DNA from: Comamonadaceae bacterium
Lineage (GTDB): Bacteria; Pseudomonadota; Gammaproteobacteria; Burkholderiales; Burkholderiaceae_C
NCBI GenBank assembly: GCA_947479935.1
Contig: CANKBG010000001.1
Span: 62,001-126,000 of the forward strand
Reading direction: 5' to 3'
Length of the DNA: 64,000 nucleotides
The position numbers and the translations under genes are program-made. The notes under the pieces are model-generated. The model saw only the letters and a list, made by a program, of their open reading frames with translations, searched no databases and was not told the origin of the DNA. Of the stretch, positions 1 to 64,000 are shown piece after piece (position 1 is the stretch's first letter; every line of letters begins with the position of its first letter).

Positions 1-2
1 GC

Positions 3-446
3 AGTGGGCCAAAGTTTGGTCCGCAAGACATGAAGGGCAAAGTTTGGATGCTCAATGTGTGGGCCACTTGGTGCGTGGCTTGTCGTGAGGAACATCCCGT
101 GTTGGTGGCATTTTCCAAAGCCAACCAACTTCCCATTGTGGGGCTCAGCTACAAAGAAGTTCAACCCCAAGACGAGCCTGCAGGCCGTAAATTCACGCCC
201 GAAGAAAAACTCAAGTTAGCCCGTGAGCGAAGTGAACTTTGGCTCAAGCGCCATGGCAATCCTTACGTCTTGTCGGTGCTTGATTTGGATGGCCGTGTCG
301 GCATTGACTATGGCGTTTATGGCGTTCCCGAAACCTATGTGATTGATAAAAATGGCGTGATTCAATACAAGCGTGTGGGTGTCGTCACCCCCGAACTGTT
401 GCAGTCGACTATTTTGCCTTTGGTGCAAAAATTGAATGCCTCTTAA
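3..446 (+). CDS. ccmG: Thiol:disulfide interchange protein CcmG/DsbE (5' end outside window)
   Basis: The frame is open to the first base of the window, so the N-terminus (membrane anchor) is missing. The visible part is a thioredoxin fold: a strand ending in NVWATWC, the redox motif CVAC (WCVAC), and further on the cis-proline strand YGVYGVPETYVID typical of CcmG/DsbE. CcmG is the periplasmic thioredoxin-like protein that reduces apocytochrome c, or the heme-handling CcmH, before heme ligation. It is followed after 18 bases by ccmH and then ccmI, the usual end of a ccm operon. The internal ATG at 30 is not the true start, because conserved sequence continues upstream of it. Confidence 0.93.
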   Translation, partial: SGPKFGPQDMKGKVWMLNVWATWCVACREEHPVLVAFSKANQLPIVGLSYKEVQPQDEPAGRKFTPEEKLKLARERSELWLKRHGNPYVLSVLDLDGRVGIDYGVYGVPETYVIDKNGVIQYKRVGVVTPELLQSTILPLVQKLNAS

Positions 447-464
447 GGCGCAGTGAAAGATTCC

Positions 465-956
465 ATGAAATTGAATTCTCAAGGGTTGAAGTGGGCGGGC
501 ATTGTGGCCCTTTCACTTCTCACATACTTAAGCATCGGGCATGCCAAAGAAGCAGCGCTCTTGGCTGAGGATCCAATCGTAGAAAAACGCTTGATCCATA
601 TTTCGGAAGAATTGCGTTGCATGGTTTGCCAAAACGAATCCTTGGCATCCTCTCGTGCGGAATTGGCCAACGACCTTCGTGAAGAAGTTCGAAAACTCAT
701 TCGTCAAGACAAGAGTGATTCGCAAATTAAAGAATATTTGGTCACACGCTATGGTGATTTTGTGTTGTATCGCCCCGAGGTCAAACCGCTGACGTGGGTG
801 CTCTGGTTTGGCCCCTTTTTGTTGTTGGTTTTGGGTGTTGTTGGCATGTTTTTTTATTTACGGCAGCGACAATCCGTAAGCCCAGCTAAAGAGCAACTGA
901 GCGAAGAGGATCGACGCAAAGTACAGGAAATTCTGAAATCTGGAGATGCATCATGA
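465..956 (+). CDS. ccmH: Cytochrome c maturation protein CcmH (CycL type)
   Basis: About 163 residues. An N-terminal signal segment ends near SIGHA, followed by the family motif LRCMVCQNESLASSRA (LRCxxCQ redox pair) in a helical bundle and a C-terminal membrane helix (WVLWFGPFLLLVLGVVGMFF) that anchors the domain in the periplasm. CcmH keeps apocytochrome c cysteines reduced and delivers the apoprotein to the CcmFHI ligation complex. I prefer the ATG at 465, which gives a clean signal peptide; a GTG at 453 in the same frame would add four residues. The stop overlaps the ccmI start as ATGA, so the two are probably translationally coupled. Confidence 0.94.
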   Translation: MKLNSQGLKWAGIVALSLLTYLSIGHAKEAALLAEDPIVEKRLIHISEELRCMVCQNESLASSRAELANDLREEVRKLIRQDKSDSQIKEYLVTRYGDFVLYRPEVKPLTWVLWFGPFLLLVLGVVGMFFYLRQRQSVSPAKEQLSEEDRRKVQEILKSGDAS

Positions 957-2188
957 ATGCCAACATGTTGTTTGTTGTTGTCTCATTAAGCATCGTGCTG
1001 TGCGTGGCGGGCGTGTTAATTTGGGTGCTACTCCGTCAGCGGCAAATGGCGACTACTGCCAGTCAAGCCAAGGCCAATGCCAAGGTCTACCGTGAGCAAA
1101 TCCTTGATCTCGACCATGAACATGAGAGTGGTCACATTAGCGATGAAGAATGGCAGCAGTCTCGTGACGAATTGAGCATGCGTCTGCTAGAAGATACATC
1201 GGCAGTCGATGACCCTGCCGCGAAAAAAGAAAAGCCTGCAATGTGGACGGCTGTGATTCTGGCGATGGCTTTGCCTTTGTCCTCGATGGGGTTGTACATG
1301 TGGCTTGGTGAGCCTGATGGACTCAATCCGATGGCTGTCAAGGCGCCTGAAAAAGTCGACCAACCTGAGTTGTTAAAGATGGCAGAGAGCTTGGCTCTGA
1401 AGCTAGAGGCGAAGCCAGACAATCTTCAGGGGTGGGTGATGTTGGGCCGCACCTATCGAAGTTTGGAAAAATACGAAGCCTCTTTGAAAGCTTATGACCG
1501 TGCTTTGAAACTGACTGCAGACGATGATTTGAATATAGAACGCATTGAAGTCATGGCCATGCAAAGGCAGGGCAATTTTGATGGTGAGCCGTGGCGTGTC
1601 ATTCGCGATATTCTGCAAAGAGATCCGCAGCACTACGCCGCATTGTTGATGGCAGGCAGTGCATCCTATGCAAGTGGGCAATATCCTGATGCCTTGAAAT
1701 ATTGGCAACAAGCCCGTAAGCCACTCGCGGCAGACAACCCCGATGTGCCAGGCTTGGACAATGCCATTGCCACCGTTCAGGAAAAACTAGGTTTGCCAGT
1801 GAAGCAAGATTCGGCTTCCGCTGCCAAAGGTGCTGCTGGATCAGTGCTGAGCCTTACTGGGCAGGTGACTATTTCTGCTGCCTTCAAAGACAAAGTCAGT
1901 CCGAACGATGTGGTGTTTGTGTATGCCACGCCTGCCAATGGTGAGCGTATGCCGCTGGCTATTTTCAAAACCACTGTCGCGCAGTTGCCTCTGAACTTTA
2001 CCTTGGACGACACCACAGCCATGACGCCAGATCGCAAGCTATCGGCTGCAGGTGAAGCCTTTGTGAAGGTTCGTGTTTCTAAGTCGGGCAATGCCATTCC
2101 ACAATCAGGCGACTTGTCAGGCAGTTTGGGTCCCGTTAAAGTGGGTTCAAAAGGTTTGAAATTGGAAATCAAGGATCAAATTCCTTGA
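953..2188 (+). CDS. ccmI: Cytochrome c maturation TPR protein CcmI (CycH type)
   Basis: 411 residues. A first membrane helix lies at about 4-27, then a short cytoplasmic region rich in charged residues, a second helix at about 98-118, tetratricopeptide repeats at about 145-270 (for example GWVMLGRTYRSLEKYEASLKAYDRAL split over two helices) and a C-terminal beta-rich periplasmic domain (about 295-408). This two-part layout matches CcmI, which holds the C-terminal helix of apocytochrome c and presents it to CcmF/CcmH. The start overlaps the ccmH stop by four bases. It is the last gene of the visible ccm operon. Confidence 0.93.
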   Translation: MNANMLFVVVSLSIVLCVAGVLIWVLLRQRQMATTASQAKANAKVYREQILDLDHEHESGHISDEEWQQSRDELSMRLLEDTSAVDDPAAKKEKPAMWTAVILAMALPLSSMGLYMWLGEPDGLNPMAVKAPEKVDQPELLKMAESLALKLEAKPDNLQGWVMLGRTYRSLEKYEASLKAYDRALKLTADDDLNIERIEVMAMQRQGNFDGEPWRVIRDILQRDPQHYAALLMAGSASYASGQYPDALKYWQQARKPLAADNPDVPGLDNAIATVQEKLGLPVKQDSASAAKGAAGSVLSLTGQVTISAAFKDKVSPNDVVFVYATPANGERMPLAIFKTTVAQLPLNFTLDDTTAMTPDRKLSAAGEAFVKVRVSKSGNAIPQSGDLSGSLGPVKVGSKGLKLEIKDQIP

Positions 2189-2223
2189 TGCAGAGCAAGA
2201 TGCTGATGGGGGGAAGGGCGTAG

Positions 2224-2257
2224 TCTCAAGTTCCAGTGTTTAACTGGAAACTTGAGA
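2224..2257 (+). promoter_or_regulatory. Hairpin covering the nrdJ ribosome-binding region
   Basis: The arms TCTCAAGTTCCAGT (2224-2237) and ACTGGAAACTTGAGA (2243-2257) pair over 14 base pairs with one bulged base and a 5-base loop. The structure ends five bases before the probable nrdJ ATG at 2263, and the only Shine-Dalgarno-like bases (GAGA, 2254-2257) are inside the right arm. There is no T-run after it, so it is not an ordinary terminator of the ccm operon. It could limit nrdJ translation. No NrdR box and no recognisable cobalamin riboswitch was seen here. Confidence 0.55.
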
Positions 2258-2262
2258 TTGAA

Positions 2263-4767
2263 ATGCCCTTAGATACCCAGCCCCTCGATGCTTTAGCATC
2301 TGGCGTTTTTAACGCTCCCCCGCAAGAAATTTCCGTCGACATCCTGCTTGAAAAATATGCTAAAGCGGGAGAGCAGTCGATTGAAGATGTCTACCGACGT
2401 GTTGCCAAGGGCTTGGCGTCAGTCGAAAAACCTGAACGCCGTGTACATTTTGAACAAGTTTTTTTAGCCAATATGCAGGCGGGTGCCATTGGTGCTGGCC
2501 GCATCATGAGTGCGGCAGGCACGGACATTCAGTCCACCTTGATCAATTGTTTTGTTCAGCCTGTAGGAGATTGCATTCAGGGTGTTGACGACGAAGGCTT
2601 CCCTGGTATTTACGAAGCACTTAAACAAGCTGCTGAAACCATGCGCCGAGGCGGTGGTGTGGGCTATGACTTTTCGCGGGTGCGACCGCGTGGTGCGCGC
2701 GTCAAAGCCACAGCCTCGTTGGCGTCGGGACCTTGCAGTTACATCAATGTATTTGATCAATCGTGCTCTACCGTAGAAAGTGCAGGCGCACGACGTGGTG
2801 CTCAAATGGGTGTGCTCCGCATTGACCATCCTGATGTGCTGGAGTTCATCACCGCCAAAAGAACGCCAGGTCGCTGGAACAATTTCAATGTCTCTGTGGG
2901 TGTCAGTGATGCATTCATGAATGCGGTACAAAACGATTTGCCTTGGCAGTTGGTTCACAAGGCCCGCCCAGGCGAATTGTTAATGGCGCAAGGCCTCACG
3001 CAAAGGGTGGATGGTTTGTGGGTGTATGCCGAAATGCCAGCCCAAGAAATATGGCTGACGGTGATGCAATCTGCCTATGATTTTGCCGAACCTGGCATTT
3101 TGTTTTTAGACAATATCAATCGCGATAACAATTTGGCGTATTGCGAAACCCTAGAAGCCACCAATCCTTGCGGGGAGCAGCCTTTGCCGCCTTATGGTTG
3201 CTGTGATTTAGGCCCCATCATTTTGCCAAAATTTGTGCAACATCCTTTCGGCTTGGATGGCACCGCACCTGGTTTTGATTTTGAAGCCTTTATGCAGGCC
3301 GTCTTCACGCAAGTGCGCGTGCTGGACAACGTGCTCGATTTGACGCACTGGCCTTTGCCAGAGCAAGCCAGAGAAGCCGAAGCCAAAAGGCGGATAGGCG
3401 TAGGGTTTACAGGGTTGGGTGACACCTTGGTCATGCTGAACTTGCCATACAACTCCGAGGCAGGTCGTGTCATGGCTGCCGACATAGCGCGCGTGATGCG
3501 CGATACCGCCTATGCGTCGTCCATTGAACTAGCACGTGAACGTGGCAGTTTTCCGTTTCTAGATAAAGAAGCTTACTTGGGAGGCTCTGGTTTTGCCAGC
3601 CGATTGCCTGAAGAAATTAGGGACGGCATTGCCCGTCATGGTTTGCGCAACAGCCATTTGCTTTCTATTGCACCCACGGGCACAGTGAGTTTGGCGTTTG
3701 CCGACAATGCTTCCAATGGCATTGAGCCCGCCTTCTCATGGGTCTATACCCGTAAAAAACGAGAGATGGATGGCAGTACCCGTGAGTACACCGTGCAAGA
3801 TCATGCATGGCGTGTCTATCGTGAATTGGGTGGTGACGTCGATCAATTGCCCTCCTCATTTGTAACAGCCCTTGAAATGTCGGCTCAAGACCACATTGCC
3901 ATGATGGCTGCAGTTCAGCCTTATGTGGATACGGCCATTTCTAAAACAGTGAACGTGCCTGCTGAATTTCCTTTCAAAAATTTTGCCCACCTTTATATGC
4001 AGGCTTGGACGGCACATTTAAAGGGATTGGCAACCTATCGCCCCAATTCAATTTTGGGGTCGGTGTTGCAAGTGGCGCCAACGGCAACAGAAGTGGCGCA
4101 AGCCGCTTCTGCAGAGTCTGTCAACGAGGTCGATCCTTTCCGTTGTGTGGTGGACAGGCGCCCTCATGGTGAGTTGCCAGCCGTGGCTGAGAAAATAAAT
4201 TATTGGACCCAAGACGGCCTTAAAACTTTGTATCTCATCATTTCTTTCTTGCCGGTAGCAGGTGTGGTGAAAGGGCAATCCGTTCAAGTAGAAAGGGCGA
4301 TTGAGTTCTTTATGCCTGTAGGCCAAAACGGCGAATCACAGCAGTGGATTACCTCCAGCATGCGTTTGTTGTCGTTGGCGGCGCGCGGCGGATTTTTGGC
4401 ACGAGCATTGCAAGACATGCGCAAGGTGGCGTGGGATCGAGGCCCGGTTCGTTTAGGCACATTGAGAAAAGACAGTGGTGTAGAAGTTCCCATGTGGCAT
4501 GACTCTGAAGTGGCTGCCGTGGGTTATGCCATTGAGCAAATTTTGGAGCGGCGCAGCAATGTACCGCAGATTTTTTCTGCACCAACGGCCGTACCCCAAA
4601 CTACCAATGCAGCTGCACATGTGTCGCAAGAGGTGGCACATCAACAAGACGTATTGCAAACTGTGATGGCGGGAAAAAAGTGTCCTGAATGCGGTGCGCA
4701 TGCGCTCATCAAGCGCGATGGCTGTGAGTACTGCACCAGTTGTGGCCACTTAGGCACCTGTGGGTAA
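2263..4767 (+). CDS. nrdJ: Adenosylcobalamin-dependent (class II) ribonucleoside-diphosphate reductase
   Basis: About 834 residues, cytoplasmic. It reduces ribonucleotides to deoxyribonucleotides using a radical made from adenosylcobalamin, so it works with or without oxygen. Family signs: LINCFVQPV with Cys96, the glycine-rich GGGVGYDFSRVRPRG, the active-site segment NPCGEQPLPPYGCCDLG with Cys303 and Glu305, the loop IAPTGTVSLAF, and a C-terminal cysteine cluster (Cys807, 810, 821, 824, 827, 833), a zinc-ribbon-like tail usual for NrdJ. I chose ATG 2263 rather than an in-frame GTG at 2236, because 2236 lies in the stem-loop described at 2224-2257. The gene stands alone, after ccmI and before an acyl-CoA dehydrogenase. 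Confidence 0.95.
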   Translation: MPLDTQPLDALASGVFNAPPQEISVDILLEKYAKAGEQSIEDVYRRVAKGLASVEKPERRVHFEQVFLANMQAGAIGAGRIMSAAGTDIQSTLINCFVQPVGDCIQGVDDEGFPGIYEALKQAAETMRRGGGVGYDFSRVRPRGARVKATASLASGPCSYINVFDQSCSTVESAGARRGAQMGVLRIDHPDVLEFITAKRTPGRWNNFNVSVGVSDAFMNAVQNDLPWQLVHKARPGELLMAQGLTQRVDGLWVYAEMPAQEIWLTVMQSAYDFAEPGILFLDNINRDNNLAYCETLEATNPCGEQPLPPYGCCDLGPIILPKFVQHPFGLDGTAPGFDFEAFMQAVFTQVRVLDNVLDLTHWPLPEQAREAEAKRRIGVGFTGLGDTLVMLNLPYNSEAGRVMAADIARVMRDTAYASSIELARERGSFPFLDKEAYLGGSGFASRLPEEIRDGIARHGLRNSHLLSIAPTGTVSLAFADNASNGIEPAFSWVYTRKKREMDGSTREYTVQDHAWRVYRELGGDVDQLPSSFVTALEMSAQDHIAMMAAVQPYVDTAISKTVNVPAEFPFKNFAHLYMQAWTAHLKGLATYRPNSILGSVLQVAPTATEVAQAASAESVNEVDPFRCVVDRRPHGELPAVAEKINYWTQDGLKTLYLIISFLPVAGVVKGQSVQVERAIEFFMPVGQNGESQQWITSSMRLLSLAARGGFLARALQDMRKVAWDRGPVRLGTLRKDSGVEVPMWHDSEVAAVGYAIEQILERRSNVPQIFSAPTAVPQTTNAAAHVSQEVAHQQDVLQTVMAGKKCPECGAHALIKRDGCEYCTSCGHLGTCG

Positions 4768-4795
4768 TGAAATCTATTTGAAGGCATAAGGGCGT

Positions 4796-6091
4796 ATGGA
4801 TTTTTCAGCAGAACTCGACACGCATAACATGTTGCACAAACTGCAGACGTTCATCGGTCGTTATGTCTTGCCCTACAACCCTGCTTGGCATCAGGCTGTT
4901 GCCCAAGGTGATTACCCGCCGCCTTTTTTGGAAGATTTAAAAACCTTGGCCAAAGAGGAAGGTTTGTGGAATCTCTTTTTGCCAGAGTTGAAGTCTGAAG
5001 AGCCAGGGACGCGATTGAGTCATTCGGCCTATGCCCCCTTGGCTGAAATCATGGGTAAATTGCCTTGGGCGGCAGAGATTTTCAATTGCCAAGCCCCCGA
5101 CTCGGGCAACATGGCTTTGCTGCATCAGTTTGGATCGGATGCGCAAAAGAAAAAATGGTTAACGCCACTGCTAAACGGTGAAATGCGTTCTGCTTTTGCC
5201 ATGTCTGAGCCCGATGTTGCATCCTCTGACCCCACTAATTTGCAAACCTCTTTGCGCGATGATGGCGAAAGCTTGGTGTTGAACGGTCGAAAGTGGTTCA
5301 TCACGGGTGCTGCACACCCGCATTGCAAAGTTTTGTTGGTGATGTGTCGAAACGAGGGCGCTTCATCGACTGAAGATTCAAACTGCAAGCACCATCAGCA
5401 CAGCATTGTATTGGTGCCTGTTGACACGCCCGGGTTAGACATTGTTCGCAATATTCCTGTAGTTCATCACCTTGCCCCTGAGGGGCATTGCGAAATGGTG
5501 TTCAGGCAAGTACGTGTGCCTAAAGATCATTTGTTGGGCCAGTGGGGCGAGGGCTTCACAATGGGCCAACTTCGCTTAGGACCAGGACGAGTGCATCACT
5601 GTATGCGCAGCTTAGGCCAGTGTGAGTTGGCGCTGTCTTTGGCGGCGGAGAGATGTTTAGAGCGCGAAACGTTTGGCCATCATTTATCTGAATATGCCAG
5701 TGTGCAAGAGTGGTTGGCTTTGTCACGCATTGAAATAGACCAAGCACGCTTGCTCATCTTGCAGGTGGCTTGGATGTTGGACCAAGTCGGGTTTGATCAT
5801 TCATTGTTAATGGCTAAAGTGGCGGCCATCAAAGTGGTGACGGCTCGATTGCAAGTGCGAGTGGTCGACAGGGCGATGCAAATTTTTGGGGCCATGGGTC
5901 TTTCGCCAGACACACCCCTGGCATATTTTTGGACTTGGGGCAGGGCTTTGCAAATTATGGACGGCCCCGATGAGGTGCATTTGAGAACCGTGGCCCGACA
6001 TGAGCTGGCGTTAGCGCGGGAGCGGAAGGGGGCTTCCTCAGACTACTTCACAACGCCAGCGCAAATGCAAAGGTCTGTGAATATTCGTTAG
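4796..6091 (+). CDS. Acyl-CoA dehydrogenase family protein
   Basis: 431 residues. It has the three-part acyl-CoA dehydrogenase fold: an N-terminal helical domain, a beta domain with the signature AFAMSEPDVASSDPTN and RKWFITGA (flavin and substrate contacts), and a C-terminal helical domain (RVHHCMRSLGQCELAL, MQIFGAMGLSPDTPLAYFW, MDGPDEVHLRTVARHEL). It should oxidise an acyl-CoA to the enoyl-CoA with FAD, passing electrons to ETF. Its length and the GLWNLFLPE start resemble the longer ACAD10/11-like bacterial group, so the substrate cannot be named. It lies 28 bases after nrdJ and ends tail to tail with the monooxygenase gene, overlapping it by four bases. Confidence 0.9.
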   Translation: MDFSAELDTHNMLHKLQTFIGRYVLPYNPAWHQAVAQGDYPPPFLEDLKTLAKEEGLWNLFLPELKSEEPGTRLSHSAYAPLAEIMGKLPWAAEIFNCQAPDSGNMALLHQFGSDAQKKKWLTPLLNGEMRSAFAMSEPDVASSDPTNLQTSLRDDGESLVLNGRKWFITGAAHPHCKVLLVMCRNEGASSTEDSNCKHHQHSIVLVPVDTPGLDIVRNIPVVHHLAPEGHCEMVFRQVRVPKDHLLGQWGEGFTMGQLRLGPGRVHHCMRSLGQCELALSLAAERCLERETFGHHLSEYASVQEWLALSRIEIDQARLLILQVAWMLDQVGFDHSLLMAKVAAIKVVTARLQVRVVDRAMQIFGAMGLSPDTPLAYFWTWGRALQIMDGPDEVHLRTVARHELALARERKGASSDYFTTPAQMQRSVNIR

Positions 6092-7800
6092 CCACCACTG
6101 GCTTGTTTTAAAATTTGAGTGGCATGGATGGCATCGTTTCCGCGCCAGGCCACAATTTGGTCGGGCCTGATCAACACCAAGGGTGCTTCATACAAATCAA
6201 ACATGTCTTGTGAGTCAAAGCGAACGACTTTCAAGTCCAATTGTTGGTAAGAAGCTGTTTCTGTAAATTTCAAAACATCTGCTGGCAGATGTGCGCTGTC
6301 ATGTCCTAGCACCAGCAAGGTCCATTCAAAATTGAAGTGGTCAAACAGAGAACTGCCATCAGGCATCCAGGCGTGGGGAGGGCGACCCCCTGGGCATGCT
6401 GAGGGAACATAAGTATTAGCGGCATCAGTGGGTGCTTGCGTGCCATCTGAAATGATGAGTGGCGACTGAGCGTATCGGCCGCCAAATGTCACGCCTGGAA
6501 TATTGAACTCTCGTCTTACATGGCCATTTAAGTATTCGGACGCCATACTTCGCGCTTGCTCGCCTTTGGGCGAATTATTTTCAAGTTCCTTGTCAGCGTC
6601 AAACAGGCCGATGGAGTCGGCAAACTGCCTTGCATAGCCTGTATTTCGAATGGCCAGAGGTTTTCTTTCAATCTCATAACTGTTTAGCAAAGTGGGGTGG
6701 GCTTGTCCCTTCAAAACGGCTGACAGTTTCCAGCCTAAATTCACAGCATCTTCAACGGCCGTGTTGTAGCCTAGCCCGCCGGTGGGTGTGAACAAATGAA
6801 CCGCATCGCCACCTAAGAAAACGTGCCCTTTTTGAAAGCTGTCTGCCACCAGTGCGTGCCCTGCCAACCATGTGGCCATGGATAAAATTTCAATCTCGAT
6901 GGGCTGGCCGTAAGCCTGTGCAAAAAGTCTTTGAGCATCTTCTTTTGTGAGCGCTTCGGTGGCTGCATCGTCTGCCATCTGTACATGAAATGCAAACTCA
7001 CTCACGCCGTCAACCGACATGATGAAGGCTCGTAGCTCAGGGTTGACGATCACGTACATCCAAGCTCTGTCGTTGGGATTTCGGTCGTAGAAATGCGGAG
7101 CCTTCAAGTAAACCGCTAGCATTTTTCCGCCCATGAAATTGCGCTTGAAGCCTGTCTCACCGCCCCAAGCAATGCCAAGTTCATGACGAATGAAACTTCT
7201 TGCACCATCGGCTCCGATCAGGTACTTTGCTCTGACTTGAAGAGTGGCAGCGGCAGTTGAATTTGCTGATTGAATGACTGCCAGGATGGGATAGTTGGAT
7301 TCATCTGACTCAGTTTGTTCGGGTGACTGACTTTCATCGCTGAAAGATTCAAGCTTCCAGCCATATCGAATATCGTTGCGCTTCCATTTTTCTGCGTGAT
7401 GGCGCAGGGTCACTTCGACAAACTTTTGTGAAACCCGATGAGGCAACTCAGCAGCACTCCATGAACCCGTCATGGCTTTGATGGCTTGGGGTGCGGCGGC
7501 TGCAGTTGGCAGTCTTAGTCGGGCCAACTCAATGCCACTAAAGCGAGTGAGATAAGTAATGTCTGTGGGGTGGTGAGGCGGAAGTCCTTGATCTCGAATT
7601 TCTTGGGCAAAGCCCAGTCGCCGAAAATGCTCCATGGTGCGCGCTTGCGTTGCATTGGCTTGTGGGTTAAAGGCTGTGCTAGGTTTGGGGTCAACCAACA
7701 GGCACCTGATGTGTCTGCGTCCTAACTCATTGGCCAACATGAGACCAAAGGGTCCGCCGCCAGCAATGAGGACATCAGTTTCTAGGACGTTGGACACCAA
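6088..7800 (-). CDS. FAD-dependent aromatic-ring monooxygenase (PheA/TfdB/MhpA-like)
   Basis: 570 residues. The N-terminus carries the dinucleotide-binding motif LIAGGGPFGLMLANELGRR, and the middle has the second FAD motif with GDAVHLFTPTGGLGYNTAVED, the pattern of group A flavin hydroxylases (FAD_binding_3). The C-terminal 150 residues look like the thioredoxin-like tail of phenol hydroxylase-type enzymes. It probably hydroxylates an aromatic or polycyclic substrate using NAD(P)H. The start is unusual: an in-frame stop (the preceding gene's TGA) sits directly before a TTG at 7800, so the start must be TTG 7800 or GTG 7797, with GGTGGA just upstream. It directly follows a Bug binding-protein gene, suggesting joint expression; the substrate is unknown. 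Confidence 0.88.
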   Translation of the reverse strand: MVSNVLETDVLIAGGGPFGLMLANELGRRHIRCLLVDPKPSTAFNPQANATQARTMEHFRRLGFAQEIRDQGLPPHHPTDITYLTRFSGIELARLRLPTAAAAPQAIKAMTGSWSAAELPHRVSQKFVEVTLRHHAEKWKRNDIRYGWKLESFSDESQSPEQTESDESNYPILAVIQSANSTAAATLQVRAKYLIGADGARSFIRHELGIAWGGETGFKRNFMGGKMLAVYLKAPHFYDRNPNDRAWMYVIVNPELRAFIMSVDGVSEFAFHVQMADDAATEALTKEDAQRLFAQAYGQPIEIEILSMATWLAGHALVADSFQKGHVFLGGDAVHLFTPTGGLGYNTAVEDAVNLGWKLSAVLKGQAHPTLLNSYEIERKPLAIRNTGYARQFADSIGLFDADKELENNSPKGEQARSMASEYLNGHVRREFNIPGVTFGGRYAQSPLIISDGTQAPTDAANTYVPSACPGGRPPHAWMPDGSSLFDHFNFEWTLLVLGHDSAHLPADVLKFTETASYQQLDLKVVRFDSQDMFDLYEAPLVLIRPDQIVAWRGNDAIHATQILKQASGG

Positions 7801-8796
7801 TCATTCCACCGAAATTTTGGCATCTCGAATGACGCGGGCCCATTTGTCAGTATCGCGCTGTGTCCATGCCATGACATCCTCTGGTGAGCCAGGTTGAAGC
7901 TCTGTTCCAGCGGCTTCAATTTTGGCCACCATGGCCGTATTTTTCAAAGCTTTTGTGAGCGCGGCATTGATGCTGTCCACAATCGGTTTAGGTGTCGCTA
8001 GCGGGGCATACATGGCATACCAAGTGGTGTAGTCAAAGCCGGGCAAAGCGGTCCCAATGAGGGGCAATGATTTTGTGGCGGCAGACTTGCTAGGAGCTGT
8101 AGCAGCCAAGACTTTGACCAAGCCTTTGTCGGCCAAGCCTTGGAGCGAAGGCAAGCTGCTGAACATGGCGCTTACTTCACCAGAAATGAGATCATTCACG
8201 GCACCTGCACTGCCTTTGTAGGGCACATGAATCACATCTGTTTTAGACAATGCTTTGAACATCTCCATGCCCAAATGCGCTGTACCGCCAGTACCAGCAG
8301 ATGCAAAACTCACTTTGCCTGGATTGGCGCGCGCATAGTCAATGAGTTCGGGAATGTTTTTAACCGGCAGTTTGGCAGAAACCACCAGCACATGAGGGCC
8401 TGTGGAAATGGTGGAAACCGGCCTCAGTTTGGCGACCAAATCTGCACCCCCTTTTTTGCTCAGCATGGGTTGAAGCACCATGTTGCCAAATGCAGCCAAG
8501 AGCAAGGTGTGACCATCGGGGTCGGCGCGGACGACAACGCCAAGGGCTGGTACACCCATACCGCCCCCTTGATTTTCGACTGTGACCGGTTGCTTCAAGT
8601 CAGCAGAGAGGACCAAGGCCAGTTCGCGGGCAACCACATCGGCAGGGCCTCCAGCGGCGTAAGGCACCAAGAGTTTGATGGGTTTGGATGGCCAAGCTGC
8701 AACGGTTGTTTGTGCAAAGCTGAAGGGTGTCGTGGCTAGCAGTAAAGCAGCCACAATGCTGCGGCAATAGAAGCGATTAAGCATGAGAGGGTCCAT
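7801..8796 (-). CDS. Tripartite tricarboxylate transporter (Bug family) substrate-binding protein
   Basis: About 331 residues, periplasmic. A signal peptide (VAALLLATTPFSFA) is followed by the Bug pattern: WPSKPIKLLVPYAAGGPADVVAREL, VENQGGGMGVPALG, SFASAGTGGTAHLGMEMF, HVPYKGSAGAVNDLISGEV. Such proteins bind small carboxylates for TctAB-type transporters or act as sensors; no tctA or tctB gene is nearby, as is common for the many orphan Bug genes of Burkholderiales. I take ATG 8796 (ATG 8784 is also possible); a longer frame would run into the upstream gene. The stop abuts the start of the monooxygenase gene. Confidence 0.9.
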   Translation of the reverse strand: MDPLMLNRFYCRSIVAALLLATTPFSFAQTTVAAWPSKPIKLLVPYAAGGPADVVARELALVLSADLKQPVTVENQGGGMGVPALGVVVRADPDGHTLLLAAFGNMVLQPMLSKKGGADLVAKLRPVSTISTGPHVLVVSAKLPVKNIPELIDYARANPGKVSFASAGTGGTAHLGMEMFKALSKTDVIHVPYKGSAGAVNDLISGEVSAMFSSLPSLQGLADKGLVKVLAATAPSKSAATKSLPLIGTALPGFDYTTWYAMYAPLATPKPIVDSINAALTKALKNTAMVAKIEAAGTELQPGSPEDVMAWTQRDTDKWARVIRDAKISVE

Positions 8797-8819
8797 GGGT
8801 TTGTATTTTACTTTGGCAC

Positions 8820-10889
8820 TTATTTCACAACGGCAAACAAGCTGCTGTAGTCGTCGGTCCAAGGCACAAACCCGGTTTGAGTGTCCAGGGTTTTTGCTGC
8901 CTTCAAAGCAATTTGCTCAAACCATTTTGGGTCCTTGGCCAGCAAGGCCCAGCTAGAAGAGTAAATCAATCGAGCATCGTCCCCAGGGTGTTCAATAAGT
9001 CGGGCTGTGAAACCTAGATTTTGTGCGGCAGTTTGAATAACGGGTTGAAGATCTAAAAAACGGTTGGTGATGTGGACAGCCATCACGCCATTGGGCTTCA
9101 AATGCCTTGCATATTGTTCAAAGGCCTCGCGTGTGAGCAAGTGAACGGGCACTGAATCACCTGAAAATGCATCGACCACCAAGACGTCGAATTGTTGTGG
9201 CGCTTCAGCTTCGAGTTGGAGTCTTGCATCGCCTAGAACAAGTTCTGTTGGGGCCAATGTCTTCGATAAAAAACTGAAGTTATTTTTTGCCATGGCAATT
9301 ACAAGCGGATCGATTTCATATATTCGATATGTGTCGCCTTGTCGGCCATACGCAGCCAAGGTGCCTACTCCCAGACCAATCACGCCAACGCGAACAGGGC
9401 CCTTGGCCATTTGTGCAGTGATGGCAAGTCCAGCGCCCGCATCGGCGTTGTAATAAGTGGTGGGCTCCATGGCGCGCTCAGGTGCTAAGAATTGTTTGCC
9501 ATGCACAATTTGTCCATGCAACATGCTCCGGTACCCGTCATTAGGGAATGCGAAAACTCTCAGACTGCCATAGAAATTTCGACCCTTCATTTCCACACCC
9601 GCCGCTTCTTGAATGTGGTCGTTCACGGACACGGTAGTCAGCGCCACCAGCGCCACTGCGCTGCCAACAGCAAAAATGGGCCTGCGTAACCCATGCGCAA
9701 TGGTTGGCCATGCGCGCCAAAGCGACAGGCTAACCACCATGCCACTCAAGATCACCGCCACCGATAATTCGTAGTGGCCATCGAATGCATAAGGCGCTAT
9801 TACGCCAACAAAAAAACCACCTAAAAATCCGCCCACAGACAACATCAAGTAATACAAGGTGAGGTGCTTTGTTGGAGGTTGTTGCAAAGCCAGTTCACCG
9901 TGACAAACCATGCACACCACAAAAAAGGCTGCCAGGTTGATGCCCATGGCCAACAGCAGCGGCAAATCTGACAAGCCCAGCATGGGCAGGTAAGCCAGAG
10001 CGCTCAGACTCAAAATCATGAGCGGTAAAAAAATTCGTCTTTGGTACCAACCCTGTCGTTCAAAACACAAAATGAAGGTCAACAGATAAAGTGCCAATGG
10101 CGCAATCCACAACAAGGGAATGGGGGCAATGTTTTGTGTGAGGTAGCTTGTGTCAGCCACCATCAAAATAGAGGGGCAGGCTGCCAACGCTACCCACAGC
10201 AGCAATTGGCCAGCTTGTAGGGTTGAAGAAGCCTTGTTCTCGGTCTGGTGTTCGAAGGCTTGCGTTTCATCGGCTAAGGGCTTGGCATGCCTGCCACGCC
10301 AAGCCAAGCTGCCACAGGCCAGCACAAACAAAATAAACAAACCCGACCATGCCAAAGACTGCCAACGAGTAGGCAACAAAGGTTCCACCACAAAAGGATA
10401 TGCCAGTAAGGCCAACATAGAGCCAAAGTTAGACAGCGCAAAAAGTCTGTAAGTCACCGCGCCGCTGCGTTCACGCGCAAACCAAGCCTGCACCAAAGGG
10501 CCCGTTGTTGAGAGCACCAAGTAGGGTAGGCCAATAGACGCACTTAGCAAACCCAAAATACGCACAGTTGGATTCTCGCCTCCTGTGGGTTTCCAAACTT
10601 CACTTGGCGTGATGGGCAGTAGAAATACACAAACGGCCAGCAACGCCATGTGAAGAAGGCTTTGGCGCAGAGGCGACAAGTGATTGACCACCCAGTGCGT
10701 GTAGAGATAGCCCAACAGCAGCAGGGCTTGGAAAAACAACATGCAAGTGGTCCAAACTGAGGCAGATCCGCCAAACCAAGGCAGGATCATTTTGCCCATC
10801 ATGGGCTGAACTTGAAAAAGTAAGAAGGCACTGAGGAAAATGGTCAGGCCATAGAGAAATACGGCCTTGAGATCAGTGGATTTTTGCAT
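8820..10889 (-). CDS. Membrane protein with C-terminal spermidine-synthase-like domain
   Basis: 689 residues. The first 430 or so form about a dozen hydrophobic helices (starting AVFLYGLTIFLSAFLLFQVQ), followed by a soluble Rossmann methyltransferase-like domain: GVIGLGVGTLAAYGR, IYEIDPLVIAMA, LGDARLQLE, DVLVVDAFSGDSVPVHLLT. This is the known family of fused MFS-like/spermidine synthase proteins. The C-terminal fold binds decarboxylated or ordinary S-adenosylmethionine-like ligands, but true polyamine synthesis has not been established for most members. It is the first gene of the minus-strand group that continues into the Bug protein and the monooxygenase. Confidence 0.85.
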   Translation of the reverse strand: MQKSTDLKAVFLYGLTIFLSAFLLFQVQPMMGKMILPWFGGSASVWTTCMLFFQALLLLGYLYTHWVVNHLSPLRQSLLHMALLAVCVFLLPITPSEVWKPTGGENPTVRILGLLSASIGLPYLVLSTTGPLVQAWFARERSGAVTYRLFALSNFGSMLALLAYPFVVEPLLPTRWQSLAWSGLFILFVLACGSLAWRGRHAKPLADETQAFEHQTENKASSTLQAGQLLLWVALAACPSILMVADTSYLTQNIAPIPLLWIAPLALYLLTFILCFERQGWYQRRIFLPLMILSLSALAYLPMLGLSDLPLLLAMGINLAAFFVVCMVCHGELALQQPPTKHLTLYYLMLSVGGFLGGFFVGVIAPYAFDGHYELSVAVILSGMVVSLSLWRAWPTIAHGLRRPIFAVGSAVALVALTTVSVNDHIQEAAGVEMKGRNFYGSLRVFAFPNDGYRSMLHGQIVHGKQFLAPERAMEPTTYYNADAGAGLAITAQMAKGPVRVGVIGLGVGTLAAYGRQGDTYRIYEIDPLVIAMAKNNFSFLSKTLAPTELVLGDARLQLEAEAPQQFDVLVVDAFSGDSVPVHLLTREAFEQYARHLKPNGVMAVHITNRFLDLQPVIQTAAQNLGFTARLIEHPGDDARLIYSSSWALLAKDPKWFEQIALKAAKTLDTQTGFVPWTDDYSSLFAVVK

Positions 10890-10993
10890 GCAGGCGATTA
10901 TGACGCTTCAAAGACAATTTTCACTGAAATGTGTCAGTCCATGACTTATCTTTAGACGCACTTTATGGGCTAGTTTGAGGGTGCGTTTTAATG

Positions 10994-11016
10994 AAAAAGC
11001 CCCGTAAGGGGCTTTT
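10994..11016 (-). terminator. Rho-independent terminator, ancestral tRNA-Ser terminator
   Basis: The arms AAAAGCCCC (10995-11003) and GGGGCTTTT (11008-11016) enclose a GTAA loop. Read on the minus strand, the stem is followed by TTTTT. It lies 13 bases beyond the left direct repeat of the integrative element. In the empty site it would follow the 3' end of tRNA-Ser directly, so it was probably the terminator of that tRNA before insertion. Confidence 0.7.
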
Positions 11017-11028
11017 CTATTGGTTTTC

Positions 11029-11042
11029 TGGCGGAAGCGGTG
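11029..11042. repeat. Left attachment repeat (attL) of the integrative element
   Basis: TGGCGGAAGCGGTG, identical over 14 bases to the 3' end of tRNA-Ser at 16258-16271. The copy covers the CCA end, the discriminator base, the 3' strand of the acceptor stem and two more bases. It is a duplicate made by site-specific integration; the adjoining bases on both sides differ. Confidence 0.85.
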
Positions 11043-11135
11043 TCCGCCCTACATCATCGAATTTAAAGGCTTGTGAGGGACATTTTTTTAAATACCATCA
11101 TCTATGCCTACATAGAATTTTACGAACCTTAAAAG

Positions 11136-11387
11136 TCATTTTTTAGGGCTGCTTCCAATCAAATCAAAGTAATTGCATTTAAGCACATCTGACAAGGCGC
11201 AAATGATTGCAAGTGATGGGTTTGCAATTGCTCTTTCAATTTGACTTGCATAAGTTCTATCTATCCCCGCCTGAAATGCAAGTTCCTCTTGGGTCAACCC
11301 AAGTTTTTTCCTTGCCTTCTTCACGTTTAGGGCTAGGTTTGATTGGGCAAGTGACAGAGAGGTGGTTTTCACGCCCCCTAATATCAA
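11136..11387 (-). CDS. XRE-family helix-turn-helix regulator of the element
   Basis: About 78-83 residues, almost entirely one Cro/CI-type DNA-binding domain: NVKKARKKLGLTQEELAFQAGIDRTYASQIERAIANPSLAIICALSDVL, written here as its parts LGLTQEELAFQAGI (first helix and turn) and YASQIERAIANPSL (recognition helix region). No ATG is available; the start is TTG 11387 or GTG 11372. It diverges from the lipoprotein gene across about 80 bases that probably hold both promoters, so it likely represses itself and that gene. Size and sequence resemble control proteins of restriction systems, but no restriction or methylase gene is present here. Confidence 0.8.
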   Translation of the reverse strand: MILGGVKTTSLSLAQSNLALNVKKARKKLGLTQEELAFQAGIDRTYASQIERAIANPSLAIICALSDVLKCNYFDLIGSSPKK

Positions 11388-11467
11388 TAATTCGAGATTG
11401 TCAGTCCACGGAAAATAGTCTACATTTATAAATTAAATATTTAACAAAAAACAAGATAGGTGTGGCC

Positions 11468-12286
11468 ATGTACAAATTTCTCACAATAACCATTCACATT
11501 GCTTCTAATTTTCGATTAGCAGTTCCATTTATATTGATTGCAACTATTACGGGTTGTGGTGGAGGTGGGAGTTCAAGCCCAAGTGCAACGCCAGTGCCTG
11601 TAATTGTTTCGACAAATACTTTTAATTTTCAAAGTGCTTGGCAAAAGTTTAATACTTCGCAATATTCCAAATCTTTGAGTGTTTCTGGGGCTTGCAGTGG
11701 TTCTATGACCTATTTGCATTCAGCAGCAAGTCAACCAATGGCTTTCGATTACAGCGATTTATCATTTCCACATCCTGTGGGTAACGTAAATCCCGCTTAC
11801 TTTGTTTGGAATCAACAACAAATTAAATCCGACCTTCTGGGATGCGCTGCGTCAGCATCAAGTACGACTACCAAGGTCTATTTCGATGCAACCACATTTG
11901 CCCCATTTGGTTACATAGGTGGTACTGCATATAACGGTGCAACTTCCTATCAATCGACTTTTAGGGAGTTTAGTACCAGAGTTGTTTTGCCAAGTGCCAT
12001 TAAGGTTGGGGATGCCGGAATAGTGGGTTCGGTGATGACTTACAACATATCTAACTTTAAAAAATATGGAACACCTCAAGGACAAACTGACGTCACATAC
12101 CTTGTTGAAGCCGATACCTCTAGCACTGCATTGGTGAACATAATTAGCAAGGTCTATGACGCAAATGGAAAATTAACTTTGGTAGACCAAACAAGGTATC
12201 AAATTGATGTTGGAAACAATCTAACGCTAAGTTCAATTGACCAACAATATTCCGATTCGCTATCCCTGCGCATAATCGCGAAATAA
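11468..12286 (+). CDS. Putative lipoprotein of unknown function, element cargo
   Basis: About 272 residues. The N-terminus has a hydrophobic signal and a lipobox ending in TGCGGGGSSS, so the mature protein should begin with a lipidated cysteine and a flexible Gly/Ser/Pro linker. The rest is rich in Ser, Thr, Tyr and Asn, as in an exported beta-rich domain, with two further cysteines (in GACSGS and LLGCAAS) that could form a disulfide. I do not recognise a family. ATG 11468 has GATAGG upstream; GTG 11462 would add two residues. It is the only plus-strand gene of the element and is AT-rich, so it looks like acquired cargo, possibly altering the cell surface. Confidence 0.7.
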   Translation: MYKFLTITIHIASNFRLAVPFILIATITGCGGGGSSSPSATPVPVIVSTNTFNFQSAWQKFNTSQYSKSLSVSGACSGSMTYLHSAASQPMAFDYSDLSFPHPVGNVNPAYFVWNQQQIKSDLLGCAASASSTTTKVYFDATTFAPFGYIGGTAYNGATSYQSTFREFSTRVVLPSAIKVGDAGIVGSVMTYNISNFKKYGTPQGQTDVTYLVEADTSSTALVNIISKVYDANGKLTLVDQTRYQIDVGNNLTLSSIDQQYSDSLSLRIIAK

Positions 12287-12339
12287 TATATCGACAAAAA
12301 GCAAGGGCTGATTGTGGTTTGCAAATGCGAAAATCACAA

Positions 12340-12795
12340 TTAAAACGGCCCTGCTAAAAATTCTTCGATTGCAAGTGATTCTGGGCTTCTTGACCTAACT
12401 ATTCCAATTCGATGCGCAGGAGTTAAGCCTAGTTCTTTCATTATTTGAATTGCTCGATTTAACGCCTTATCCGCCATTGTGAAGTGCATGCTAGGGCCTG
12501 ATGTAGCCCCGTTGTTGTAGGCTTCCACAAGGCCTTTAGAAGCCATTTGGCGTATGCATTGGACATACAAATCAACTTGAGTGCCTAGCATTTGAATTAG
12601 CACCATGTTTGCGTAAGTATTGACACCTTGTGAAGACTCAATTAGTTCAACAATTTCGGCTTCAAATAATTTTTTATTCCAATCATCCGAAGGTGATAGC
12701 CAATCCATTGGTTGGAAGGTCAATTTTTCAGGTATGACTTTATTTTTCTTCTCACTTTTAACGATGTGGAATTTGTAGTCGTAGGAATTTTCCAT
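12340..12795 (-). CDS. P27-family phage terminase small subunit-like protein
   Basis: 151 residues. The C-terminal half fits the P27 (Terminase_4) small terminase pattern: an alpha-helical stretch, then SGPSMHFTMADKALNRAI and IMKELGLTPAHRIGI, corresponding to the usual 'NP..k.ae.a...i..l...LGLtP.sR.rl' motif. Small terminases select phage DNA for packaging. No large terminase, portal or capsid gene is nearby, so it cannot package alone; in phage satellites a solitary TerS redirects a helper phage's packaging machine. The first 60 residues are charged and not typical. It is the last gene in the minus-strand series after the relaxase (82 bases apart). Confidence 0.7.
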   Translation of the reverse strand: MENSYDYKFHIVKSEKKNKVIPEKLTFQPMDWLSPSDDWNKKLFEAEIVELIESSQGVNTYANMVLIQMLGTQVDLYVQCIRQMASKGLVEAYNNGATSGPSMHFTMADKALNRAIQIMKELGLTPAHRIGIVRSRSPESLAIEEFLAGPF

Positions 12796-12877
12796 TTTTG
12801 TGTATAGCCTTAAAGGGCTACCCCCTTTTGAAATTTTGGTTCGTGCGAAATTGGCCTCCGACCTGCTATGCGCTTAT

Positions 12878-13978
12878 TCATAAATCATTAAGTTCTTGAT
12901 TTGTTCGTAACTGTCGGTGTTGTTGAATTTTTTCAAGTGTTTCAAGAACCAGAAAATCGGAAGTCGCCCGCACAATTCCTTTGTTTGGTCTATGAATTTC
13001 CTCAAATTCACCAGTTATGGAATTGAAATAGGCGCTTGGCTTTTGGAGTTCCCTATCAACTTTGCTAGAACCTATTTCATCTTCGGGTTCAATCACTTTG
13101 TTTGTTTTTAACGTGCACTTATTTTGGGGTGATTTTTGGAAGCCTACAGAGCATATGTTTACATTTTTTTCGTTTACAAAGCCTATATGCTCTGGCATCT
13201 GAAATCTGCTGCCTTTACCAGATGATGTGAAAATTTGGGCCATAGTCTTTTGAGGCTTAGTTAATTTTTCGCGCACTTGAATTCCTGTGTCCAAAGCAAA
13301 ATTCAATGGTGCAGAAAATATTGCATCTTTGATGCTTTGCCAGACCACTGAGTTGGTTGCGGGGTCTTTCGTGTGGACTAGGTGATTGATGATGTCCTGA
13401 GCGATATTGTTTTTAGCCAATCCAAATAACTTTTTCGGAGGTTTTGAAAAACCATAACTTTTGGCAACATTTGCATGGAATGACTCTTGAAGTGCTACCA
13501 GTCGCTTTCTATCCCCAACAAGTCGTGAACCATTCATCTTTCCATCAACTAATGGCAACAAAAGTATGTGACAGTGCGGAGACGATTCATCACGGTGTAT
13601 GTCTACGCTAAGCAATTCGCCGCCTATTTCTTTGCTAACCCATTGCGTGCAACTTTGAAAGAATTCGTATTCACTAATTGTGTGTGAACTTGGTAGTGAA
13701 AAAACACATTCAATACCTCTTACGGCATCCTTCCGAAGCGGTTTTTTTTGTGAATTTTCTATGAGTAATAATGCTTTATGGGCAATTGCTTCTGGGCTAC
13801 TGTCATCCAATATTGACTGATTTAAATTAGTCAAACTCGGATTTATTTTTTCTGATTTGATTAGTTCTGCTGCGATAGTTCGTTTGTTGTGTTTTGCGGC
13901 ATTCAGGATAATATTTTTCCCCTTGAGTTTTTTCATTCGGAAAAATGCAAATTGAATATTTGGATGTATTACATTCAT
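12878..13978 (-). CDS. MobV-family relaxase (Mob/Pre type)
   Basis: 366 residues. The N-terminal 190 residues follow the pMV158 MobM layout: RMKKLKG near the start, motif I KHNKR with His30 at the position of the MobM nucleophile His22, then INPSLTNLNQSI, the conserved RKDAV, and motif III with HRDESSPHCH, the three-histidine metal site. The segment LPLVDGKMNGSRLVGDRKRL and the following helix also match. The enzyme should nick one strand at an oriT and stay covalently attached for transfer. The C-terminal 170 residues are not recognised. The ATG is two bases after the alpA stop, so the genes are coupled. No type IV secretion or coupling protein is encoded here. Confidence 0.85.
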   Translation of the reverse strand: MNVIHPNIQFAFFRMKKLKGKNIILNAAKHNKRTIAAELIKSEKINPSLTNLNQSILDDSSPEAIAHKALLLIENSQKKPLRKDAVRGIECVFSLPSSHTISEYEFFQSCTQWVSKEIGGELLSVDIHRDESSPHCHILLLPLVDGKMNGSRLVGDRKRLVALQESFHANVAKSYGFSKPPKKLFGLAKNNIAQDIINHLVHTKDPATNSVVWQSIKDAIFSAPLNFALDTGIQVREKLTKPQKTMAQIFTSSGKGSRFQMPEHIGFVNEKNVNICSVGFQKSPQNKCTLKTNKVIEPEDEIGSSKVDRELQKPSAYFNSITGEFEEIHRPNKGIVRATSDFLVLETLEKIQQHRQLRTNQELNDL

Positions 13979-13980
13979 TT

Positions 13981-14175
13981 TCAGCCCCTGCGCTGCGAAA
14001 TGAAAAAATCAACATCTTCAGTGTTCCACACCGTAATGCGGTCGCTTAATTTGAAAGGTTTTGGAAACTTACCTTCCTTAACCCAACGCCAGATTGTTGC
14101 AGGGCTAACAGGAATACGCCCAGTCCTGTCCTTTGAGTTTGCCAATTCAGAAATGCGAATTACTCTCTTTGACAT
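13981..14175 (-). CDS. AlpA-family transcriptional regulator / excisionase
   Basis: 64 residues, a MerR-like winged helix of the AlpA (Phage_AlpA) family: RVIRISELANS, VSPATIWRWVKEGKFPKPFKL and WNTEDVDFFISQR, which is the signature 'pvs.sTiwRwvk.G.FPkP..l....v.W...dv..wi'. AlpA proteins turn on integrase or excision in P4-like elements and satellites. The ATG is preceded by GAAGGGA at good spacing. It is the first gene of the alpA-mob pair and is transcribed in the same direction as the integrase but from its own upstream region. Confidence 0.87.
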   Translation of the reverse strand: MSKRVIRISELANSKDRTGRIPVSPATIWRWVKEGKFPKPFKLSDRITVWNTEDVDFFISQRRG

Positions 14176-14291
14176 GTTTATCCCTTCTACAACTCTATTT
14201 TGAAATCACCCAAACAACGATATGTTGCTTTAAAAGGTTGTATTCAATTCAGTGGTATGTCGTTAGGTTAGGGAATGCTGTTTCAATGTGC

Positions 14292-14324
14292 AAAGACCAC
14301 GAATTTTAAAATTTGGTGGTCTTT
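14292..14324 (-). terminator. Hairpin between the int operon and alpA
   Basis: AAAGACCAC (14292-14300) and GTGGTCTTT (14316-14324) form a 9-bp stem around an AT-rich 15-base interior that can itself partly pair. It lies ten bases beyond the end of the integrase-coupled gene. T-runs occur on both sides (TTTTT after it on the plus strand, TTT on the minus strand), so it may stop transcription either way. A role as part of an origin of transfer for the neighbouring relaxase cannot be excluded. Confidence 0.5.
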
Positions 14325-14333
14325 TTAAAGTAA

Positions 14334-14900
14334 TTACAAATCAAATGGATTGTTGGCGGCGTTTGGCGTTGCTTTGATTTTTGGGGCTGCTTTTCGACTA
14401 ACCCTTTCGTAACTTCTTTTACCTAGTACGTTAGGCAACAAGTCGCGCAATTCCTTCTCTGTCATGCCTAGTTGTTGTGCCGCCTTTTGTCGCCCCAATC
14501 TTGTTTTTGGATATTTTTCAGGGTCGGAAAATAAATGTCGGATAAGCCCCGTCTTCACTGGTTGCCAATTTAGTAAAGCCGCACTACCACTTCTGACGGG
14601 CTTGGCATGCATACCTTTGCGAAATGGTTTTGGAAATACATCATCCCAACTTGTTTTTTGTCCGGAGTTGACTTGATTAAAGCAAAGCATATATGCGTCA
14701 CTTAGCCATGTGGGTAAAACTAATTTTGATTCAAAGCATATAGCCATTCCAATAAGTGGATTTGCAATAAATTCGGATTTTTTCGTACTCAAAACTTGAG
14801 CGGCTTGCCATTGGCGATGGGGACTCCAAGGAAAATCTTTGCTATTCGGCTGCGCTAACGCTTCCTGCTCATCCGCGGTAAAGGGGTCAAAACTAGTCAT
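14334..14900 (-). CDS. Unknown protein translationally coupled to the integrase
   Basis: 188 residues, no signal peptide, basic C-terminus. I do not recognise the family. Two parts stand out: a central hydrophobic stretch (IGMAICFESKLVLPTWLSDAYMLCF, in short LPTWLSDAYMLCF) and a C-terminal segment GRQKAAQQLGMTEKELRDLLPN that looks like a helix-turn-helix, followed by a lysine-rich tail. The first base of its ATG overlaps the integrase stop (ATGA at 14900-14897), so the two proteins are probably made in proportion. A role in DNA binding, directionality of recombination or helper interaction is an inference from position only. Confidence 0.65.
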   Translation of the reverse strand: MTSFDPFTADEQEALAQPNSKDFPWSPHRQWQAAQVLSTKKSEFIANPLIGMAICFESKLVLPTWLSDAYMLCFNQVNSGQKTSWDDVFPKPFRKGMHAKPVRSGSAALLNWQPVKTGLIRHLFSDPEKYPKTRLGRQKAAQQLGMTEKELRDLLPNVLGKRSYERVSRKAAPKIKATPNAANNPFDL

Positions 14901-16114
14901 GCTTCTTTCCTAATTGGGATGACATTTGGTTCTTTGTTTGGATTCGCTTCTATGAATTTAGCCCAATCGTTCATTAAATCCACACGGCGTTCAAATAAGT
15001 CACCTCTTTGGTAAACCGCTTCTGTTTTATTTTTTACTGCGTGTGCTAAAGCCATTTCACGCAATTCCGGTGAGTAAGTGGTCTTTTCCGCTGCCCACAT
15101 TGTGAAAGTGCTTCTGAAGCCATGTGGAACGGCGTTGACCTTCATACGGCGCAATAACTGTGTAAGTGCCATATCCGAAAGCGGTCTGTTGCTGCTGCTT
15201 TGGAAAAGAAAGTCGTTACTTTCAAACCGTGGCAATGAACGAATTAAGTTAATTGCTATGGAATTTAGCGGGACACGGTGTTCCCTTCCCGCTTTCATTC
15301 GACTTGGGGGGATAGTCCAAATGGCATTTTCTAGGTCAAATTCGACCCATTGGGCTTCTCTGGCCTCACCTGAACGGGTGGCGGTGGCTATTAGTAGTTC
15401 TAAGCACTTAGCACTCATGCTTTCTAGATTGCGCAGTTGAGAAATAAATGTGTTGATTTGCTCGAATGGGAGTGATTTATGCGAAGTTCGATTGTTAACA
15501 GAAGATGGCTTAGGAAGCGTTGCATCTAGATTGCCGCGCCATCTAGCGGGATTTTCGAGTGGGCGATACCCCCTAACCGCTGCCCACGACAGGATTAATT
15601 CAATCCTGTTTCTAATACGCACCATAGTTTCGTTTTTGGAATTCCAATCGGGTTCTATGACTGAAAGTACATGACCAACTTCAATATTTCGAACATGAAG
15701 GTCGCCAATAATTGGGTGGACATAGGTGTCCAATGTATTTACCCACTGTTGCCCGTGCTTGGGGTTTTTCCAAGAATCCCGTCGCATTTTTATGAATTCA
15801 TCGGCACACCTTCTAAAAGTCCACTCAACCAGTGACTTTCTATGCCGCCGTTCTGCGATGGGGTTTTCGCCGTTTTTTATTGATTCTTTAATTTCAGTTG
15901 ATTTAACTCTAGCAAGCGAAAGCGAAATGGATGGATAACTTCCTAAGCCAATGTCATGCCTTTTGCTTCCAATCATTGTGCGAAGAATCCACGACCGTGA
16001 ACCGTTTTTGCCGATGCAAAGGTAAAGACCACTTACCCCTCCAACGGCGTGCAATCCGCTTGTGGATAGATTTTTGACCGCAAGGGCGTGTAATTCTTTG
16101 GCGATTTTTGGCAT
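14897..16114 (-). CDS. Tyrosine site-specific integrase, P4/DUF4102 type
   Basis: About 405 residues. The N-terminal arm-binding domain is DUF4102-like (MPKIAKELHALAVKNL, HAVGGVSGLYL, GLGSYPSISLSLAR). The catalytic domain has Arg in TATRSGEAREAQW, the HGFRSTF box, and the C-terminal ALAHAVKNKTEAVYQRGDL containing the nucleophilic Tyr, so all active-site residues appear intact. It should recombine the 14-base core in tRNA-Ser. I chose ATG 16114 because AGGGG lies nine bases upstream and the MPKIAKEL start is usual for the family; an ATG at 16135 would add seven residues. Its gene is next to the tRNA, pointing away. Confidence 0.92.
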   Translation of the reverse strand: MPKIAKELHALAVKNLSTSGLHAVGGVSGLYLCIGKNGSRSWILRTMIGSKRHDIGLGSYPSISLSLARVKSTEIKESIKNGENPIAERRHRKSLVEWTFRRCADEFIKMRRDSWKNPKHGQQWVNTLDTYVHPIIGDLHVRNIEVGHVLSVIEPDWNSKNETMVRIRNRIELILSWAAVRGYRPLENPARWRGNLDATLPKPSSVNNRTSHKSLPFEQINTFISQLRNLESMSAKCLELLIATATRSGEAREAQWVEFDLENAIWTIPPSRMKAGREHRVPLNSIAINLIRSLPRFESNDFLFQSSSNRPLSDMALTQLLRRMKVNAVPHGFRSTFTMWAAEKTTYSPELREMALAHAVKNKTEAVYQRGDLFERRVDLMNDWAKFIEANPNKEPNVIPIRKEA

Positions 16115-16231
16115 TTTCCCAATCCCCTCATACATCCCATCAACGAAATGTGTAATGTGATGATATGCCTTAAGACGCTATTGGTCTAGGCTACAGAGGG
16201 GGAAATGGCTAAATGATGCCAATTTGAGACG

Positions 16232-16255
16232 AAAAAAAAGGTCGTAAAACGACCT
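16232..16255 (-). terminator. Element-borne terminator now serving tRNA-Ser
   Basis: On the minus strand AGGTCGT, a TTT loop and ACGACCT are followed by eight T (from the plus-strand A-run 16232-16239). It begins three bases past the CCA end of tRNA-Ser. It lies inside the element, so it replaces the displaced chromosomal terminator at 10994-11016. Confidence 0.8.
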
Positions 16256-16257
16256 AT

Positions 16258-16271
16258 TGGCGGAAGCGGTG
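16258..16271. repeat. Right attachment repeat (attR), 3' end of tRNA-Ser
   Basis: TGGCGGAAGCGGTG, the second copy of the 14-base direct repeat, here as the functional 3' end of tRNA-Ser. Integration therefore leaves the tRNA gene intact. Confidence 0.85.
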
Positions 16272-16345
16272 AGATTCGAACTCACGGGCCCTTTCGAGCC
16301 GCCGGTTTTCAAGACCGGTGCAATCGACCACTCTGCCACACTTCC
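16258..16345 (-). tRNA. tRNA-Ser (anticodon UGA)
   Basis: 88 bases on the minus strand, with CCA encoded. The acceptor strands GGAAGTG and CGCTTCC pair (one G-T), the discriminator is G, and the anticodon loop CTTGAAA gives UGA with stem ACCGG/CCGG-type pairing. There is a long variable arm (GGCTCGAAAGGGCC region) and a T-loop GTTCGAATC, all as expected for a class II serine tRNA. The gene is the integration target of the adjacent element and would read UCA and related serine codons. Confidence 0.95.
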
Positions 16346-16421
16346 TGCGGGTCAAATTGTAACCTTGTTCCGAGCCCAATTTGGGGCGGGTTTTGAGGGG
16401 CGCAGCAAATTAATTGTGATC

Positions 16422-16449
16422 TGACCCCAATTAAGTGACCCCAATTAAG
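16422..16449. repeat. Tandem 14-bp duplication at the ureG stop codon
   Basis: TGACCCCAATTAAG occurs twice in a row (16422-16435 and 16436-16449). The second copy contains the ureG stop codon (16445-16447). A related CCCAATTTGGGG lies about 40 bases away. The 14-base unit may be a small slippage duplication or a remnant of a REP-like sequence. Confidence 0.75.
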
Positions 16450-17098
16450 CGAGCATGCCTTGGGTTTCGATGAAGGTGATGACTTCGGCAAGGCCGGTTT
16501 GGGTTTTGAGGTTGGTCATGACGAAGGGTTTGAGGCCTTTGGGAGTGGTGCGCATGCGGGTGGTATCTGCATGCATCACGCCTAGGTCCGCGCCTACGTA
16601 GGGAGCCAGGTCGGTTTTGTTGATGATGAAGAGGTCGCTTTTGGTAATGCCGGGGCCACCTTTGCGTGGTATTTTTTCACCGGCTGCCACATCGATTACG
16701 TAGATGGTGAGGTCGGACAATTCGGGGCTGAAGGTGGCTGCCAAGTTGTCGCCGCCGCTTTCCACAAACACCACATCGGCGTTGGGAAATTTTTCCAGCA
16801 TGCGGTCAATGGCTTCAAGGTTGATGGACGCGTCTTCGCGGATGGCGGTATGAGGGCAGCCGCCAGTTTCTACGCCCATGATGCGATCTGCTTCCAGTGC
16901 ACCACTGACTGTGAGTAAGCGTTGGTCTTCTTTGGTGTAGATGTCGTTTGTGATGGCCACCAGATCCCATTTTTGGCGCATGCTTTTGCAGAGCATTTCT
17001 AGCAAGGTGGTTTTGCCAGAGCCCACGGGGCCTCCAATGCCGACGCGAAGCGGGGGTAGTTTTTTGGTGCGATGGGGAATGTGGTGCAGTGCGGTCAT
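16445..17098 (-). CDS. ureG: Urease accessory GTPase UreG
   Basis: 217 residues. The P-loop [11 protein letters not shown] lies near residue 20, followed by [14 protein letters not shown], the CPH metal motif in [32 protein letters not shown], and [13 protein letters not shown] (the NKxD guanine specificity motif). UreG hydrolyses GTP to drive nickel delivery to apo-urease with UreF, UreD and UreE. It is the last gene of the ureA-(ureJ-like)-B-C-E-F-G series; its ATG overlaps the ureF stop by four bases. Confidence 0.97.
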
Positions 17099-17769
17099 GA
17101 TCTAAAAAGTCGAGAGTATTGTGTTTCGTGTCTGGCAGACATCACGGCCAGCATGGGACAAAAAGCTTGGCGATCGTCATCGCTTAAAGCAATGGCGTTT
17201 TGCACAGCTTCGGGAATTTCGTGGGCCAGTCGGGCCAGTATTTTTTGGCCAGAAATTTGGCCCAAGGGTACTGCTTTAAGCGCCGCTTGTGTCATGTTCT
17301 CGGCCCAACCAAAAGCATAAGCCTGAAGAGCGTTTTCAAGCGGTGCTTTGGCCAATGACAAAGCCAAGGACATGGCCATGGGGTAGGTGGGGCGAAGTTC
17401 GCTGCACAAAGCAAGTGCTTGTGCGGTGGCTTTGTTTTGAATTCGCAGCCAGTCTAAAAGCGAGCGCCCCATCTGCTCTGTTTGCAATCTCATTTCATGG
17501 GTTTCGCGCGTGGCGTGAACCCACGCGCTCAGTTCTTTGAGTCTTGCCATGTTCAAAATTTGCCAAGCAGGAATGGCTTGTGCCATCAGGGCCATGTCGC
17601 CCCGTGCTTGTGACAAGTGAAGTTGATCGGCCAACCAATCTGCACACGAAGATTCATCGTGCACATGTTCGTGATCGATGGCTGCTTCAAGCGCTTCAGA
17701 ATAGGAGAAGCCACCCACTGGCAATGCAGGTGAGGCCAACCAAATGAGTTGCAGAAGCTCAGTGGTCAT
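17095..17769 (-). CDS. ureF: Urease accessory protein UreF
   Basis: About 224 residues. It starts [24 protein letters not shown], the hallmark of UreF (here [15 protein letters not shown]), and contains the helical core with [21 protein letters not shown] near residue 170. UreF binds UreD on apo-urease and gates the UreG GTPase. I use ATG 17769 because the longer reading frame overlaps ureE by 130 bases and adds unrelated sequence. It overlaps ureE by 11 bases and ureG by four. Confidence 0.94.
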
Positions 17770-18313
17770 GCTTGCAGTGCGGGCCGTGAACATGGGGGTG
17801 TTCATCTGCGTGGTCATGTGAATGATCGTGTTCGTGTGAATGTCCAGAACCGCCATGCTTGGCACCGTAGGCACCCCCTTCAGGTTCAAAGGCTTCTTCC
17901 ACGGTGTTCACCATCAAGTGCATAGACCGCAGCATGTCAGCCAACACTGCATCGGGTTCAATTTTAAGGTGATCTGGTTTTAACTCGATGGGCACATGGC
18001 GATTGCCCAAATGGTAAGCAGCCCTTGTGAGGTCAAACGGACTTCCGTGCTGTGGACAGGTGCTAATGCGCAGCAAAGTTTGGGGTGCTGCCGCCACTTT
18101 CACCAAACTTCCATCTTCGGCTACCAACACATCGCCACCCCGCACCACATGTCCGCGCTGCAAAAACACAGACAAAACGCGATTTGTAGAATCGGTCACT
18201 TGGAAGCGACTTTTTTGTCGCACGTCCCAATCCAGTGAAACAGTGGGTGCACGTTTGACCAATGTTGGCGCCAGACCTTGGCCACCGGAAATTAATTTAG
18301 AGCAAGTAAGCAT
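17759..18313 (-). CDS. ureE: Urease nickel metallochaperone UreE
   Basis: 184 residues. The N-terminal domain contains [12 protein letters not shown] and a beta-rich core ([22 protein letters not shown]). The second, ferredoxin-like domain includes [14 protein letters not shown], the UreE signature with the nickel-binding histidine, and the C-terminus is a histidine-rich tail (about 15 His in the last 32 residues, as in [18 protein letters not shown]). UreE collects Ni2+ and passes it to UreG and urease. The tail suggests nickel storage capacity. It lies 42 bases downstream of ureC. Confidence 0.96.
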
Positions 18314-18355
18314 TCAATCCATCAAATAAAAACCAAGCACATCAGAGTCTGTGCA

Positions 18356-20074
18356 TCAGAATAAGAAATAACGCTGCGTCATGGGTAAACTAACGGCAGG
18401 TTCGCACGTTAGCAATAAACCGTCTGCACGCACCGCATAAGTTTGGGCATCCACTTCCATCTTGGGTGTGTAGTCATTGTGAATCATGTGGCGTTTGCCC
18501 ACACCTCGAATACCTTTAACGGCAGACAGTGTTTTCTGCAAACCATATTGTTGCCCGATGCCTGCGGCCATGCCGGCTTGAGATACAAATGTGAGAGAGC
18601 CGCGGGCCAGTGCACCACCATAACTGCCAAACATAGGTCGATAGTGAACTGGCTGAGGCGTTGGAATGGAAGCGTTGGGGTCACCCATGGCGGCCATGGC
18701 AATGAAGCCGCCTTTCATGATGATGGCAGGTTTCACACCAAAGAAGGCGGGTTTCCAAATCACCAAGTCAGCCCACTTGCCTGCTTCTATGCTGCCCACT
18801 TCATGGCTGATACCGTGCGCAATGGCAGGGTTGATGCTGAGCTTAGCCATGTAGCGTTTCACGCGTGCATTGTCATGACGCTCAGTGTCGCCTGGTAACT
18901 TGCCACGCTGCATTTTCATTTTGTGGGCGGTTTGCCAGCATCGCAAAATGACTTCTCCCACGCGGCCCATGGCTTGACTGTCTGAACTGAACATGCTGAT
19001 AGCGCCGAGGTCATGCAGGATGTCTTCTGCTGCAATGGTTTCTTTGCGAATACGGCTTTCTGCAAAGGCCAAGTCTTCCGCTATAGAAGGGTCGAGGTGG
19101 TGGCAGACCATCAACATGTCAACGTGTTCGTCAAGGGTGTTGATGGTGTAGGGGCGTGTGGGATTGGTGGAGGAGGGCAGCACATTGGCTTCGCCCACCA
19201 CTTTCAAAATGTCGGGGGCATGGCCACCTCCGGCACCCTCGGTGTGGAAGGTGTGAATGGTGCGACCTTTGAACGCGGCCACGGTGTCTTCCACAAAACC
19301 TGATTCGTTCAAGGTGTCGGTGTGAATGGCCACTTGCACATCTGTTTCTTCAGCCACGTTCAAGCAGTTGTCGATGGCTGCAGGTGTGGTGCCCCAGTCT
19401 TCGTGAAGTTTGAGGCCGATGGCGCCGGCCTTGATTTGTTCGTGCAATGAAGCAGGCAGGGCGGCATTGCCTTTGCCCAAGAAGCCGAGGTTCATGGGAA
19501 ACGCATCGGCTGCTTGCATCATGCGTTCAATGTTGTGGGGCCCAGGGGTGCAGGTGGTTGCAAAGGTGCCAGTGGCGGGGCCAGTGCCGCCACCTAACAT
19601 CGTAGTGATGCCACTCGACAAAGCTTCCTCAATTTGTTGGGGTGCAATGAAGTGAATGTGGGTGTCAATGCCGCCAGCAGTGACGATCATGCCTTCACAA
19701 CTGATGATTTCAGTGCCTGGGCCAATGATGATGTCCACCCCAGGTTGCGTGTCAGGGTTGCCTGCTTTGCCAATGGCTGCAATCCGATTGCCTTTGAGGC
19801 CAATGTCGGCTTTCACAATGCCCCAGTGGTCGATGATGAGTGCATTGGTGAGCACGCAGTCCATGGCACCTTCTGAATTGGTGCGTTGCGATTGGGACAT
19901 GCCATCGCGAATGGTTTTGCCGCCGCCAAATTTCACCTCTTCGCCATAGCTACCTGCTTGCAATGTGAAATCTTTTTCGACTTCAATGATCAAGTCGGTG
20001 TCGGCCAAGCGAACACGGTCGCCCACCGTGGGGCCAAACATTTCTGCATAAGCGCGTTTGTTAATCTGGGCCAT
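18356..20074 (-). CDS. ureC: Urease subunit alpha
   Basis: About 572 residues, the catalytic subunit hydrolysing urea to ammonia and carbamate. It has the nickel ligands HIHFIAPQQ (HxH), the carbamylated lysine in [26 protein letters not shown] and [15 protein letters not shown], the flap segment [22 protein letters not shown] with its cysteine and histidines, and [15 protein letters not shown] chose ATG 20074 ([16 protein letters not shown]), the usual family start, one base after the ureB stop. All active-site residues appear present. Confidence 0.97.
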
Positions 20075-20075
20075 G

Positions 20076-20405
20076 TTAGGAAGCTTTCTTGAAAGGTGCG
20101 TCAAGGGCGCCGTTGGTCAGGGCTCTAAAGCCATAGATCACGCGGTCACCCGCGTAGTCGACCAATTCCACGGTACGTTGCTGCCCAGGTTCGAATCTCA
20201 CGGCGGTGCCTGAGGCAATGTTGAGTCGCATGCCGTGAGCCGCGGGGCGATCAAATTTCAGACCGCCATTGGTCTCAGCAAAATGATAGTGAGAGCCAAC
20301 TTGAATGGGCCGATCGCTGGTGTTTTGAACCACCAGAGTGCAGGTTCTTCTGCCAACGTTCAGATTGTGTTGACCTTCGTCAATGAGGAGTTCGCCAGGT
20401 GTCAT
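20076..20405 (-). CDS. ureB: Urease subunit beta
   Basis: About 109 residues. It begins [20 protein letters not shown] and contains [19 protein letters not shown] and [18 protein letters not shown], the standard beta-subunit sequence. With ureA and ureC it forms the (alpha-beta-gamma)3 bacterial urease. ATG 20405 matches the family start, lying ten bases after the small ureJ-like gene; a longer frame (from 20447) overlaps that gene. The beta subunit is separate from gamma, as usual in Burkholderiales. Confidence 0.96.
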
Positions 20406-20415
20406 GGGTAGACTT

Positions 20416-20712
20416 TCAAACTTGAGTGAACCAGTAAATGAACACAAGGATGCTGGCGGTGCAGAGTGAACCCAAGATCAAGGCGCGTGAATTGCTTGCA
20501 TGAGCTTTGATGTGTTGGGCAATGCCCATGCCGCCAAACTTGACGAAAGCAGTGACCGCGATGAAACCAATGACATAGCTCATGAAGTCAGAGGGGTGGG
20601 CGCCGGCTCCATGTGGCTCGCCATGGCCCGCGTGCGCAAACGCCATGCGCGTGCCGCACATCACCAGTGCCAGTGTGATGAGTTTGAGAGTCAGACTTAG
20701 CTTGTGGGTCAT
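20416..20712 (-). CDS. Short histidine-rich membrane protein, possible half-size HupE/UreJ
   Basis: 98 residues between ureA and ureB, where related bacteria often carry ureJ (a HupE-type nickel permease of about 190-200 residues). A signal peptide ends in AFA; the mature start is histidine-rich ([13 protein letters not shown]). Then come [20 protein letters not shown] and a final helix [17 protein letters not shown]. The histidine stretch followed by the Y..GF..ATA.....G pattern resembles the C-terminal half of HupE/UreJ, while the N-terminal permease half (HPxxGxDH) is absent. It has GGAG before the ATG and fits snugly in the operon, so it is probably a real gene. A nickel-related role is an inference from context. 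Confidence 0.7.
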
Positions 20713-20742
20713 AAAAGCTCCAATGATTGAAACAGCAGTTAA

Positions 20743-21045
20743 TTAAACAATGGGTTGATGAACAGTGACCAATTTTGTGCCGTCCGGAAAAGTGGCTTCC
20801 ACTTGAATATCGGGAATCATTTCTGAAATGCCATCCATCACATCGCTGCGGGTAAGCAGACCCCGGCCTTCGCTCATGAGTTGGGCCACTGTTTTGCCAT
20901 CCCTAGCGCCTTCCATGACGGCAGCACTGATGAAGGCCACAGCTTCTGGATAGTTCAGTTTGAGTCCGCGGGCTTTTCTTCGCTCTGCCAATAGGGCGGC
21001 TGTAAAAATCAGCAGTTTGTCTTTTTCGCGTGGGGTGAGTTCCAT
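20743..21045 (-). CDS. ureA: Urease subunit gamma
   Basis: 100 residues, the standard length. It begins [23 protein letters not shown] and has [38 protein letters not shown] and the C-terminal [17 protein letters not shown]. It is the first gene of the urease operon, divergent from urtA. A -24/-12-like motif lies about 45-60 bases upstream, suggesting nitrogen control. ureD, which usually precedes ureA, is not here but at 27033-27863. Confidence 0.97.
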
Positions 21046-21087
21046 GGTGCACTAGATTTAATAGGTTCAGATTCAAGCTTAACTCAA

Positions 21088-21103
21088 GCAACATGCATGC
21101 CCC
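21088..21103 (-). promoter_or_regulatory. Probable sigma-54 promoter of the urease operon
   Basis: On the minus strand the sequence GGGCATGCATGTTGCT matches the -24/-12 consensus TGGCAY-N5-TTGCW except at the first base. The conserved GG (21101-21100) and GC (21089-21088) have the required spacing. Transcription would begin near 21076, about 30 bases before the ureA ATG. Confidence 0.55.
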
Positions 21104-21127
21104 AAGAAAAAACACTGACAGAAAGGC

Positions 21128-21153
21128 GCACCGCTTGGGTGCGGTGCTTTTTT
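21128..21153 (+). promoter_or_regulatory. NtrC-like dyad that can also fold as a terminator hairpin
   Basis: This lies in the 325-base divergent region between ureA and urtA. GCACCGCTTGGGTGC (21128-21142) fits the NtrC enhancer half-sites GCACC-N5-GGTGC. The same bases also allow a 7-bp stem, GCACCGC with GCGGTGC (21128-21147), followed by six T. As an enhancer it would sit between two sigma-54 promoters. As a plus-strand terminator it would end an unannotated short transcript. The rest of the divergent region shows no open frame I can support. Confidence 0.5.
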
Positions 21154-21286
21154 GGTGCTGAGAACCCATTTGCGCACAAATTTGGGTCATTTTTTGACTT
21201 GCTTGTGCATGTGAAGGCGGGATTTTGTTCTTTTATTCAGTGCTTTCGCAAGCTTTTCACTCTGAACTCAAGTGGAAGCAGAAGGT

Positions 21287-21302
21287 TGGCACAGCCTTTG
21301 CA
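21287..21302 (+). promoter_or_regulatory. Sigma-54 promoter of urtA
   Basis: TGGCACAGCCTTTGCA is an exact match to the -24/-12 consensus TGGCAC-N5-TTGCA. The GG-to-GC spacing is right. Transcription would begin near 21313, leaving a leader of about 58 bases before the urtA ATG. This indicates RpoN/NtrC-dependent expression under nitrogen limitation. Confidence 0.8.
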
Positions 21303-21370
21303 GAGCAAAGGAAAGCGTTGCAGTTCTTCGCTTGTTTACCAACCTTCCTTTTATTGATTGGAGTGCTCTT

Positions 21371-22645
21371 ATGTTGAATCGTCGTGGCAATCTCAAAGCC
21401 TTGGCTCTTGCATCTGCTCTCGTGGCAGGTGGCTTGTCTTTCTCTGTTCAAGCTCAAACGTCTAACACCATCAAAGTGGGCATTTTGCACAGCTTGTCTG
21501 GCACCATGGCTATCTCTGAAACGGTGTTGAAAGACACTGTGTTGATGGCCATCGATGAGATCAACGCCAAAGGCGGTGTGTTGGGCAAGAAATTGGAACC
21601 CGTGGTGGTCGACCCCGCTTCCAACTGGCCGCTGTTTGCTGAAAAAACGAAACAACTTTTGGGTCAAGACAAAGTTTCCGTCATCTTCGGTTGCTGGACT
21701 TCGGTGTCACGTAAATCTGTATTGCCCGTGGTTGAAGAAATGAACGGCTTGCTGTTTTACCCCGTGCAATACGAAGGTGAAGAGCTGTCCAAGAATGTGT
21801 TCTACACAGGTGCAGCACCTAATCAACAAGCCATTCCTGCGGTTGACTATTTGATGAGCAAAGACGGTGGCGCTGCCAAGCGTTGGGTATTGCTCGGTAC
21901 CGACTATGTGTACCCACGTACCACCAACAAAATTTTGCGCGCTTACCTCAAGAGCAAAGGCGTGAAAGATTCTGACATCGATGAGAAGTACACACCCTTC
22001 GGTCACTCAGACTATCAAACCATTGTGGCTGACGTAAAGAAATTTGCCGCTGGTGGCAAAACAGCGGTGGTGTCTACCATCAACGGTGACTCTAACGTGC
22101 CTTTCTACAAAGAGTTGGGCAACGCTGGCTTGAAGGCCAAAGACGTGCCTGTGGTTGCGTTCTCAGTGGGTGAAGAAGAGCTGCGCGGCGTTGACACCAA
22201 GCCTTTGGTCGGTCACTTGGCTGCATGGAACTACTTCATGAGCATCAAGAACCCTGCCAATGACGAGTTCACTAAAAAGTGGGGCACTTATGCCAAGGCC
22301 AAGAACATTGCCGGTCACAAAGACAAGCCTTTGACCAATGACCCCATGGAAGCGACTTACATTGGCATCAACATGTGGAAACAAGCCGTTGAGAAAGCCA
22401 AGACAACGGATGTAGACAAAGTGATTGCTGCCATGGCAGGCCAAACCTTCACTGCGCCAAGCGGTATTACCTCCAAGATGGATGAGAAAAATCACCACTT
22501 GCATAAGTCAGTGTTCATTGGCGAAATCAAGGCGGACGGCCAATTCAACGTGGTTTGGAAAACACCAGGCCCTGTGAAAGCCAAGCCATGGAGCCCTTAC
22601 ATTCCCGGTAACGACGTGAAGCCTGACGAACCCGTCAAGAAGTAA
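21371..22645 (+). CDS. urtA: Urea ABC transporter substrate-binding protein UrtA
   Basis: About 424 residues, periplasmic. Signal peptide LASALVAGGLSFSVQA, then the FmdD/UrtA-type binding fold: TIKVGILHSLSGTMAISE, VFGCWTSVSRKSVLPVVEEMNGLLFYPVQYEGEE (in parts GCWTSVSRKSVLPV and FYPVQYEGEE) and TGAAPNQQAIPAVDYL, all specific for urea binding proteins. The start ATG 21371 has GGAG seven bases upstream; a longer frame would include the promoter region. It is the first gene of urtABCDE, separated from urtB by a strong terminator hairpin, so it is likely made in excess over the permease. Confidence 0.97.
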   Translation: MLNRRGNLKALALASALVAGGLSFSVQAQTSNTIKVGILHSLSGTMAISETVLKDTVLMAIDEINAKGGVLGKKLEPVVVDPASNWPLFAEKTKQLLGQDKVSVIFGCWTSVSRKSVLPVVEEMNGLLFYPVQYEGEELSKNVFYTGAAPNQQAIPAVDYLMSKDGGAAKRWVLLGTDYVYPRTTNKILRAYLKSKGVKDSDIDEKYTPFGHSDYQTIVADVKKFAAGGKTAVVSTINGDSNVPFYKELGNAGLKAKDVPVVAFSVGEEELRGVDTKPLVGHLAAWNYFMSIKNPANDEFTKKWGTYAKAKNIAGHKDKPLTNDPMEATYIGINMWKQAVEKAKTTDVDKVIAAMAGQTFTAPSGITSKMDEKNHHLHKSVFIGEIKADGQFNVVWKTPGPVKAKPWSPYIPGNDVKPDEPVKK

Positions 22646-22662
22646 TTTCTGAAGCTAGCCCT

Positions 22663-22697
22663 AGAGGAAGGACGGCTTCGTCCTTCCTCTTTTTTTT
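22663..22697 (+). terminator. Strong intrinsic terminator between urtA and urtB
   Basis: AGAGGAAGGACG (22663-22674) and CGTCCTTCCTCT (22679-22690) pair perfectly over 12 bp around a GCTT loop, followed by seven more T. The T-run ends two bases before the first possible urtB start. It should cut most transcripts after urtA, with partial read-through into urtBCDE. Confidence 0.88.
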
Positions 22698-22699
22698 GA

Positions 22700-24328
22700 A
22701 TGTCGCAAAGACAAAACATGATTCGATTCAGAACTTGGCCAGTGATTTTTTTACTGGTGACACTCTTGGCAATGGCTTTATTGGCCAGCCCTGCAAAGGC
22801 GATGAGTCTTGCGGAGATGAAGGGGTTGGTTGAAGGCGACACCGATCAAAGAATTGAGACCCTGAACAAAGTGGTTGCGCAGGGCGATGAAAATACCTTG
22901 GTATTTTTGCAAGCTTTGGCTGACGATGCCGTCAAAGTTGCAGGGGACAAAATTTGGATTGTGCGCGACAGCTTGGGTGCTGGCAAAGCACTGGATCCGC
23001 TAACGGGACAAAAGGCGGATTTACCAGCCGATGCGCAAGATGTTGTGAGCAACAACCGTTTTCGCAGTGAAATTGAAACTGCTTTGGCGGCTTTGAAGCT
23101 GTTTAGCAGCGACATGAAAATGCGTCAACAAGCTGCCAAAGCGTTGCTCAAAGAACCAGACGCAAGCAAGATTCCTATTTTGATCAAGGCGTTGGCACAA
23201 GAGCAAGATGTCAATATTCAAAATCTTTTGCAACTGGCCAAGGCGGCCGCGCAATTGGGCGATGCCGATGTGGCTGTTCGCTTAGAAGCCGCGCAACGAT
23301 TGGCTGAAAGCCAAACACCTGATACGCAATTGCTTTTGAACCAGCGCTTGGCCGAAGAGACCGATGCGCAAGTGAAGGCGCAACTCAAAAAATCACTCGC
23401 AGCCATTGAAGGTGCTCTGAAAACGGGTGAACGCTTGGGTGCACTGTTCACAGGCATCAGCTTGGGTTCAATTTTGTTGTTGGTGGCACTGGGCTTGGCC
23501 ATTACCTATGGCCTCATGGGTGTGATCAACATGGCTCACGGCGAGCTCATGATGATTGGCGCTTATGCCACCTATGTGGTTCAGTTGCTGTTCCGTCAAT
23601 ACCTGCCAGATTATTTTGATGCTTATTTGTTGTTGGCCGTACCCCTGTCGTTTTTGGCATCTGCTTTGGTCGGTGCATTTTTAGAGCGGACTGTCTTGCG
23701 CTTTTTGTATGGCCGACCGCTGGAGTCCTTGTTGGCTACTTGGGGCATTAGCTTGATATTGATGCAAGCTGTTCGCTCCTTATTTGGCGCGCAAAACGTA
23801 GGGGTTGAAAACCCGGCTTGGATGAGTGGTGGTATTCAGGTTCTGTCTAATTTAAGCTTGCCCTATAACCGTTTGGTCATCATTGGATTTGCGGTGGCTG
23901 TGCTGCTTGCCATGACCCTGGTCATTGGCAAAACGCGCTTGGGCTTGTTCGTGCGCGGTGTGACGCAAAACAGGCCCATGGCGTCGTGCATGGGTGTGAA
24001 TACCGCACGCATTGACACATATGCATTTGCGCTAGGTTCTGGTATTGCAGGCTTGGCCGGCTGCGCCCTGAGTCAAGTCGGCAATGTCGGTCCTGATTTA
24101 GGTCAAAGTTACATCGTGGATGCCTTCATGGTGGTTGTTTTGGGTGGCGTGGGTCAGTTGGCCGGTACCGTTTATGCGGCGCTTGGACTGGGCTTGGTTA
24201 ACAAGTTGTTAGAGGGCGTGACTGGCGCCGTGCTTGCCAAAATTTGTGTACTGGTGTTCATCATCATCTTCATTCAAAAACGCCCACAAGGTATTTTTGC
24301 CATGAAGGGTCGGAGTGCGGAGGCTTGA
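22700..24328 (+). CDS. urtB: Urea ABC transporter permease UrtB
   Basis: 542 residues, longer than ordinary LivH permeases because UrtB has an extra N-terminal exported domain. Signal peptide (FLLVTLLAMALLASPAKA), a helical HEAT-like periplasmic region to about residue 245, then LivH-type membrane helices with ALGLAITYGLMGVINMAHGELMMIGAYATY (in short VINMAHGELMMIGAYATY) and GGVGQLAGTVYAALGLG. It forms the channel with UrtC. ATG 22700 lies just after the terminator and lacks a clear Shine-Dalgarno; ATG 22718 is the alternative start. It is followed by urtC after one base. Confidence 0.95.
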   Translation: MSQRQNMIRFRTWPVIFLLVTLLAMALLASPAKAMSLAEMKGLVEGDTDQRIETLNKVVAQGDENTLVFLQALADDAVKVAGDKIWIVRDSLGAGKALDPLTGQKADLPADAQDVVSNNRFRSEIETALAALKLFSSDMKMRQQAAKALLKEPDASKIPILIKALAQEQDVNIQNLLQLAKAAAQLGDADVAVRLEAAQRLAESQTPDTQLLLNQRLAEETDAQVKAQLKKSLAAIEGALKTGERLGALFTGISLGSILLLVALGLAITYGLMGVINMAHGELMMIGAYATYVVQLLFRQYLPDYFDAYLLLAVPLSFLASALVGAFLERTVLRFLYGRPLESLLATWGISLILMQAVRSLFGAQNVGVENPAWMSGGIQVLSNLSLPYNRLVIIGFAVAVLLAMTLVIGKTRLGLFVRGVTQNRPMASCMGVNTARIDTYAFALGSGIAGLAGCALSQVGNVGPDLGQSYIVDAFMVVVLGGVGQLAGTVYAALGLGLVNKLLEGVTGAVLAKICVLVFIIIFIQKRPQGIFAMKGRSAEA

Positions 24329-24329
24329 G

Positions 24330-25448
24330 ATGACTACTTTGAACCCGTCAAAAATTGTATTGCCAGGCCGTGAGCCTTTGTTCACTCGTTCTGGATGGTC
24401 TGCCTTTCTGCTGGCGCTGTTTTTTGTAGGCTTGTGTGTGCCATTGATGAATTTGGTGGTGCCCCAAGGACACTGGTTGCACTTCAGCGATTACGCGATC
24501 AGCTTGGTTGGCAAAATCATGTGCTATGCCATCTGCGCACTGGCCATGGACTTGATCTGGGGCTACACGGGCATTTTGTCCTTAGGACATGGTTTGTTCT
24601 TTGCCATTGGTGGCTATGCCATGGGCATGTACCTCATGCGCCAAATTGGCACCGATGGCAATTACAAAAGTAACTTACCCGATTTCATGGTGTTTCTTGA
24701 TTGGAAAGAACTGCCATGGCACTGGTCACTGTCTGACAGTTTCGTAGCTACCTTGTTTTTAATTGTGCTGGTACCTGCGCTGGTGTCGGGTGTGTTTGGC
24801 TACTTTGCCTTCAGATCGCGCATCAAGGGTGTGTACTTTTCTATCATCACGCAAGCTATGACGTTTGCGGCCATGTTGTTGTTCTTTAGAAATGAAACAG
24901 GCTTTGGCGGCAACAATGGTTTCACAGACTTCAAGCGGATTTTGGATTTGCCTTTGGCCACGCCCAACATGCGCATGATTTTGTTTGTTTTAACGGGCCT
25001 CACTTTGCTGGGTTTCTTTTTAATGGCGCGCTGGCTCATTCGAAGCAAATTTGGACGCGTGCTTCAAGCCATTCGAGATGCTGAATCGCGTGTGATGTTC
25101 TCGGGCTATTCACCTTTGCCATACAAGCTGAGCATTTGGGTTATTTCTGCTGTGATGTGTGGTGTGGCAGGGGCCTTGTATGTACCGCAAGTGGGCATCA
25201 TCAACCCTGGTGAAATGAGCCCCGCCAACTCTATCGAAATTGCTGTGTGGGCTGCAGTGGGTGGGCGCGGCAGTTTGATTGGACCTGTGGTGGGTGCATT
25301 CTTGGTGAATGGTGCCAAGAGTTGGCTCACTGTGACGGCCCCAGAGTTTTGGTTGTATTTCTTGGGTGCGTTGTTCATTGCAGTGACCTTGTTCTTGCCA
25401 CAAGGTGTGGTTGGCTTGGTGCAGCGCTTTAAAGGAGGTCGTTCGTGA
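24330..25448 (+). CDS. urtC: Urea ABC transporter permease UrtC
   Basis: About 372 residues, LivM-type permease with roughly ten membrane helices. Characteristic segments are ALAMDLIWGYTGILSLGHGLFFAIGGYAMGMYLMR (in part GILSLGHGLFFAIGGYAMG), the long loop GNYKSNLPDFMVFLDW seen in UrtC, and AAVGGRGSLIGPVVGAFLVN. The start ATG 24330 follows GGAGG and overlaps nothing; the stop overlaps the GTG of urtD. Confidence 0.96.
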   Translation: MTTLNPSKIVLPGREPLFTRSGWSAFLLALFFVGLCVPLMNLVVPQGHWLHFSDYAISLVGKIMCYAICALAMDLIWGYTGILSLGHGLFFAIGGYAMGMYLMRQIGTDGNYKSNLPDFMVFLDWKELPWHWSLSDSFVATLFLIVLVPALVSGVFGYFAFRSRIKGVYFSIITQAMTFAAMLLFFRNETGFGGNNGFTDFKRILDLPLATPNMRMILFVLTGLTLLGFFLMARWLIRSKFGRVLQAIRDAESRVMFSGYSPLPYKLSIWVISAVMCGVAGALYVPQVGIINPGEMSPANSIEIAVWAAVGGRGSLIGPVVGAFLVNGAKSWLTVTAPEFWLYFLGALFIAVTLFLPQGVVGLVQRFKGGRS

Positions 25449-26317
25449 CCCCTGATTTATTAAAGCAAGGCGCACAGCGAGTTGCTCAACGCATTGAGAA
25501 AGTGAGTAACGAGACTGAGTCGGGTGGCCGCGATGCCAGTTATGGCAGAGTGAACTTACCAGGTGAAGTGGATGTGTCTCACGGTCGAATTTTGTATTTA
25601 GAAGAAGTGAGTGTGAGCTTTGATGGCTTCAAGGCCATCAACAAACTTTCTCTTGACATTGCACCGGGAGAGTTGCGTTGCATCATTGGCCCCAATGGTG
25701 CTGGTAAAACCACCATGATGGACATCATCACCGGGAAAACTCGGCCCGATGAAGGGCGGGTTTATTTTGGTAGCACCATTGATTTGCTGCGTCACAACGA
25801 ACCAGAAATTGCACAATTGGGCATTGGCCGAAAATTTCAAAAGCCCACGGTGTTTGAATATCTCACGGTGTTTGAAAACTTAGAACTGGCCCTCAAAACA
25901 CCCAAAGGTGTCAAGGCGTCGATGTTTTTCAAACTTGATTCTGCGCAGTCTGATCGTTTGGCGGAAGTGCTTCACACCATTCATTTGGCAGACAGTGTGC
26001 TTACGCAGGCTGGCAATCTAAGTCATGGCCAAAAGCAGTGGTTAGAAATTGGCATGTTACTCATGCAAGACCCCAAATTATTGTTGTTGGATGAACCCGT
26101 GGCTGGCATGACCGATCATGAGACAGAGCGTACCGCTGAATTATTTCTAAGTTTGAAGGGCAAGCATTCTTTGATGGTGGTGGAACATGACATGGGTTTC
26201 ATCAAAACCATTTCTGACATTGTCACGGTGCTGTGTGATGGTTCAGTCTTGGCCCAAGGCACCCTTGATCAGGTTCAATCTGACGAGCGCGTGATTGAAG
26301 TTTATTTAGGCCGTTAA
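25445..26317 (+). CDS. urtD: Urea ABC transporter ATP-binding protein UrtD
   Basis: 290 residues. After a 45-residue N-terminal extension comes an LivG-type ATPase: Walker A GPNGAGKTTMMD, signature LSHGQKQWLEIGMLL, Walker B LLLLDEPVAGM and the switch His in VVEHDMGF. GTG start 25445 overlaps the urtC stop and has a near-perfect AAAGGAGG seven bases upstream. With UrtE it powers urea import. Confidence 0.96.
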   Translation: MTPDLLKQGAQRVAQRIEKVSNETESGGRDASYGRVNLPGEVDVSHGRILYLEEVSVSFDGFKAINKLSLDIAPGELRCIIGPNGAGKTTMMDIITGKTRPDEGRVYFGSTIDLLRHNEPEIAQLGIGRKFQKPTVFEYLTVFENLELALKTPKGVKASMFFKLDSAQSDRLAEVLHTIHLADSVLTQAGNLSHGQKQWLEIGMLLMQDPKLLLLDEPVAGMTDHETERTAELFLSLKGKHSLMVVEHDMGFIKTISDIVTVLCDGSVLAQGTLDQVQSDERVIEVYLGR

Positions 26318-26328
26318 GAGGCATTGAC

Positions 26329-27036
26329 ATGAATTTAACGGTACAAAATATTCAGCAGTATTACGGTGGGTCCCATATTTTGCGTGATGTGAGTCTGGAA
26401 GCTAAGCAGGGTGAAGTAACCGTTTTGTTGGGCCGAAATGGCGTGGGTAAAACCACCTTGCTTAAATCGCTGATGGGTGTGGTGCCTATCAAAAGTGGGT
26501 CGGTGGTATTGGGTTCGCAAGACCTGACACGAGCCACGCCTTACGAACGTGCCCGCGCGGGGGTAGGCTATGTGCCACAAGGTAGAGAAATTTTTGCACG
26601 ACTTACCGTGGAAGAAAATTTGCAGATGGGCTTGTCCACTCAGCCTGGCGGCACGCCTATTCCAGCAGAGTTGTTTGAGTTGTTTCCAGTTTTGAAGCAA
26701 ATGCTGCATCGCCGCGGTGGCGATTTATCGGGCGGACAGCAACAGCAATTGTCGATTGCCCGCGCTTTGGCCGCAAAACCAAAACTACTTGTTTTGGACG
26801 AGCCCACAGAAGGCATTCAACCCAGCATCATCAAAGACATTGGCCGCGTGATTCGAAGTTTGGCTGATGAAGGGATGCAAGGGCATCGCATGGCTGTGCT
26901 TCTGTGTGAGCAGTATTACGACTTTGCTGAGGAGCTGGCAGACGCGTACATGGTGATGGAACGCGGTGAAGTGATTGCCAAAGGCCCGGGCCATGAAATG
27001 AAGGCCAAGGGCATACGCCAATTGGTGGCGATTTAA
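26329..27036 (+). CDS. urtE: Urea ABC transporter ATP-binding protein UrtE
   Basis: 235 residues, LivF-type ATPase: Walker A GRNGVGKTTLLKSL, YVPQGREIFARLTVEENL, signature LSGGQQQQLSIARAL, Walker B LLVLDEPTEGIQPSI. It is the last gene of the urt operon and ends convergent with ureD, overlapping it by four bases. Confidence 0.96.
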   Translation: MNLTVQNIQQYYGGSHILRDVSLEAKQGEVTVLLGRNGVGKTTLLKSLMGVVPIKSGSVVLGSQDLTRATPYERARAGVGYVPQGREIFARLTVEENLQMGLSTQPGGTPIPAELFELFPVLKQMLHRRGGDLSGGQQQQLSIARALAAKPKLLVLDEPTEGIQPSIIKDIGRVIRSLADEGMQGHRMAVLLCEQYYDFAEELADAYMVMERGEVIAKGPGHEMKAKGIRQLVAI

Positions 27037-27863
27037 ACGCTCCAAATGCGAGGCGGCGTGCTAGGCAATGCCCAAAGCGTGTGACGCCATGTGGCCCAAA
27101 CTTGCTTGAGCAAGTCCATGGTGGGTTCCACCAAGGGAGACATGACTCGCAGCACAATGACTTGGGGATGCGCGCAGGTTAAGCCAGCTTGTCCTTTTAA
27201 GGCGTGCGCTTCCAAAACCTCCTGAGCGGCTTCTAAGGCGTGTTCTGCGCGGCCAGGTTCAATGGCGCTGCCTGCAGCAAAGACCAATGTACCCAAGCAC
27301 TTTTGGCCTGCCATGCCAAGAGGGCTGTTCAGCCAACGTGCATCGGTGCCACGGATGTTGCCTTTTTCTAACCACACACCTGGAATTTCCAAATGTTGCT
27401 GAAAGTGGCCTTGGTTGAATGCCATGTCCGAGCTGGGAAGACCTAGTGCTGTCACATCCCATGTGATCAATTCAGCGCTAGGCTCCAAATTGAAGATGGC
27501 TCGATTGGTGGCTTCGCAGTTGTTGTAAGCAATGGCTTCTAGCGGCAACCATTCAAGGCGTGCACCATTTGATACGTGCGCAACAACGTGCTGAAGCGCA
27601 GGGTGCCCGCCAGATTTGTAAAACCGAGTGGCACCAGGTGTACTTACCAGACCATGGGCGCCCTTTGCCACACTCACCCGAATGTCTAATGTGTCACCAC
27701 CCACTAAACCACCGGGTGGATGCACCAGCACGTTATGGCAAATTTGATCGCCTTCTGGGTACAGGCTTTGCAGAATTCGCAAAGGCCCTTGGTGCAAAAA
27801 CCTGGCAACGGTGCGCTGTGACTCGAGGGTGTAATCTAGTTTGAGTTCAGCGCGCCACGCCAT
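27033..27863 (-). CDS. ureD: Urease accessory protein UreD (UreH)
   Basis: About 277 residues. Segments LHQGPLRILQSLYPEGDQICHNVLVHPPGGLVGGDTL (key part HPPGGLVGGDTL), TPGATRFYKS and EAIAYNNCEATNRAIFNL are typical of UreD, the scaffold that recruits UreF and UreG to apo-urease. I chose ATG 27863 (MAWRAELKLDY), since the longer frame overlaps the upstream channel gene. In many relatives ureD lies between urtE and ureA on the same strand; here it is inverted, convergent with urtE and 6 kb from ureA, placed 11 bases after the potassium channel gene and probably transcribed with it. Confidence 0.93.
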   Translation of the reverse strand: MAWRAELKLDYTLESQRTVARFLHQGPLRILQSLYPEGDQICHNVLVHPPGGLVGGDTLDIRVSVAKGAHGLVSTPGATRFYKSGGHPALQHVVAHVSNGARLEWLPLEAIAYNNCEATNRAIFNLEPSAELITWDVTALGLPSSDMAFNQGHFQQHLEIPGVWLEKGNIRGTDARWLNSPLGMAGQKCLGTLVFAAGSAIEPGRAEHALEAAQEVLEAHALKGQAGLTCAHPQVIVLRVMSPLVEPTMDLLKQVWATWRHTLWALPSTPPRIWSV

Positions 27864-27874
27864 AAGGACCCGTG

Positions 27875-29503
27875 TTATTTGGAGGATGATTGTTGAAGAC
27901 CAATCAATATCCAAAGCTTCTTGTCTGTTTCTGTCAGTCTCTCAGAGCCGTCTACTGCTGCATGAAACTTTTCTTGGTCCGTCAATAAGCTGAGCTGTCT
28001 GACTTGACCCAACAGGTGTTTGAAGTGTTCGATGGTGTGGTCTGTGTTGGTTGCGATTTTGTGCAAAGGCAGAATTGCAACGTCGTCCATCAGTTCACGT
28101 TCCCGCTTCGCTTTTTCGATTAAGAGTTTCACTTCTTCATCACTCAAGTGCAAGCGCTTGGCTTCTGTTTTGATATACAGAGCCTCATCTTCGTCAATGT
28201 TACCGTCTGACAACATTTCGAAAAGCTTGTTCACCAAGGCCTCGCGGTCCGATTTAAGTTGGTCACTGAAAGCGGACGACAAGAGCGCAGCAGGAATCGC
28301 AAAAATACCAATGCCGATCAAAGCCAGCACAATGGTCATGGCGCGGCCAGCGGGTGTGACGGGCGAAATATCGCCATAACCCACTGAGGCCAGTGTGATC
28401 ACCGCCCAGTAAATGGATTGGGGAATGTTCTCAAACTTTTCAGGCTGCGCTTCGTGCTCAAACAAATAGCCCAAGCTGGCGGTCATGACCACCAGCAACA
28501 ACATGATGAAGGCCGAGGCGGCCATCACAGGCCATTCGCGAGCGATCACTTTCATCAGTGATTGTGTGGCACCTGTATAGCGCGTGAGCTTGAGCAATCG
28601 GAGCAAGCGGAACACCCGCATGAATCGCAAGTCAATCAGGTGGTGCAAGAACACCTCTAAGAAGAAGGGTGCAATGGCCAACAAGTCGATGATGGACGAG
28701 GTAGATTTGGCCAGTTTGAGCCTTCCTGTAAAGGCCTTTTTGTAGCCGGGCTCTTCAACGCAACAGTACATGCGCAGGCAGTACTCAAAGGTGAAGATGG
28801 AAACCGCAATGGCATCCAAAATGAGGAACTCCATGTTTAGCAAGTAATGAATGCTGTGCACCGATTCCAAGATCACGGCCAATACAGAGATGACCACCCA
28901 AACTACAATGAAAGAGTCGTAAAGGTTGTGCAAGTCGCCACCGTAGGCACTGGGAAACACCAGAGCATGCACGCGCTGGCGGAAGGTGCGGCCTTTGTTG
29001 GCTATGCTGAACGCTTTGTAAGCCGGAATCAAAACTCGGAAGAGTTTCAAGATTCGCAGCAGCCGCAAGAACCGAAGGTAGCGCAAGTCAATGGAAATAA
29101 AGGCTTGTAAAAAGAAAGGCAGGATGGCAATCAAATCAATGATGGCAAAGGGACTGGTGGCATATTTGGCCCGCGAGAATCGGTGCTTTTTAAACTCCTC
29201 GTCTTCGGGCGCTAGGTAGAAACGAACCAAGTACTCAATACTGAAAATGACCACTGAGGCCACGTCAAAGTAATGAAACCAGGTTGAGTAAAGTTCATGA
29301 ATGGCCGGAACTTGCTCGAACATCAGTGCGAACAAATTGGCCACAATCAAAATGCCAATCCAACGGTCGATGGTTTTTTGATAATTGCCCTCAATGTGAG
29401 GGTTTAACAGCCAGCAATAAAGCCATTCGCGAAACGGTAAATCGCTCGAAATGTGGGCTTCATGGTCGGTGATGAGTTGGGATTCTAAGTCATTGATTTG
29501 CAT
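27875..29503 (-). CDS. Potassium channel with two voltage-sensor domains and one pore
   Basis: 542 residues. First sensor domain: S1-S3 at about 44-135, S4 with regularly spaced arginines RYLRFLRLLRILKLFR (141-156). Second sensor domain: S1-S3 at about 194-287, S4 RFMRVFRLLRLLKLTR (293-308). A single pore follows: S5 about 325-348, filter TLASVGYGD (370-378), S6 to about 412. The C-terminal 120 residues are charged and helical, probably cytoplasmic. Ordinary bacterial Kv channels have one sensor and one pore in about 250-300 residues. A full 6-helix first repeat with its pore deleted would explain this layout. It sits between a small membrane protein gene and ureD, with 11-base gaps on both sides. 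Confidence 0.87.
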   Translation of the reverse strand: MQINDLESQLITDHEAHISSDLPFREWLYCWLLNPHIEGNYQKTIDRWIGILIVANLFALMFEQVPAIHELYSTWFHYFDVASVVIFSIEYLVRFYLAPEDEEFKKHRFSRAKYATSPFAIIDLIAILPFFLQAFISIDLRYLRFLRLLRILKLFRVLIPAYKAFSIANKGRTFRQRVHALVFPSAYGGDLHNLYDSFIVVWVVISVLAVILESVHSIHYLLNMEFLILDAIAVSIFTFEYCLRMYCCVEEPGYKKAFTGRLKLAKSTSSIIDLLAIAPFFLEVFLHHLIDLRFMRVFRLLRLLKLTRYTGATQSLMKVIAREWPVMAASAFIMLLLVVMTASLGYLFEHEAQPEKFENIPQSIYWAVITLASVGYGDISPVTPAGRAMTIVLALIGIGIFAIPAALLSSAFSDQLKSDREALVNKLFEMLSDGNIDEDEALYIKTEAKRLHLSDEEVKLLIEKAKRERELMDDVAILPLHKIATNTDHTIEHFKHLLGQVRQLSLLTDQEKFHAAVDGSERLTETDKKLWILIGLQQSSSK

Positions 29504-29514
29504 GATCGTGTTCC

Positions 29515-30084
29515 TTAGAATTCAAATTCATCAACTTTAACGGGGTAGCCACCCTTATCGCACACCGTCAACTTTAAAGTTAATTTGGTGTCGATGGGGT
29601 CGGTGTCAACCAACTGAGAGGCCGCCACGGGAATGGCCGAGCCCACTGGGGTTGCCATCAGTTTTTCTAGAAAGATGGCGCCAATGGTGCTCCTGTCTTT
29701 GGGGTCGCATTTGGCAACAAAATGAACAGGTTTTTGGGTGAAAGGGTTGGTCAGGTTGTTTAGTGAATCAACTTTTTCAGTCAGTTCTTTAAAACAGTCG
29801 CCCCAAAGTTTGCGCTCCATGTCGCTGGCAGCGCAATTGCCAACGCTGAAGCCTTCTTTACTCCGGGCTTCGCTGTTGTCCTTCATCCACTTCATCCAAG
29901 CTTCGCCGTTGTGCTTGGTGACTTCGTTCTTGTAGCCCTCTTTGTAAGCCAAAACGCCAACCCATGCCACAGTGGCCATGATGCAAGCTAAAAGGATGAG
30001 AAACAAAAAATCGGATCGATTGGGCATGCCCGAATTGACCGGTGCTGCTTGAGCGGCATCGTGTGTGTGAACATTGTCAGTCAT
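29515..30084 (-). CDS. Membrane-anchored protein of unknown function beside the channel gene
   Basis: About 190 residues. A short polar N-terminus is followed by one membrane helix (FLFLILLACIMATVAWVGVL, near 25-45) and an exported domain of about 140 residues with four cysteines (in VGNCAAS, GDCF, AKCDPK, TVCDKG) that could form two disulfides. No family recognised. ATG 30084 gives the simplest N-terminus; ATG 30099 is also possible. It precedes the tandem-sensor channel gene by 11 bases and is probably co-transcribed with it, which makes an accessory role plausible but unproven. Confidence 0.72.
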   Translation of the reverse strand: MTDNVHTHDAAQAAPVNSGMPNRSDFLFLILLACIMATVAWVGVLAYKEGYKNEVTKHNGEAWMKWMKDNSEARSKEGFSVGNCAASDMERKLWGDCFKELTEKVDSLNNLTNPFTQKPVHFVAKCDPKDRSTIGAIFLEKLMATPVGSAIPVAASQLVDTDPIDTKLTLKLTVCDKGGYPVKVDEFEF

Positions 30085-30264
30085 GTGAGAGGATTCCATG
30101 AAGATGGCAAAAAATGTGAAATGCCGATGCGGCATTTCCATACATATGTGCATCGTATTGAATCGGCTTGGAACGTCAAGTCTTTAATGATTTTTGCAAG
30201 CGATACGGGCAATGAAGTATAAAAAAGTTTTCAATAATATTTCAATAAGTCAAAAATATGACGT

Positions 30265-31032
30265 TTATTCGTTGTTGGTGCTGCGATGAGCCCAGGCTGT
30301 GGTGTGCTTCTCGATATAGCTAAAAAGCTCGTACATCACCATGGCCATTGCGCCCACCACGACCAAGCCTGAAAAAGCCAAGCCCATTTGCATGGCGGAA
30401 CCTGCTGAAATTAGCAAATAGCCAATGCCTTCATTGGCCGCGGTCATTTCAGACACAGTGGTGCCTACAAATGCCAAGGTAATGGCCACCTTCAGTGAGC
30501 CAAAGAAATAGGGCATAGAGCGGGGTAGGCCCACCTTAACCAACACATCCCACCGCTTGGCGCCCAGAACGCGCAGAACATCTTCTAGTTCGGGTTCAAG
30601 AGTGGCCAAGCCCGTGGCAATGTTGACCATGATGGGAAAGAAGCTGATGAGAAAAGCAGTGAGGATGGCGGGGCCAATGCCAATGCCAAACCACACCACC
30701 AAGATGGGCACAAAGGCAGCTTTGGGCAGCGCATTGAAAGCAGTCATGAGGGGATAGACCGCGGCATACGCCAGGCGGGAACTGCCAATGACGAAGCCCA
30801 ATAAAACACCCACCACAATGGCAATGCCAAAACCGGCCATGGTGACCCAGTAAGTTCGCCATGCGTGTGCCGCAATGACGCCGCTAAATTCAACGGTTTG
30901 TTGAGCGATGCGATACGGGCTGGGGAAAATAAATTCTGAAACATTGAAAATACTGCAGATGGCTTGCCAGATGACAAGCGTGAGTACCAACAAAATCCAG
31001 GGTGCGGTTGCTTCTAGCGTTTTCTTATTCAC
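30265..31032 (-). CDS. ABC transporter permease, NitT/TauT type
   Basis: 255 residues with six predicted membrane helices and the BPD_transp_1 loop VLRVLGAKRWDVLVKVGLPRSMPYFFGSLKVA (key part VLGAKRWDVLVKVGLP), typical of SsuC/TauC-like permeases. The start is GTG 31032, 12 bases after the ATPase stop, with AGGTGAT upstream. It is the third gene of an SBP-ATPase-permease operon that sits beside ureide and purine degradation genes, so the substrate is probably a purine-related compound such as a ureide or pyrimidine/purine base. Confidence 0.92.
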   Translation of the reverse strand: MNKKTLEATAPWILLVLTLVIWQAICSIFNVSEFIFPSPYRIAQQTVEFSGVIAAHAWRTYWVTMAGFGIAIVVGVLLGFVIGSSRLAYAAVYPLMTAFNALPKAAFVPILVVWFGIGIGPAILTAFLISFFPIMVNIATGLATLEPELEDVLRVLGAKRWDVLVKVGLPRSMPYFFGSLKVAITLAFVGTTVSEMTAANEGIGYLLISAGSAMQMGLAFSGLVVVGAMAMVMYELFSYIEKHTTAWAHRSTNNE

Positions 31033-31044
31033 AACATCACCTGA

Positions 31045-31863
31045 TTATGGATGGCTGGCTGCGCCAGCTTTGCGAATGGCGCCAATGTGGCCGCGCAATT
31101 CGTGAACGATGTTGGTGAACTCGGGTGAGTAAGTTACTTCCAAATCGCGAGGACGAGGCAGGTCGATTTCTTTTTTCACAACAAATCGGCCTGGACTCTT
31201 GCTCATAACATAAACCGTGTCGGCTAAAAAAACCGATTCGCGCAAATCATGTGTGACCAAAATGACATTGAACCTTTGCTCAGTCCAGAGGTCGCGCAAA
31301 ATGCACCATAACTCTTCGCGAGTGAAGGCATCGAGCGCACCAAAGGGCTCGTCGAGTAACAACATTTTGGGTTCGTGAATGAGCGCACGGCAGATGCTGG
31401 CGCGCTGTTGCATGCCGCCAGAGAGTTGCCATGGATATTTGTCTTCGTAGCCACCCAGACCCACCGTTCTTAAAAGCTTTCGGGCACGCTCTGCAAATTC
31501 TTCTTTGCGTTGCTTAAATTGGGTGCGAAAAGGTTCGACAATTTCAAGCGGCAACAAGACGTTGTCAAGCGTGCTGCGCCATGGCAAAAGAGAAGGGGCT
31601 TGGAAAGCCATGCCGCTGATTTTCAAGGGGCCGGTAACGGCTTGGCCATCGACAAAAATTTGGCCCTTGCTAGGCCGCTTCAGTCCGGTGGTAAGCTTCA
31701 TGAAAGTGGACTTGCCACAACCAGAGGGGCCCACAATGGCAATGAACTCGCCCTGTTTGACTTGCAAGTTGATGTCTTCAACGGCAAAGTGATTTTCCGC
31801 TAACAACTCGTCGTTGTAGGCCAACCAAACATTTTGGAAATCAACGAAATTTGCAGTGGTCAA
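31045..31863 (-). CDS. ABC transporter ATP-binding protein, NitT/TauT type
   Basis: 272 residues. Walker A GPSGCGKSTFMKL, Q-loop AFQAPSLLPWRSTLDNVLLP, signature LSGGMQQRASICRAL, Walker B LLLDEPFGALDAFTRE, switch His in LVTHDLRESVFLAD; this pattern is typical of SsuB/TauB/NrtD-like proteins. No ATG is available near the conserved start; TTG 31863, with GAGG upstream, appears to be used. It lies between the binding protein and the permease. Confidence 0.92.
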   Translation of the reverse strand: MTTANFVDFQNVWLAYNDELLAENHFAVEDINLQVKQGEFIAIVGPSGCGKSTFMKLTTGLKRPSKGQIFVDGQAVTGPLKISGMAFQAPSLLPWRSTLDNVLLPLEIVEPFRTQFKQRKEEFAERARKLLRTVGLGGYEDKYPWQLSGGMQQRASICRALIHEPKMLLLDEPFGALDAFTREELWCILRDLWTEQRFNVILVTHDLRESVFLADTVYVMSKSPGRFVVKKEIDLPRPRDLEVTYSPEFTNIVHELRGHIGAIRKAGAASHP

Positions 31864-31886
31864 AACAGGACGCCTCGTTCAATCAA

Positions 31887-32921
31887 TTACTTTTTGGGCT
31901 TTGGCAAGATGTCGAGTTCTTTGGCGCTTGGCAAGAACGAGCCATTCCAAATGTCTTCAGACTTGACGCGTGTTTTGGTGTTGAACGCGTCTGACACTTG
32001 CGATGCCATGAGTGACAGGCGAGGGCCTTTGATTTGACCAAAACCTTCTTCACGAGCGGAGGGGCTGTTGATGACAGTGTCGATAGCCAACTGCAGACGA
32101 CGCGTTTCGAGTTCCACGTTGATGATGCCGTCGCGCGCTTTGACATCGGCAATCACAGCGGCAGGGTTGTTGATGACATCCTTAGCGCCTTTGGTGAAAG
32201 CGGCTAAGAAAGCTTTGACTGCAGCTGGATTTTCTTTGATGATTTTGGGTGATGCAATGATGGCGTTGCCATACAACTTTACGCCAAAGTCTGGGTACTG
32301 CATCACGACCACTTCTTCGGCCTTGACGCCGCGGGCTTCGATGTTGAGCAATGATGTGAATGTGAAGCCTGTGATGGCATCAACATCGCCGCGGACCAAC
32401 ATGGTTTCACGCAGTGGTGGGTCCATGGCAGTCCAAGCCACATTGCCAATGTTGTTGGCTTTTTGGAAGATGGGGAAAGCGCGTCGACCTGCGTCAAAAA
32501 CAGGGGCGCCCAATTTTTTGCCAGCTAAATCGGCCGGAGTTTTGATGCCCGATTTTTTAAGTGCCATGACCGAAGCGGGCGTGTTGTTGTAGACCATCAT
32601 GATGGCCACAGGTTTATTGGGAACTTCGGGGTTGTTGGCGTGGAATTCCATGAGGGCAGCTAAGTCGGCAAAACCGATGTCGTAGCTGCCAGAAGCAACG
32701 CGAGTGACAGCGCCGCCAGAACCATTGCCAGCATCAACTGTGACATCTAGCTTGGCATCTTTGAAGTAGCCTTTGGCAACAGGCGTGAGGAACAAGGCTG
32801 CGGGGCCTTCAAAGCGCCAGTCCAACTGAAATTTGATGGGCGTGGTTTGGGCACTGGCGATGCCAAATGTGCAGGCCGCTACAAGAGCAGCTGTTGTCTT
32901 AAGCAAGAAACGTTTTTTCAT
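31887..32921 (-). CDS. NMT1/THI5-like ABC substrate-binding protein
   Basis: About 344 residues, periplasmic. Signal peptide TTAALVAACTFGIASA, then KFQLDWRFEGPAALFLTPVAKGYFKDAKLDVTVDAG (in parts FQLDWRFEGPAALFL and KGYFKDAKLDV) and GGAVTRVASGSYDIGFADLAALMEF, the NMT1 fold used for aromatic or heterocyclic amines. ATG 32921 has GGAG six bases upstream. A sigma-54-like promoter and a copy of the GntR palindrome lie upstream, linking the transporter to nitrogen starvation and to the purine genes. The substrate cannot be read from sequence. Confidence 0.9.
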   Translation of the reverse strand: MKKRFLLKTTAALVAACTFGIASAQTTPIKFQLDWRFEGPAALFLTPVAKGYFKDAKLDVTVDAGNGSGGAVTRVASGSYDIGFADLAALMEFHANNPEVPNKPVAIMMVYNNTPASVMALKKSGIKTPADLAGKKLGAPVFDAGRRAFPIFQKANNIGNVAWTAMDPPLRETMLVRGDVDAITGFTFTSLLNIEARGVKAEEVVVMQYPDFGVKLYGNAIIASPKIIKENPAAVKAFLAAFTKGAKDVINNPAAVIADVKARDGIINVELETRRLQLAIDTVINSPSAREEGFGQIKGPRLSLMASQVSDAFNTKTRVKSEDIWNGSFLPSAKELDILPKPKK

Positions 32922-32966
32922 AGAGGCTCCGATTAAAAAAATGACATTGATTTTGATAAAGTACTT

Positions 32967-32982
32967 AGCAATAAGGATGCCA
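32967..32982 (-). promoter_or_regulatory. Probable sigma-54 promoter of the NMT1-type transporter operon
   Basis: On the minus strand TGGCATCCTTATTGCT fits TGGCAY-N5-TTGCW at every specified position. Transcription would begin near 32956, about 35 bases before the ATG. The GntR-type palindrome at 33016-33031 lies upstream of it. Confidence 0.68.
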
Positions 32983-33015
32983 TTATGAAGTGCTTGAAAA
33001 GTCACTTTGTTTTAT

Positions 33016-33031
33016 AAAGTGTATACAATTT
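33016..33031. promoter_or_regulatory. GntR-type operator copy upstream of the transporter operon
   Basis: AAAGTGTATACAATTT, identical to the palindrome at 37774-37789 except for one base (A for C at position 13). It lies between the M20 hydrolase gene and the binding protein gene, upstream of the sigma-54-like motif. Confidence 0.65.
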
Positions 33032-33083
33032 GAGCTATTTTAAGCCTCGGTAAAACCCTTGTCCGCACCAAAACGACTTTAAA

Positions 33084-34355
33084 TTAGCTCAGAAGGTCCA
33101 AAAGGGTGCGTGAAATAACTTGGGTCGCTTTCCGCAAATCTTCTAAATTGAGTCGTTCATCCGCGCGTTTGGCGTGGGATTCTAAAACTGTGCGTGGCCC
33201 CGCACCATAAATCACACCGGGAATGCCTTTTTCAACGTACAAACGCACGTCTGTGTATAGGGGGGTTCCCATGGCAGGAATGGGCTCGCCAAAAATCTCG
33301 CTGCCGTGCTTCTGAATGGCTTGAACCAACGGCGCATTGCCAGCCAGTGGTTTCATGGCATGGGCCATGAGAATGCGTTTGATCTCAATGCTGACCAAGG
33401 CATCAGATGGCCTGCCTTCGTTAAAGACATTTACAGCGTCTGCAATGACCTGCCGAATGTTGGCCTCCACCTGCTCTGGATTTTCTTCGGGAATCATGCG
33501 GCGATCGAGTTTGAAACTCACAGTGCCCGGCACCACATTGGTGTTGGTGCCGCCTTCAATTCTCCCCACGTTCAAGTAGGGGTGGTTAATGCCTTCTACT
33601 TGTGAGCTGATTTGTTTGTAAAGTTTGTTTTGTGCGTAAAGGCTGCTCAAAATTTGAACTGCAGCTTGGAGTGCATCAACACCTGTGTCGGGAATGGCTG
33701 CATGAGCCATCTTGCCGTGAACTGTGACTTCCATTTGCAAGCAACCATTGTGCGCGGTGACCACTTGATAGCTAAAGCCTGCTGCAATCATCAGGTCGGG
33801 CCGCGTATAGCCTTTGTCGAGTAACCAGCCAGGGCCTTTTTCGCCACCAAACTCTTCGTCATAGGTGAAATGCAATTCAACAATGCCTTTAAGAGGCAGA
33901 TTGTTTTTGGCTTGCATGGCTTCGACGGCACGCAGGGCAAATGTGAAGGTGGAAAAGTCGCATTTGCTCACGGCTGCAGCGCGGCCATACATGTGGCCGT
34001 TTTCAATTTCAGCGCCATAGGGAGGATGCGTCCAACCTTCTCCGGGTGGCACCACATCGCCATGCGCATTCAAGGCTATGGTTTTACCACCCGGCCCAAA
34101 AGGTCTGCGAACAATGAGGTTGGTCAGTGAGGTGAGTCCGTAGGCTTTGACTTCTGCTTCAGGTACCGGAAATTGTTCTGCCTTGTAGCCGATATTTTTC
34201 AGAAGCTCAGTGGTTTTTTCGGCATGAGGTGCATTGTTGCCAGGGGGAGTGTCGGTGGGCACTTGCACCAAGGCTTGCAGAAACTGAACTTGCTCATCAA
34301 AGTGGGCATCGATCCATTGATCGAGTTGTTGGTAAGTTGTTTGTTGAGTGGTCAT
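33084..34355 (-). CDS. M20-family metallohydrolase with a non-canonical metal site
   Basis: 423 residues, ArgE/DapE-like two-domain fold with lid domain (about 205-320). LNAHGDVVPPGEGW provides the HxD pair (His98, Asp100), and YDEEFGG provides the Glu-Glu pair (167-168); a late histidine is in VLESHAKR. The usual GRGxxDMKG motif with the bridging aspartate is replaced by GRAAAVSKCD (124-133), and the next usual acidic ligand region reads IAAGFSYQ. Such enzymes hydrolyse N-acyl or N-carbamoyl amino acids. It lies 12 bases downstream of the UraD-AllC fusion, so a role in ureide breakdown (ureidoglycine or ureidoglycolate, or an N-carbamoyl compound) is plausible. Confidence 0.85.
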   Translation of the reverse strand: MTTQQTTYQQLDQWIDAHFDEQVQFLQALVQVPTDTPPGNNAPHAEKTTELLKNIGYKAEQFPVPEAEVKAYGLTSLTNLIVRRPFGPGGKTIALNAHGDVVPPGEGWTHPPYGAEIENGHMYGRAAAVSKCDFSTFTFALRAVEAMQAKNNLPLKGIVELHFTYDEEFGGEKGPGWLLDKGYTRPDLMIAAGFSYQVVTAHNGCLQMEVTVHGKMAHAAIPDTGVDALQAAVQILSSLYAQNKLYKQISSQVEGINHPYLNVGRIEGGTNTNVVPGTVSFKLDRRMIPEENPEQVEANIRQVIADAVNVFNEGRPSDALVSIEIKRILMAHAMKPLAGNAPLVQAIQKHGSEIFGEPIPAMGTPLYTDVRLYVEKGIPGVIYGAGPRTVLESHAKRADERLNLEDLRKATQVISRTLLDLLS

Positions 34356-34367
34356 TGATATTTTAAA

Positions 34368-36131
34368 TTAAGCAAATTGGTGCAAGACATGCGAGAAGGC
34401 ATCAATGCAAAGCTGCATGTCGTCACTGGTCGAAGACTCCAAAGGGTTGTGGCTGATGCCACTGTTTTCGCCGCGTACAAAGAGCATGGCCTGGGGCATG
34501 ACTTCGTGCAGTTTCATGGCATCATGGCCCGCGCCACTGGGCATCACAAAGCAAGGCACGCCCATGTCTTTCAAGGCCTTTTCCCAGCGCGCTTGCCACT
34601 CAGGCGCGCTAGGGGCTGCTGGCGCTCTCAACGTTATTTCGCGGTGGCACACAAGTCCGCGCCGAGTGCAAATTTCATCCAATGCAATCAACACGTCTTT
34701 CTCTAAGGCGTCACGCTGAGGATCTGCAGGCGCGCGCATGTCCATGGAGAAAGTGCATTTGCCAGGCACCACATTGATCGATCCATTAGGCACTTGGAGT
34801 TGCCCAATGGTGGCCACAGAATCGCCGTCTGCAGCAGCGCGTTTTTCCATGTAGAGGGCCAACTCGGCCACTGCGCACGCGGCATCACGCCTGCGGTCCA
34901 TGGGGGTGGTGCCTGCATGACTGGCCATACCTATCATTTCGCAAACATAACGCACGCTGCCATTGATGGAGCTGACCACACCCAAGGGCAGGTTCAGTTC
35001 GTTGAGAACCGGGCCTTGTTCAATGTGCACTTCTACGAAGCCTACGTAGTCGGATGGCTTGCGTTGAATGTTGGGAATTTCTTTTTCATTCAAACCCGCT
35101 TGCTTCATGGCATCACGCATGGCAATGCCGTTGGCATCGACCTGCGAGAGCCAATCTGAATTGAACTGACCGACCAAGGCGCCAGAGCCTAAGAAGGTGG
35201 CCTTGTAGCGCTGGCCTTCTTCCTCTGCAAATGCCACCACTTCAAGACCAATGGGCAAGCGTTGCTGCGCTTTTGACAATGTTTGAACACAGGCAATGGG
35301 CACATAAATACCCAAACGCCCATCGTGTTTGCCGCCATTGCGAACGGTGTCGAAATGGCTACCAGTCATCAGGTATTTAGCACCGATCGTGCAAGGGTGA
35401 TAACGGCCGACCACATTGCCCACAGCATCAACAAAGACTTCGTCAAAGCCTGCCGATTTCATGGTGTTTTGAATGCTTTTTGAACAAGCCAAATGAGCTT
35501 CTGTGAGGTAGGTTACGGTCAGTTGACCCGCCTCCTTAAAACCGGGGTCGCTGAATTGAGACAAGTCTTCTTGCCAATCCCAAACTTGCTGACCCTGAAG
35601 CGGGTGGCAATTGGTTTTGTCGTTCAAACGAATTTCAACAATTCGGTGAATGTTGCGCAAGCATTCTTGTAGTTCAAATTCAGGGTGACCGCTGAGACGT
35701 CTTTCAAAAGTGGCCATGATTTGTTGCTTGTTCAAACCAAGTCCGCGTGGTCCTCTGACCGCCAGAATAAAGGGCCAACCAAACTTTTGGTTGTAGGCGG
35801 CATTCAGTCTTTGAATTTTTTCAAATTCAGCGGGGGTGCATTCTGTGAGGCCCGCTTTGCTTTGCTCGTGGGTCGATTCTGCGGTCAATTCTTTGCGTAC
35901 CATGGCTTTGCCTGCCAGTTCGGGGTGAGCACGGATCAGGCCAATTTGCGCATCTCTGCCTGCCTCTTTGAGCACCTGCGCCATGCAATGTTTCAGGTGC
36001 GCCCAAGACGCAAAAGGACGGTGCTTGAGCGCGCCCTTGGCAATCCAAGGCGAGTGTTCGTACAAGCCATCGAGCAATTGAATGGCTTCTTCAGGCGAAG
36101 CCGTATTGAGTTGTTCTAGGCTGAGTGTCAT
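34368..36131 (-). CDS. Fusion of OHCU decarboxylase (UraD) and allantoate amidohydrolase (AllC)
   Basis: About 587 residues. Residues 1-172 match UraD: LYEHSPWIA, IRAHPELAGKA, THEQSKAGL, LNAAYNQKFGWPFILAVRG; it decarboxylates OHCU to S-allantoin. Residues from about 185 match the Zn-dependent allantoate amidohydrolase/ureidopropionase family: TGSHFDTVRNGGKHDGRLGI (HxD and bridging Asp), FAEEEGQRYKATFLGS, HIEQGPVLN, SGAGHDAMKLHEVMP and SGISHNPLESS; it hydrolyses allantoate to ureidoglycine, CO2 and ammonia. The two reactions are not consecutive, since allantoinase (PuuE, next gene) acts between them. ATG 36131 overlaps the puuE stop as ATGA. Confidence 0.92.
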   Translation of the reverse strand: MTLSLEQLNTASPEEAIQLLDGLYEHSPWIAKGALKHRPFASWAHLKHCMAQVLKEAGRDAQIGLIRAHPELAGKAMVRKELTAESTHEQSKAGLTECTPAEFEKIQRLNAAYNQKFGWPFILAVRGPRGLGLNKQQIMATFERRLSGHPEFELQECLRNIHRIVEIRLNDKTNCHPLQGQQVWDWQEDLSQFSDPGFKEAGQLTVTYLTEAHLACSKSIQNTMKSAGFDEVFVDAVGNVVGRYHPCTIGAKYLMTGSHFDTVRNGGKHDGRLGIYVPIACVQTLSKAQQRLPIGLEVVAFAEEEGQRYKATFLGSGALVGQFNSDWLSQVDANGIAMRDAMKQAGLNEKEIPNIQRKPSDYVGFVEVHIEQGPVLNELNLPLGVVSSINGSVRYVCEMIGMASHAGTTPMDRRRDAACAVAELALYMEKRAAADGDSVATIGQLQVPNGSINVVPGKCTFSMDMRAPADPQRDALEKDVLIALDEICTRRGLVCHREITLRAPAAPSAPEWQARWEKALKDMGVPCFVMPSGAGHDAMKLHEVMPQAMLFVRGENSGISHNPLESSTSDDMQLCIDAFSHVLHQFA

Positions 36132-37084
36132 GGTGCGTAAGGGTGAGTGGTTTTCCAATGGCGCGCAATGTCTAAGCGCCGGCAGACCCAGACATGGTCA
36201 TGGGCTTGGATGTGGTCTAAAAATCTTTGAAGCGCGGTGATGCGCCCAGGTTTTCCTAGAAGCCTGCAGTGCATGCCGATGCTCATCATTTTGGGGCGGT
36301 TCAGGCCTTGTGGATTGCCTTCTTTGTAGAGTGCGTCAAAGCTGTCTTTCATGTATTGAAAAAATGGGTCGGCATGCGAATAGCCCTGTGGCAATGCAAA
36401 GCGCATGTCGTTGCAATCCAAGGTGTAGGGCACGATGAGTTGAGGCGTCACTTGGCCATCACTTTTTTCAACCTTCATCCAAAATGGCAGGTCGTCGCCA
36501 TAGTAGTCGCTGTCATATTCAAAGCCGCCAAAATCTGCAACCAAGCGGCGGGTTCGAGGGCTGTCGCGGCCGGTGTACCAACCCAAGGGTCTTTCTCCGC
36601 TGAGTTTTTGCATGATGGCCATGGCCTCGGCCATGTGCGCGCGTTCGGTGGCTTCATCGATGTTTTGATAGTGGATCCATTTCAAGCCATGGCACGCAAT
36701 GTCGTAGCCCAATTCTTGAAATGCAGCCAAGACTTCAGGACACTTTTGAAGTGCTGTGGCAACGCCAAAAACCGTTAAGGGTAATTTGCGTTTTTCAAAT
36801 TCACGCAGCAACCGCCATACCCCTGCGCGTGATCCGTATTCGTAAATACCTTCCATGCTGATGTGTCGATCGGGGTACGCGGCGGGGTTGAACATTTCAG
36901 ACAGAAATTGTTCCGAGCCCGCATCGCCGTGCAGAACTGAATTTTCGCCACCCTCTTCATAGTTCAAAACAAATTGAACTGCCACGCGGGCTTGGCTCGG
37001 CCATTGGGCGTGGGGTGGATTTCGGCCATAGCCTTTGAGATCTCGTGGGTAAGCAGCGGTAGCGTCGTAGACAGGTTGTTTCAT
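36128..37084 (-). CDS. puuE: Allantoinase PuuE (polysaccharide-deacetylase fold)
   Basis: 318 residues. It starts with YPRDLKGYGRNPPHAQWP and has VAVQFVLNYEEGGENSVLHGD, EYGSRAGVWRLLREFE, IACHGLKWIHYQNID and GWYTGRDSPRTRRLV, matching the PuuE allantoinases that open the hydantoin ring of allantoin without the amidohydrolase fold. It overlaps the upstream gntR stop and the downstream fusion gene by four bases each, so gntR-puuE-uraD/allC is one tightly coupled unit. Confidence 0.95.
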   Translation of the reverse strand: MKQPVYDATAAYPRDLKGYGRNPPHAQWPSQARVAVQFVLNYEEGGENSVLHGDAGSEQFLSEMFNPAAYPDRHISMEGIYEYGSRAGVWRLLREFEKRKLPLTVFGVATALQKCPEVLAAFQELGYDIACHGLKWIHYQNIDEATERAHMAEAMAIMQKLSGERPLGWYTGRDSPRTRRLVADFGGFEYDSDYYGDDLPFWMKVEKSDGQVTPQLIVPYTLDCNDMRFALPQGYSHADPFFQYMKDSFDALYKEGNPQGLNRPKMMSIGMHCRLLGKPGRITALQRFLDHIQAHDHVWVCRRLDIARHWKTTHPYAP

Positions 37085-37746
37085 AACAGCGCCATTGAAA
37101 TATCGTGGGTGGGAATTTTTTTGTCAAAGCTCAAACTGTGCTCGACAAAAATCAAATGTTCTTCCATGAGCCGCGCTGCAAGGTCTTCGTCTTTCTTGGC
37201 CATGGCGTCAACGATGGCTTCGTGCTCATCGGCCGAGTGCTGCGCTGCATTGCGCGACTGGTACATGAGCGTGATCAGGGCGCAGCGCGAGATGAGTTCG
37301 CCTAAACTTTGGGCCAAGACATGGTTGCCCATGAGTTCTGCAATGCGGACATGAAAATCGCCTAGCAATTCGGTTCGTCCGTGGACATCCTCTTGTGCTA
37401 CAGCCAGTTTTTCTTGCTTGGTGTGAGCTTTTAAGGCGCGAATTTTGGCAGGTGAGATGTTCCGCACAAATTCACGTGTCATCTGAACTTCAAGCATGCG
37501 TCGAACCGCAAAAACCTGTTTGGCTTCATCGGCAGAGGGCGCGGCCACAAATGCCCCCCGAGCGGGCTCCATTCGGATGAGCCTGTTTTGAGAAAGTTGA
37601 AAAAGAGCTTGCCTAACCAGCGTTCTGGAAACGCCAAAATGGTTGGCCAATTTTTGTTCAGCCAATTTGGAGCCAGGCATGAGTCGGTGTTCCACAATGG
37701 CTTTGGTCAATGCGCTCACAATGGCGTGGGTTGATGAGGTTTCCAT
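37081..37746 (-). CDS. GntR-family (FCD domain) regulator of purine catabolism
   Basis: 221 residues. An N-terminal winged helix (IVEHRLMPGSKLAEQKLANHFGVSRTLVRQALFQL, in short LAEQKLANHFGVSRTLVRQA) and a C-terminal FCD ligand domain with VRRMLEVQMTREF and metal-binding-type His positions in GDFHVRIAELMGNHVLAQ and SADEHEAIVDAM. It heads the operon puuE-uraD/allC-M20 and diverges from hiuH. A perfect 16-base palindrome in the divergent region, with near copies before puuD and the transporter, is its likely operator. The effector may be a pathway intermediate. Confidence 0.92.
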   Translation of the reverse strand: METSSTHAIVSALTKAIVEHRLMPGSKLAEQKLANHFGVSRTLVRQALFQLSQNRLIRMEPARGAFVAAPSADEAKQVFAVRRMLEVQMTREFVRNISPAKIRALKAHTKQEKLAVAQEDVHGRTELLGDFHVRIAELMGNHVLAQSLGELISRCALITLMYQSRNAAQHSADEHEAIVDAMAKKDEDLAARLMEEHLIFVEHSLSFDKKIPTHDISMALL

Positions 37747-37773
37747 GCGGAATCATGATAGCTTCAAATGCCA

Positions 37774-37789
37774 AAAGTGTATACACTTT
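37774..37789. promoter_or_regulatory. Perfect 16-bp palindrome, probable GntR operator
   Basis: AAAGTGTATACACTTT is its own reverse complement. It lies between the divergent gntR (start 37746) and hiuH (start 37819) genes, 27 and 29 bases from the two starts. The spacing suits autoregulation plus control of hiuH. Confidence 0.8.
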
Positions 37790-37818
37790 CAGTCGACCAA
37801 TTCAAGGAAAGATGCATC

Positions 37819-38172
37819 ATGGGTTTGAGTACACACGTTTTGGACACCATGCACGGCTGTCCCGCAGCGGGTATGCAGGTGAGCCTGTACACCACAGAGG
37901 GGCAATTTGCCACGCTGGTGAAAAGTTTCAAATTGAACGCTGATGGGCGCAACCCTGATGGACCGCTCTATGACAACGCAAGTTTGCTAAAGGGCACTTA
38001 CCGCTTGGTCTTTGATGTGGCGGGTTATTTCAAGGCCAAGGGAGTGAAACTGCCAGAGCCCTCGTTTTTGAATCAAGTGAGCTTGGATTTTGGGGTGGCT
38101 GATGTCACGCAGCACTACCACGTACCCCTCTTGGCAAGCCCTTGGAGCTATTCAACCTACCGCGGCTCTTGA
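37819..38172 (+). CDS. hiuH: 5-hydroxyisourate hydrolase (transthyretin-like)
   Basis: About 117 residues. It starts GLSTHVLDTMHGCPAAGMQVSLY, has the conserved His in STHVLDTMHG, RNPDGPLYDNASLLKGTYRLVFDVAGYF (in part GTYRLVFDVAGYF), QHYHVPLLASPWSYSTYRGS and ends in the diagnostic YRGS. It converts 5-hydroxyisourate, the product of urate oxidase, to OHCU. ATG 37819 has AAGGAAAG upstream; an in-frame start at 37768 would translate the operator. Confidence 0.95.
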   Translation: MGLSTHVLDTMHGCPAAGMQVSLYTTEGQFATLVKSFKLNADGRNPDGPLYDNASLLKGTYRLVFDVAGYFKAKGVKLPEPSFLNQVSLDFGVADVTQHYHVPLLASPWSYSTYRGS

Positions 38173-38263
38173 ATTCGCAATTATTTCTAGTTGAGGCGCC
38201 CCGTCTGAGGTGGTAACTCAATAAAATAAGTCTTTGTTCAGAACCCAAACCAACCCACTCCTT

Positions 38264-39748
38264 ATGAGCCAAGTGACCAATACAGTTCGTTTTGTGCTTG
38301 ACGGCAAAATCGTCGAAGCCCAAGGCGCGCGCCGCACCACCACCGTTTTAGATTACCTGCGCGAACAATTGCATCGCACGGGCACCAAGGAGGGTTGCGC
38401 TGAAGGCGATTGCGGGGCTTGTGTGATCATGGTGGGCTCATTGAACTCAGCGGGTCAAGGTGTTGACTACGTGCCCGTTAACAGTTGCATTCAGTTGTTA
38501 CCAACCCTCGATGGCAAGTCGGTCAAAACAGTTGAGAGTTTGAAAAAGGCCGATGGCACTTTGCATCCTGTGCAACAAGCCATGGTCAACTGCCATGGCT
38601 CTCAGTGCGGCTTTTGTACGCCTGGCATTGTCATGAGCTTGGTCAACTTGGTTCAGGTCAATCAATCACCTAAACGCCAAGATGTGAGTGATGCACTCAG
38701 TGGCAATCTTTGCCGTTGCACGGGTTATGCCCCTATTTTGGATGCCGCAGCAAAGGCTTGCGGCAACAAGGCTGCCTTAAAGCTAGACGATGCGGTTGAT
38801 GTGCCTTTGTTGAAAGAAATTCAACGCACGGCCACACCCACGCTCAGTTTGGACGGTGACATCATTGTTCAACCTGTGGTTCGAACACGCAAAGGCAATG
38901 AATTTGTATCGCCTGCCACTCTGGCTGAAGTGGCTGACTATTTGGTCAAGCACCCCACGTCTACATTGCTTGCGGGAAGCACTGAAGTAGGCTTGCAAGT
39001 GAACAAAAAATATTCACGCCCCAACCACATTGTTTATTTGGGCAACGTGGCCGAACTCAAGCTAGTCAAAGACACGCCTCAGGCTTGGCACATTGGCGCT
39101 GTGGTTTCGCTCACTGAAGTCGAAACATTGGTGGCCAAGGCGTACCCCGATTTTGCAGAGGTGCTGCGTCGTTTTGGCTCGCCCCCCATTCGCTCTACCG
39201 CCACACTGGCTGGCAATATTGCCAATGGCTCTCCCATTGGCGATTCCATGCCTTGCCTGATGGCCTTGGGCACCACACTCACACTGCGCCGTGGCGATAA
39301 AGCGCGCACCGTTTCTTTGGACAAGTTTTATACCGGTCAAAAACAAACTGTGTTGCAAGCCGGTGAGTTCATTGAAGCTGTTGTGTTGCCCAAGCCGCAA
39401 GCAGGCCAAGTGTTTCGTGCACACAAAGTCAGCAAGCGATTTGAACAAGACATTTCTGCCACTTGCGCAGCCATCACTTACACCTTGAAAGCTGGCAAGT
39501 TGAGCGGCGTTAAGTTGGCTTACAACGGCTTGGCACCTTCGCCATGCAGAGCGCCCAAACTCGAAGCTGTGTTGGAAGGCAAGGCGCCTACCGATGTGTC
39601 GTCATCTGACTTGGATGCAGCCATTGCCGCCAGTTTTGTGGCGCGCGATGGACTGCGAGCCACATGGGCCTACCGCGCATTGGTAGCCCGCAATTTGGTG
39701 ATCGATTTCATTGAAGAACAAACTCAAACAACCACGGAGGTGGCTTAA
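38264..39748 (+). CDS. xdhA: Xanthine dehydrogenase small subunit (XdhA)
   Basis: About 494 residues. Two [2Fe-2S] domains: CAEGDCGACVIMV with the later VNSCIQLLPTLDG, then CGFCTPGIVMS and GNLCRCTGYAPI. An FAD domain follows: LLAGSTEVGLQVNKKY and GSPPIRSTATLAGNIANGSPIGD. It passes electrons from the molybdenum subunit to NAD+. The start ATG 38264 is the first consistent with the ferredoxin domain. It is directly followed by xdhB. Confidence 0.96.
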   Translation: MSQVTNTVRFVLDGKIVEAQGARRTTTVLDYLREQLHRTGTKEGCAEGDCGACVIMVGSLNSAGQGVDYVPVNSCIQLLPTLDGKSVKTVESLKKADGTLHPVQQAMVNCHGSQCGFCTPGIVMSLVNLVQVNQSPKRQDVSDALSGNLCRCTGYAPILDAAAKACGNKAALKLDDAVDVPLLKEIQRTATPTLSLDGDIIVQPVVRTRKGNEFVSPATLAEVADYLVKHPTSTLLAGSTEVGLQVNKKYSRPNHIVYLGNVAELKLVKDTPQAWHIGAVVSLTEVETLVAKAYPDFAEVLRRFGSPPIRSTATLAGNIANGSPIGDSMPCLMALGTTLTLRRGDKARTVSLDKFYTGQKQTVLQAGEFIEAVVLPKPQAGQVFRAHKVSKRFEQDISATCAAITYTLKAGKLSGVKLAYNGLAPSPCRAPKLEAVLEGKAPTDVSSSDLDAAIAASFVARDGLRATWAYRALVARNLVIDFIEEQTQTTTEVA

Positions 39749-42103
39749 ATGAACGCGCCTATTTCTTTGCACAATTTGTTGCCCGTCTCGGGCATTCAGC
39801 AAGGCACCGATGTCATTCATGAGTCTGCGCATTTGCATGTAACAGGCGGCGCTACTTTCACCGACGACATGCCTGAGTTGGCGGGTACTTTGTATGCTGC
39901 CATCATTAAGTCGCCCGTAGCGCATGGCGAGCTCATTGGCGATGGCATTGACCGCGAAGCTATTTTGAAAGAGCACGGTGTCGTGGCGGTTTACACAGCC
40001 AAGGACATTCCCGGCGAAAACAATTGCGGCCCCATTGTTCACGACGATCCATTTTTAGCTGTTGGCAAGGTTGAATTTTTGGGCCAAGCGGTGGCTGTGG
40101 TGGTGGCACGCGAAATGTTGTATGCCCGCGAAGCGGCTCACAAAGCCAAAGTGTTGGTCAAAGAACTGCCTCCCATTTTGACCATTGACGAAGCCATGGC
40201 AGCGCAAAGTTTTGTCATGCCCGCCAAAGGCATCACGCGCGGCAATGCATCAGAGGCCATTGCGAAGGCCCCTCGCAAAGTGAAGGGCAGCACCGAAACC
40301 GGACAGCAAGAACAGTTTTACATGGAAGGCCAAATTACTTACGCGGTGCCGCGTGAAGATGGCCAACTCACTTTGTATTCGTCAACGCAACACCCTGATG
40401 GCAATCAGCGTGAGGCTGCTGCTGCCTTGAACTTGAGCACCAACGATGTTGAAGTGATTTGCAGACGCATGGGCGGTGGCTTTGGCGGCAAAGAAGGTAA
40501 TGCCAGCATTTTTAGCCAGAGCGCTGCGCTGGCTGCATTCAAATTGCAAAAGCCTGTTAAGTTGCGCGTGAACCGCGACGACGACATGATGATCACGGGC
40601 AAGCGCCACGATTTCCGCATTGATTACGAAGTGGGCTACGACGATGAAGGCCGTATTTTGGGCGCCGACATCACGCTCTTGTCGCGCTGTGGTTACAGCA
40701 CCGATTATTCAGGCCCCGTAAACGACCGTGCGTGTTTGCACATCGACAACTGCTACTACATTCCCAATTTAAAACTCATCAGCCACCGCTGTAAAACCAA
40801 CACCCAAAGCGCTACGGCTTTTCGTGGCTTTGGTGGCCCACAGGGCATGTTTGGCATTGAGACCATCATTGAACAAATTGCCAATGACATTGGCAAAGAT
40901 CCGTTAGATGTTCGCTTGCTCAACATCTATAAAGACCCCGCTGTTTCAGGCAATCCTGCCACCATGGTCACGCAATATGGTCAAACCATTGCCGATTGGG
41001 TGGGCGACAAGGTCATAGATCAAGTGGCTTCTGAGGCTCAGTACCGCAACCGCAGAGACAGCGTCAACGCGTTTAACAAATTGAACAAGCGCCGCAAGCG
41101 TGGTTTGGCTTTGGTGCCATTGAAGTTTGGCATCAGCTTTACGGCCACCATGCTCAACCAAGGCGGCGCCTTGCTCAACATTTACATGGACGGCTCTGTG
41201 AGTGTGAACCATGGTGGCACTGAAATGGGCCAGGGTCTCAACACCAAAATGGCACAAGTTTGTGCCGATGGTTTGGGTATTGACTTGTCCTATGTTCGCG
41301 TCACAGGCACCGACACGCAAAAGGTGCCCAATGCATCGGCCACTTCAGCGTCCAGCGGTGCAGACATCAACGGTGCCGCCATCATGAATGCCACAGCACA
41401 AATGCGAGCACGTCTGGCACCTGTGGTGGCCAACATGTTGGGCTGCCAAGAAAAGGATGTGAGCTTTGCCAATAACATGGCGCATGGGGGTGGCAAGTCT
41501 GTTCAGTGGACCGCAGTGGCCAAGCAGGCCTGGCTAGACCGCGTCGGCTTGTCTGTGGCGGGCTTTTACATGACGCCAGAAATTAAATACGACTTTGCCA
41601 CGCTCACAGGCCATGCGTTTTATTACTACTGCTATGGCGCTTCTGTCAGCGAAGTAGAAATTGACACACGTACGGGTGAATGGTGTTTGAAAGCGGTCGA
41701 TATTGTTCACGACGCAGGCAAAAGCATCAACCCTGCCATCGACAAAGGTCAAATTGAAGGTGGGTATGTGCAAGGTATGGGTTGGCTCACCATGGAAGAG
41801 TGCATTTGGGACAAGAAGGGCAAGTTCCTCACGCATGGCCCCAGCACCTACAAAATTCCAGTCGCAGGCGACATTCCAGAGCACTTTAAAGTCACCTTGT
41901 TTGACGGCAGCAATTTGAAACCCACACCGTTCAATTCGAAGGCGGTGGGAGAGCCCCCTTTGATGCTGGCCTTGTCTACTTTCTTTGCATTGCGCGATGC
42001 GGTAAGTGCCAGTGCAGACCACAAAACAGTGGTTCACATGAGCGCGCCGGCCACGCCCGAAAAGATTTTGATGAGCTGTGAAAAGGCAAAGGCTACAGTT
42101 TAG
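39749..42103 (+). CDS. xdhB: Xanthine dehydrogenase molybdenum-binding subunit (XdhB)
   Basis: 784 residues. It has the cofactor and substrate motifs of XDH: CRRMGGGFGGKEGN, the arginine-containing AFRGFGGPQGMFGIE, GGTEMGQGLNTKMAQV, ASATSASSGADINGAA and the catalytic glutamate in KAVGEPPLMLA. It hydroxylates hypoxanthine and xanthine to urate. It starts one base after the xdhA stop. xdhC follows only after an oppositely oriented lipoprotein gene. Confidence 0.96.
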   Translation: MNAPISLHNLLPVSGIQQGTDVIHESAHLHVTGGATFTDDMPELAGTLYAAIIKSPVAHGELIGDGIDREAILKEHGVVAVYTAKDIPGENNCGPIVHDDPFLAVGKVEFLGQAVAVVVAREMLYAREAAHKAKVLVKELPPILTIDEAMAAQSFVMPAKGITRGNASEAIAKAPRKVKGSTETGQQEQFYMEGQITYAVPREDGQLTLYSSTQHPDGNQREAAAALNLSTNDVEVICRRMGGGFGGKEGNASIFSQSAALAAFKLQKPVKLRVNRDDDMMITGKRHDFRIDYEVGYDDEGRILGADITLLSRCGYSTDYSGPVNDRACLHIDNCYYIPNLKLISHRCKTNTQSATAFRGFGGPQGMFGIETIIEQIANDIGKDPLDVRLLNIYKDPAVSGNPATMVTQYGQTIADWVGDKVIDQVASEAQYRNRRDSVNAFNKLNKRRKRGLALVPLKFGISFTATMLNQGGALLNIYMDGSVSVNHGGTEMGQGLNTKMAQVCADGLGIDLSYVRVTGTDTQKVPNASATSASSGADINGAAIMNATAQMRARLAPVVANMLGCQEKDVSFANNMAHGGGKSVQWTAVAKQAWLDRVGLSVAGFYMTPEIKYDFATLTGHAFYYYCYGASVSEVEIDTRTGEWCLKAVDIVHDAGKSINPAIDKGQIEGGYVQGMGWLTMEECIWDKKGKFLTHGPSTYKIPVAGDIPEHFKVTLFDGSNLKPTPFNSKAVGEPPLMLALSTFFALRDAVSASADHKTVVHMSAPATPEKILMSCEKAKATV

Positions 42104-42107
42104 AACT

Positions 42108-42650
42108 TCAATCTTGCCCTTCGGTGAGGGTGTCAAGTTGAAATTTTCCACTCTTGTGCCACAGCCATACATCTGAATACACCACCTTGCTCATGTGGGT
42201 GGGGACCGGGTAAGGCGCAGCTTGGCGAACGGTTTTTTCTATTTCTTTCATCACCTCTGGGGCATGTCCGGGTGCACGCACCCAATAAGTTCTGGTGACT
42301 TGACCTTGCTTGTCGACTTCAACATCCAATACCCCCACTGCATAAAGCATGGGGGGCATACGCCCTTTGAAAATGCGAGCGCCATTGAGTTGGTAGAGAT
42401 GTTTGGCTGCATCGACCCGGTACTCACGAGGCGTGCGTGCGTTTGAGATGGGATGCGACGGCTTGCTGGGGGCTACGGGTTGTAAATCCGGTGGTGTAGG
42501 TCTTACAACGGGCGCTGGTGGTGGCGTGGGTGCTGGTGCCGGTGGTGAAGGCGCTGGTGTGGTGCATGCAGCAAGCCACACCGCCAAGCTTGCGGCCATA
42601 AGGCTTCTTAGCTTGTACATGACACTCAGGGGTGTTGTTGGTTGTTTCAT
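42108..42650 (-). CDS. Proline-rich lipoprotein with a TonB-like C-terminal domain
   Basis: 180 residues. A signal with lipobox LAVWLAAC, then a proline/alanine-rich spacer (about 30-65), then a domain with YAVGVLDVEVDKQGQVTRTYWVRAPGHAPEVM and QAAPYPVP, the pattern of the TonB C-terminal fold. It lacks TonB's N-terminal membrane helix. ATG 42650 has GGGAGG upstream. It lies antisense between xdhB and xdhC, four bases from the xdhB stop, so it is an insertion into the xdh series. The function is unknown; it may contact an outer-membrane partner from the periplasm. Confidence 0.75.
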   Translation of the reverse strand: MKQPTTPLSVMYKLRSLMAASLAVWLAACTTPAPSPPAPAPTPPPAPVVRPTPPDLQPVAPSKPSHPISNARTPREYRVDAAKHLYQLNGARIFKGRMPPMLYAVGVLDVEVDKQGQVTRTYWVRAPGHAPEVMKEIEKTVRQAAPYPVPTHMSKVVYSDVWLWHKSGKFQLDTLTEGQD

Positions 42651-42734
42651 TAGAAAAATGCCTCCCAGATCGCTTGGTCTATTTTGTCACTGTACAGTGT
42701 GGTTTGAATAGCGCTTTTTTGAAAGTTAAAACTC

Positions 42735-43553
42735 GTGCATTGGACGCCTTCACTCATTGCTAAATTGTCACAAGACGTGGCCATTTGGATCACAGTCACC
42801 AAAGCTCAAGGCTCCGTGCCTCGGGGTGAAGGTACCGTCATGGCTGTATTTCATGACGATTTTTTAGGCACCATTGGGGGCGGCCATTTGGAATTTGAAG
42901 TCATTGCAGAGGCGCGTCAAATTTTGCAATCCGCTTCAATCGCGCAAGCGTTACCTGCCGAAAAGCGTTTTGCACTTGGCCCCAGTTTGGGACAGTGTTG
43001 TGGGGGCGCATTGGTTGTGAAGTTTGAAAAAGTGGACAACACTGATTTACCTCAATTGCTCAAGAGGCTCGAGGCGCAAACCTCTTCGCGTTTTCAACCG
43101 CTCGCTTTGTTTGGTGGCGGTCATGTGGGCAAGGCCTTGATCAACGTTTTGGCGCCCTTGCCATTTCATGTTAGGTGGATCGACAGCCGTGACGAGATTT
43201 TCCCTTCAGATGTTGCACCTCAAGTGGTCTGTGAACACTCCAATCCGGTGCAGGCTGCCGTGCCTGATTTGGCGCCCAACAGCAGAGTGCTCATCATGAG
43301 TTTCAGTCATGCAGAGGATTTGGACATTGTGGCTGCTTGCTTAAAACGGCTGCGAGTGCAAAAAGATTTGCCCTACATCGGCCTCATTGGTAGCGCCACC
43401 AAATGGGCAACCTTCAAGCGGCGCTTGGCCGAGCGCGGTTTTACGGAAGAAGAGTGCAAACAAATCACATGTCCCATCGGGGTGAGTGGCATCAAGGGCA
43501 AGGAGCCCGAAGTAATTGCTGTTGCTGTTGCAGCGCAGCTTTTGCAAGCTTAA
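42735..43553 (+). CDS. xdhC: Xanthine dehydrogenase accessory protein XdhC
   Basis: 272 residues. The N-terminal XdhC domain has ITVTKAQGSVPRGEGTVMAV, GTIGGGHLEFEVI and LGQCCGGALVV; the C-terminal Rossmann domain has ALFGGGHVGKALINVL and YIGLIGSATKWATFKRRL. XdhC binds, sulfurates and inserts the molybdenum cofactor into XdhB. The start is GTG 42735. The stop is directly followed by the GntR-type palindrome that precedes puuD. Confidence 0.95.
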   Translation: MHWTPSLIAKLSQDVAIWITVTKAQGSVPRGEGTVMAVFHDDFLGTIGGGHLEFEVIAEARQILQSASIAQALPAEKRFALGPSLGQCCGGALVVKFEKVDNTDLPQLLKRLEAQTSSRFQPLALFGGGHVGKALINVLAPLPFHVRWIDSRDEIFPSDVAPQVVCEHSNPVQAAVPDLAPNSRVLIMSFSHAEDLDIVAACLKRLRVQKDLPYIGLIGSATKWATFKRRLAERGFTEEECKQITCPIGVSGIKGKEPEVIAVAVAAQLLQA

Positions 43554-43569
43554 AAATTGTATACACTTC
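43554..43569. promoter_or_regulatory. GntR-type operator copy upstream of puuD
   Basis: AAATTGTATACACTTC matches the 16-base palindrome AAAGTGTATACACTTT at 14 positions and keeps its TGTATACA core. It begins right after the xdhC stop and ends 23 bases before the puuD ATG. Confidence 0.65.
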
Positions 43570-43592
43570 GGTAAACAGTTTGGAACTCTGAC

Positions 43593-44816
43593 ATGGAAGC
43601 CTATTTGCTAGATTGGGTTAATTTGCTATTGCGGTGGGTCCACGTGATTACCGTAATTGCTTGGATTGGTTCGTCTTTTTATTTTGTATTTTTAGACAAC
43701 AACCTTTTAAAACCCAACTCGCCCGACTTACTTGAAAAAGGTGTGGACGGCGCCATGTGGGCCGTGCATGGCGGCGGTTTCTACAACCCCCAGAAGTACA
43801 TGATGGCCCCCCAAAAAATACATACCAAGTTGCATTGGTTTTATTGGGAAAGCTATTCCTCTTGGCTTTCGGGCTTTGCCTTGTTCACTGTTTTGTATTT
43901 GTGGAATGCCAGCACCTACCTCATTGACAAATCATTGATGGATTGGTCACCTGCTGCCGCTATTTCTGCCGCATTGGGCTTCTTAGTGGCGTTCTGGTTC
44001 ATTTATGACATCGTCTGTCGATGGTTTGGATTTCGAAAAAATGGTGAGTTCATCGTCGCTGTTCTGATGCTTTGTGTGGTGGCCTTTGCATCTTGGTTGG
44101 CCTGCCAATTGTTTGCAGGCCGTGCGGCCTTCTTGCTGGTGGGTGCCATGATTGCCACGGCCATGAGTGCCAATGTGTTTGTGTGGATCATTCCGGGTCA
44201 GCGCAAAGTGGTGGCAGCCATGACTTCAGGTGAAAAATACGACGCTACTTCTTTGGCCATTCACGGCAAGCGAGGCAAGCAGCGCAGTGTGCACAACACT
44301 TACTTCACGCTACCCGTGATTTTTGCAATGCTAAGCAATCACTACAGCTTTTTGTACACGCACCCTCAACGTTGGCTGATTCTTTTTGTCATGATGTTTG
44401 CAGGCGCCTTAATTCGCCAGTTCTTTGTGCAACGTCACGGTTTTCATTTGGGTCGGTCGCGCAACCCATGGCCCTTTGCTGCAGTGGGCTTGGTGCTCAT
44501 TGTGGTGGTCGTTTTGGCCATGGCGCCTTGGGGCGCGAAGATGAACACCACACCCTCAGTTCAGACGCAGGCTGTCACTTTTGCGCAAGTCAAAACAGTG
44601 ATTGATCAGCATTGTTTAAGTTGCCATGGCGCACAAGTCCAAATGAAAAACGTCCGCTTAGATTCGGTCGATGGCATTAAGACCCATGCTCAAAATGTTT
44701 ACCAGCAAGTCGTTGTCTCGCAGCAAATGCCCATGAACAATGCCACAGGTATCACACCAGAAGAGCGTGAACTCATTGCCAATTGGTACCTGGCGGGCGC
44801 CAAGTTCGATCAGTGA
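43593..44816 (+). CDS. puuD: Membrane urate oxidase with cytochrome c domain (PuuD)
   Basis: 407 residues. About eight membrane helices begin with WVHVITVIAWIGSSFYFVFLDN and include GGGFYNPQKYMMAP and HGKRGKQRSVHNTYFTLPVIFAMLSNHY (in part SVHNTYFTLPVIFAMLSNHY); the C-terminus is a small c-type cytochrome domain with heme motif CLSCH and an axial-type Met in QQMPMNNATGIT. PuuD oxidises urate to 5-hydroxyisourate and feeds electrons to the respiratory chain rather than making peroxide. It follows xdhC and a copy of the GntR palindrome, and ends overlapping the convergent deaminase gene by seven bases. Confidence 0.95.
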   Translation: MEAYLLDWVNLLLRWVHVITVIAWIGSSFYFVFLDNNLLKPNSPDLLEKGVDGAMWAVHGGGFYNPQKYMMAPQKIHTKLHWFYWESYSSWLSGFALFTVLYLWNASTYLIDKSLMDWSPAAAISAALGFLVAFWFIYDIVCRWFGFRKNGEFIVAVLMLCVVAFASWLACQLFAGRAAFLLVGAMIATAMSANVFVWIIPGQRKVVAAMTSGEKYDATSLAIHGKRGKQRSVHNTYFTLPVIFAMLSNHYSFLYTHPQRWLILFVMMFAGALIRQFFVQRHGFHLGRSRNPWPFAAVGLVLIVVVVLAMAPWGAKMNTTPSVQTQAVTFAQVKTVIDQHCLSCHGAQVQMKNVRLDSVDGIKTHAQNVYQQVVVSQQMPMNNATGITPEERELIANWYLAGAKFDQ

Positions 44817-46225
44817 CCTGCTGCAAGTTGTATTGCAAAATTGTTGTGGCGCTCAATCAGGGCGCCTAAGTCAACGGTGGCCAACTGGCCTTCATTCACC
44901 ACCACGCGACCATTCACCACGGTATAGGCGGCGGGCGCGCTTGCGCAGAGCATCAAACTCCCAATGGCGTCATGCACCGCGCCACCTGCAAAGCTCAAGC
45001 TTCGCAAATCAAACAGGGCCAAGTCAGCGCAAAAACCAACACTCAGTTGGCCAATGTCTTTTCGACCCAAGACGTCAGCACCCCCCCGCGTGGCCAAGCG
45101 CAATGCATCACGCGCAGTCATTTCCATGGGGGCAGTGTCGCAACCAAAAATGGTTTTGCCCTTGGCATCCACTTGAGGCGCTTCCAAAGACTTCCGAAGT
45201 CGCGCCACGAGCATGGTTTGCCTAGCTTCGTTGACCATGTGAGCCGCATCATTGCTGGCGCTCCCATCGACCCCTAAGCCCACAGGCACGCCCGCATTGA
45301 TCATTTTTCGAACGGGTGCAATGCCACTGGCCAGGCGCATGTTGCTGCAAGGGCAATGGGCCACACCTGTTCGAGTGGCTGCAAAAAGTGAGATGCCTTC
45401 ATCGTCCAATTTCACACAGTGAGCGTGCCAAACGTCGTGCCCCAGCCAGCCCAAATCTTCGGCGTATTGCGTGGGTGTTCGGTTAAATTTTTCTAAGCTG
45501 TAGGCATTGTCATGGTCGTTTTCAGCTAAATGTGTGTGCAGTCGAACCCCATAGTGTCGAGCCATTTCAGCAGACAGTCGCATCAAATCTTGGCTCACGC
45601 TAAAAGGTGAACAGGGGGCCACGGACACCTGCGTCATGGCACCATGCGAGGCATTGTGAAATTTTTCAATCAGGCGTTGTGTGTCCTTCAAGATGGCGTC
45701 TTCCTCCTCCACCACGCGATCGGGTGGGAGTCCACCCTTGGACTGACCCACGCTCATGCTGCCGCGCGTCGCTATAAAGCGCATGCCGATGGCTTGCGCT
45801 GCTGCAATGCAGTCGTCTAGCTTGACGCCATTGGGGTAGATGTACAAATGATCGCTGCTGGTGGTGCATCCTGACAACAACAACTCGGCCATGGCCGTTT
45901 GTGTGCTGGCGTAAATCATGTCGGGCTGTAGACCGGCCCAAATGGGGTACAGGCCTCCAAGCCAGCCAAATAGCTCTGCGTTTTGAACACTTGGGATGGC
46001 ACGCGTCAAGCTCTGAAACATGTGGTGGTGCGTGTTGACCATGCCAGGTATAACCACATGGTGCTGGGCTTCAATGACTTGATCGGCGCCGAGCGGTAAT
46101 TCTGCGGCGGGTCCTATGGCTTCGATAACGTTGTCGCGGATGAAGATTGATGCGTTACAAAGTTCATCGCCAAGGTCATTCAGGGTGGCAATGGTGTGTG
46201 CATTGCGAATGAGGAGGGTGGTCAT
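44810..46225 (-). CDS. 8-oxoguanine deaminase (amidohydrolase family)
   Basis: 471 residues, cytoplasmic TIM-barrel amidohydrolase of the ATZ/TRZ group. Metal and catalytic residues: VNTHHHMFQSLTRA (HxH), HTHLAEND, DVWHAHCVKLD, and the late Asp in GLGVDGSASNDAAHM. The sequence pattern, including GCTTSSDHLYIYPNG, fits the enzymes that deaminate 8-oxoguanine (and isocytosine) to uric acid. This supplies urate to PuuD by a route independent of XDH. Another deaminase specificity in the same family cannot be excluded. Confidence 0.86.
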   Translation of the reverse strand: MTTLLIRNAHTIATLNDLGDELCNASIFIRDNVIEAIGPAAELPLGADQVIEAQHHVVIPGMVNTHHHMFQSLTRAIPSVQNAELFGWLGGLYPIWAGLQPDMIYASTQTAMAELLLSGCTTSSDHLYIYPNGVKLDDCIAAAQAIGMRFIATRGSMSVGQSKGGLPPDRVVEEEDAILKDTQRLIEKFHNASHGAMTQVSVAPCSPFSVSQDLMRLSAEMARHYGVRLHTHLAENDHDNAYSLEKFNRTPTQYAEDLGWLGHDVWHAHCVKLDDEGISLFAATRTGVAHCPCSNMRLASGIAPVRKMINAGVPVGLGVDGSASNDAAHMVNEARQTMLVARLRKSLEAPQVDAKGKTIFGCDTAPMEMTARDALRLATRGGADVLGRKDIGQLSVGFCADLALFDLRSLSFAGGAVHDAIGSLMLCASAPAAYTVVNGRVVVNEGQLATVDLGALIERHNNFAIQLAAGH

Positions 46226-46285
46226 GTTGCAGATTTTGCACTAAGAAATTGCTTGTGGTGAAAGCAGACACTACACTCTGTGACC

Positions 46286-47629
46286 ATGAAGTCTACGCAA
46301 GCCTTGAATCCTGATATTCATCTGAACCCCCGCGCTTTTTTACGCCAACTGTTTGATGAGGCTGTGAGGCGAGCCTTGCCCTTAGAAAATACACCTGCAT
46401 TTTTGCCAAAGGTACCCAAGGGCCGCACCGTGGTTTTAGGTGCAGGCAAGGCTGCAGGTGCCATGGCCCACGCTGTAGAAGCTTTGTGGCCCAAAGATGC
46501 GGCCTTGTCTGGCATGGTGGTCACTCGGTATGGCCACACGCCTGTTCGGCCAGAGGGTGTGGCTGCGCGATTAAAGGTGGTTGAAGCTTCGCATCCAGTT
46601 CCTGATGCTGCCGGTTTGTCTGCAGCAGAAGAAATTTTGGCGCTAACCCAAGGCTTAACCGCCGATGATTTGGTTTTGTGCTTAATTTCTGGAGGCGGCT
46701 CAGCCTTGCTAACTTTGCCAGCCGATGGCTTGAGCTTGGCTGAGAAGCAAGCCATCAATCAGGCGTTGTTAAAGAGTGGCGCCAACATCGGTGAAATGAA
46801 TTGTGTGCGCAAACATTTATCGCGTATTAAAGGGGGACGTTTGGCGGCAGCGTGCGCGCCGGCTCGGGTGATTACGCTCGCCATCAGTGATGTGCCAGGC
46901 GATGACCCTTCTGTCATTGCCAGCGGCCCCACTGTGGCCGATGTCACCACTTGTACTGATGCACTTGAAATATTGCAGCGCTACAACATCGAAATTTCTG
47001 CAAAGGTATTGGAATCTTTACATACAGCAAAGTGGGAGTCGCCCAAATCGACACAAGTTCTTTTTCAAAGCAACGAAGTTCACTTGATTGCCACCCCGCA
47101 ACAATCTCTGTTGGCTGCTGCGGCATTGGCAGAATCTAAAGGGCTTCGGGCCTATGTCTTGAGTGATGAGATGGAAGGCGAGTCGCGTGAAGTCGGCAAA
47201 GTTCATGGGGCATTGGCGCGTGCAAGCGCTCAAGGCAAGGGCGCCTTTGTGAAACCCTGCGTGATTTTAAGTGGTGGAGAAACCACCGTCACCCTTCGAA
47301 AATCGCAACCGAAGCCGGGTGCCAAGCACAGAGAGGGCCGCGGCGGTCGCGCAGGCGAGTTTTGTATGGGCCTGGCGCTGGCTTTGCAAGGACAAGAGGG
47401 CGTGTGGGCGCTGGCCGCAGATACGGACGGCATTGATGGGGTGGAAGACAATGCGGGTGCACTGGTGACGCCTGACACGCTCTCGCGAGCCCATCATGCA
47501 GGCCTGGTTTTGGCGGAACATCTTGAATTCAATGACGCTTATGGGTACTTCCAAGCCTTGAATGACCTGGTCTTTTCTGGCCCTACCCACACCAACGTGA
47601 ACGACTTCCGCGCTATATTGGTGTTGTGA
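46286..47629 (+). CDS. Glycerate 2-kinase (MOFRL/GckA type)
   Basis: About 447 residues. The N-terminal DUF4147 domain has VVLGAGKAAGAMAHAVE, VVEASHPVPDAAG, LCLISGGGSALLTLPA and MNCVRKHLSRIKGGRLA; the C-terminal MOFRL domain has LSGGETTVTL, GRGGRAGEF and AADTDGIDGVEDNAGA. It phosphorylates glycerate to 2-phosphoglycerate. Next to ureide degradation it can drain glyoxylate carbon after conversion to glycerate. ATG 46286 is preferred over GTG 46280. Confidence 0.93.
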   Translation: MKSTQALNPDIHLNPRAFLRQLFDEAVRRALPLENTPAFLPKVPKGRTVVLGAGKAAGAMAHAVEALWPKDAALSGMVVTRYGHTPVRPEGVAARLKVVEASHPVPDAAGLSAAEEILALTQGLTADDLVLCLISGGGSALLTLPADGLSLAEKQAINQALLKSGANIGEMNCVRKHLSRIKGGRLAAACAPARVITLAISDVPGDDPSVIASGPTVADVTTCTDALEILQRYNIEISAKVLESLHTAKWESPKSTQVLFQSNEVHLIATPQQSLLAAAALAESKGLRAYVLSDEMEGESREVGKVHGALARASAQGKGAFVKPCVILSGGETTVTLRKSQPKPGAKHREGRGGRAGEFCMGLALALQGQEGVWALAADTDGIDGVEDNAGALVTPDTLSRAHHAGLVLAEHLEFNDAYGYFQALNDLVFSGPTHTNVNDFRAILVL

Positions 47630-47636
47630 CAAAGTA

Positions 47637-47650
47637 TTGATGTGCGTCAA
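47637..47650. promoter_or_regulatory. Crp/Fnr-type (DNR-like) binding site
   Basis: TTGATGTGCGTCAA fits TTGAT-N4-GTCAA, a variant of the FNR/DNR box. It lies 35 bases upstream of the Crp/Fnr-family gene start at 47686, which suggests autoregulation. Confidence 0.5.
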
Positions 47651-47685
47651 CGCGGCCAAGCTCAGGCTCTGGCAAATTCGTCAAT

Positions 47686-48312
47686 ATGTTGAATCGTGTT
47701 CTCCCTAACAGACTATCTCCCACCGAAGTTGTGCCCTGTGGCACCGTGTTGTTGACCCGTGGACAGGCTGCTACAAAGGCTGTGCATCTTTTGAGCGGTC
47801 GGGTTGCGTTTGGCGTGATTGAACAAGGCGTCATGGTTCATCAATTGGGTATTGTTCAGGGCCCTTTTTGGTTGGAGGCTGCTGCAGCCATGTTGGGATT
47901 GCCGCACGCGGTAGATGCTTTGGCTGAAACTTCAGTCACCCTACAAACCATGCCATTGGGTCAATTTAAAAGTCATCTGAAGCATTTGCCTGAACCCGTT
48001 CACACCTTGATACTCGATTTAGCGAAGGCGCAAAGGCAGCAAATAGAAGTGGCAGTCAGTCGCTTGGCCAAAGATGCGGACGCGCGTTTTGCTGAATGGC
48101 TACTTAGACACGCAGAGCCATCGGATGCGAAAGGCAGCATGGCCGTTGTTTTGCGCGATAGAAAGCGTTTGATTGCTGCTCAGTTGGGCATTGCACCCGA
48201 AACTTTCTCGCGGGTACTCAAGCACCTGCGAGATCGCAACCTCATCAGCGGTTGCGGCAGGGTTTTGAATCTCATTGATACGCCAGGTTTGCAGTCTCTG
48301 GCCGGAATTTAG
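47686..48312 (+). CDS. Crp/Fnr-family transcriptional regulator
   Basis: 208 residues. An N-terminal cyclic-nucleotide-binding-like beta roll (VPCGTVLLTRGQAATKAVHLLSGRVAFG, in part AVHLLSGRVAFG) is followed by a long dimer helix and a winged helix (RKRLIAAQLGIAPETFSRVLKHLRDRNLI, in part LGIAPETFSRVLKHL). It lacks the N-terminal cysteine cluster of oxygen-sensing FNR, so it probably senses another signal. It stands between glycerate kinase and the BMP-type transporter. A DNR-like site lies upstream. Confidence 0.88.
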   Translation: MLNRVLPNRLSPTEVVPCGTVLLTRGQAATKAVHLLSGRVAFGVIEQGVMVHQLGIVQGPFWLEAAAAMLGLPHAVDALAETSVTLQTMPLGQFKSHLKHLPEPVHTLILDLAKAQRQQIEVAVSRLAKDADARFAEWLLRHAEPSDAKGSMAVVLRDRKRLIAAQLGIAPETFSRVLKHLRDRNLISGCGRVLNLIDTPGLQSLAGI

Positions 48313-48382
48313 CCCCATTCGGTATCAGGGGCCAGGCGTCGGTCTTAAAGCTAGATAGAATTTGTCTAACTTTGAGATTTAA

Positions 48383-49903
48383 ATGCATTCCACTGAGCCA
48401 GCCCGACTGACACTTTCGAACATCACTAAGCGTTACCCGGGTGTGGTGGCCAATCGCTCGGTGTCTTTGACGGTGCGGCCGGGTGAGGCGCATGCTGTCT
48501 TGGGTGAAAACGGCGCTGGTAAATCAACCCTCATGAAAATCATCTACGGCACTGTGAAGCCCGATGAAGGTGAGATTCATTACAACGGTCAAGCCGTGCA
48601 CATTCGCAATCCCCAGCAAGCACGTGCCTTGGGCATCAGCATGGTGTTTCAGCACTTTAGTTTGTTTGACACGCTGAGTGTGGCTGAAAATGTGTGGTTG
48701 GGCTTACATCAATCACTTAGGCTGGCGGAAGTCACTTCGCGCATCAGCTCAAAAGCAACTGAATACGGCCTCGACATTGACCCCTTCAGGCCCGTTCATA
48801 CGTTGAGTGTAGGCGAGATGCAGCGCGTAGAAATTATTCGCGCATTGCTCACAGAACCCAAGCTGCTCATATTGGATGAACCCACCTCTGTGCTAACACC
48901 GCAGGCAGTCGTTAAGCTTTTTGTGGTGCTGAAAAAATTGGTGAGTGAGGGCTGCAGTTTGTTGTATATCAGCCATAAGCTTCACGAGATCAGAGAGCTG
49001 TGCACAGCTTGCACCGTTTTGCGCTCTGGTGAGGTCACAGGTGTTTGCGATCCCAGAGAAGAATCCAACGCATCGCTCAGCCGCTTGATGATTGGTGCTG
49101 AACCGCCAGCCTTGTTGCACCAAGAACGAACGCCAGGCCCCGTCTTGTTTGAAGCCCACAATTTATCTTTGGCCAAAGAGGATCAATTTGGTGTGGACTT
49201 GCACAATATTCGTTTGCAAGTGCGAGCCGGCGAGGTGGTGGGCATTGCGGGTGTTTCGGGCAATGGACAGCGAGAGCTTCTTTATGCTTTGTCGGGCGAA
49301 GATACACGAGCCGATCCTTCTGCTGTGCAACTGGAAGGCCAGCCCGTGGGGCAGTTGGGCCCTGATGCTCGTCGACAAGTGGGCTTGCATTTTGTGCCTG
49401 AAGAAAGATTGGGCCGCGGGGCCGTGCCATCGCTCAGTTTGGCGCACAACATGTTGCTGACCAGAGTTGAGGCAATGACAAGCATTGGTTGGATTCACAC
49501 CAAAGTGCTGAAAGCACAAGCGCAAAAAGTGATTGACCAATTCAATGTCAAGGCCAATGGGCCTCTTGCGGCTGCGCAGTCTTTGTCGGGTGGCAATTTA
49601 CAAAAATTCATTGTGGGCCGGGAGATCGATGCCAAGCCCAAAGTGCTGTTGGTGTCGCAACCCACTTGGGGTGTGGATGTGGGTGCGGCCGCTCAAATTC
49701 GCGGTGAGTTATTGGCGCTTCGCGATGCTGGTTGTGCGGTGCTTGTGGTGAGTGAAGAGTTGGATGAGTTGTTTGAAATTTGCGATCGAATGTACGTCAT
49801 GGCCAATGGCAAGCTCTCGCCCTCTATTCAGCGCAAAGATGCCACAGTCGTCCAAATTGGGGAATGGATGAGTGGTTTGTGGGAGGTACATGCTCAAGCT
49901 TGA
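48383..49903 (+). CDS. BMP-type (nucleoside/purine) ABC transporter ATP-binding protein
   Basis: 506 residues with two ATPase domains as in RbsA/YufO. Domain 1: Walker A GENGAGKSTLMKI, LSVGEMQRVEIIRAL, LLILDEPTSVLTPQ. Domain 2: degenerate Walker A AGVSGNGQRELLYAL and LSGGNLQKFIVGREI. It energises the two permeases that follow. In this family with a BMP-type binding protein the usual substrates are nucleosides or purines, which suits the catabolic neighbours. The 3' end overlaps the first permease gene by 14 bases. Confidence 0.93.
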   Translation: MHSTEPARLTLSNITKRYPGVVANRSVSLTVRPGEAHAVLGENGAGKSTLMKIIYGTVKPDEGEIHYNGQAVHIRNPQQARALGISMVFQHFSLFDTLSVAENVWLGLHQSLRLAEVTSRISSKATEYGLDIDPFRPVHTLSVGEMQRVEIIRALLTEPKLLILDEPTSVLTPQAVVKLFVVLKKLVSEGCSLLYISHKLHEIRELCTACTVLRSGEVTGVCDPREESNASLSRLMIGAEPPALLHQERTPGPVLFEAHNLSLAKEDQFGVDLHNIRLQVRAGEVVGIAGVSGNGQRELLYALSGEDTRADPSAVQLEGQPVGQLGPDARRQVGLHFVPEERLGRGAVPSLSLAHNMLLTRVEAMTSIGWIHTKVLKAQAQKVIDQFNVKANGPLAAAQSLSGGNLQKFIVGREIDAKPKVLLVSQPTWGVDVGAAAQIRGELLALRDAGCAVLVVSEELDELFEICDRMYVMANGKLSPSIQRKDATVVQIGEWMSGLWEVHAQA

Positions 49904-50954
49904 ACCGCGGCCTCAAGCGTCTGAATTTTGGCGCTTTGCCTCTCCGCTCTTGGCCTTGGCCATCACGGTTGCCTTGGGCATCGGCTTGTTTGTCTTGCTT
50001 GGGAAAGACCCCTTACGCGGTCTTCAAATGTTTTTTTGGGAACCGTTGAAGTCCGCCTATGCATTGGGCGAACTCATGGTGAAGGCCACCCCCTTGCTGG
50101 TCATTGCGCTGGGCTTGGCTGTTTGTTATCGATCTAATGTTTGGAATATTGGCGCTGAAGGCCAGTTTGTGATGGGTGCTGTGGCTGCAGGTGGTGTGGC
50201 CCTGTTGGCCGACAAAGAAACAGGCCGATGGATTGTGTTGGCCGTGATTTTAGCTGGCATGGCAGGCGGCATGTTTTGGGGCGCCATCACGGCTTGGTTA
50301 AAGGATAAATTTCACGCCAATGAAATTTTGGTCAGCTTGATGTTGGTGTATGTGGCTGACATGGTGTTGGGGTATTTGGTTTATGGCCCCTGGAAAGATC
50401 CTGCTGGCTATAACTTTCCGCAAACCAAAACTTTTGAGGCGGTAACCCAAATTCCTCGCTTAATGAGTGGCTCACGCATGAGCGTGGGTCTGATCATTGC
50501 ACTGTTAGGTGTTGCTGCTGTTTGGATTTTCTTGTTTAGAACACGTGCTGGCTTTGCGCAACAAGTGGGGGGCTTGGCACCTGCGGCTTCTCGTTATGCA
50601 GGCTTTTCTTCTCGCAAGGCTCTGTGGGTTGCGCTATTGGTATCGGGGGGTGCCGCAGGATTGGCGGGTGCATTGGAGGTGGCCGGACCCTTGGGTCAAC
50701 TCACGCCTTATGTGCCTTCAGGTTATGGCTTTGCGGCCATCATCGTGGCTTATGTGGGTCGATTGCATCCTGTGGGCTTGGTGTTTTCTGCTGTACTCAT
50801 GAGTATGTTTTATATTGGTGGCGAGTTGGCGCAATCGCGCATGGGCTTGCCTAAATCTATCACGGGGGTATTCCAAGGCTTGCTGCTGTTTAGTTTGTTG
50901 GCTTGTGACACCCTGGTGGCGTATCGCCTGCGTTGGCAGAGCAGGAGGGTTTGA
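49890..50954 (+). CDS. BMP-type ABC transporter permease 1
   Basis: About 354 residues, BPD_transp_2 (YufP-like) permease with roughly nine helices. Characteristic segments: YRSNVWNIGAEGQFVMGAVAAGGVAL (in part SNVWNIGAEGQFVMGA), FHANEILVSLMLVYVAD and LTPYVPSGYGFAAIIVAYVGRLHP. ATG 49890 has GGGAGG just upstream. Its stop overlaps the start of the next permease (TGATG). Confidence 0.93.
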   Translation: MLKLEPRPQASEFWRFASPLLALAITVALGIGLFVLLGKDPLRGLQMFFWEPLKSAYALGELMVKATPLLVIALGLAVCYRSNVWNIGAEGQFVMGAVAAGGVALLADKETGRWIVLAVILAGMAGGMFWGAITAWLKDKFHANEILVSLMLVYVADMVLGYLVYGPWKDPAGYNFPQTKTFEAVTQIPRLMSGSRMSVGLIIALLGVAAVWIFLFRTRAGFAQQVGGLAPAASRYAGFSSRKALWVALLVSGGAAGLAGALEVAGPLGQLTPYVPSGYGFAAIIVAYVGRLHPVGLVFSAVLMSMFYIGGELAQSRMGLPKSITGVFQGLLLFSLLACDTLVAYRLRWQSRRV

Positions 50955-51874
50955 TGGAATCTTATGCATTGCTGTTGGCAGCCACCCTGAATGCAGGCAC
51001 GGTGCTGGCCATTGCGGCTCTGGGTTTGTTGATCAACGAAAAAGCCGGCATTGTCAATTTAGGTGCCGAAGGCATGATGCTCTGCGCCGCCATTGCAGGC
51101 TTTGCAACTGTGGTGCACACAGGCAGTGACAACTTGGGCTTTTTGGCAGGCATGGGGGCAGGGGCTTTGATGGCTTCCTTGTTTGGTGTGTTGGTCATCT
51201 ACCTTGGCACCAATCAATATGCCACTGGCTTGGCGTTGAGTTTGTTTGGGGTTGGGTTTTCAGCATTTGTGGGCATTGGGTATGTGCAAGAAAAATTGCC
51301 TCCCAGACCTCAGTTTGAAATTCCATGGTTGGCCGATATCCCATTGTTAGGCCCTGCATTCTTTAAACAGCACCCTTTGGTTTACGGGGTGATCATCCTT
51401 GTTTTTGGCATGATGTGGTTTCTTTATCAAACCCGCACCGGCTTGGTGCTTCGTTCGGTGGGTGAATCCCCCGAATCGGCGCATGCATTGGGTTATTCGG
51501 TGCGTCGCATTCGGTTTTTTGCGGTGGTTGCGGGCGGTGCGTTGTGCGGGTTGTCTGGCGCGTACATCTCTGTGGCCTACACTCCCCTCTGGGTGGAGGG
51601 TATGGTGGCCGGTAAAGGTTGGATTGCCTTGGCCTTAACCACGTTTGCAACCTGGCGGCCGGCGCGAATATTGCTTGGTGCTTACCTGTTTGGTGGGGTC
51701 ACTATGCTGCAGTTTCATCTGCAAGGTTTGGGCGTTCAAGTGCCGAGTCAATGGCTTTCCGCGCTTCCTTATCTGGCAACCATTGTGGTGCTGGCTTTGA
51801 TATCGCGAAATCCGGCCTGGATTCGAATCAACATGCCCGCATCACTGGGCAAACCCTTTCAACCCGGTTCATAA
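50954..51874 (+). CDS. BMP-type ABC transporter permease 2
   Basis: About 306 residues, the second BPD_transp_2 (YufQ-like) permease. It has LGLLINEKAGIVNLGAEGMMLCAA and SVGESPESAHALGYSVRRIRF with GMVAGKGWIALALTTFATWRP, the usual pattern for the partner permease. ATG 50954 has GGAGG upstream. It is followed after 43 bases by the binding-protein gene. Confidence 0.93.
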   Translation: MESYALLLAATLNAGTVLAIAALGLLINEKAGIVNLGAEGMMLCAAIAGFATVVHTGSDNLGFLAGMGAGALMASLFGVLVIYLGTNQYATGLALSLFGVGFSAFVGIGYVQEKLPPRPQFEIPWLADIPLLGPAFFKQHPLVYGVIILVFGMMWFLYQTRTGLVLRSVGESPESAHALGYSVRRIRFFAVVAGGALCGLSGAYISVAYTPLWVEGMVAGKGWIALALTTFATWRPARILLGAYLFGGVTMLQFHLQGLGVQVPSQWLSALPYLATIVVLALISRNPAWIRINMPASLGKPFQPGS

Positions 51875-51917
51875 TGTTTTTTTTCGTGCAACCCTGTTTA
51901 TCCATAAAGGAAAATCC

Positions 51918-53039
51918 ATGACAGTTCTGAACAAGCGATCGGTTCTTAAAATCGCCGTCATCTCGATAGTCGCTGCTGCTGCACTCCTAGCCTGCGGCAA
52001 AAAAGAAGAAGCCAAGCCTGCAGCCGCAGCCAAAGCTGAGCCCCTTAAAGTGGCCTTTGCCTATGTTGGCCCTGTGGGCGATGGTGGCTGGACATTTGCA
52101 CACGACAACGCTCGCAAGGCTTTAGAAAAAGAATATGGCGACAAAATCGTCACCACCTTTGTTGAAAAAGTGCCTGAAAGCGCTGATGCAGAGCGGGTTT
52201 TCCGCGACTTGGCCAGCCAGGGTAACAAGGTGATTTTCGGCACCACATTCGGCTACATGGACCCGATGTTGAAAGTGGCTGCAGACAACAAAGAAATCAA
52301 GTTTGAACATGCCACCGGTTTCAAAACAGCCGACAACATGCGGACCTACGATAGCCGTACTTATGAAGGTGCTTACATGGCTGGCGTGATCGCTGGCAAG
52401 ATGACCAAGACCAACACATTGGGCGTTGTGGGTTCTATTCCAATCCCAGAAGTGATTCGCAACATCAACACCTTCACATTGGGTGCTCAATCGGTTAACC
52501 CCAAAGTAAAGACCAAAGTGGTTTGGATCAATGAGTGGTTCAATCCTCCTAAAGAAACTGATGCTGCAACATCTTTAATCAACCAGGGCGCTGACGTTCT
52601 GATGCAAAACACAGACTCTTCTGCTGTGTTGCAAACTGCCGAAAAAATGGGTAAGCGCGCATTTGGCTGGGATTCCGACATGACCGCCTATGGCCCTAAA
52701 GCTCACTTAGGCTCTGCTGTGATTAACTGGGCGCCTTATTACATCAAGGCCGTTGGAGAAGCCCTCGGCGGTAATTGGGCCACTGGCCAAAGCTGGTGGG
52801 GCGTGAAAGAAGGCGCCATCGACATGGTGTCTGTGGCCGCCGATGTGCCTGAAGATACCAAGAAACGCATTGAAGAAATCAAGGCAGGTCTGAAAGACGG
52901 TAGCTTCTCTATCTGGAAAGGTCCCATCTTGGGCCAAGACGGTAAAGAAGTTCTGGCCAAAGATGCTGTCGCTGACGACAAATTTTTGGGCGGTATCAAG
53001 TTCTACGTTAAAGGCGTAGAAGGCAAAGTGCCTAACTGA
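51918..53039 (+). CDS. BMP-family substrate-binding lipoprotein
   Basis: 373 residues. Lipobox in AAAALLACGKKEEAKP, so the mature protein is lipid-anchored; then an alanine/lysine linker and the BMP (PnrA-like) fold: VAFAYVGPVGDGGWTFAHDNARKALE, TTFGYMDPMLKVAADN, YEGAYMAGVIAGKMTKTN, IPIPEVIRNINTFTLGAQSVNP and TDAATSLINQGADVLMQNTDS. It captures a nucleoside or purine for the permease genes just upstream. A strong bidirectional terminator follows. Confidence 0.95.
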   Translation: MTVLNKRSVLKIAVISIVAAAALLACGKKEEAKPAAAAKAEPLKVAFAYVGPVGDGGWTFAHDNARKALEKEYGDKIVTTFVEKVPESADAERVFRDLASQGNKVIFGTTFGYMDPMLKVAADNKEIKFEHATGFKTADNMRTYDSRTYEGAYMAGVIAGKMTKTNTLGVVGSIPIPEVIRNINTFTLGAQSVNPKVKTKVVWINEWFNPPKETDAATSLINQGADVLMQNTDSSAVLQTAEKMGKRAFGWDSDMTAYGPKAHLGSAVINWAPYYIKAVGEALGGNWATGQSWWGVKEGAIDMVSVAADVPEDTKKRIEEIKAGLKDGSFSIWKGPILGQDGKEVLAKDAVADDKFLGGIKFYVKGVEGKVPN

Positions 53040-53069
53040 TTTAATGCGACATCAAGGTCGCTACCAGTT

Positions 53070-53105
53070 AAAAAGCCTCCCTTCAAATGAAAGGAGGCTT
53101 TTTTT
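53070..53105. terminator. Bidirectional terminator between convergent genes
   Basis: AAAAAGCCTCC (53070-53080) and GGAGGCTTTTTTT (53093-53105) pair around a 12-base loop. The A-run on the left and the T-run on the right suit termination of the transporter operon on the plus strand and of the M16 peptidase gene on the minus strand. Confidence 0.88.
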
Positions 53106-53123
53106 ATGATGTCTTTGAATTGA

Positions 53124-55871
53124 TTACTTCTTTGCAGCTGCAGCAAAATCACCCGCATAGACATTTAAAAACTTGGCAGGGTCTAAAGTCTTGCGAATGG
53201 CCGCGTTAACCTCTTCTAAAGTGGTAGCTTCAATTTGAGCGTCTACTTTTTCCACAAATGCCAGCGTTCTGTTAGCTGCAGTTTGCGCCACATGACCTAG
53301 CGCTAAGGCGCGATCTTGAGCACGGCTTATTTTGCGTTCTTCTTGCCAGCCTTTTTTAGCATCTACAAGTTCTTCGGCAGTGATGCCGTCTTTGACAAAC
53401 TTCGCTAATTCTTCTTGAACACCGGCCTTGAGTTTGGGTAAATTTTGCGGTGCATAAATGGCATACAGCACCCACATGCCTGAAGGTTCAAATGAACTGG
53501 CACTGAGTTGGCTGCCCGCGCCATAGCTCAGACCATCTTTTTGTCGCAAGCGGTCTAGCAGGCGCGATTTGACACCGCCTCCCAATACGCGGTTGGCCAA
53601 TTGCAATGGCACAAAATCTGTTTGGGTATCTTGCAAGTTCAAGGGTAGGCCAGCCAAAAAGAAAGCATTGGCTTTGTCGGGTGCTTCCAATTGAATGGCA
53701 CCAGGCTTGGCCACTTTGCTTTCAGCCTTCAAGCGCGCATAGGCTTTGGGACTTTTCCAGTCACCAAAAAGTTGCGTTAACTGTGACTTGACGGCCTCGC
53801 TGTCAAAGTCGCCCACTACAGCAAACTCGCTGTTGTTGGTGCCGTAATAGCTGTTGTGAAACTCTTTGACTTGTTCAAGCTTGGCCGCTTTGAGTGCCGC
53901 AATGGACTCATCCAAACTGCGTGCAGCGCGAATGTCCCCTTTTTTGTAAACGTCTAGGCCCAGCGCCATGGCTTGCGAGCCCATGGCATTGGGTTCGCTG
54001 CGTTGGCTTTCAAGGCCAGCAGTGCTCTCTTGAACCAACAATTCAAATTCTTTTTCAGCCAAGTTGGGTTTGCGCAGAATGTCTCGAACTAAATTCAGGA
54101 CTTCTGGTAAGTTTTTTCGCAATGAGTCAAATCGAACTGTAACGGTTTGTCCGCTACCGCTGACTTCGATTTGAGTTTTGAGTTCGTCCAATTTGGCTGA
54201 TATTTCAGAGCGCTGTAAATTTCCTGCACCTCGCAGTAGCAAGCTGGCAGTGAGGCTAGATGTGGTGGCTTGGTTAAATAGCGTTGCTTCATCGCCAAAG
54301 CGCAAAGTAAAGACCCCGCTGACAGTTTCCCCCCGTGTTTTCTTGGGCGTCAAAATGAGCTTCATGCCACTTGTCAAAGCCAAGCGTTGGGTACGTTTTT
54401 CGATGTTGGCGGGGCTGATGTCAAATATTTCACCTTCACTCGCGGCTGTCTTACCTTTATAGTCGGCCACCAATTTGGCGACGTCTACTGCTGCAGGCAG
54501 TTTGCTGCGGTCAGGTGTGGCGGTGGGAATGAATTGCCCCAAAGTGCGATTGCTTTCTTTGAAGTAATTAGCCGCCACAGATTGCAGATCGGCCAATTTG
54601 AGATTTTCAATGCGATCGCGTTGTAAAAAGAACAAACGCCACTCGCCATTGGCGATTGATTCCGACAACTGCACCGCCAGTTTTTGCGGATCGTTGATGG
54701 TTTTGTCGATGTCGCTTGATAGGCTGGCCTTGGCACGTTTAAGTTCTTCCTCGGTCACTGGCTTCTTTTGCAAGCCTTCCAGCTCTTCCAGCAAAACTTT
54801 GCGAGCTTCATTTAGGTTTTGGGCTTTGCTCAGCTCGGCCATAAAGACCACATACCCTCGTTCTGCCAACTCAAAATTCCAAGGATTGACATTGACTGCC
54901 AATTTTTTCTCGACCATGTTTTTGTGCAGTCTGCCGTTGGGAGTGCCGCTCAAGATTTCACTCAATGCTGCCATAGCAGCTGAATCGACATGGCTGCCCG
55001 CTGCTGTGTGATAGAGCACAGCTGACAACTGAACGTCGCCTGTTCGGCGCACAGTGACTTCGCGGGTGCCATCTTGGGCAGGGTCTTGTGTGTAGGTAGC
55101 TTCAAGCACACGACTGGGCTTGGGAATCGCGCCAAACACCTGTTGGATCAGCGCAAGGGTACTGCCGGCCTCAAACTTGCCTGCCACGAGCAAGACTGCA
55201 TTGTCGGGTTGGTAGTACTTGCGATAAAAGTTTTGCAAGTTTTCAATTTTGACGTTTTCAACGTCGGTGCGTGCGCCGATGGTGCTCTTGCCGTAGTTGT
55301 GCCAATCAAAGGCGGTGGATGTCATGCGTTGCCACAGCGACATGTGTGGGTTGTTTTCGCCGCTTTCCATTTCGTTGCGAACCACTGAAAACTCGGTGTC
55401 TAAATCTTTTCGCGCGATCAGGCTGTTGACCATTCGATCGGCTTCCATTTCCAGCGCCCATTTCAAGTTCTCTGGGTTGGATGGAAAGGTTTCGTAGTAA
55501 TTGGTGCGATCGTAAAATGTGGTGCCATTGAAATCCATGCCGCGCTTACCCAGCTCCTCAAATACATTGCTGCGCGAAGTCGTCCCTTTGAAAACCATGT
55601 GCTCCAGCAAATGCGCCATGCCGGTTTCACCATAGTTTTCATGGCGACTGCCTACCAAATAAGTGATGTTCACGGTGGTGGTGGGCTTGGAAGCATCGGG
55701 CGCTAACAAGACGCGCAAACCATTGCTAAGCCGGTACTCAGTAATGCCTTCTACTTGAGCGACCGCTTTGAGAGGAGAAACACCACTTTGAGACCATCCG
55801 GTCAATGGAACCAAGCAGCTGGCTGTGATGGTAGAAATTTGAATCCAACGAGAAATGGAGCTTGAACGCAT
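53124..55871 (-). CDS. Periplasmic M16 (pitrilysin-type) metallopeptidase
   Basis: 915 residues. Signal peptide to about residue 28 (LVPLTGWSQSG), then two M16 halves. The first has the inverted zinc motif HLLEH in MAHLLEHMVFKGT and the distal glutamate in RNEMESGENNP; the second half (from about 480) lacks the zinc motif and provides the clamshell partner. Family members degrade peptides in the periplasm. It is convergent to the BMP transporter operon and divergent from a second BMP-type gene. Confidence 0.93.
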   Translation of the reverse strand: MRSSSISRWIQISTITASCLVPLTGWSQSGVSPLKAVAQVEGITEYRLSNGLRVLLAPDASKPTTTVNITYLVGSRHENYGETGMAHLLEHMVFKGTTSRSNVFEELGKRGMDFNGTTFYDRTNYYETFPSNPENLKWALEMEADRMVNSLIARKDLDTEFSVVRNEMESGENNPHMSLWQRMTSTAFDWHNYGKSTIGARTDVENVKIENLQNFYRKYYQPDNAVLLVAGKFEAGSTLALIQQVFGAIPKPSRVLEATYTQDPAQDGTREVTVRRTGDVQLSAVLYHTAAGSHVDSAAMAALSEILSGTPNGRLHKNMVEKKLAVNVNPWNFELAERGYVVFMAELSKAQNLNEARKVLLEELEGLQKKPVTEEELKRAKASLSSDIDKTINDPQKLAVQLSESIANGEWRLFFLQRDRIENLKLADLQSVAANYFKESNRTLGQFIPTATPDRSKLPAAVDVAKLVADYKGKTAASEGEIFDISPANIEKRTQRLALTSGMKLILTPKKTRGETVSGVFTLRFGDEATLFNQATTSSLTASLLLRGAGNLQRSEISAKLDELKTQIEVSGSGQTVTVRFDSLRKNLPEVLNLVRDILRKPNLAEKEFELLVQESTAGLESQRSEPNAMGSQAMALGLDVYKKGDIRAARSLDESIAALKAAKLEQVKEFHNSYYGTNNSEFAVVGDFDSEAVKSQLTQLFGDWKSPKAYARLKAESKVAKPGAIQLEAPDKANAFFLAGLPLNLQDTQTDFVPLQLANRVLGGGVKSRLLDRLRQKDGLSYGAGSQLSASSFEPSGMWVLYAIYAPQNLPKLKAGVQEELAKFVKDGITAEELVDAKKGWQEERKISRAQDRALALGHVAQTAANRTLAFVEKVDAQIEATTLEEVNAAIRKTLDPAKFLNVYAGDFAAAAKK

Positions 55872-55993
55872 GAGAGGGCACTTTTTTTAAAAACGAAAAA
55901 GAAACTTTATACACCTACTTTAGAATACACCCCAAATATCTGCGTGCCGGCGGGTATTTATTTTGTTCAACCGGCGCCATGTAGAGGACTACC

Positions 55994-57088
55994 ATGTACA
56001 AAAACCTCGCAGCCGCAATAGCGGCCGCCTGCTTTTTTTCGCCCCTTCCTTCCCGAGCGGCTGAGCCTTCACCGCCAGCTTCTAAAAGCCCTGTCAAAGC
56101 CGCTTTTGTCTATGTCACGCCTGTGTTCGATGCGGGCTGGACGCACCAGCACGACCAAGGCCGAAAAGCGGTTGAAAAGGCCTTGGGACCTGCCGTTAAA
56201 ACCACTGTTGTAGAAAACGTCGCCGAAGGCGCTGACTCAGAGCGTGTGGTGCGCGATTTAGCGCAACAGGGTCACGATGTTATTTTCACCACCAGCTTCG
56301 GTTATATGGAGCCCACTCTGAAGGTGGCCAAAGAGTTTCCCAATGTGAAATTCGAATCCATCACGGGCTACAAAACTGATGTCAATGTGTCCGTTGCCAA
56401 TGCGCGTTATTACGAGGGTCGTTATTTGGCAGGTATTGCAGCTGGCCGCATGACGCAATCCAACGTGGCGGGTTATGTGGCGGGCTTTCCCATTCCTGAA
56501 GTGTTGCAAGGCTTGAATGCCTTTGCTTTAGGTATGCGTTCTGTGAACCCAAAAGCACAAGTGAAGGTGGTGTGGTTGAACACTTGGTTTGATCCAACCA
56601 AAGAGCGCGATGCGGCCATTGCTTTGTTCAATCAGTCGGTTGATGTGATCACTTTTCACACCGCTTCCAATGCTGTGATGGTCGCGGCACAAGAACGCGG
56701 AAAGATGGCCATTGCCTATCACTCAGACATGCGCAAAGTGGCGCCTGATGCACAGTTGATGGCGGTGACCCATGAGTGGGGTGCCTATTACACGCAGCGT
56801 GTGAGTGATGTGCAAAAAGGCCAGTGGCGTAGTGGCAATGTTTGGGCAGGTTTCAAAGAGGGAATGATTCGCGTTGGCGATTTTGGCCCTAAGTTGCCTG
56901 CCAAAGTGCGAGATGAAATTGTGAAGACTCAGCAAGACATAGCGCTGGGCAAACGTCATCCATTTCAAGGACCCATTGCCGACAACGAAGGTAAATCGAT
57001 TGTGGCAGCCGGCCATAAACTCACAGATGTTCAAATTTTGAACATGAACTACGGAGTGTCTGGTGTGATTGGCAAAATCATTCCCTGA
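55994..57088 (+). CDS. Second BMP-family substrate-binding protein
   Basis: 364 residues. Signal peptide AAAIAAACFFSPLPSRAAEP without a convincing lipobox, so probably a soluble periplasmic protein, unlike its paralogue at 51918. The fold matches: AAFVYVTPVFDAGWTHQHDQGRKAVE, TTSFGYMEPTLKVAKEFPNV, YEGRYLAGIAAGRMTQSN and FPIPEVLQGLNAFALGMRSVNP. It has no transporter genes of its own and may share the upstream BMP-type permease with a different ligand. AGAGGA precedes the ATG. Confidence 0.92.
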   Translation: MYKNLAAAIAAACFFSPLPSRAAEPSPPASKSPVKAAFVYVTPVFDAGWTHQHDQGRKAVEKALGPAVKTTVVENVAEGADSERVVRDLAQQGHDVIFTTSFGYMEPTLKVAKEFPNVKFESITGYKTDVNVSVANARYYEGRYLAGIAAGRMTQSNVAGYVAGFPIPEVLQGLNAFALGMRSVNPKAQVKVVWLNTWFDPTKERDAAIALFNQSVDVITFHTASNAVMVAAQERGKMAIAYHSDMRKVAPDAQLMAVTHEWGAYYTQRVSDVQKGQWRSGNVWAGFKEGMIRVGDFGPKLPAKVRDEIVKTQQDIALGKRHPFQGPIADNEGKSIVAAGHKLTDVQILNMNYGVSGVIGKIIP

Positions 57089-57095
57089 TCACAGG

Positions 57096-58067
57096 CTAGC
57101 CATCGAGTTGAATGTTTCGTGCCTTGGCCAGTTGGGTCCAGCGGGCCAAATCGGCCTTCATGTAGGCCGCAAATTCTGCAGGCTTCATGGGCATCAGTTC
57201 AACGGCCTCAGAGCTTAATTTTTCTTTGAAATCGGGCTGGGCTAAAACACTGAGCATGGCATCGTTCAGTGTTTTGACAATGGCTGCCGGCATGTTGGCA
57301 GGCCCCACCACGCCATACCATTGTTGGGCATCAAAGCCCTTCAGCCCCATCTCTTCTAAAGTGGGAGTGTCCTTGACTTGGGGGTGACGCTTGGTACCAG
57401 TGACGGCAAGTGCGCGAATTCGGCCACTTCTAATGTGTGGCAGTGCCGCAGCCAGTCCAGGGAACATCAGTTGGGTTTGTCCACCAATGAGATCGGTGAT
57501 GGCTGGTGCGATGCCGCGATAGGGAATGTGCACCATGAAGCTGTTGGTTTGCAATTTGAAAAGTTCAGCAGTGAGGTGCGTTAAAGAACCAGCACCCGCA
57601 GAGCCGTAAGACAAGCGACCTGGATTTTGTTTGACATAGTCCATGAAGGCTTTGAAGTTTTGCGGCGGCAAGCTGGTGTTGATGCACAGCACATTGGGGG
57701 TAGAGCCAATCATGCCAATGGGCGTGAAATCTTTTTCAGCGTCATACGGCAGTTTGCGAGTGGCCGGTGCCGTGCCATGGGTGGCCACATAGCCTTGCAT
57801 TAGGGTGTAGCCGTCCGCAGGCGCACGCGCCGTATTTTGCGAGGCAATGACACCGCCACCGCCACCTATGTTGTCTACCACCACCGATTGGCCCAAGGCC
57901 TTGGCCCAACGCTCGCACAGCGCACGACCCACCATGTCGGAGCCGCCGCCAGCCGCCACGGGCACGATATAGCGGATAGGTTTGTTGGGGTAAGCCGTTT
58001 GAGCATAACTGCCTTCGCTCAGGCCCAATAAAATAGGCGTGGCTTGGAGGAGGGTGCGTCGTTTCAT
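57096..58067 (-). CDS. Tripartite tricarboxylate transporter (Bug family) substrate-binding protein
   Basis: 323 residues. Signal peptide (LLQATPILLGLSEGSYA), then YPNKPIRYIVPVAAGGGSDMVGRAL, VDNIGGGGGVIASQ, LSYGSAGAGSLTHLTAELF and HIPYRGIAPAITDLIGGQ, typical Bug. No tctAB genes nearby. It ends convergent with the second BMP gene, seven bases apart. The ligand is unknown. Confidence 0.92.
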   Translation of the reverse strand: MKRRTLLQATPILLGLSEGSYAQTAYPNKPIRYIVPVAAGGGSDMVGRALCERWAKALGQSVVVDNIGGGGGVIASQNTARAPADGYTLMQGYVATHGTAPATRKLPYDAEKDFTPIGMIGSTPNVLCINTSLPPQNFKAFMDYVKQNPGRLSYGSAGAGSLTHLTAELFKLQTNSFMVHIPYRGIAPAITDLIGGQTQLMFPGLAAALPHIRSGRIRALAVTGTKRHPQVKDTPTLEEMGLKGFDAQQWYGVVGPANMPAAIVKTLNDAMLSVLAQPDFKEKLSSEAVELMPMKPAEFAAYMKADLARWTQLAKARNIQLDG

Positions 58068-58243
58068 GATTTTTCTCTGAGATCAGCTAATTGTCAGAAA
58101 GTTTAGCCCACACTGGAGGCGGGTGCGCGTTGTTGGGGCACAAAAACTTTTATTCTTCTGACACTTGAATCTGTTTGTTGGCCTGAAGGCAGACCACTTT
58201 ACAATGCGAGTTTGAAATCAAAGACTGTTTGAAAGACTGAGCA

Positions 58244-58813
58244 ATGAGCATCAAAAGCGACAAATGGATCCGCCGAATGGCAAAAGAGCACGGCATGATT
58301 GAGCCTTTCGAACCCGGACAGGTGCGTCAAAACGCTGCTGGCGAGAAAATTGTGAGCTACGGCACCAGCAGTTATGGCTATGACATTCGATGCGCACCTG
58401 AATTCAAGGTATTTACCAACATTTACAGCACCGTGGTAGACCCCAAAAACTTTGATGAAAAAAGCTTTGTCGACATCCATTCCGACGTTTGCATCATTCC
58501 GCCCAACAGCTTTGCTTTGGCGCGCACCCTGGAATATTTCCGAATTCCCCGCAATGTACTCACCATTTGTCTGGGCAAAAGCACCTACGCCCGATGCGGC
58601 ATTATTGTGAATGTCACCCCCTTCGAGCCCGAGTGGGAAGGCTACGTCACCCTGGAATTTAGCAACACAACCCCCCTGCCAGCCAAGATCTACGCCGGGG
58701 AGGGCTGTGCCCAGGTCTTGTTCTTTGAAAGCGATGAAGTCTGCGAGACCAGCTATAAGGATCGGGGCGGAAAATACCAGGGTCAAGTGGGCGTCACTTT
58801 GCCCAAGACTTAA
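58244..58813 (+). CDS. dcd: dCTP deaminase
   Basis: 189 residues, the usual length. It starts [27 protein letters not shown], with [53 protein letters not shown] (in part [18 protein letters not shown], containing the catalytic glutamate) and [22 protein letters not shown]. It deaminates dCTP to dUTP for thymidylate synthesis. A DEAD-box helicase gene follows after 20 bases. Confidence 0.97.
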
Positions 58814-58833
58814 AGTGCGACAATAGCGGGTTA

Positions 58834-60300
58834 ATGACCGCCTCTTTTTCAAATCTATCGCTGGCTGAACCGCTGGCACGTGCCGTAGCCGAAATGGGCT
58901 ACGAATCCATGACCCCCATTCAAGCCCAGGCCATCCCTGTGGTTTTGACGGGGAAAGACGTGATGGGCGCCGCGCAAACGGGTACCGGTAAAACCGCTGC
59001 TTTTTCGTTGCCGCTGCTACAACGCCTCTTGAAGCACGAAAACACATCCACCTCTCCCGCTCGCCATCCTGTGCGAGCCTTGGTTCTCTTGCCCACCCGC
59101 GAGTTGGCCGATCAGGTAGCACAACAGATCAAGATGTACGCCAAGTACACCCAAATGCGCAGTGCCGTGGTGTTTGGCGGTATGGACATGAAACCGCAAA
59201 CACTTGAACTCAAGCGCGGTGTGGAAATTTTGGTTGCAACGCCAGGACGCTTGTTAGATCACATCGAAGCTAAAAACGCGGTGCTAAATCAAGTGGAATA
59301 TGTGGTGCTAGACGAAGCCGACCGCATGCTCGACATTGGCTTCTTGCCAGACTTGCAACGCATTTTGAGTTTCTTGCCCAAGCAACGAACCACCTTGCTT
59401 TTTTCAGCCACTTTTTCGCCTGAAATTAAACGTTTGGCTGGCAGTTATTTGCAAGACCCCGTCACCATTGAAGTCGCCCGCCCTAATGAAACGGCCTCCA
59501 CGGTAGAGCAACGTTTTTACAGCGCCCAAGACGATGACAAACGTCGTGTGGTAAAGGCAGTTCTGAACCAGCGCGGTATTAAGCAAGCCTTCATTTTTGT
59601 GAACAGTAAATTGGGTTGTGCACGTTTGGCACGTTCCCTTGAGCGTGAAGGTTTGAAAACAACCGCATTGCACGGCGACAAGTCGCAAGATGAGCGATTG
59701 AAGGCACTGGAGGCATTTAAGCAAGGTGAAGTCGATTTGCTGGTCTGTACCGATGTGGCAGCGCGTGGTCTGGACATCAAAGATGTGCCGGCCGTTTTCA
59801 ACTTTGACGTCCCTTTTAACGCTGAAGACTACGTTCACCGCATTGGTCGAACGGGCCGTGCTGGCGCCTCTGGTTTGGCCGTGACCTTGGTATCGCCCTC
59901 TGACATGCGTTTGGTGGCAGACATTGAAAAGCTCATTAAAACAAAGCTTCAAGTTGAAAACTACCCCTTTGAAGATGATCGGCCCCGCGGCAATGCCAAC
60001 GAAGGTCGGCGCGAAGAAAGAAGGGATGATCGCCGAGAAGACAGACGCCCTGAGCGTGGTTTTGAGCGTCGCCGCGATGAGGAAGATCCGCGAGACCGTC
60101 GCAGCAGTTTCAGGCCCGCTCAAGCTTCAAGAGATCCTTTCTTCGAAAAGCCCTACGAAGAGTCCTCTGCCCAGCAGGCCAGCGCTGCATCTTGGGAAGC
60201 CAGTCCTAAATCTGTGGCAACCCGGCCTGGGCTGTCTGCCAACATCAAGCCCAAACGCAAAGTGGCGGCATTGTTCAAGTCTGGCGAATCAGCCACTTAG
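58834..60300 (+). CDS. DEAD-box RNA helicase (RhlE-like)
   Basis: 488 residues. All helicase motifs are present: Q-motif MTPIQAQAIPV, AQTGTGKT (I), PTRELADQV (Ia), ATPGRLLDH (Ib), DEAD (II), SATF (III), ADVAARGLDIK-type segment (TDVAARGLDI, V) and HRIGRTGRAG (VI). The last 110 residues are a low-complexity tail rich in Arg, Asp and Glu (RREERRDDRREDRRPERGFE), then a basic KPKRKVAALF end, typical of RNA-binding tails. It probably acts in ribosome assembly or RNA turnover. Confidence 0.95.
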   Translation: MTASFSNLSLAEPLARAVAEMGYESMTPIQAQAIPVVLTGKDVMGAAQTGTGKTAAFSLPLLQRLLKHENTSTSPARHPVRALVLLPTRELADQVAQQIKMYAKYTQMRSAVVFGGMDMKPQTLELKRGVEILVATPGRLLDHIEAKNAVLNQVEYVVLDEADRMLDIGFLPDLQRILSFLPKQRTTLLFSATFSPEIKRLAGSYLQDPVTIEVARPNETASTVEQRFYSAQDDDKRRVVKAVLNQRGIKQAFIFVNSKLGCARLARSLEREGLKTTALHGDKSQDERLKALEAFKQGEVDLLVCTDVAARGLDIKDVPAVFNFDVPFNAEDYVHRIGRTGRAGASGLAVTLVSPSDMRLVADIEKLIKTKLQVENYPFEDDRPRGNANEGRREERRDDRREDRRPERGFERRRDEEDPRDRRSSFRPAQASRDPFFEKPYEESSAQQASAASWEASPKSVATRPGLSANIKPKRKVAALFKSGESAT

Positions 60301-60355
60301 TCTGGGCAGGATGCCCCTGCTAAATTGACGGGTGAGGTTTTCCCGAAATAAAACC

Positions 60356-60373
60356 TTGACATTCCCCTGTCAA
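60356..60373. promoter_or_regulatory. Inverted repeat just before the TonB-dependent receptor start
   Basis: TTGACA (60356-60361) and TGTCAA (60368-60373) form a 6-bp inverted repeat spaced by TTCCCC, ending eight bases before the ATG and just before the GGGG ribosome-binding stretch. It could be an operator or a small translation-control hairpin. Confidence 0.35.
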
Positions 60374-60381
60374 AATGGGGC

Positions 60382-62580
60382 ATGAATTTCAAAATCCCAA
60401 CCGCTCTAGCCCTTGTCTCGTTGACAACCCCCTGGGCTTTGTCTCAAGTCACACCTGCTTCCAATGCCCCTGTGCAAGACATGGGCCGCGTTGAAATCAA
60501 AAGCAACCGCGACAACACCATGGAAGAGCGAAGGCAGTCCACCGCAGCAAAAATTGTGATTGGTAGAGAAGAGCTCGACAAACAAGGCGATAGCACCCTG
60601 GGTGAAGTTTTGAAACGTTTGCCTGGCGTCACCATTCAGGGCGCACCTGGTAGAGGCGGCGCCATTCGCATGCGGGGTTTGGGCGGCGGGTACACCCAGA
60701 TTCTTTTGGATGGCCAGCGCGTACCACCAGGGTTTTCAATTGAATCACTCACGCCAGAGATGGTGGAGAAAGTGGAAATTTTGCGTGCACCAACCGCAGA
60801 GACGGGAGCACGGGCCATTGCTGGCACCATCAATATTATTTTACGCGAGGGTCAGCGAGCCAACCCCGATGATTTGAAGGTCGGCAGTTCCTTTGAAAAT
60901 GGACACCGCTCAGAAGGTTTGAACTGGGTTCACAACCTCAAGTCTGAGCCGTTGAATGGAACCCTCACCGTCTCTGCCATGAACTCATGGCGACCTGAGG
61001 ACAATACCACCCTGACCGATTCCAGTGTCGATGCAGAAGGCCGTATGCCAGCTTGGTTTTCGCACCGAGAACGTCAGACCGCTAGCTTGGGACAACGCCA
61101 AGGCATGAATGCCAACGCCAGAATGATGTGGCGCGGTGAGCAAGGTAAAGCACTTGTTTTGATGCCCTTCATGGTGTATTCGGAATTCAGCAGTTTGGGG
61201 CATGTGGACTTGACTGAAAAAAAGTCCATCTATGGCATTCAACAGCCTTTTGCATCAGATGCAGCTAACACCACCAACAACAGCCGCTTTGTGATGACGC
61301 GGTTGAATGGTCAGTGGAACCAGCGTTTCTCGGCCAACGATAAATTTGAATTTAAGTTTGGGTTGGGTGAATCGCACTACAAGTACCGCTTTAGCCAAGT
61401 AGCCCAAGGTACAACGGGCTTGCTCAACACCATGGAAGAGTCACAAAGCTTCAAAGATTTGTCTCAATCTTGGAACGGCAAATTGACGCAAGTTTTGGCC
61501 AATGGCCACCAGTTTGTGAGTGGCCTTGAATTGGAGGGCGTGCGAAGAACGGAAGAGGCAGTTGCGGAGGTCTCAGATGAGGCCGGCAATATGCGCGCGC
61601 GCACCCAACGCTGGGCCATTTACACACAAGACGAATGGACGATCAACCCCAATTGGAGCGCGCATGCGGGCATCCGTTATGAAAGTATTCTGACCGAGGG
61701 TAGCAACGAAGAGGGCGACAAGCGCAACAAGAGCGGTGTTTTGACGCCCCTTTTGCATGCCGTTTGGAAGCCGGTGCCTGAAAGTCGTGATCAAGTGCGC
61801 ATGAGTCTCACGCGCAGTTATAAAACGCCCACCTTGTTCAATTTAGTGGCACGCACTGCATTGTCGCGTGAAGCAAATAGCCCGACGCGCCCCGATCGAA
61901 TTGGCAACCCTGGCTTGAAGCCCGAGTTGGCAACAGGAATTGACATTGCCGTAGAGCGCTACTTAGCAGAGGGTGGTGTGCTCAGTGCCAATATCTTCAG
62001 GCGCAACATCAGCGATTTGATTCGCTATGTGACCAGCGAGCGATATGACACCGTGTGGGCGCCAGGACAAAGGCGATTTGTTTCTAGCCCCCAAAACGTG
62101 GGGGATGCCACCACGCAAGGTTTGGAGTTGGAGGCGAAGTTCCGTTTGAATCAAGTTTGGGAAACAGCCCCCGCAGTAGATGTGAGAAGCAACTTGAGTT
62201 TCTTTGGTTCTCGTGTGCTGGATGTGATGGGGCCAAACAATCGCTTGGATCAACAGCCCAGTATGACGGCTAACTTTGGTGGTGATTACCGCATACGTGC
62301 CATTCCACTCACGCTTGGTGGCAACATCAACATCAACCCTGACTACACTACGCGTCGAGCAGATCAGCAATGGGCTTACCAGGGCTCGAAACGTGTCGTT
62401 GATGTTTATGGCCTTTGGCGGTTTTCTCCCGCAACTGCTTTGCGTGTAACCGTCAGCAATCTCACGCCACGTGATTACCTGACTGGGACCACTTACATTG
62501 GCAATGGCTTTTCAGAAACGGCCAACACCAACACGCGCAATTGGCAAAATGTTCAAGTGCGTCTAGAAATGAAAATTTAA
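60382..62580 (+). CDS. TonB-dependent outer-membrane receptor
   Basis: 732 residues. Signal peptide (LALVSLTTPWALS), then a plug domain with RVEIKSNRDNTMEERRQSTAAKIVIGREEL, LGEVLKRLPGVTIQG, IRMRGLGGGYTQILLDGQRVPPG and VEILRAPTAETGARAIAGTINIIL, followed by a beta barrel ending in RNWQNVQVRLEMKI, with the terminal strand needed for outer-membrane insertion. The ligand (siderophore, heme, cobalamin or other) cannot be told. No inner-membrane transporter lies beside it; an alpha/beta hydrolase follows 12 bases on. Confidence 0.93.
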   Translation: MNFKIPTALALVSLTTPWALSQVTPASNAPVQDMGRVEIKSNRDNTMEERRQSTAAKIVIGREELDKQGDSTLGEVLKRLPGVTIQGAPGRGGAIRMRGLGGGYTQILLDGQRVPPGFSIESLTPEMVEKVEILRAPTAETGARAIAGTINIILREGQRANPDDLKVGSSFENGHRSEGLNWVHNLKSEPLNGTLTVSAMNSWRPEDNTTLTDSSVDAEGRMPAWFSHRERQTASLGQRQGMNANARMMWRGEQGKALVLMPFMVYSEFSSLGHVDLTEKKSIYGIQQPFASDAANTTNNSRFVMTRLNGQWNQRFSANDKFEFKFGLGESHYKYRFSQVAQGTTGLLNTMEESQSFKDLSQSWNGKLTQVLANGHQFVSGLELEGVRRTEEAVAEVSDEAGNMRARTQRWAIYTQDEWTINPNWSAHAGIRYESILTEGSNEEGDKRNKSGVLTPLLHAVWKPVPESRDQVRMSLTRSYKTPTLFNLVARTALSREANSPTRPDRIGNPGLKPELATGIDIAVERYLAEGGVLSANIFRRNISDLIRYVTSERYDTVWAPGQRRFVSSPQNVGDATTQGLELEAKFRLNQVWETAPAVDVRSNLSFFGSRVLDVMGPNNRLDQQPSMTANFGGDYRIRAIPLTLGGNININPDYTTRRADQQWAYQGSKRVVDVYGLWRFSPATALRVTVSNLTPRDYLTGTTYIGNGFSETANTNTRNWQNVQVRLEMKI

Positions 62581-62592
62581 CCAAGGTATTCC

Positions 62593-63459
62593 ATGAACTC
62601 AAAAACTGCAGTTTGGTATGACAGCATGTACAACAACCGTGCGTTGGTGCCAGACCATGCTGCACATTTCTCTCAGTGGACTCAAACATCTGCAGATGCA
62701 CGTGCCACCTTGAAATGTACTCTTGACATTGCTTACGGTGATGGCCCCAATGAAACCTTGGACATCTTTCCGGCCAGCATTCCCAATGCACCCGTTGTGG
62801 TTTTTATTCATGGCGGCTATTGGCGCAGCCTTGACAAATCTGATCACTCGTTTGTCGCACCGCCTTTGCATGACATGGGCGCGTGTGTGGTGGTGGTGAA
62901 CTATGCATTGTGTCCTGGCACAGCCCAATTGCCTGTGACCATTCCAGACATTGCACATCAGATGGTCAAGGCCATGGCATGGACTTGGCAAAACATTGCT
63001 CAATATGGTGGTAACTCAAATAGCGTTACTGTGGCAGGACATTCAGCGGGCGGCCATCTGGCGGCCATGCTTTTGGCTTGCGATTGGCGAAGCGTCAATG
63101 CCAGTATGCCTGCTCATTGGATTCAAAAGGCGATGTCCATTTCTGGTTTGTACGATCTCACGCCACTGCGCAAAACGCCTTTTCTTCAAGACTCACTCAG
63201 GTTGACGGCCAAGCACGCTCGCATGGCCAGTCCAGCACTTTGGCCGCGGCCCCGAAAGGGTGTTTTGTACACGGTAGCGGGTGGGGATGAGAGTCCAGAA
63301 TTTTTACGGAACAACCGCTTGATTCATCAAAGTTGGGGGCCTCAAATTGTGCCCGTTTGTGAAGACTTGGCGGGCCTTAATCACTTCAGCATCGTGACCG
63401 ATTTGACAAAAAAAGGCACTCGATTGAGTGCCTTGATGAAGCAGTTGCTGCAGGCTTAA
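62593..63459 (+). CDS. Alpha/beta hydrolase (BD-FAE/kynurenine formamidase-like)
   Basis: 288 residues. The oxyanion motif FIHGGYWRSLDKSDHSF, nucleophile elbow GHSAGGHLAAML with Ser, and C-terminal His in GLNHFSIVTDL give a complete triad; the HGGYW form is typical of small esterases and formamidases of this group. It is probably co-transcribed with the TonB-dependent receptor, so it may hydrolyse an imported ester or conjugate (for example an esterified siderophore), but that is only a contextual guess. Confidence 0.88.
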   Translation: MNSKTAVWYDSMYNNRALVPDHAAHFSQWTQTSADARATLKCTLDIAYGDGPNETLDIFPASIPNAPVVVFIHGGYWRSLDKSDHSFVAPPLHDMGACVVVVNYALCPGTAQLPVTIPDIAHQMVKAMAWTWQNIAQYGGNSNSVTVAGHSAGGHLAAMLLACDWRSVNASMPAHWIQKAMSISGLYDLTPLRKTPFLQDSLRLTAKHARMASPALWPRPRKGVLYTVAGGDESPEFLRNNRLIHQSWGPQIVPVCEDLAGLNHFSIVTDLTKKGTRLSALMKQLLQA

Positions 63460-63496
63460 ACGTTTGTCAGCGCTTGGAGCCTTCAGCCAACAGTCT

Positions 63497-64000
63497 TTAT
63501 TCGGGTTCGATTTTGGCGTCGCGAACCACTTTACCCCATCGTGGTGCTTCAGTTTTAATCAAAGCTGCAAATTGCTCAGGTGAGCCGCCGCCCATTTCAT
63601 TGCCTTGGCTCAAGATTTTTTCTTTGACCTCTGGGTCTTGAAGGGCTTTGTTCATGGCGGCATTGAGCAATTTGACCAGATCGGCGGGCAAGCCTTTAGG
63701 GCCCACCAAGCCTTGCCAGTTTTGCACCTCTACTTCTGCAAAACCTTGTTCGGCCATGGTTGGCAGATCGGGCAACAGTGGTGAGCGTGTTTTGCTGGTA
63801 ATGGCCAATGCACGCAGACGTCCGCCTTTGATAGCAGGCATGGCAGAGTACATCTGTTCAAACATCATATTGACTTGGCCGCCCATGAGGTCAGTGGCGC
63901 CGGCAGAACCACTCTTGTAAGGCGCATGAATCATGTCCACCCCCGCAGCATGCTCTAGCAAAGCGCCACTCAGGTGGTGCGAGCCACCAATACCACCGGA
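63497..64000 (-). CDS. Bug-family substrate-binding protein (5' end outside window)
   Basis: The minus-strand frame stays open to the window end, so the N-terminus with the signal peptide is missing. The visible part has GGIGGSHHLSGALLEHAAGVDMIHAPYKSGSAGATDLMGGQVNMMFEQM (in parts GGIGGSHHLSGALLEHA and HAPYKSGSAGATDLMGG), and the C-terminal FAALIKTEAPRWGKVVRDAKIEPE, as in other Bug proteins. It is convergent with the hydrolase gene. Confidence 0.92.
   Translation of the reverse strand, partial: SGGIGGSHHLSGALLEHAAGVDMIHAPYKSGSAGATDLMGGQVNMMFEQMYSAMPAIKGGRLRALAITSKTRSPLLPDLPTMAEQGFAEVEVQNWQGLVGPKGLPADLVKLLNAAMNKALQDPEVKEKILSQGNEMGGGSPEQFAALIKTEAPRWGKVVRDAKIEPE

What the first reader, a model, noticed from the sequence alone, without database searches (positions are those of the whole stretch)
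11029..16271. Compact tRNA-Ser element pairing a MobV relaxase with a P27 small terminase
Between two 14-bp repeats there are only seven genes: integrase, an integrase-coupled unknown protein, AlpA, a MobV relaxase, a lone P27-like small terminase, an XRE repressor and a lipoprotein. A relaxase points to transfer by a conjugative helper. A solitary small terminase points to packaging by a helper phage. Having both, with no replication or structural genes, suggests an island that could use either vehicle, or a satellite that uses a nickase to start replication. I know no described family with this exact set, but this was not searched.
Basis: partly seen in the sequence, partly recalled or inferred. 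Interest (0 to 1): 0.82.

Follow-up and report, generated by a model that had tools for sequence, protein, structure and literature searches.

The report
Phage-hitchhiking island with plasmid nickase
A 5.2-kb island in a freshwater bacterium looks built to be packed into the particles of a passing virus, but where related islands keep a DNA-copying gene it carries a plasmid-transfer nicking enzyme, so a conjugation enzyme may be preparing virus cargo.

Summary
Between 14-bp repeats (11029-11042 and 16258-16271, the tRNA-Ser 3' end) lies a 5.2-kb, 41% GC island with seven genes; a congener has the site unoccupied. The MobV relaxase keeps the nickase motifs of a solved relative. The small terminase (TerS) is real: of 80 related viral contigs kept, 79 carry a large terminase (TerL) of the phage P19250A type beside it, and the other contig ends there.

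It is not a lone remnant. Homologous TerS without TerL sits in ten other betaproteobacterial loci, nine of them integrase islands. Upstream of TerS they hold a family A DNA polymerase, RepB-like primase, Toprim plus ATPase, or a weakly initiator-like protein; here stands MobV. MobV islands without recognised TerS occur in sampled relatives (16 other genomes). The exact MobV-TerS pair was seen only here.

Best explanation: a phage satellite with PICMI-like layout. MobV would nick the excised circle and drive rolling-circle replication; TerS would recruit a helper's TerL to package the concatemers. Conjugative co-transfer is not excluded; one VirB4 family was sought in this assembly and not found. 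New variant of a known kind. Nothing was tested at the bench.

The parts
11029..11042 (.). left 14-bp attachment repeat
   Evidence: exact copy of 16258-16271; unoccupied site in L151
11136..11387 (-). XRE-family regulator, 83 aa
   Evidence: HTH_3 3.3e-15; similar XRE genes in L031, L137, L138, L140
11462..12286 (+). putative lipoprotein, 274 aa, possible cargo
   Evidence: open frame with a hydrophobic start and a Cys after it, read by eye; no convincing family, none in PADLOC
12340..12795 (-). solitary P27-type small terminase (TerS), 151 aa
   Evidence: PF05119 3.9e-7, phrog_83 7.1e-10; P19250A gene 1 33%; 79 of 80 viral relatives lie beside TerL
12878..13978 (-). MobV (Mob_Pre) relaxase, 366 aa
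   Evidence: Pfam 3.2e-20; aligned with solved relaxase 4lvi 5.8e-12; HNxR, HxD and HxH kept in 15 of 15 aligned
13981..14175 (-). AlpA regulator/excisionase, 64 aa
   Evidence: PF05930 9.2e-7
14334..14900 (-). integrase-overlapping gene (iolg-like), 188 aa
   Evidence: ATGA overlap with int; 36% match over 45 aa to the gene after int in L014
14897..16135 (-). tyrosine integrase, 412 aa
   Evidence: Phage_integrase 1.8e-15, Phage_int_M 2.7e-26
16258..16271 (.). right 14-bp attachment repeat, 3' end of tRNA-Ser
16258..16345 (-). tRNA-Ser(tga), integration target
   Evidence: ARAGORN

Best explanation
The island is a small phage satellite of a bacterium of the Limnohabitans genus group. When a helper phage infects, Int, the overlapping gene and AlpA excise it. 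MobV nicks the excised circle and starts rolling-circle replication, which yields head-to-tail concatemers. The island's TerS recognises island DNA and recruits the large terminase of the incoming phage, probably of the P19250A clade, so concatemers fill phage heads (about 7.4 copies in 38.7 kb if packaging is headful). XRE and lipoprotein are regulation or cargo. Shown by sequence: boundaries, gene identities, conserved nickase motifs, TerS family, recurrence of solitary-TerS islands with a replication-type gene upstream of TerS. Inferred: helper identity, excision control, MobV-driven replication, concatemer packaging.
For: TerS relatives lie beside P19250A-like TerL in 79 of 80 viral contigs kept. 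No TerL or portal of that type in any of 14 fetched loci (13 distinct) with solitary TerS. Nine integrase islands share the design; the gene upstream of TerS is family A polymerase, RepB-like primase, Toprim plus AAA, or a weakly initiator-like protein. TerS of window, L113, L114, L029, L115 is one clade (99/96) while that gene differs among the four whose slot is visible. MobV keeps nickase motifs. The int/iolg ATGA overlap and alpA match PICMI, which packages concatemers and whose replication was called consistent with rolling circle (PMC10803314 passages). A relaxase that starts rolling-circle replication of an excised element is known from ICEBs1 (PMC3542172, PMC5714925 passages). TerS is conserved in relatives: dN/dS 0.05 and 0.09.
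Against: The exact pair is seen once. No virion evidence: viral-contig scans with MobV, TerS, the close TerS group, the polymerase and the primase found no such island. No nick site identified. ICEBs1 needs a second gene, helP, besides its relaxase; none is recognised here. MobV islands without TerS may be ordinary mobilizable elements. P19250A was isolated on another bacterium, Methylopumilus, and no phage of this host was shown. The initiator-like hits of L113/L114 are weak (E 0.013 and 0.034).
Confidence: 0.6

Rival explanations
1. Two-vehicle element: MobV mobilises the excised circle through a co-resident conjugative system, and TerS packages it in a helper phage; one nick serves both routes.
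For: MobV is a family of conjugative relaxases; 711 of the 830 plasmid records with a match are typed mobilizable. MobV islands without recognised TerS occur in 16 other genomes. Evolved S. aureus plasmids able to use both routes are described (PMC8494744 passages).
Against: No PF03135 (VirB4-type) gene in the own assembly (one family, 93.8% complete genome). No nick site found. Other TerS islands have replication-type genes, not relaxases, in this place.
Confidence: 0.17
2. Mobilizable element that carries TerS as a weapon: TerS disturbs helper packaging or protects the cell and does not package the island.
For: TerS relatives can lie beside defence-like cargo: L032 has solitary TerS with a type II methyltransferase and no integrase found.
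Against: TerS recurs in minimal islands together with integrase and replication-type genes, the set expected of satellites.
Confidence: 0.12
3. Chance remnant of a decayed prophage or of stacked elements.
For: Seven genes only; the exact pair is single; L113 shows that such islands can stack (an integrase at the far end and, by eye, a remnant beside the tRNA).
Against: All seven frames are open, repeats and an unoccupied site exist, and islands of similar order recur in other hosts.
Confidence: 0.06

Closest known systems
PICMI, phage-inducible chromosomal minimalist islands of Vibrionaceae (PMC10803314, passages)
   Same: Small island; int followed by a gene overlapping it by ATGA, then alpA, then a replication gene; no capsid genes; concatemer packaging is known for PICMI and inferred here.
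   Different: Relaxase instead of primase; own terS, which PICMI lacks; tRNA-Ser site instead of fis; other host group.
PICI of Gram-negative bacteria (PMC6092414, passages)
   Same: int, alpA and replication genes; terS marked among PICI packaging genes.
   Different: A primase/replication gene instead of a relaxase; packaging and interference were shown for PICI, not here.
Satellite-plasmids PISP and cf-PISP of Vibrio (PMC13230959, passages)
   Same: Plasmid functions combined with satellite genes; the PISP element TG93 has a small terminase.
   Different: Episomal, with capsid-related genes; plasmid genes named there are parA, repA and a ProQ/FinO-like regulator; no integrase in TG93.
Integrative mobilizable elements with their own relaxase (iMOB; PMC11389934, passages)
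   Same: Integrase plus relaxase, no mating apparatus.
   Different: Carries a phage-type TerS; oriT not found.
VEIMEs and tycheposons (named in PMC10803314 and PMC11389934 passages; papers not held)
   Same: Chromosomal islands of marine bacteria proposed to move in virus particles.
   Different: Gene sets could not be compared; a relaxase-TerS pair there cannot be ruled out.
Phage P19250A and relatives (KX815270)
   Same: TerS family (33% identity to its gene 1).
   Different: A full phage; the island has none of the other phage genes.

Membership tests
PICMI | int, alpA and a primase of the DUF3987/DUF5906 type | tested here: not met
   int and alpA present, no primase; MobV in that place
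PICMI | integration next to fis | tested here: not met
   tRNA-Ser
PICMI | iolg overlapping int (21 of 35 subfamilies in the paper) | tested here: met
   ATGA overlap; by position only, no sequence family shared with PICMI was tested
PICMI | helper-induced excision, concatemers in phage particles | not testable with these tools
   needs infection
Phage satellite in general | carries a packaging function but no virion genes | tested here: met
   TerS only; no TerL of the P19250A type in the own genome (no positive control)
Phage satellite in general | packaged by a helper phage | not testable with these tools
   no virion data; viral-contig scans found no copy
PICI | int, alpA, pri-rep and packaging genes | tested here: not met
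   no pri-rep
Integrative mobilizable element | integrase and relaxase | tested here: met
Integrative mobilizable element | oriT and transfer by a conjugative helper | tested here: inconclusive
   no conserved nick motif; transfer needs matings
MobV relaxase | HNxR and HxDExxPHxH motifs | tested here: met
   both complete in the window protein; NCBIfam MobV 87.5 bits against a cut-off of 100
P27-family small terminase | Terminase_4 profile above cut-off and place before TerL in relatives | tested here: met
   30.8 bits against 24.7; 79 of 80 relatives; TIGR01558 below its cut-off

The most novel reading that the evidence does not exclude
One nickase serves two vehicles: MobV makes concatemers that TerS feeds into heads of P19250A-like phages, and the same nick lets the island leave by conjugation when a mating helper is present, so the island bridges phage satellites and mobilizable elements.
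Probability: 0.17. Interest if true: 0.9.

Novelty: new variant of a known kind. Interest (0 to 1): 0.7.

Why it matters
A relaxase is commonly read as a sign of conjugative transfer and a terminase as a sign of phage transfer (stated in PMC11389934, passages). Here both stand in one minimal island, the relaxase where related islands keep a replication gene. If MobV makes the concatemers, relaxases become candidates for the replication genes of small islands now filed as mobilizable elements. The TerS clade also points to a testable helper group for islands in Limnohabitans and Polynucleobacter relatives; my one search that named these hosts with phage satellites listed ten papers, none with the phrase phage satellite, which does not show that none exists.

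Tried and rejected
TerS in other MobV islands: a profile of alignment A5 found none in 17 of 17 other MobV loci (its positive controls L113 and L029 are rows of the profile, so not independent). Domain scans of neighbouring genes (10 proteins in Pfam; 10 in PHROGs; six shared) gave no terminase. PF05119 occurs in 3 of 16 other MobV genomes, never on the MobV contig. The 201-202 aa proteins after MobV (L017, L021) looked TerS-like by eye, without support (L021's was not searched in phages). The 89-aa protein of L015 likewise.

A nick motif of the pMV158 type (consensus recalled) gave one 1-mismatch site, inside the overlapping gene, and no site conserved among 13 relatives. G445 TerS is an ordinary prophage gene with TerL and portal next; G234 has an HNH-like gene before TerS by eye, TerL not checked. 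Weak A5 hits in G060 and G129 had only a quick look. The search in 299 genomes of the family of G031 gave 2 hits: G031 and G675, the latter probably the L121 element by position. The 29 weak viral hits were not analysed.

For the TerS tree 60 of 79 viral proteins were dropped as near-copies, proteins over 200 aa were cut to their last 165 residues, and L116 (same element as L029), L118 and L030 (fragments) were left out. L031 and L032 have long branches, their places are unsure. For the MobV alignment 3 of 17 other loci (L021-L023) were left out. dN/dS for the window's TerS was not computable (saturated), and none was computed for its MobV; the values are from relatives.

Papers: VEIME, tycheposon and SatelliteFinder papers are not held. 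Searches for satellites with relaxase, MobV or terminase listed 2, 1 and 10 papers; I read passages of five of them, the rest as listings. None that I saw describes such an island; absence in print is not established.
Full report
Observation. The finding is in the sequence as described. A 14-bp repeat marks 11029-11042 and the 3' end of tRNA-Ser(tga) at 16258-16271; the copies are 5229 bp apart. None of 500 Markov-random regions held any 14-mer of the tRNA. In congener G417 (L151) the left flank lies about 30 bp from the tRNA with no insert. GC is 41% inside and 51% outside.

Genes. Integrase, a 188-aa gene overlapping it by ATGA, AlpA, MobV, TerS, a putative lipoprotein on the opposite strand and an XRE regulator. 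MobV aligns with the solved plasmid recombination enzyme 4lvi over residues 12-191, including KHNKR and HRDESSPHCH. Of 15 sequences aligned (the window's and 14 of 17 other loci), 15 keep HNxR, HxD and HxH; the full HxDExxPHxH stands in 9. That the motif His is catalytic is recalled.

Origin of TerS. The only match in 50,697 phage records (E up to 0.01) is the first gene of phage P19250A, before its large terminase. A viral-contig scan with A1 confirmed 119 relatives and kept 80; 79 have a P19250A-like TerL after TerS, the other contig ends 8 bases past TerS. P19250A is a siphovirus of Methylopumilus planktonicus (PMC7678222 passage). The own genome has no match to that TerL (without positive control) and no other Terminase_4 gene.

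TerS islands elsewhere. A scan of one genome each for 84,980 species gave 12 loci: 8 integrase islands (L113, L114, L116, L119-L123), 2 TerS at contig edges without TerL (L115, L118), 2 phage loci with TerL (L117, L124). The pattern used was narrow, so 12 is a lower bound. L116 is the element L029 found first in the window's genus; its record is titled Limnohabitans. L031 is a ninth island; L032 has TerS near tRNA-Ser, no integrase found; L030 is an edge fragment. None of these 14 loci (13 distinct, L115 and L118 included, phage loci not) matches the P19250A TerL or portal. Seven of the eight islands of the scan lie beside a tRNA or tmRNA gene; L122 begins at its contig edge. Att-like repeats enclose TerS in L113 (15 bp), L114 (30 bp) and L116 (47 bp); none of 13 bp or more was found for L119, L120, L121, L123.

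The slot upstream of TerS. L119 has a family A DNA polymerase (Pfam 1.5e-20), and L120-L123 have homologues 70-95% identical, each with one small gene between polymerase and TerS. L029 has a RepB-like primase (1.2e-4, under the Pfam cut-off; PHROG primase 1.6e-8). L031 has Toprim and AAA genes. L113 and L114 have 213/209-aa proteins with weak hits to phage replication initiators (E 0.013, 0.034). The window has MobV there. TerS of window, L113, L114, L029 and L115 forms one clade (99/96) although this gene differs (L115's is off its contig). On the tree the satellite label needs 4 changes (3-4 in bootstraps), but starred branches force only 1, so repeated capture is suggested, not shown.

MobV islands elsewhere. 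MobV relatives occur in 10 of 399 order genomes and 8 of 90 genus genomes, own genome counted in both. Of 17 other loci fetched, 12 show an integrase (tblastn E up to 1e-3) and 0 a TerS by profile. Among 11 MobV loci with a tRNA or tmRNA examined, 6 have a repeat of 15-57 bp overlapping it, L139 one beside it, 4 none of 13 bp or more. The window's island thus joins two island kinds. TerS relatives are rare: 3 of 399 order genomes by single sequence, 6 of 399 by profile of which three are weak P27 hits, 6 of 90 in the genus of which two are weak P27 hits.

Mechanism. PICMI satellites have the closest layout: int, overlapping gene, alpA, replication gene, no terS; [quoted passage not shown] A relaxase that starts rolling-circle replication of an excised element is known from ICEBs1, where a second gene, helP, is also needed (PMC3542172, PMC5714925 passages). 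I infer that MobV makes the concatemers and TerS brings them to the helper's TerL. A 38.7-kb head would hold 7.4 copies if packaging is headful, which was not tested.

Results against. The exact pair is single. Viral-contig scans with MobV, TerS, the close TerS group A3, the polymerase and the primase found no island. No nick site was identified. One VirB4 family, PF03135, is absent from the own assembly, its control ringing in 1 of 14 genomes; other mating families were not sought. Metagenome contigs could not be searched.

Verdict. A recurrent kind of island in freshwater betaproteobacteria, with a notable variant here: a conjugation-type nickase in the replication slot of a TerS-bearing, satellite-like island. 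New variant of a known kind.

Noticed in passing
L119 3081-8408; L120-L123 likewise: Small Polynucleobacter-type islands carry a family A DNA polymerase (with a further 188-206 aa gene before it) and a solitary TerS; a polymerase in such a small satellite-like island seems unusual.
   Followed up: partly
L116 53-99 and 10089-10135: The 47-bp tRNA-Val repeat encloses the TerS island and also genes that look like an ABC transporter and a regulator by eye, so the mobile unit may be about 10 kb with metabolic cargo.
   Followed up: no
L032 5671-9109: Solitary TerS beside tRNA-Ser with a type II DNA methyltransferase (PADLOC 2e-138) and neighbours that may complete a restriction system; no integrase found.
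   Followed up: partly
L031 9326-9604; L137 6275-6559; L138 9525-9827; L140 4602-4904: XRE regulators similar to the window's recur downstream of TerS or MobV in other islands, which suggests a shared regulatory part.
   Followed up: no
L139 9826-11146: Three neighbouring similar 141-161 aa secreted-looking genes beside the MobV island, probably duplicated cargo.
   Followed up: no
L136 4522-5109; L138 10213-10830: Closely similar genes (195 and 205 aa), ParB-like by eye, in two MobV islands at tRNA-Pro; no PADLOC match for the L138 copy.
   Followed up: partly
window 16445-20104: Genes that look like a urease cluster (ureG, ureF, ureE, ureC by eye) lie beside the island's tRNA-Ser.
   Followed up: no
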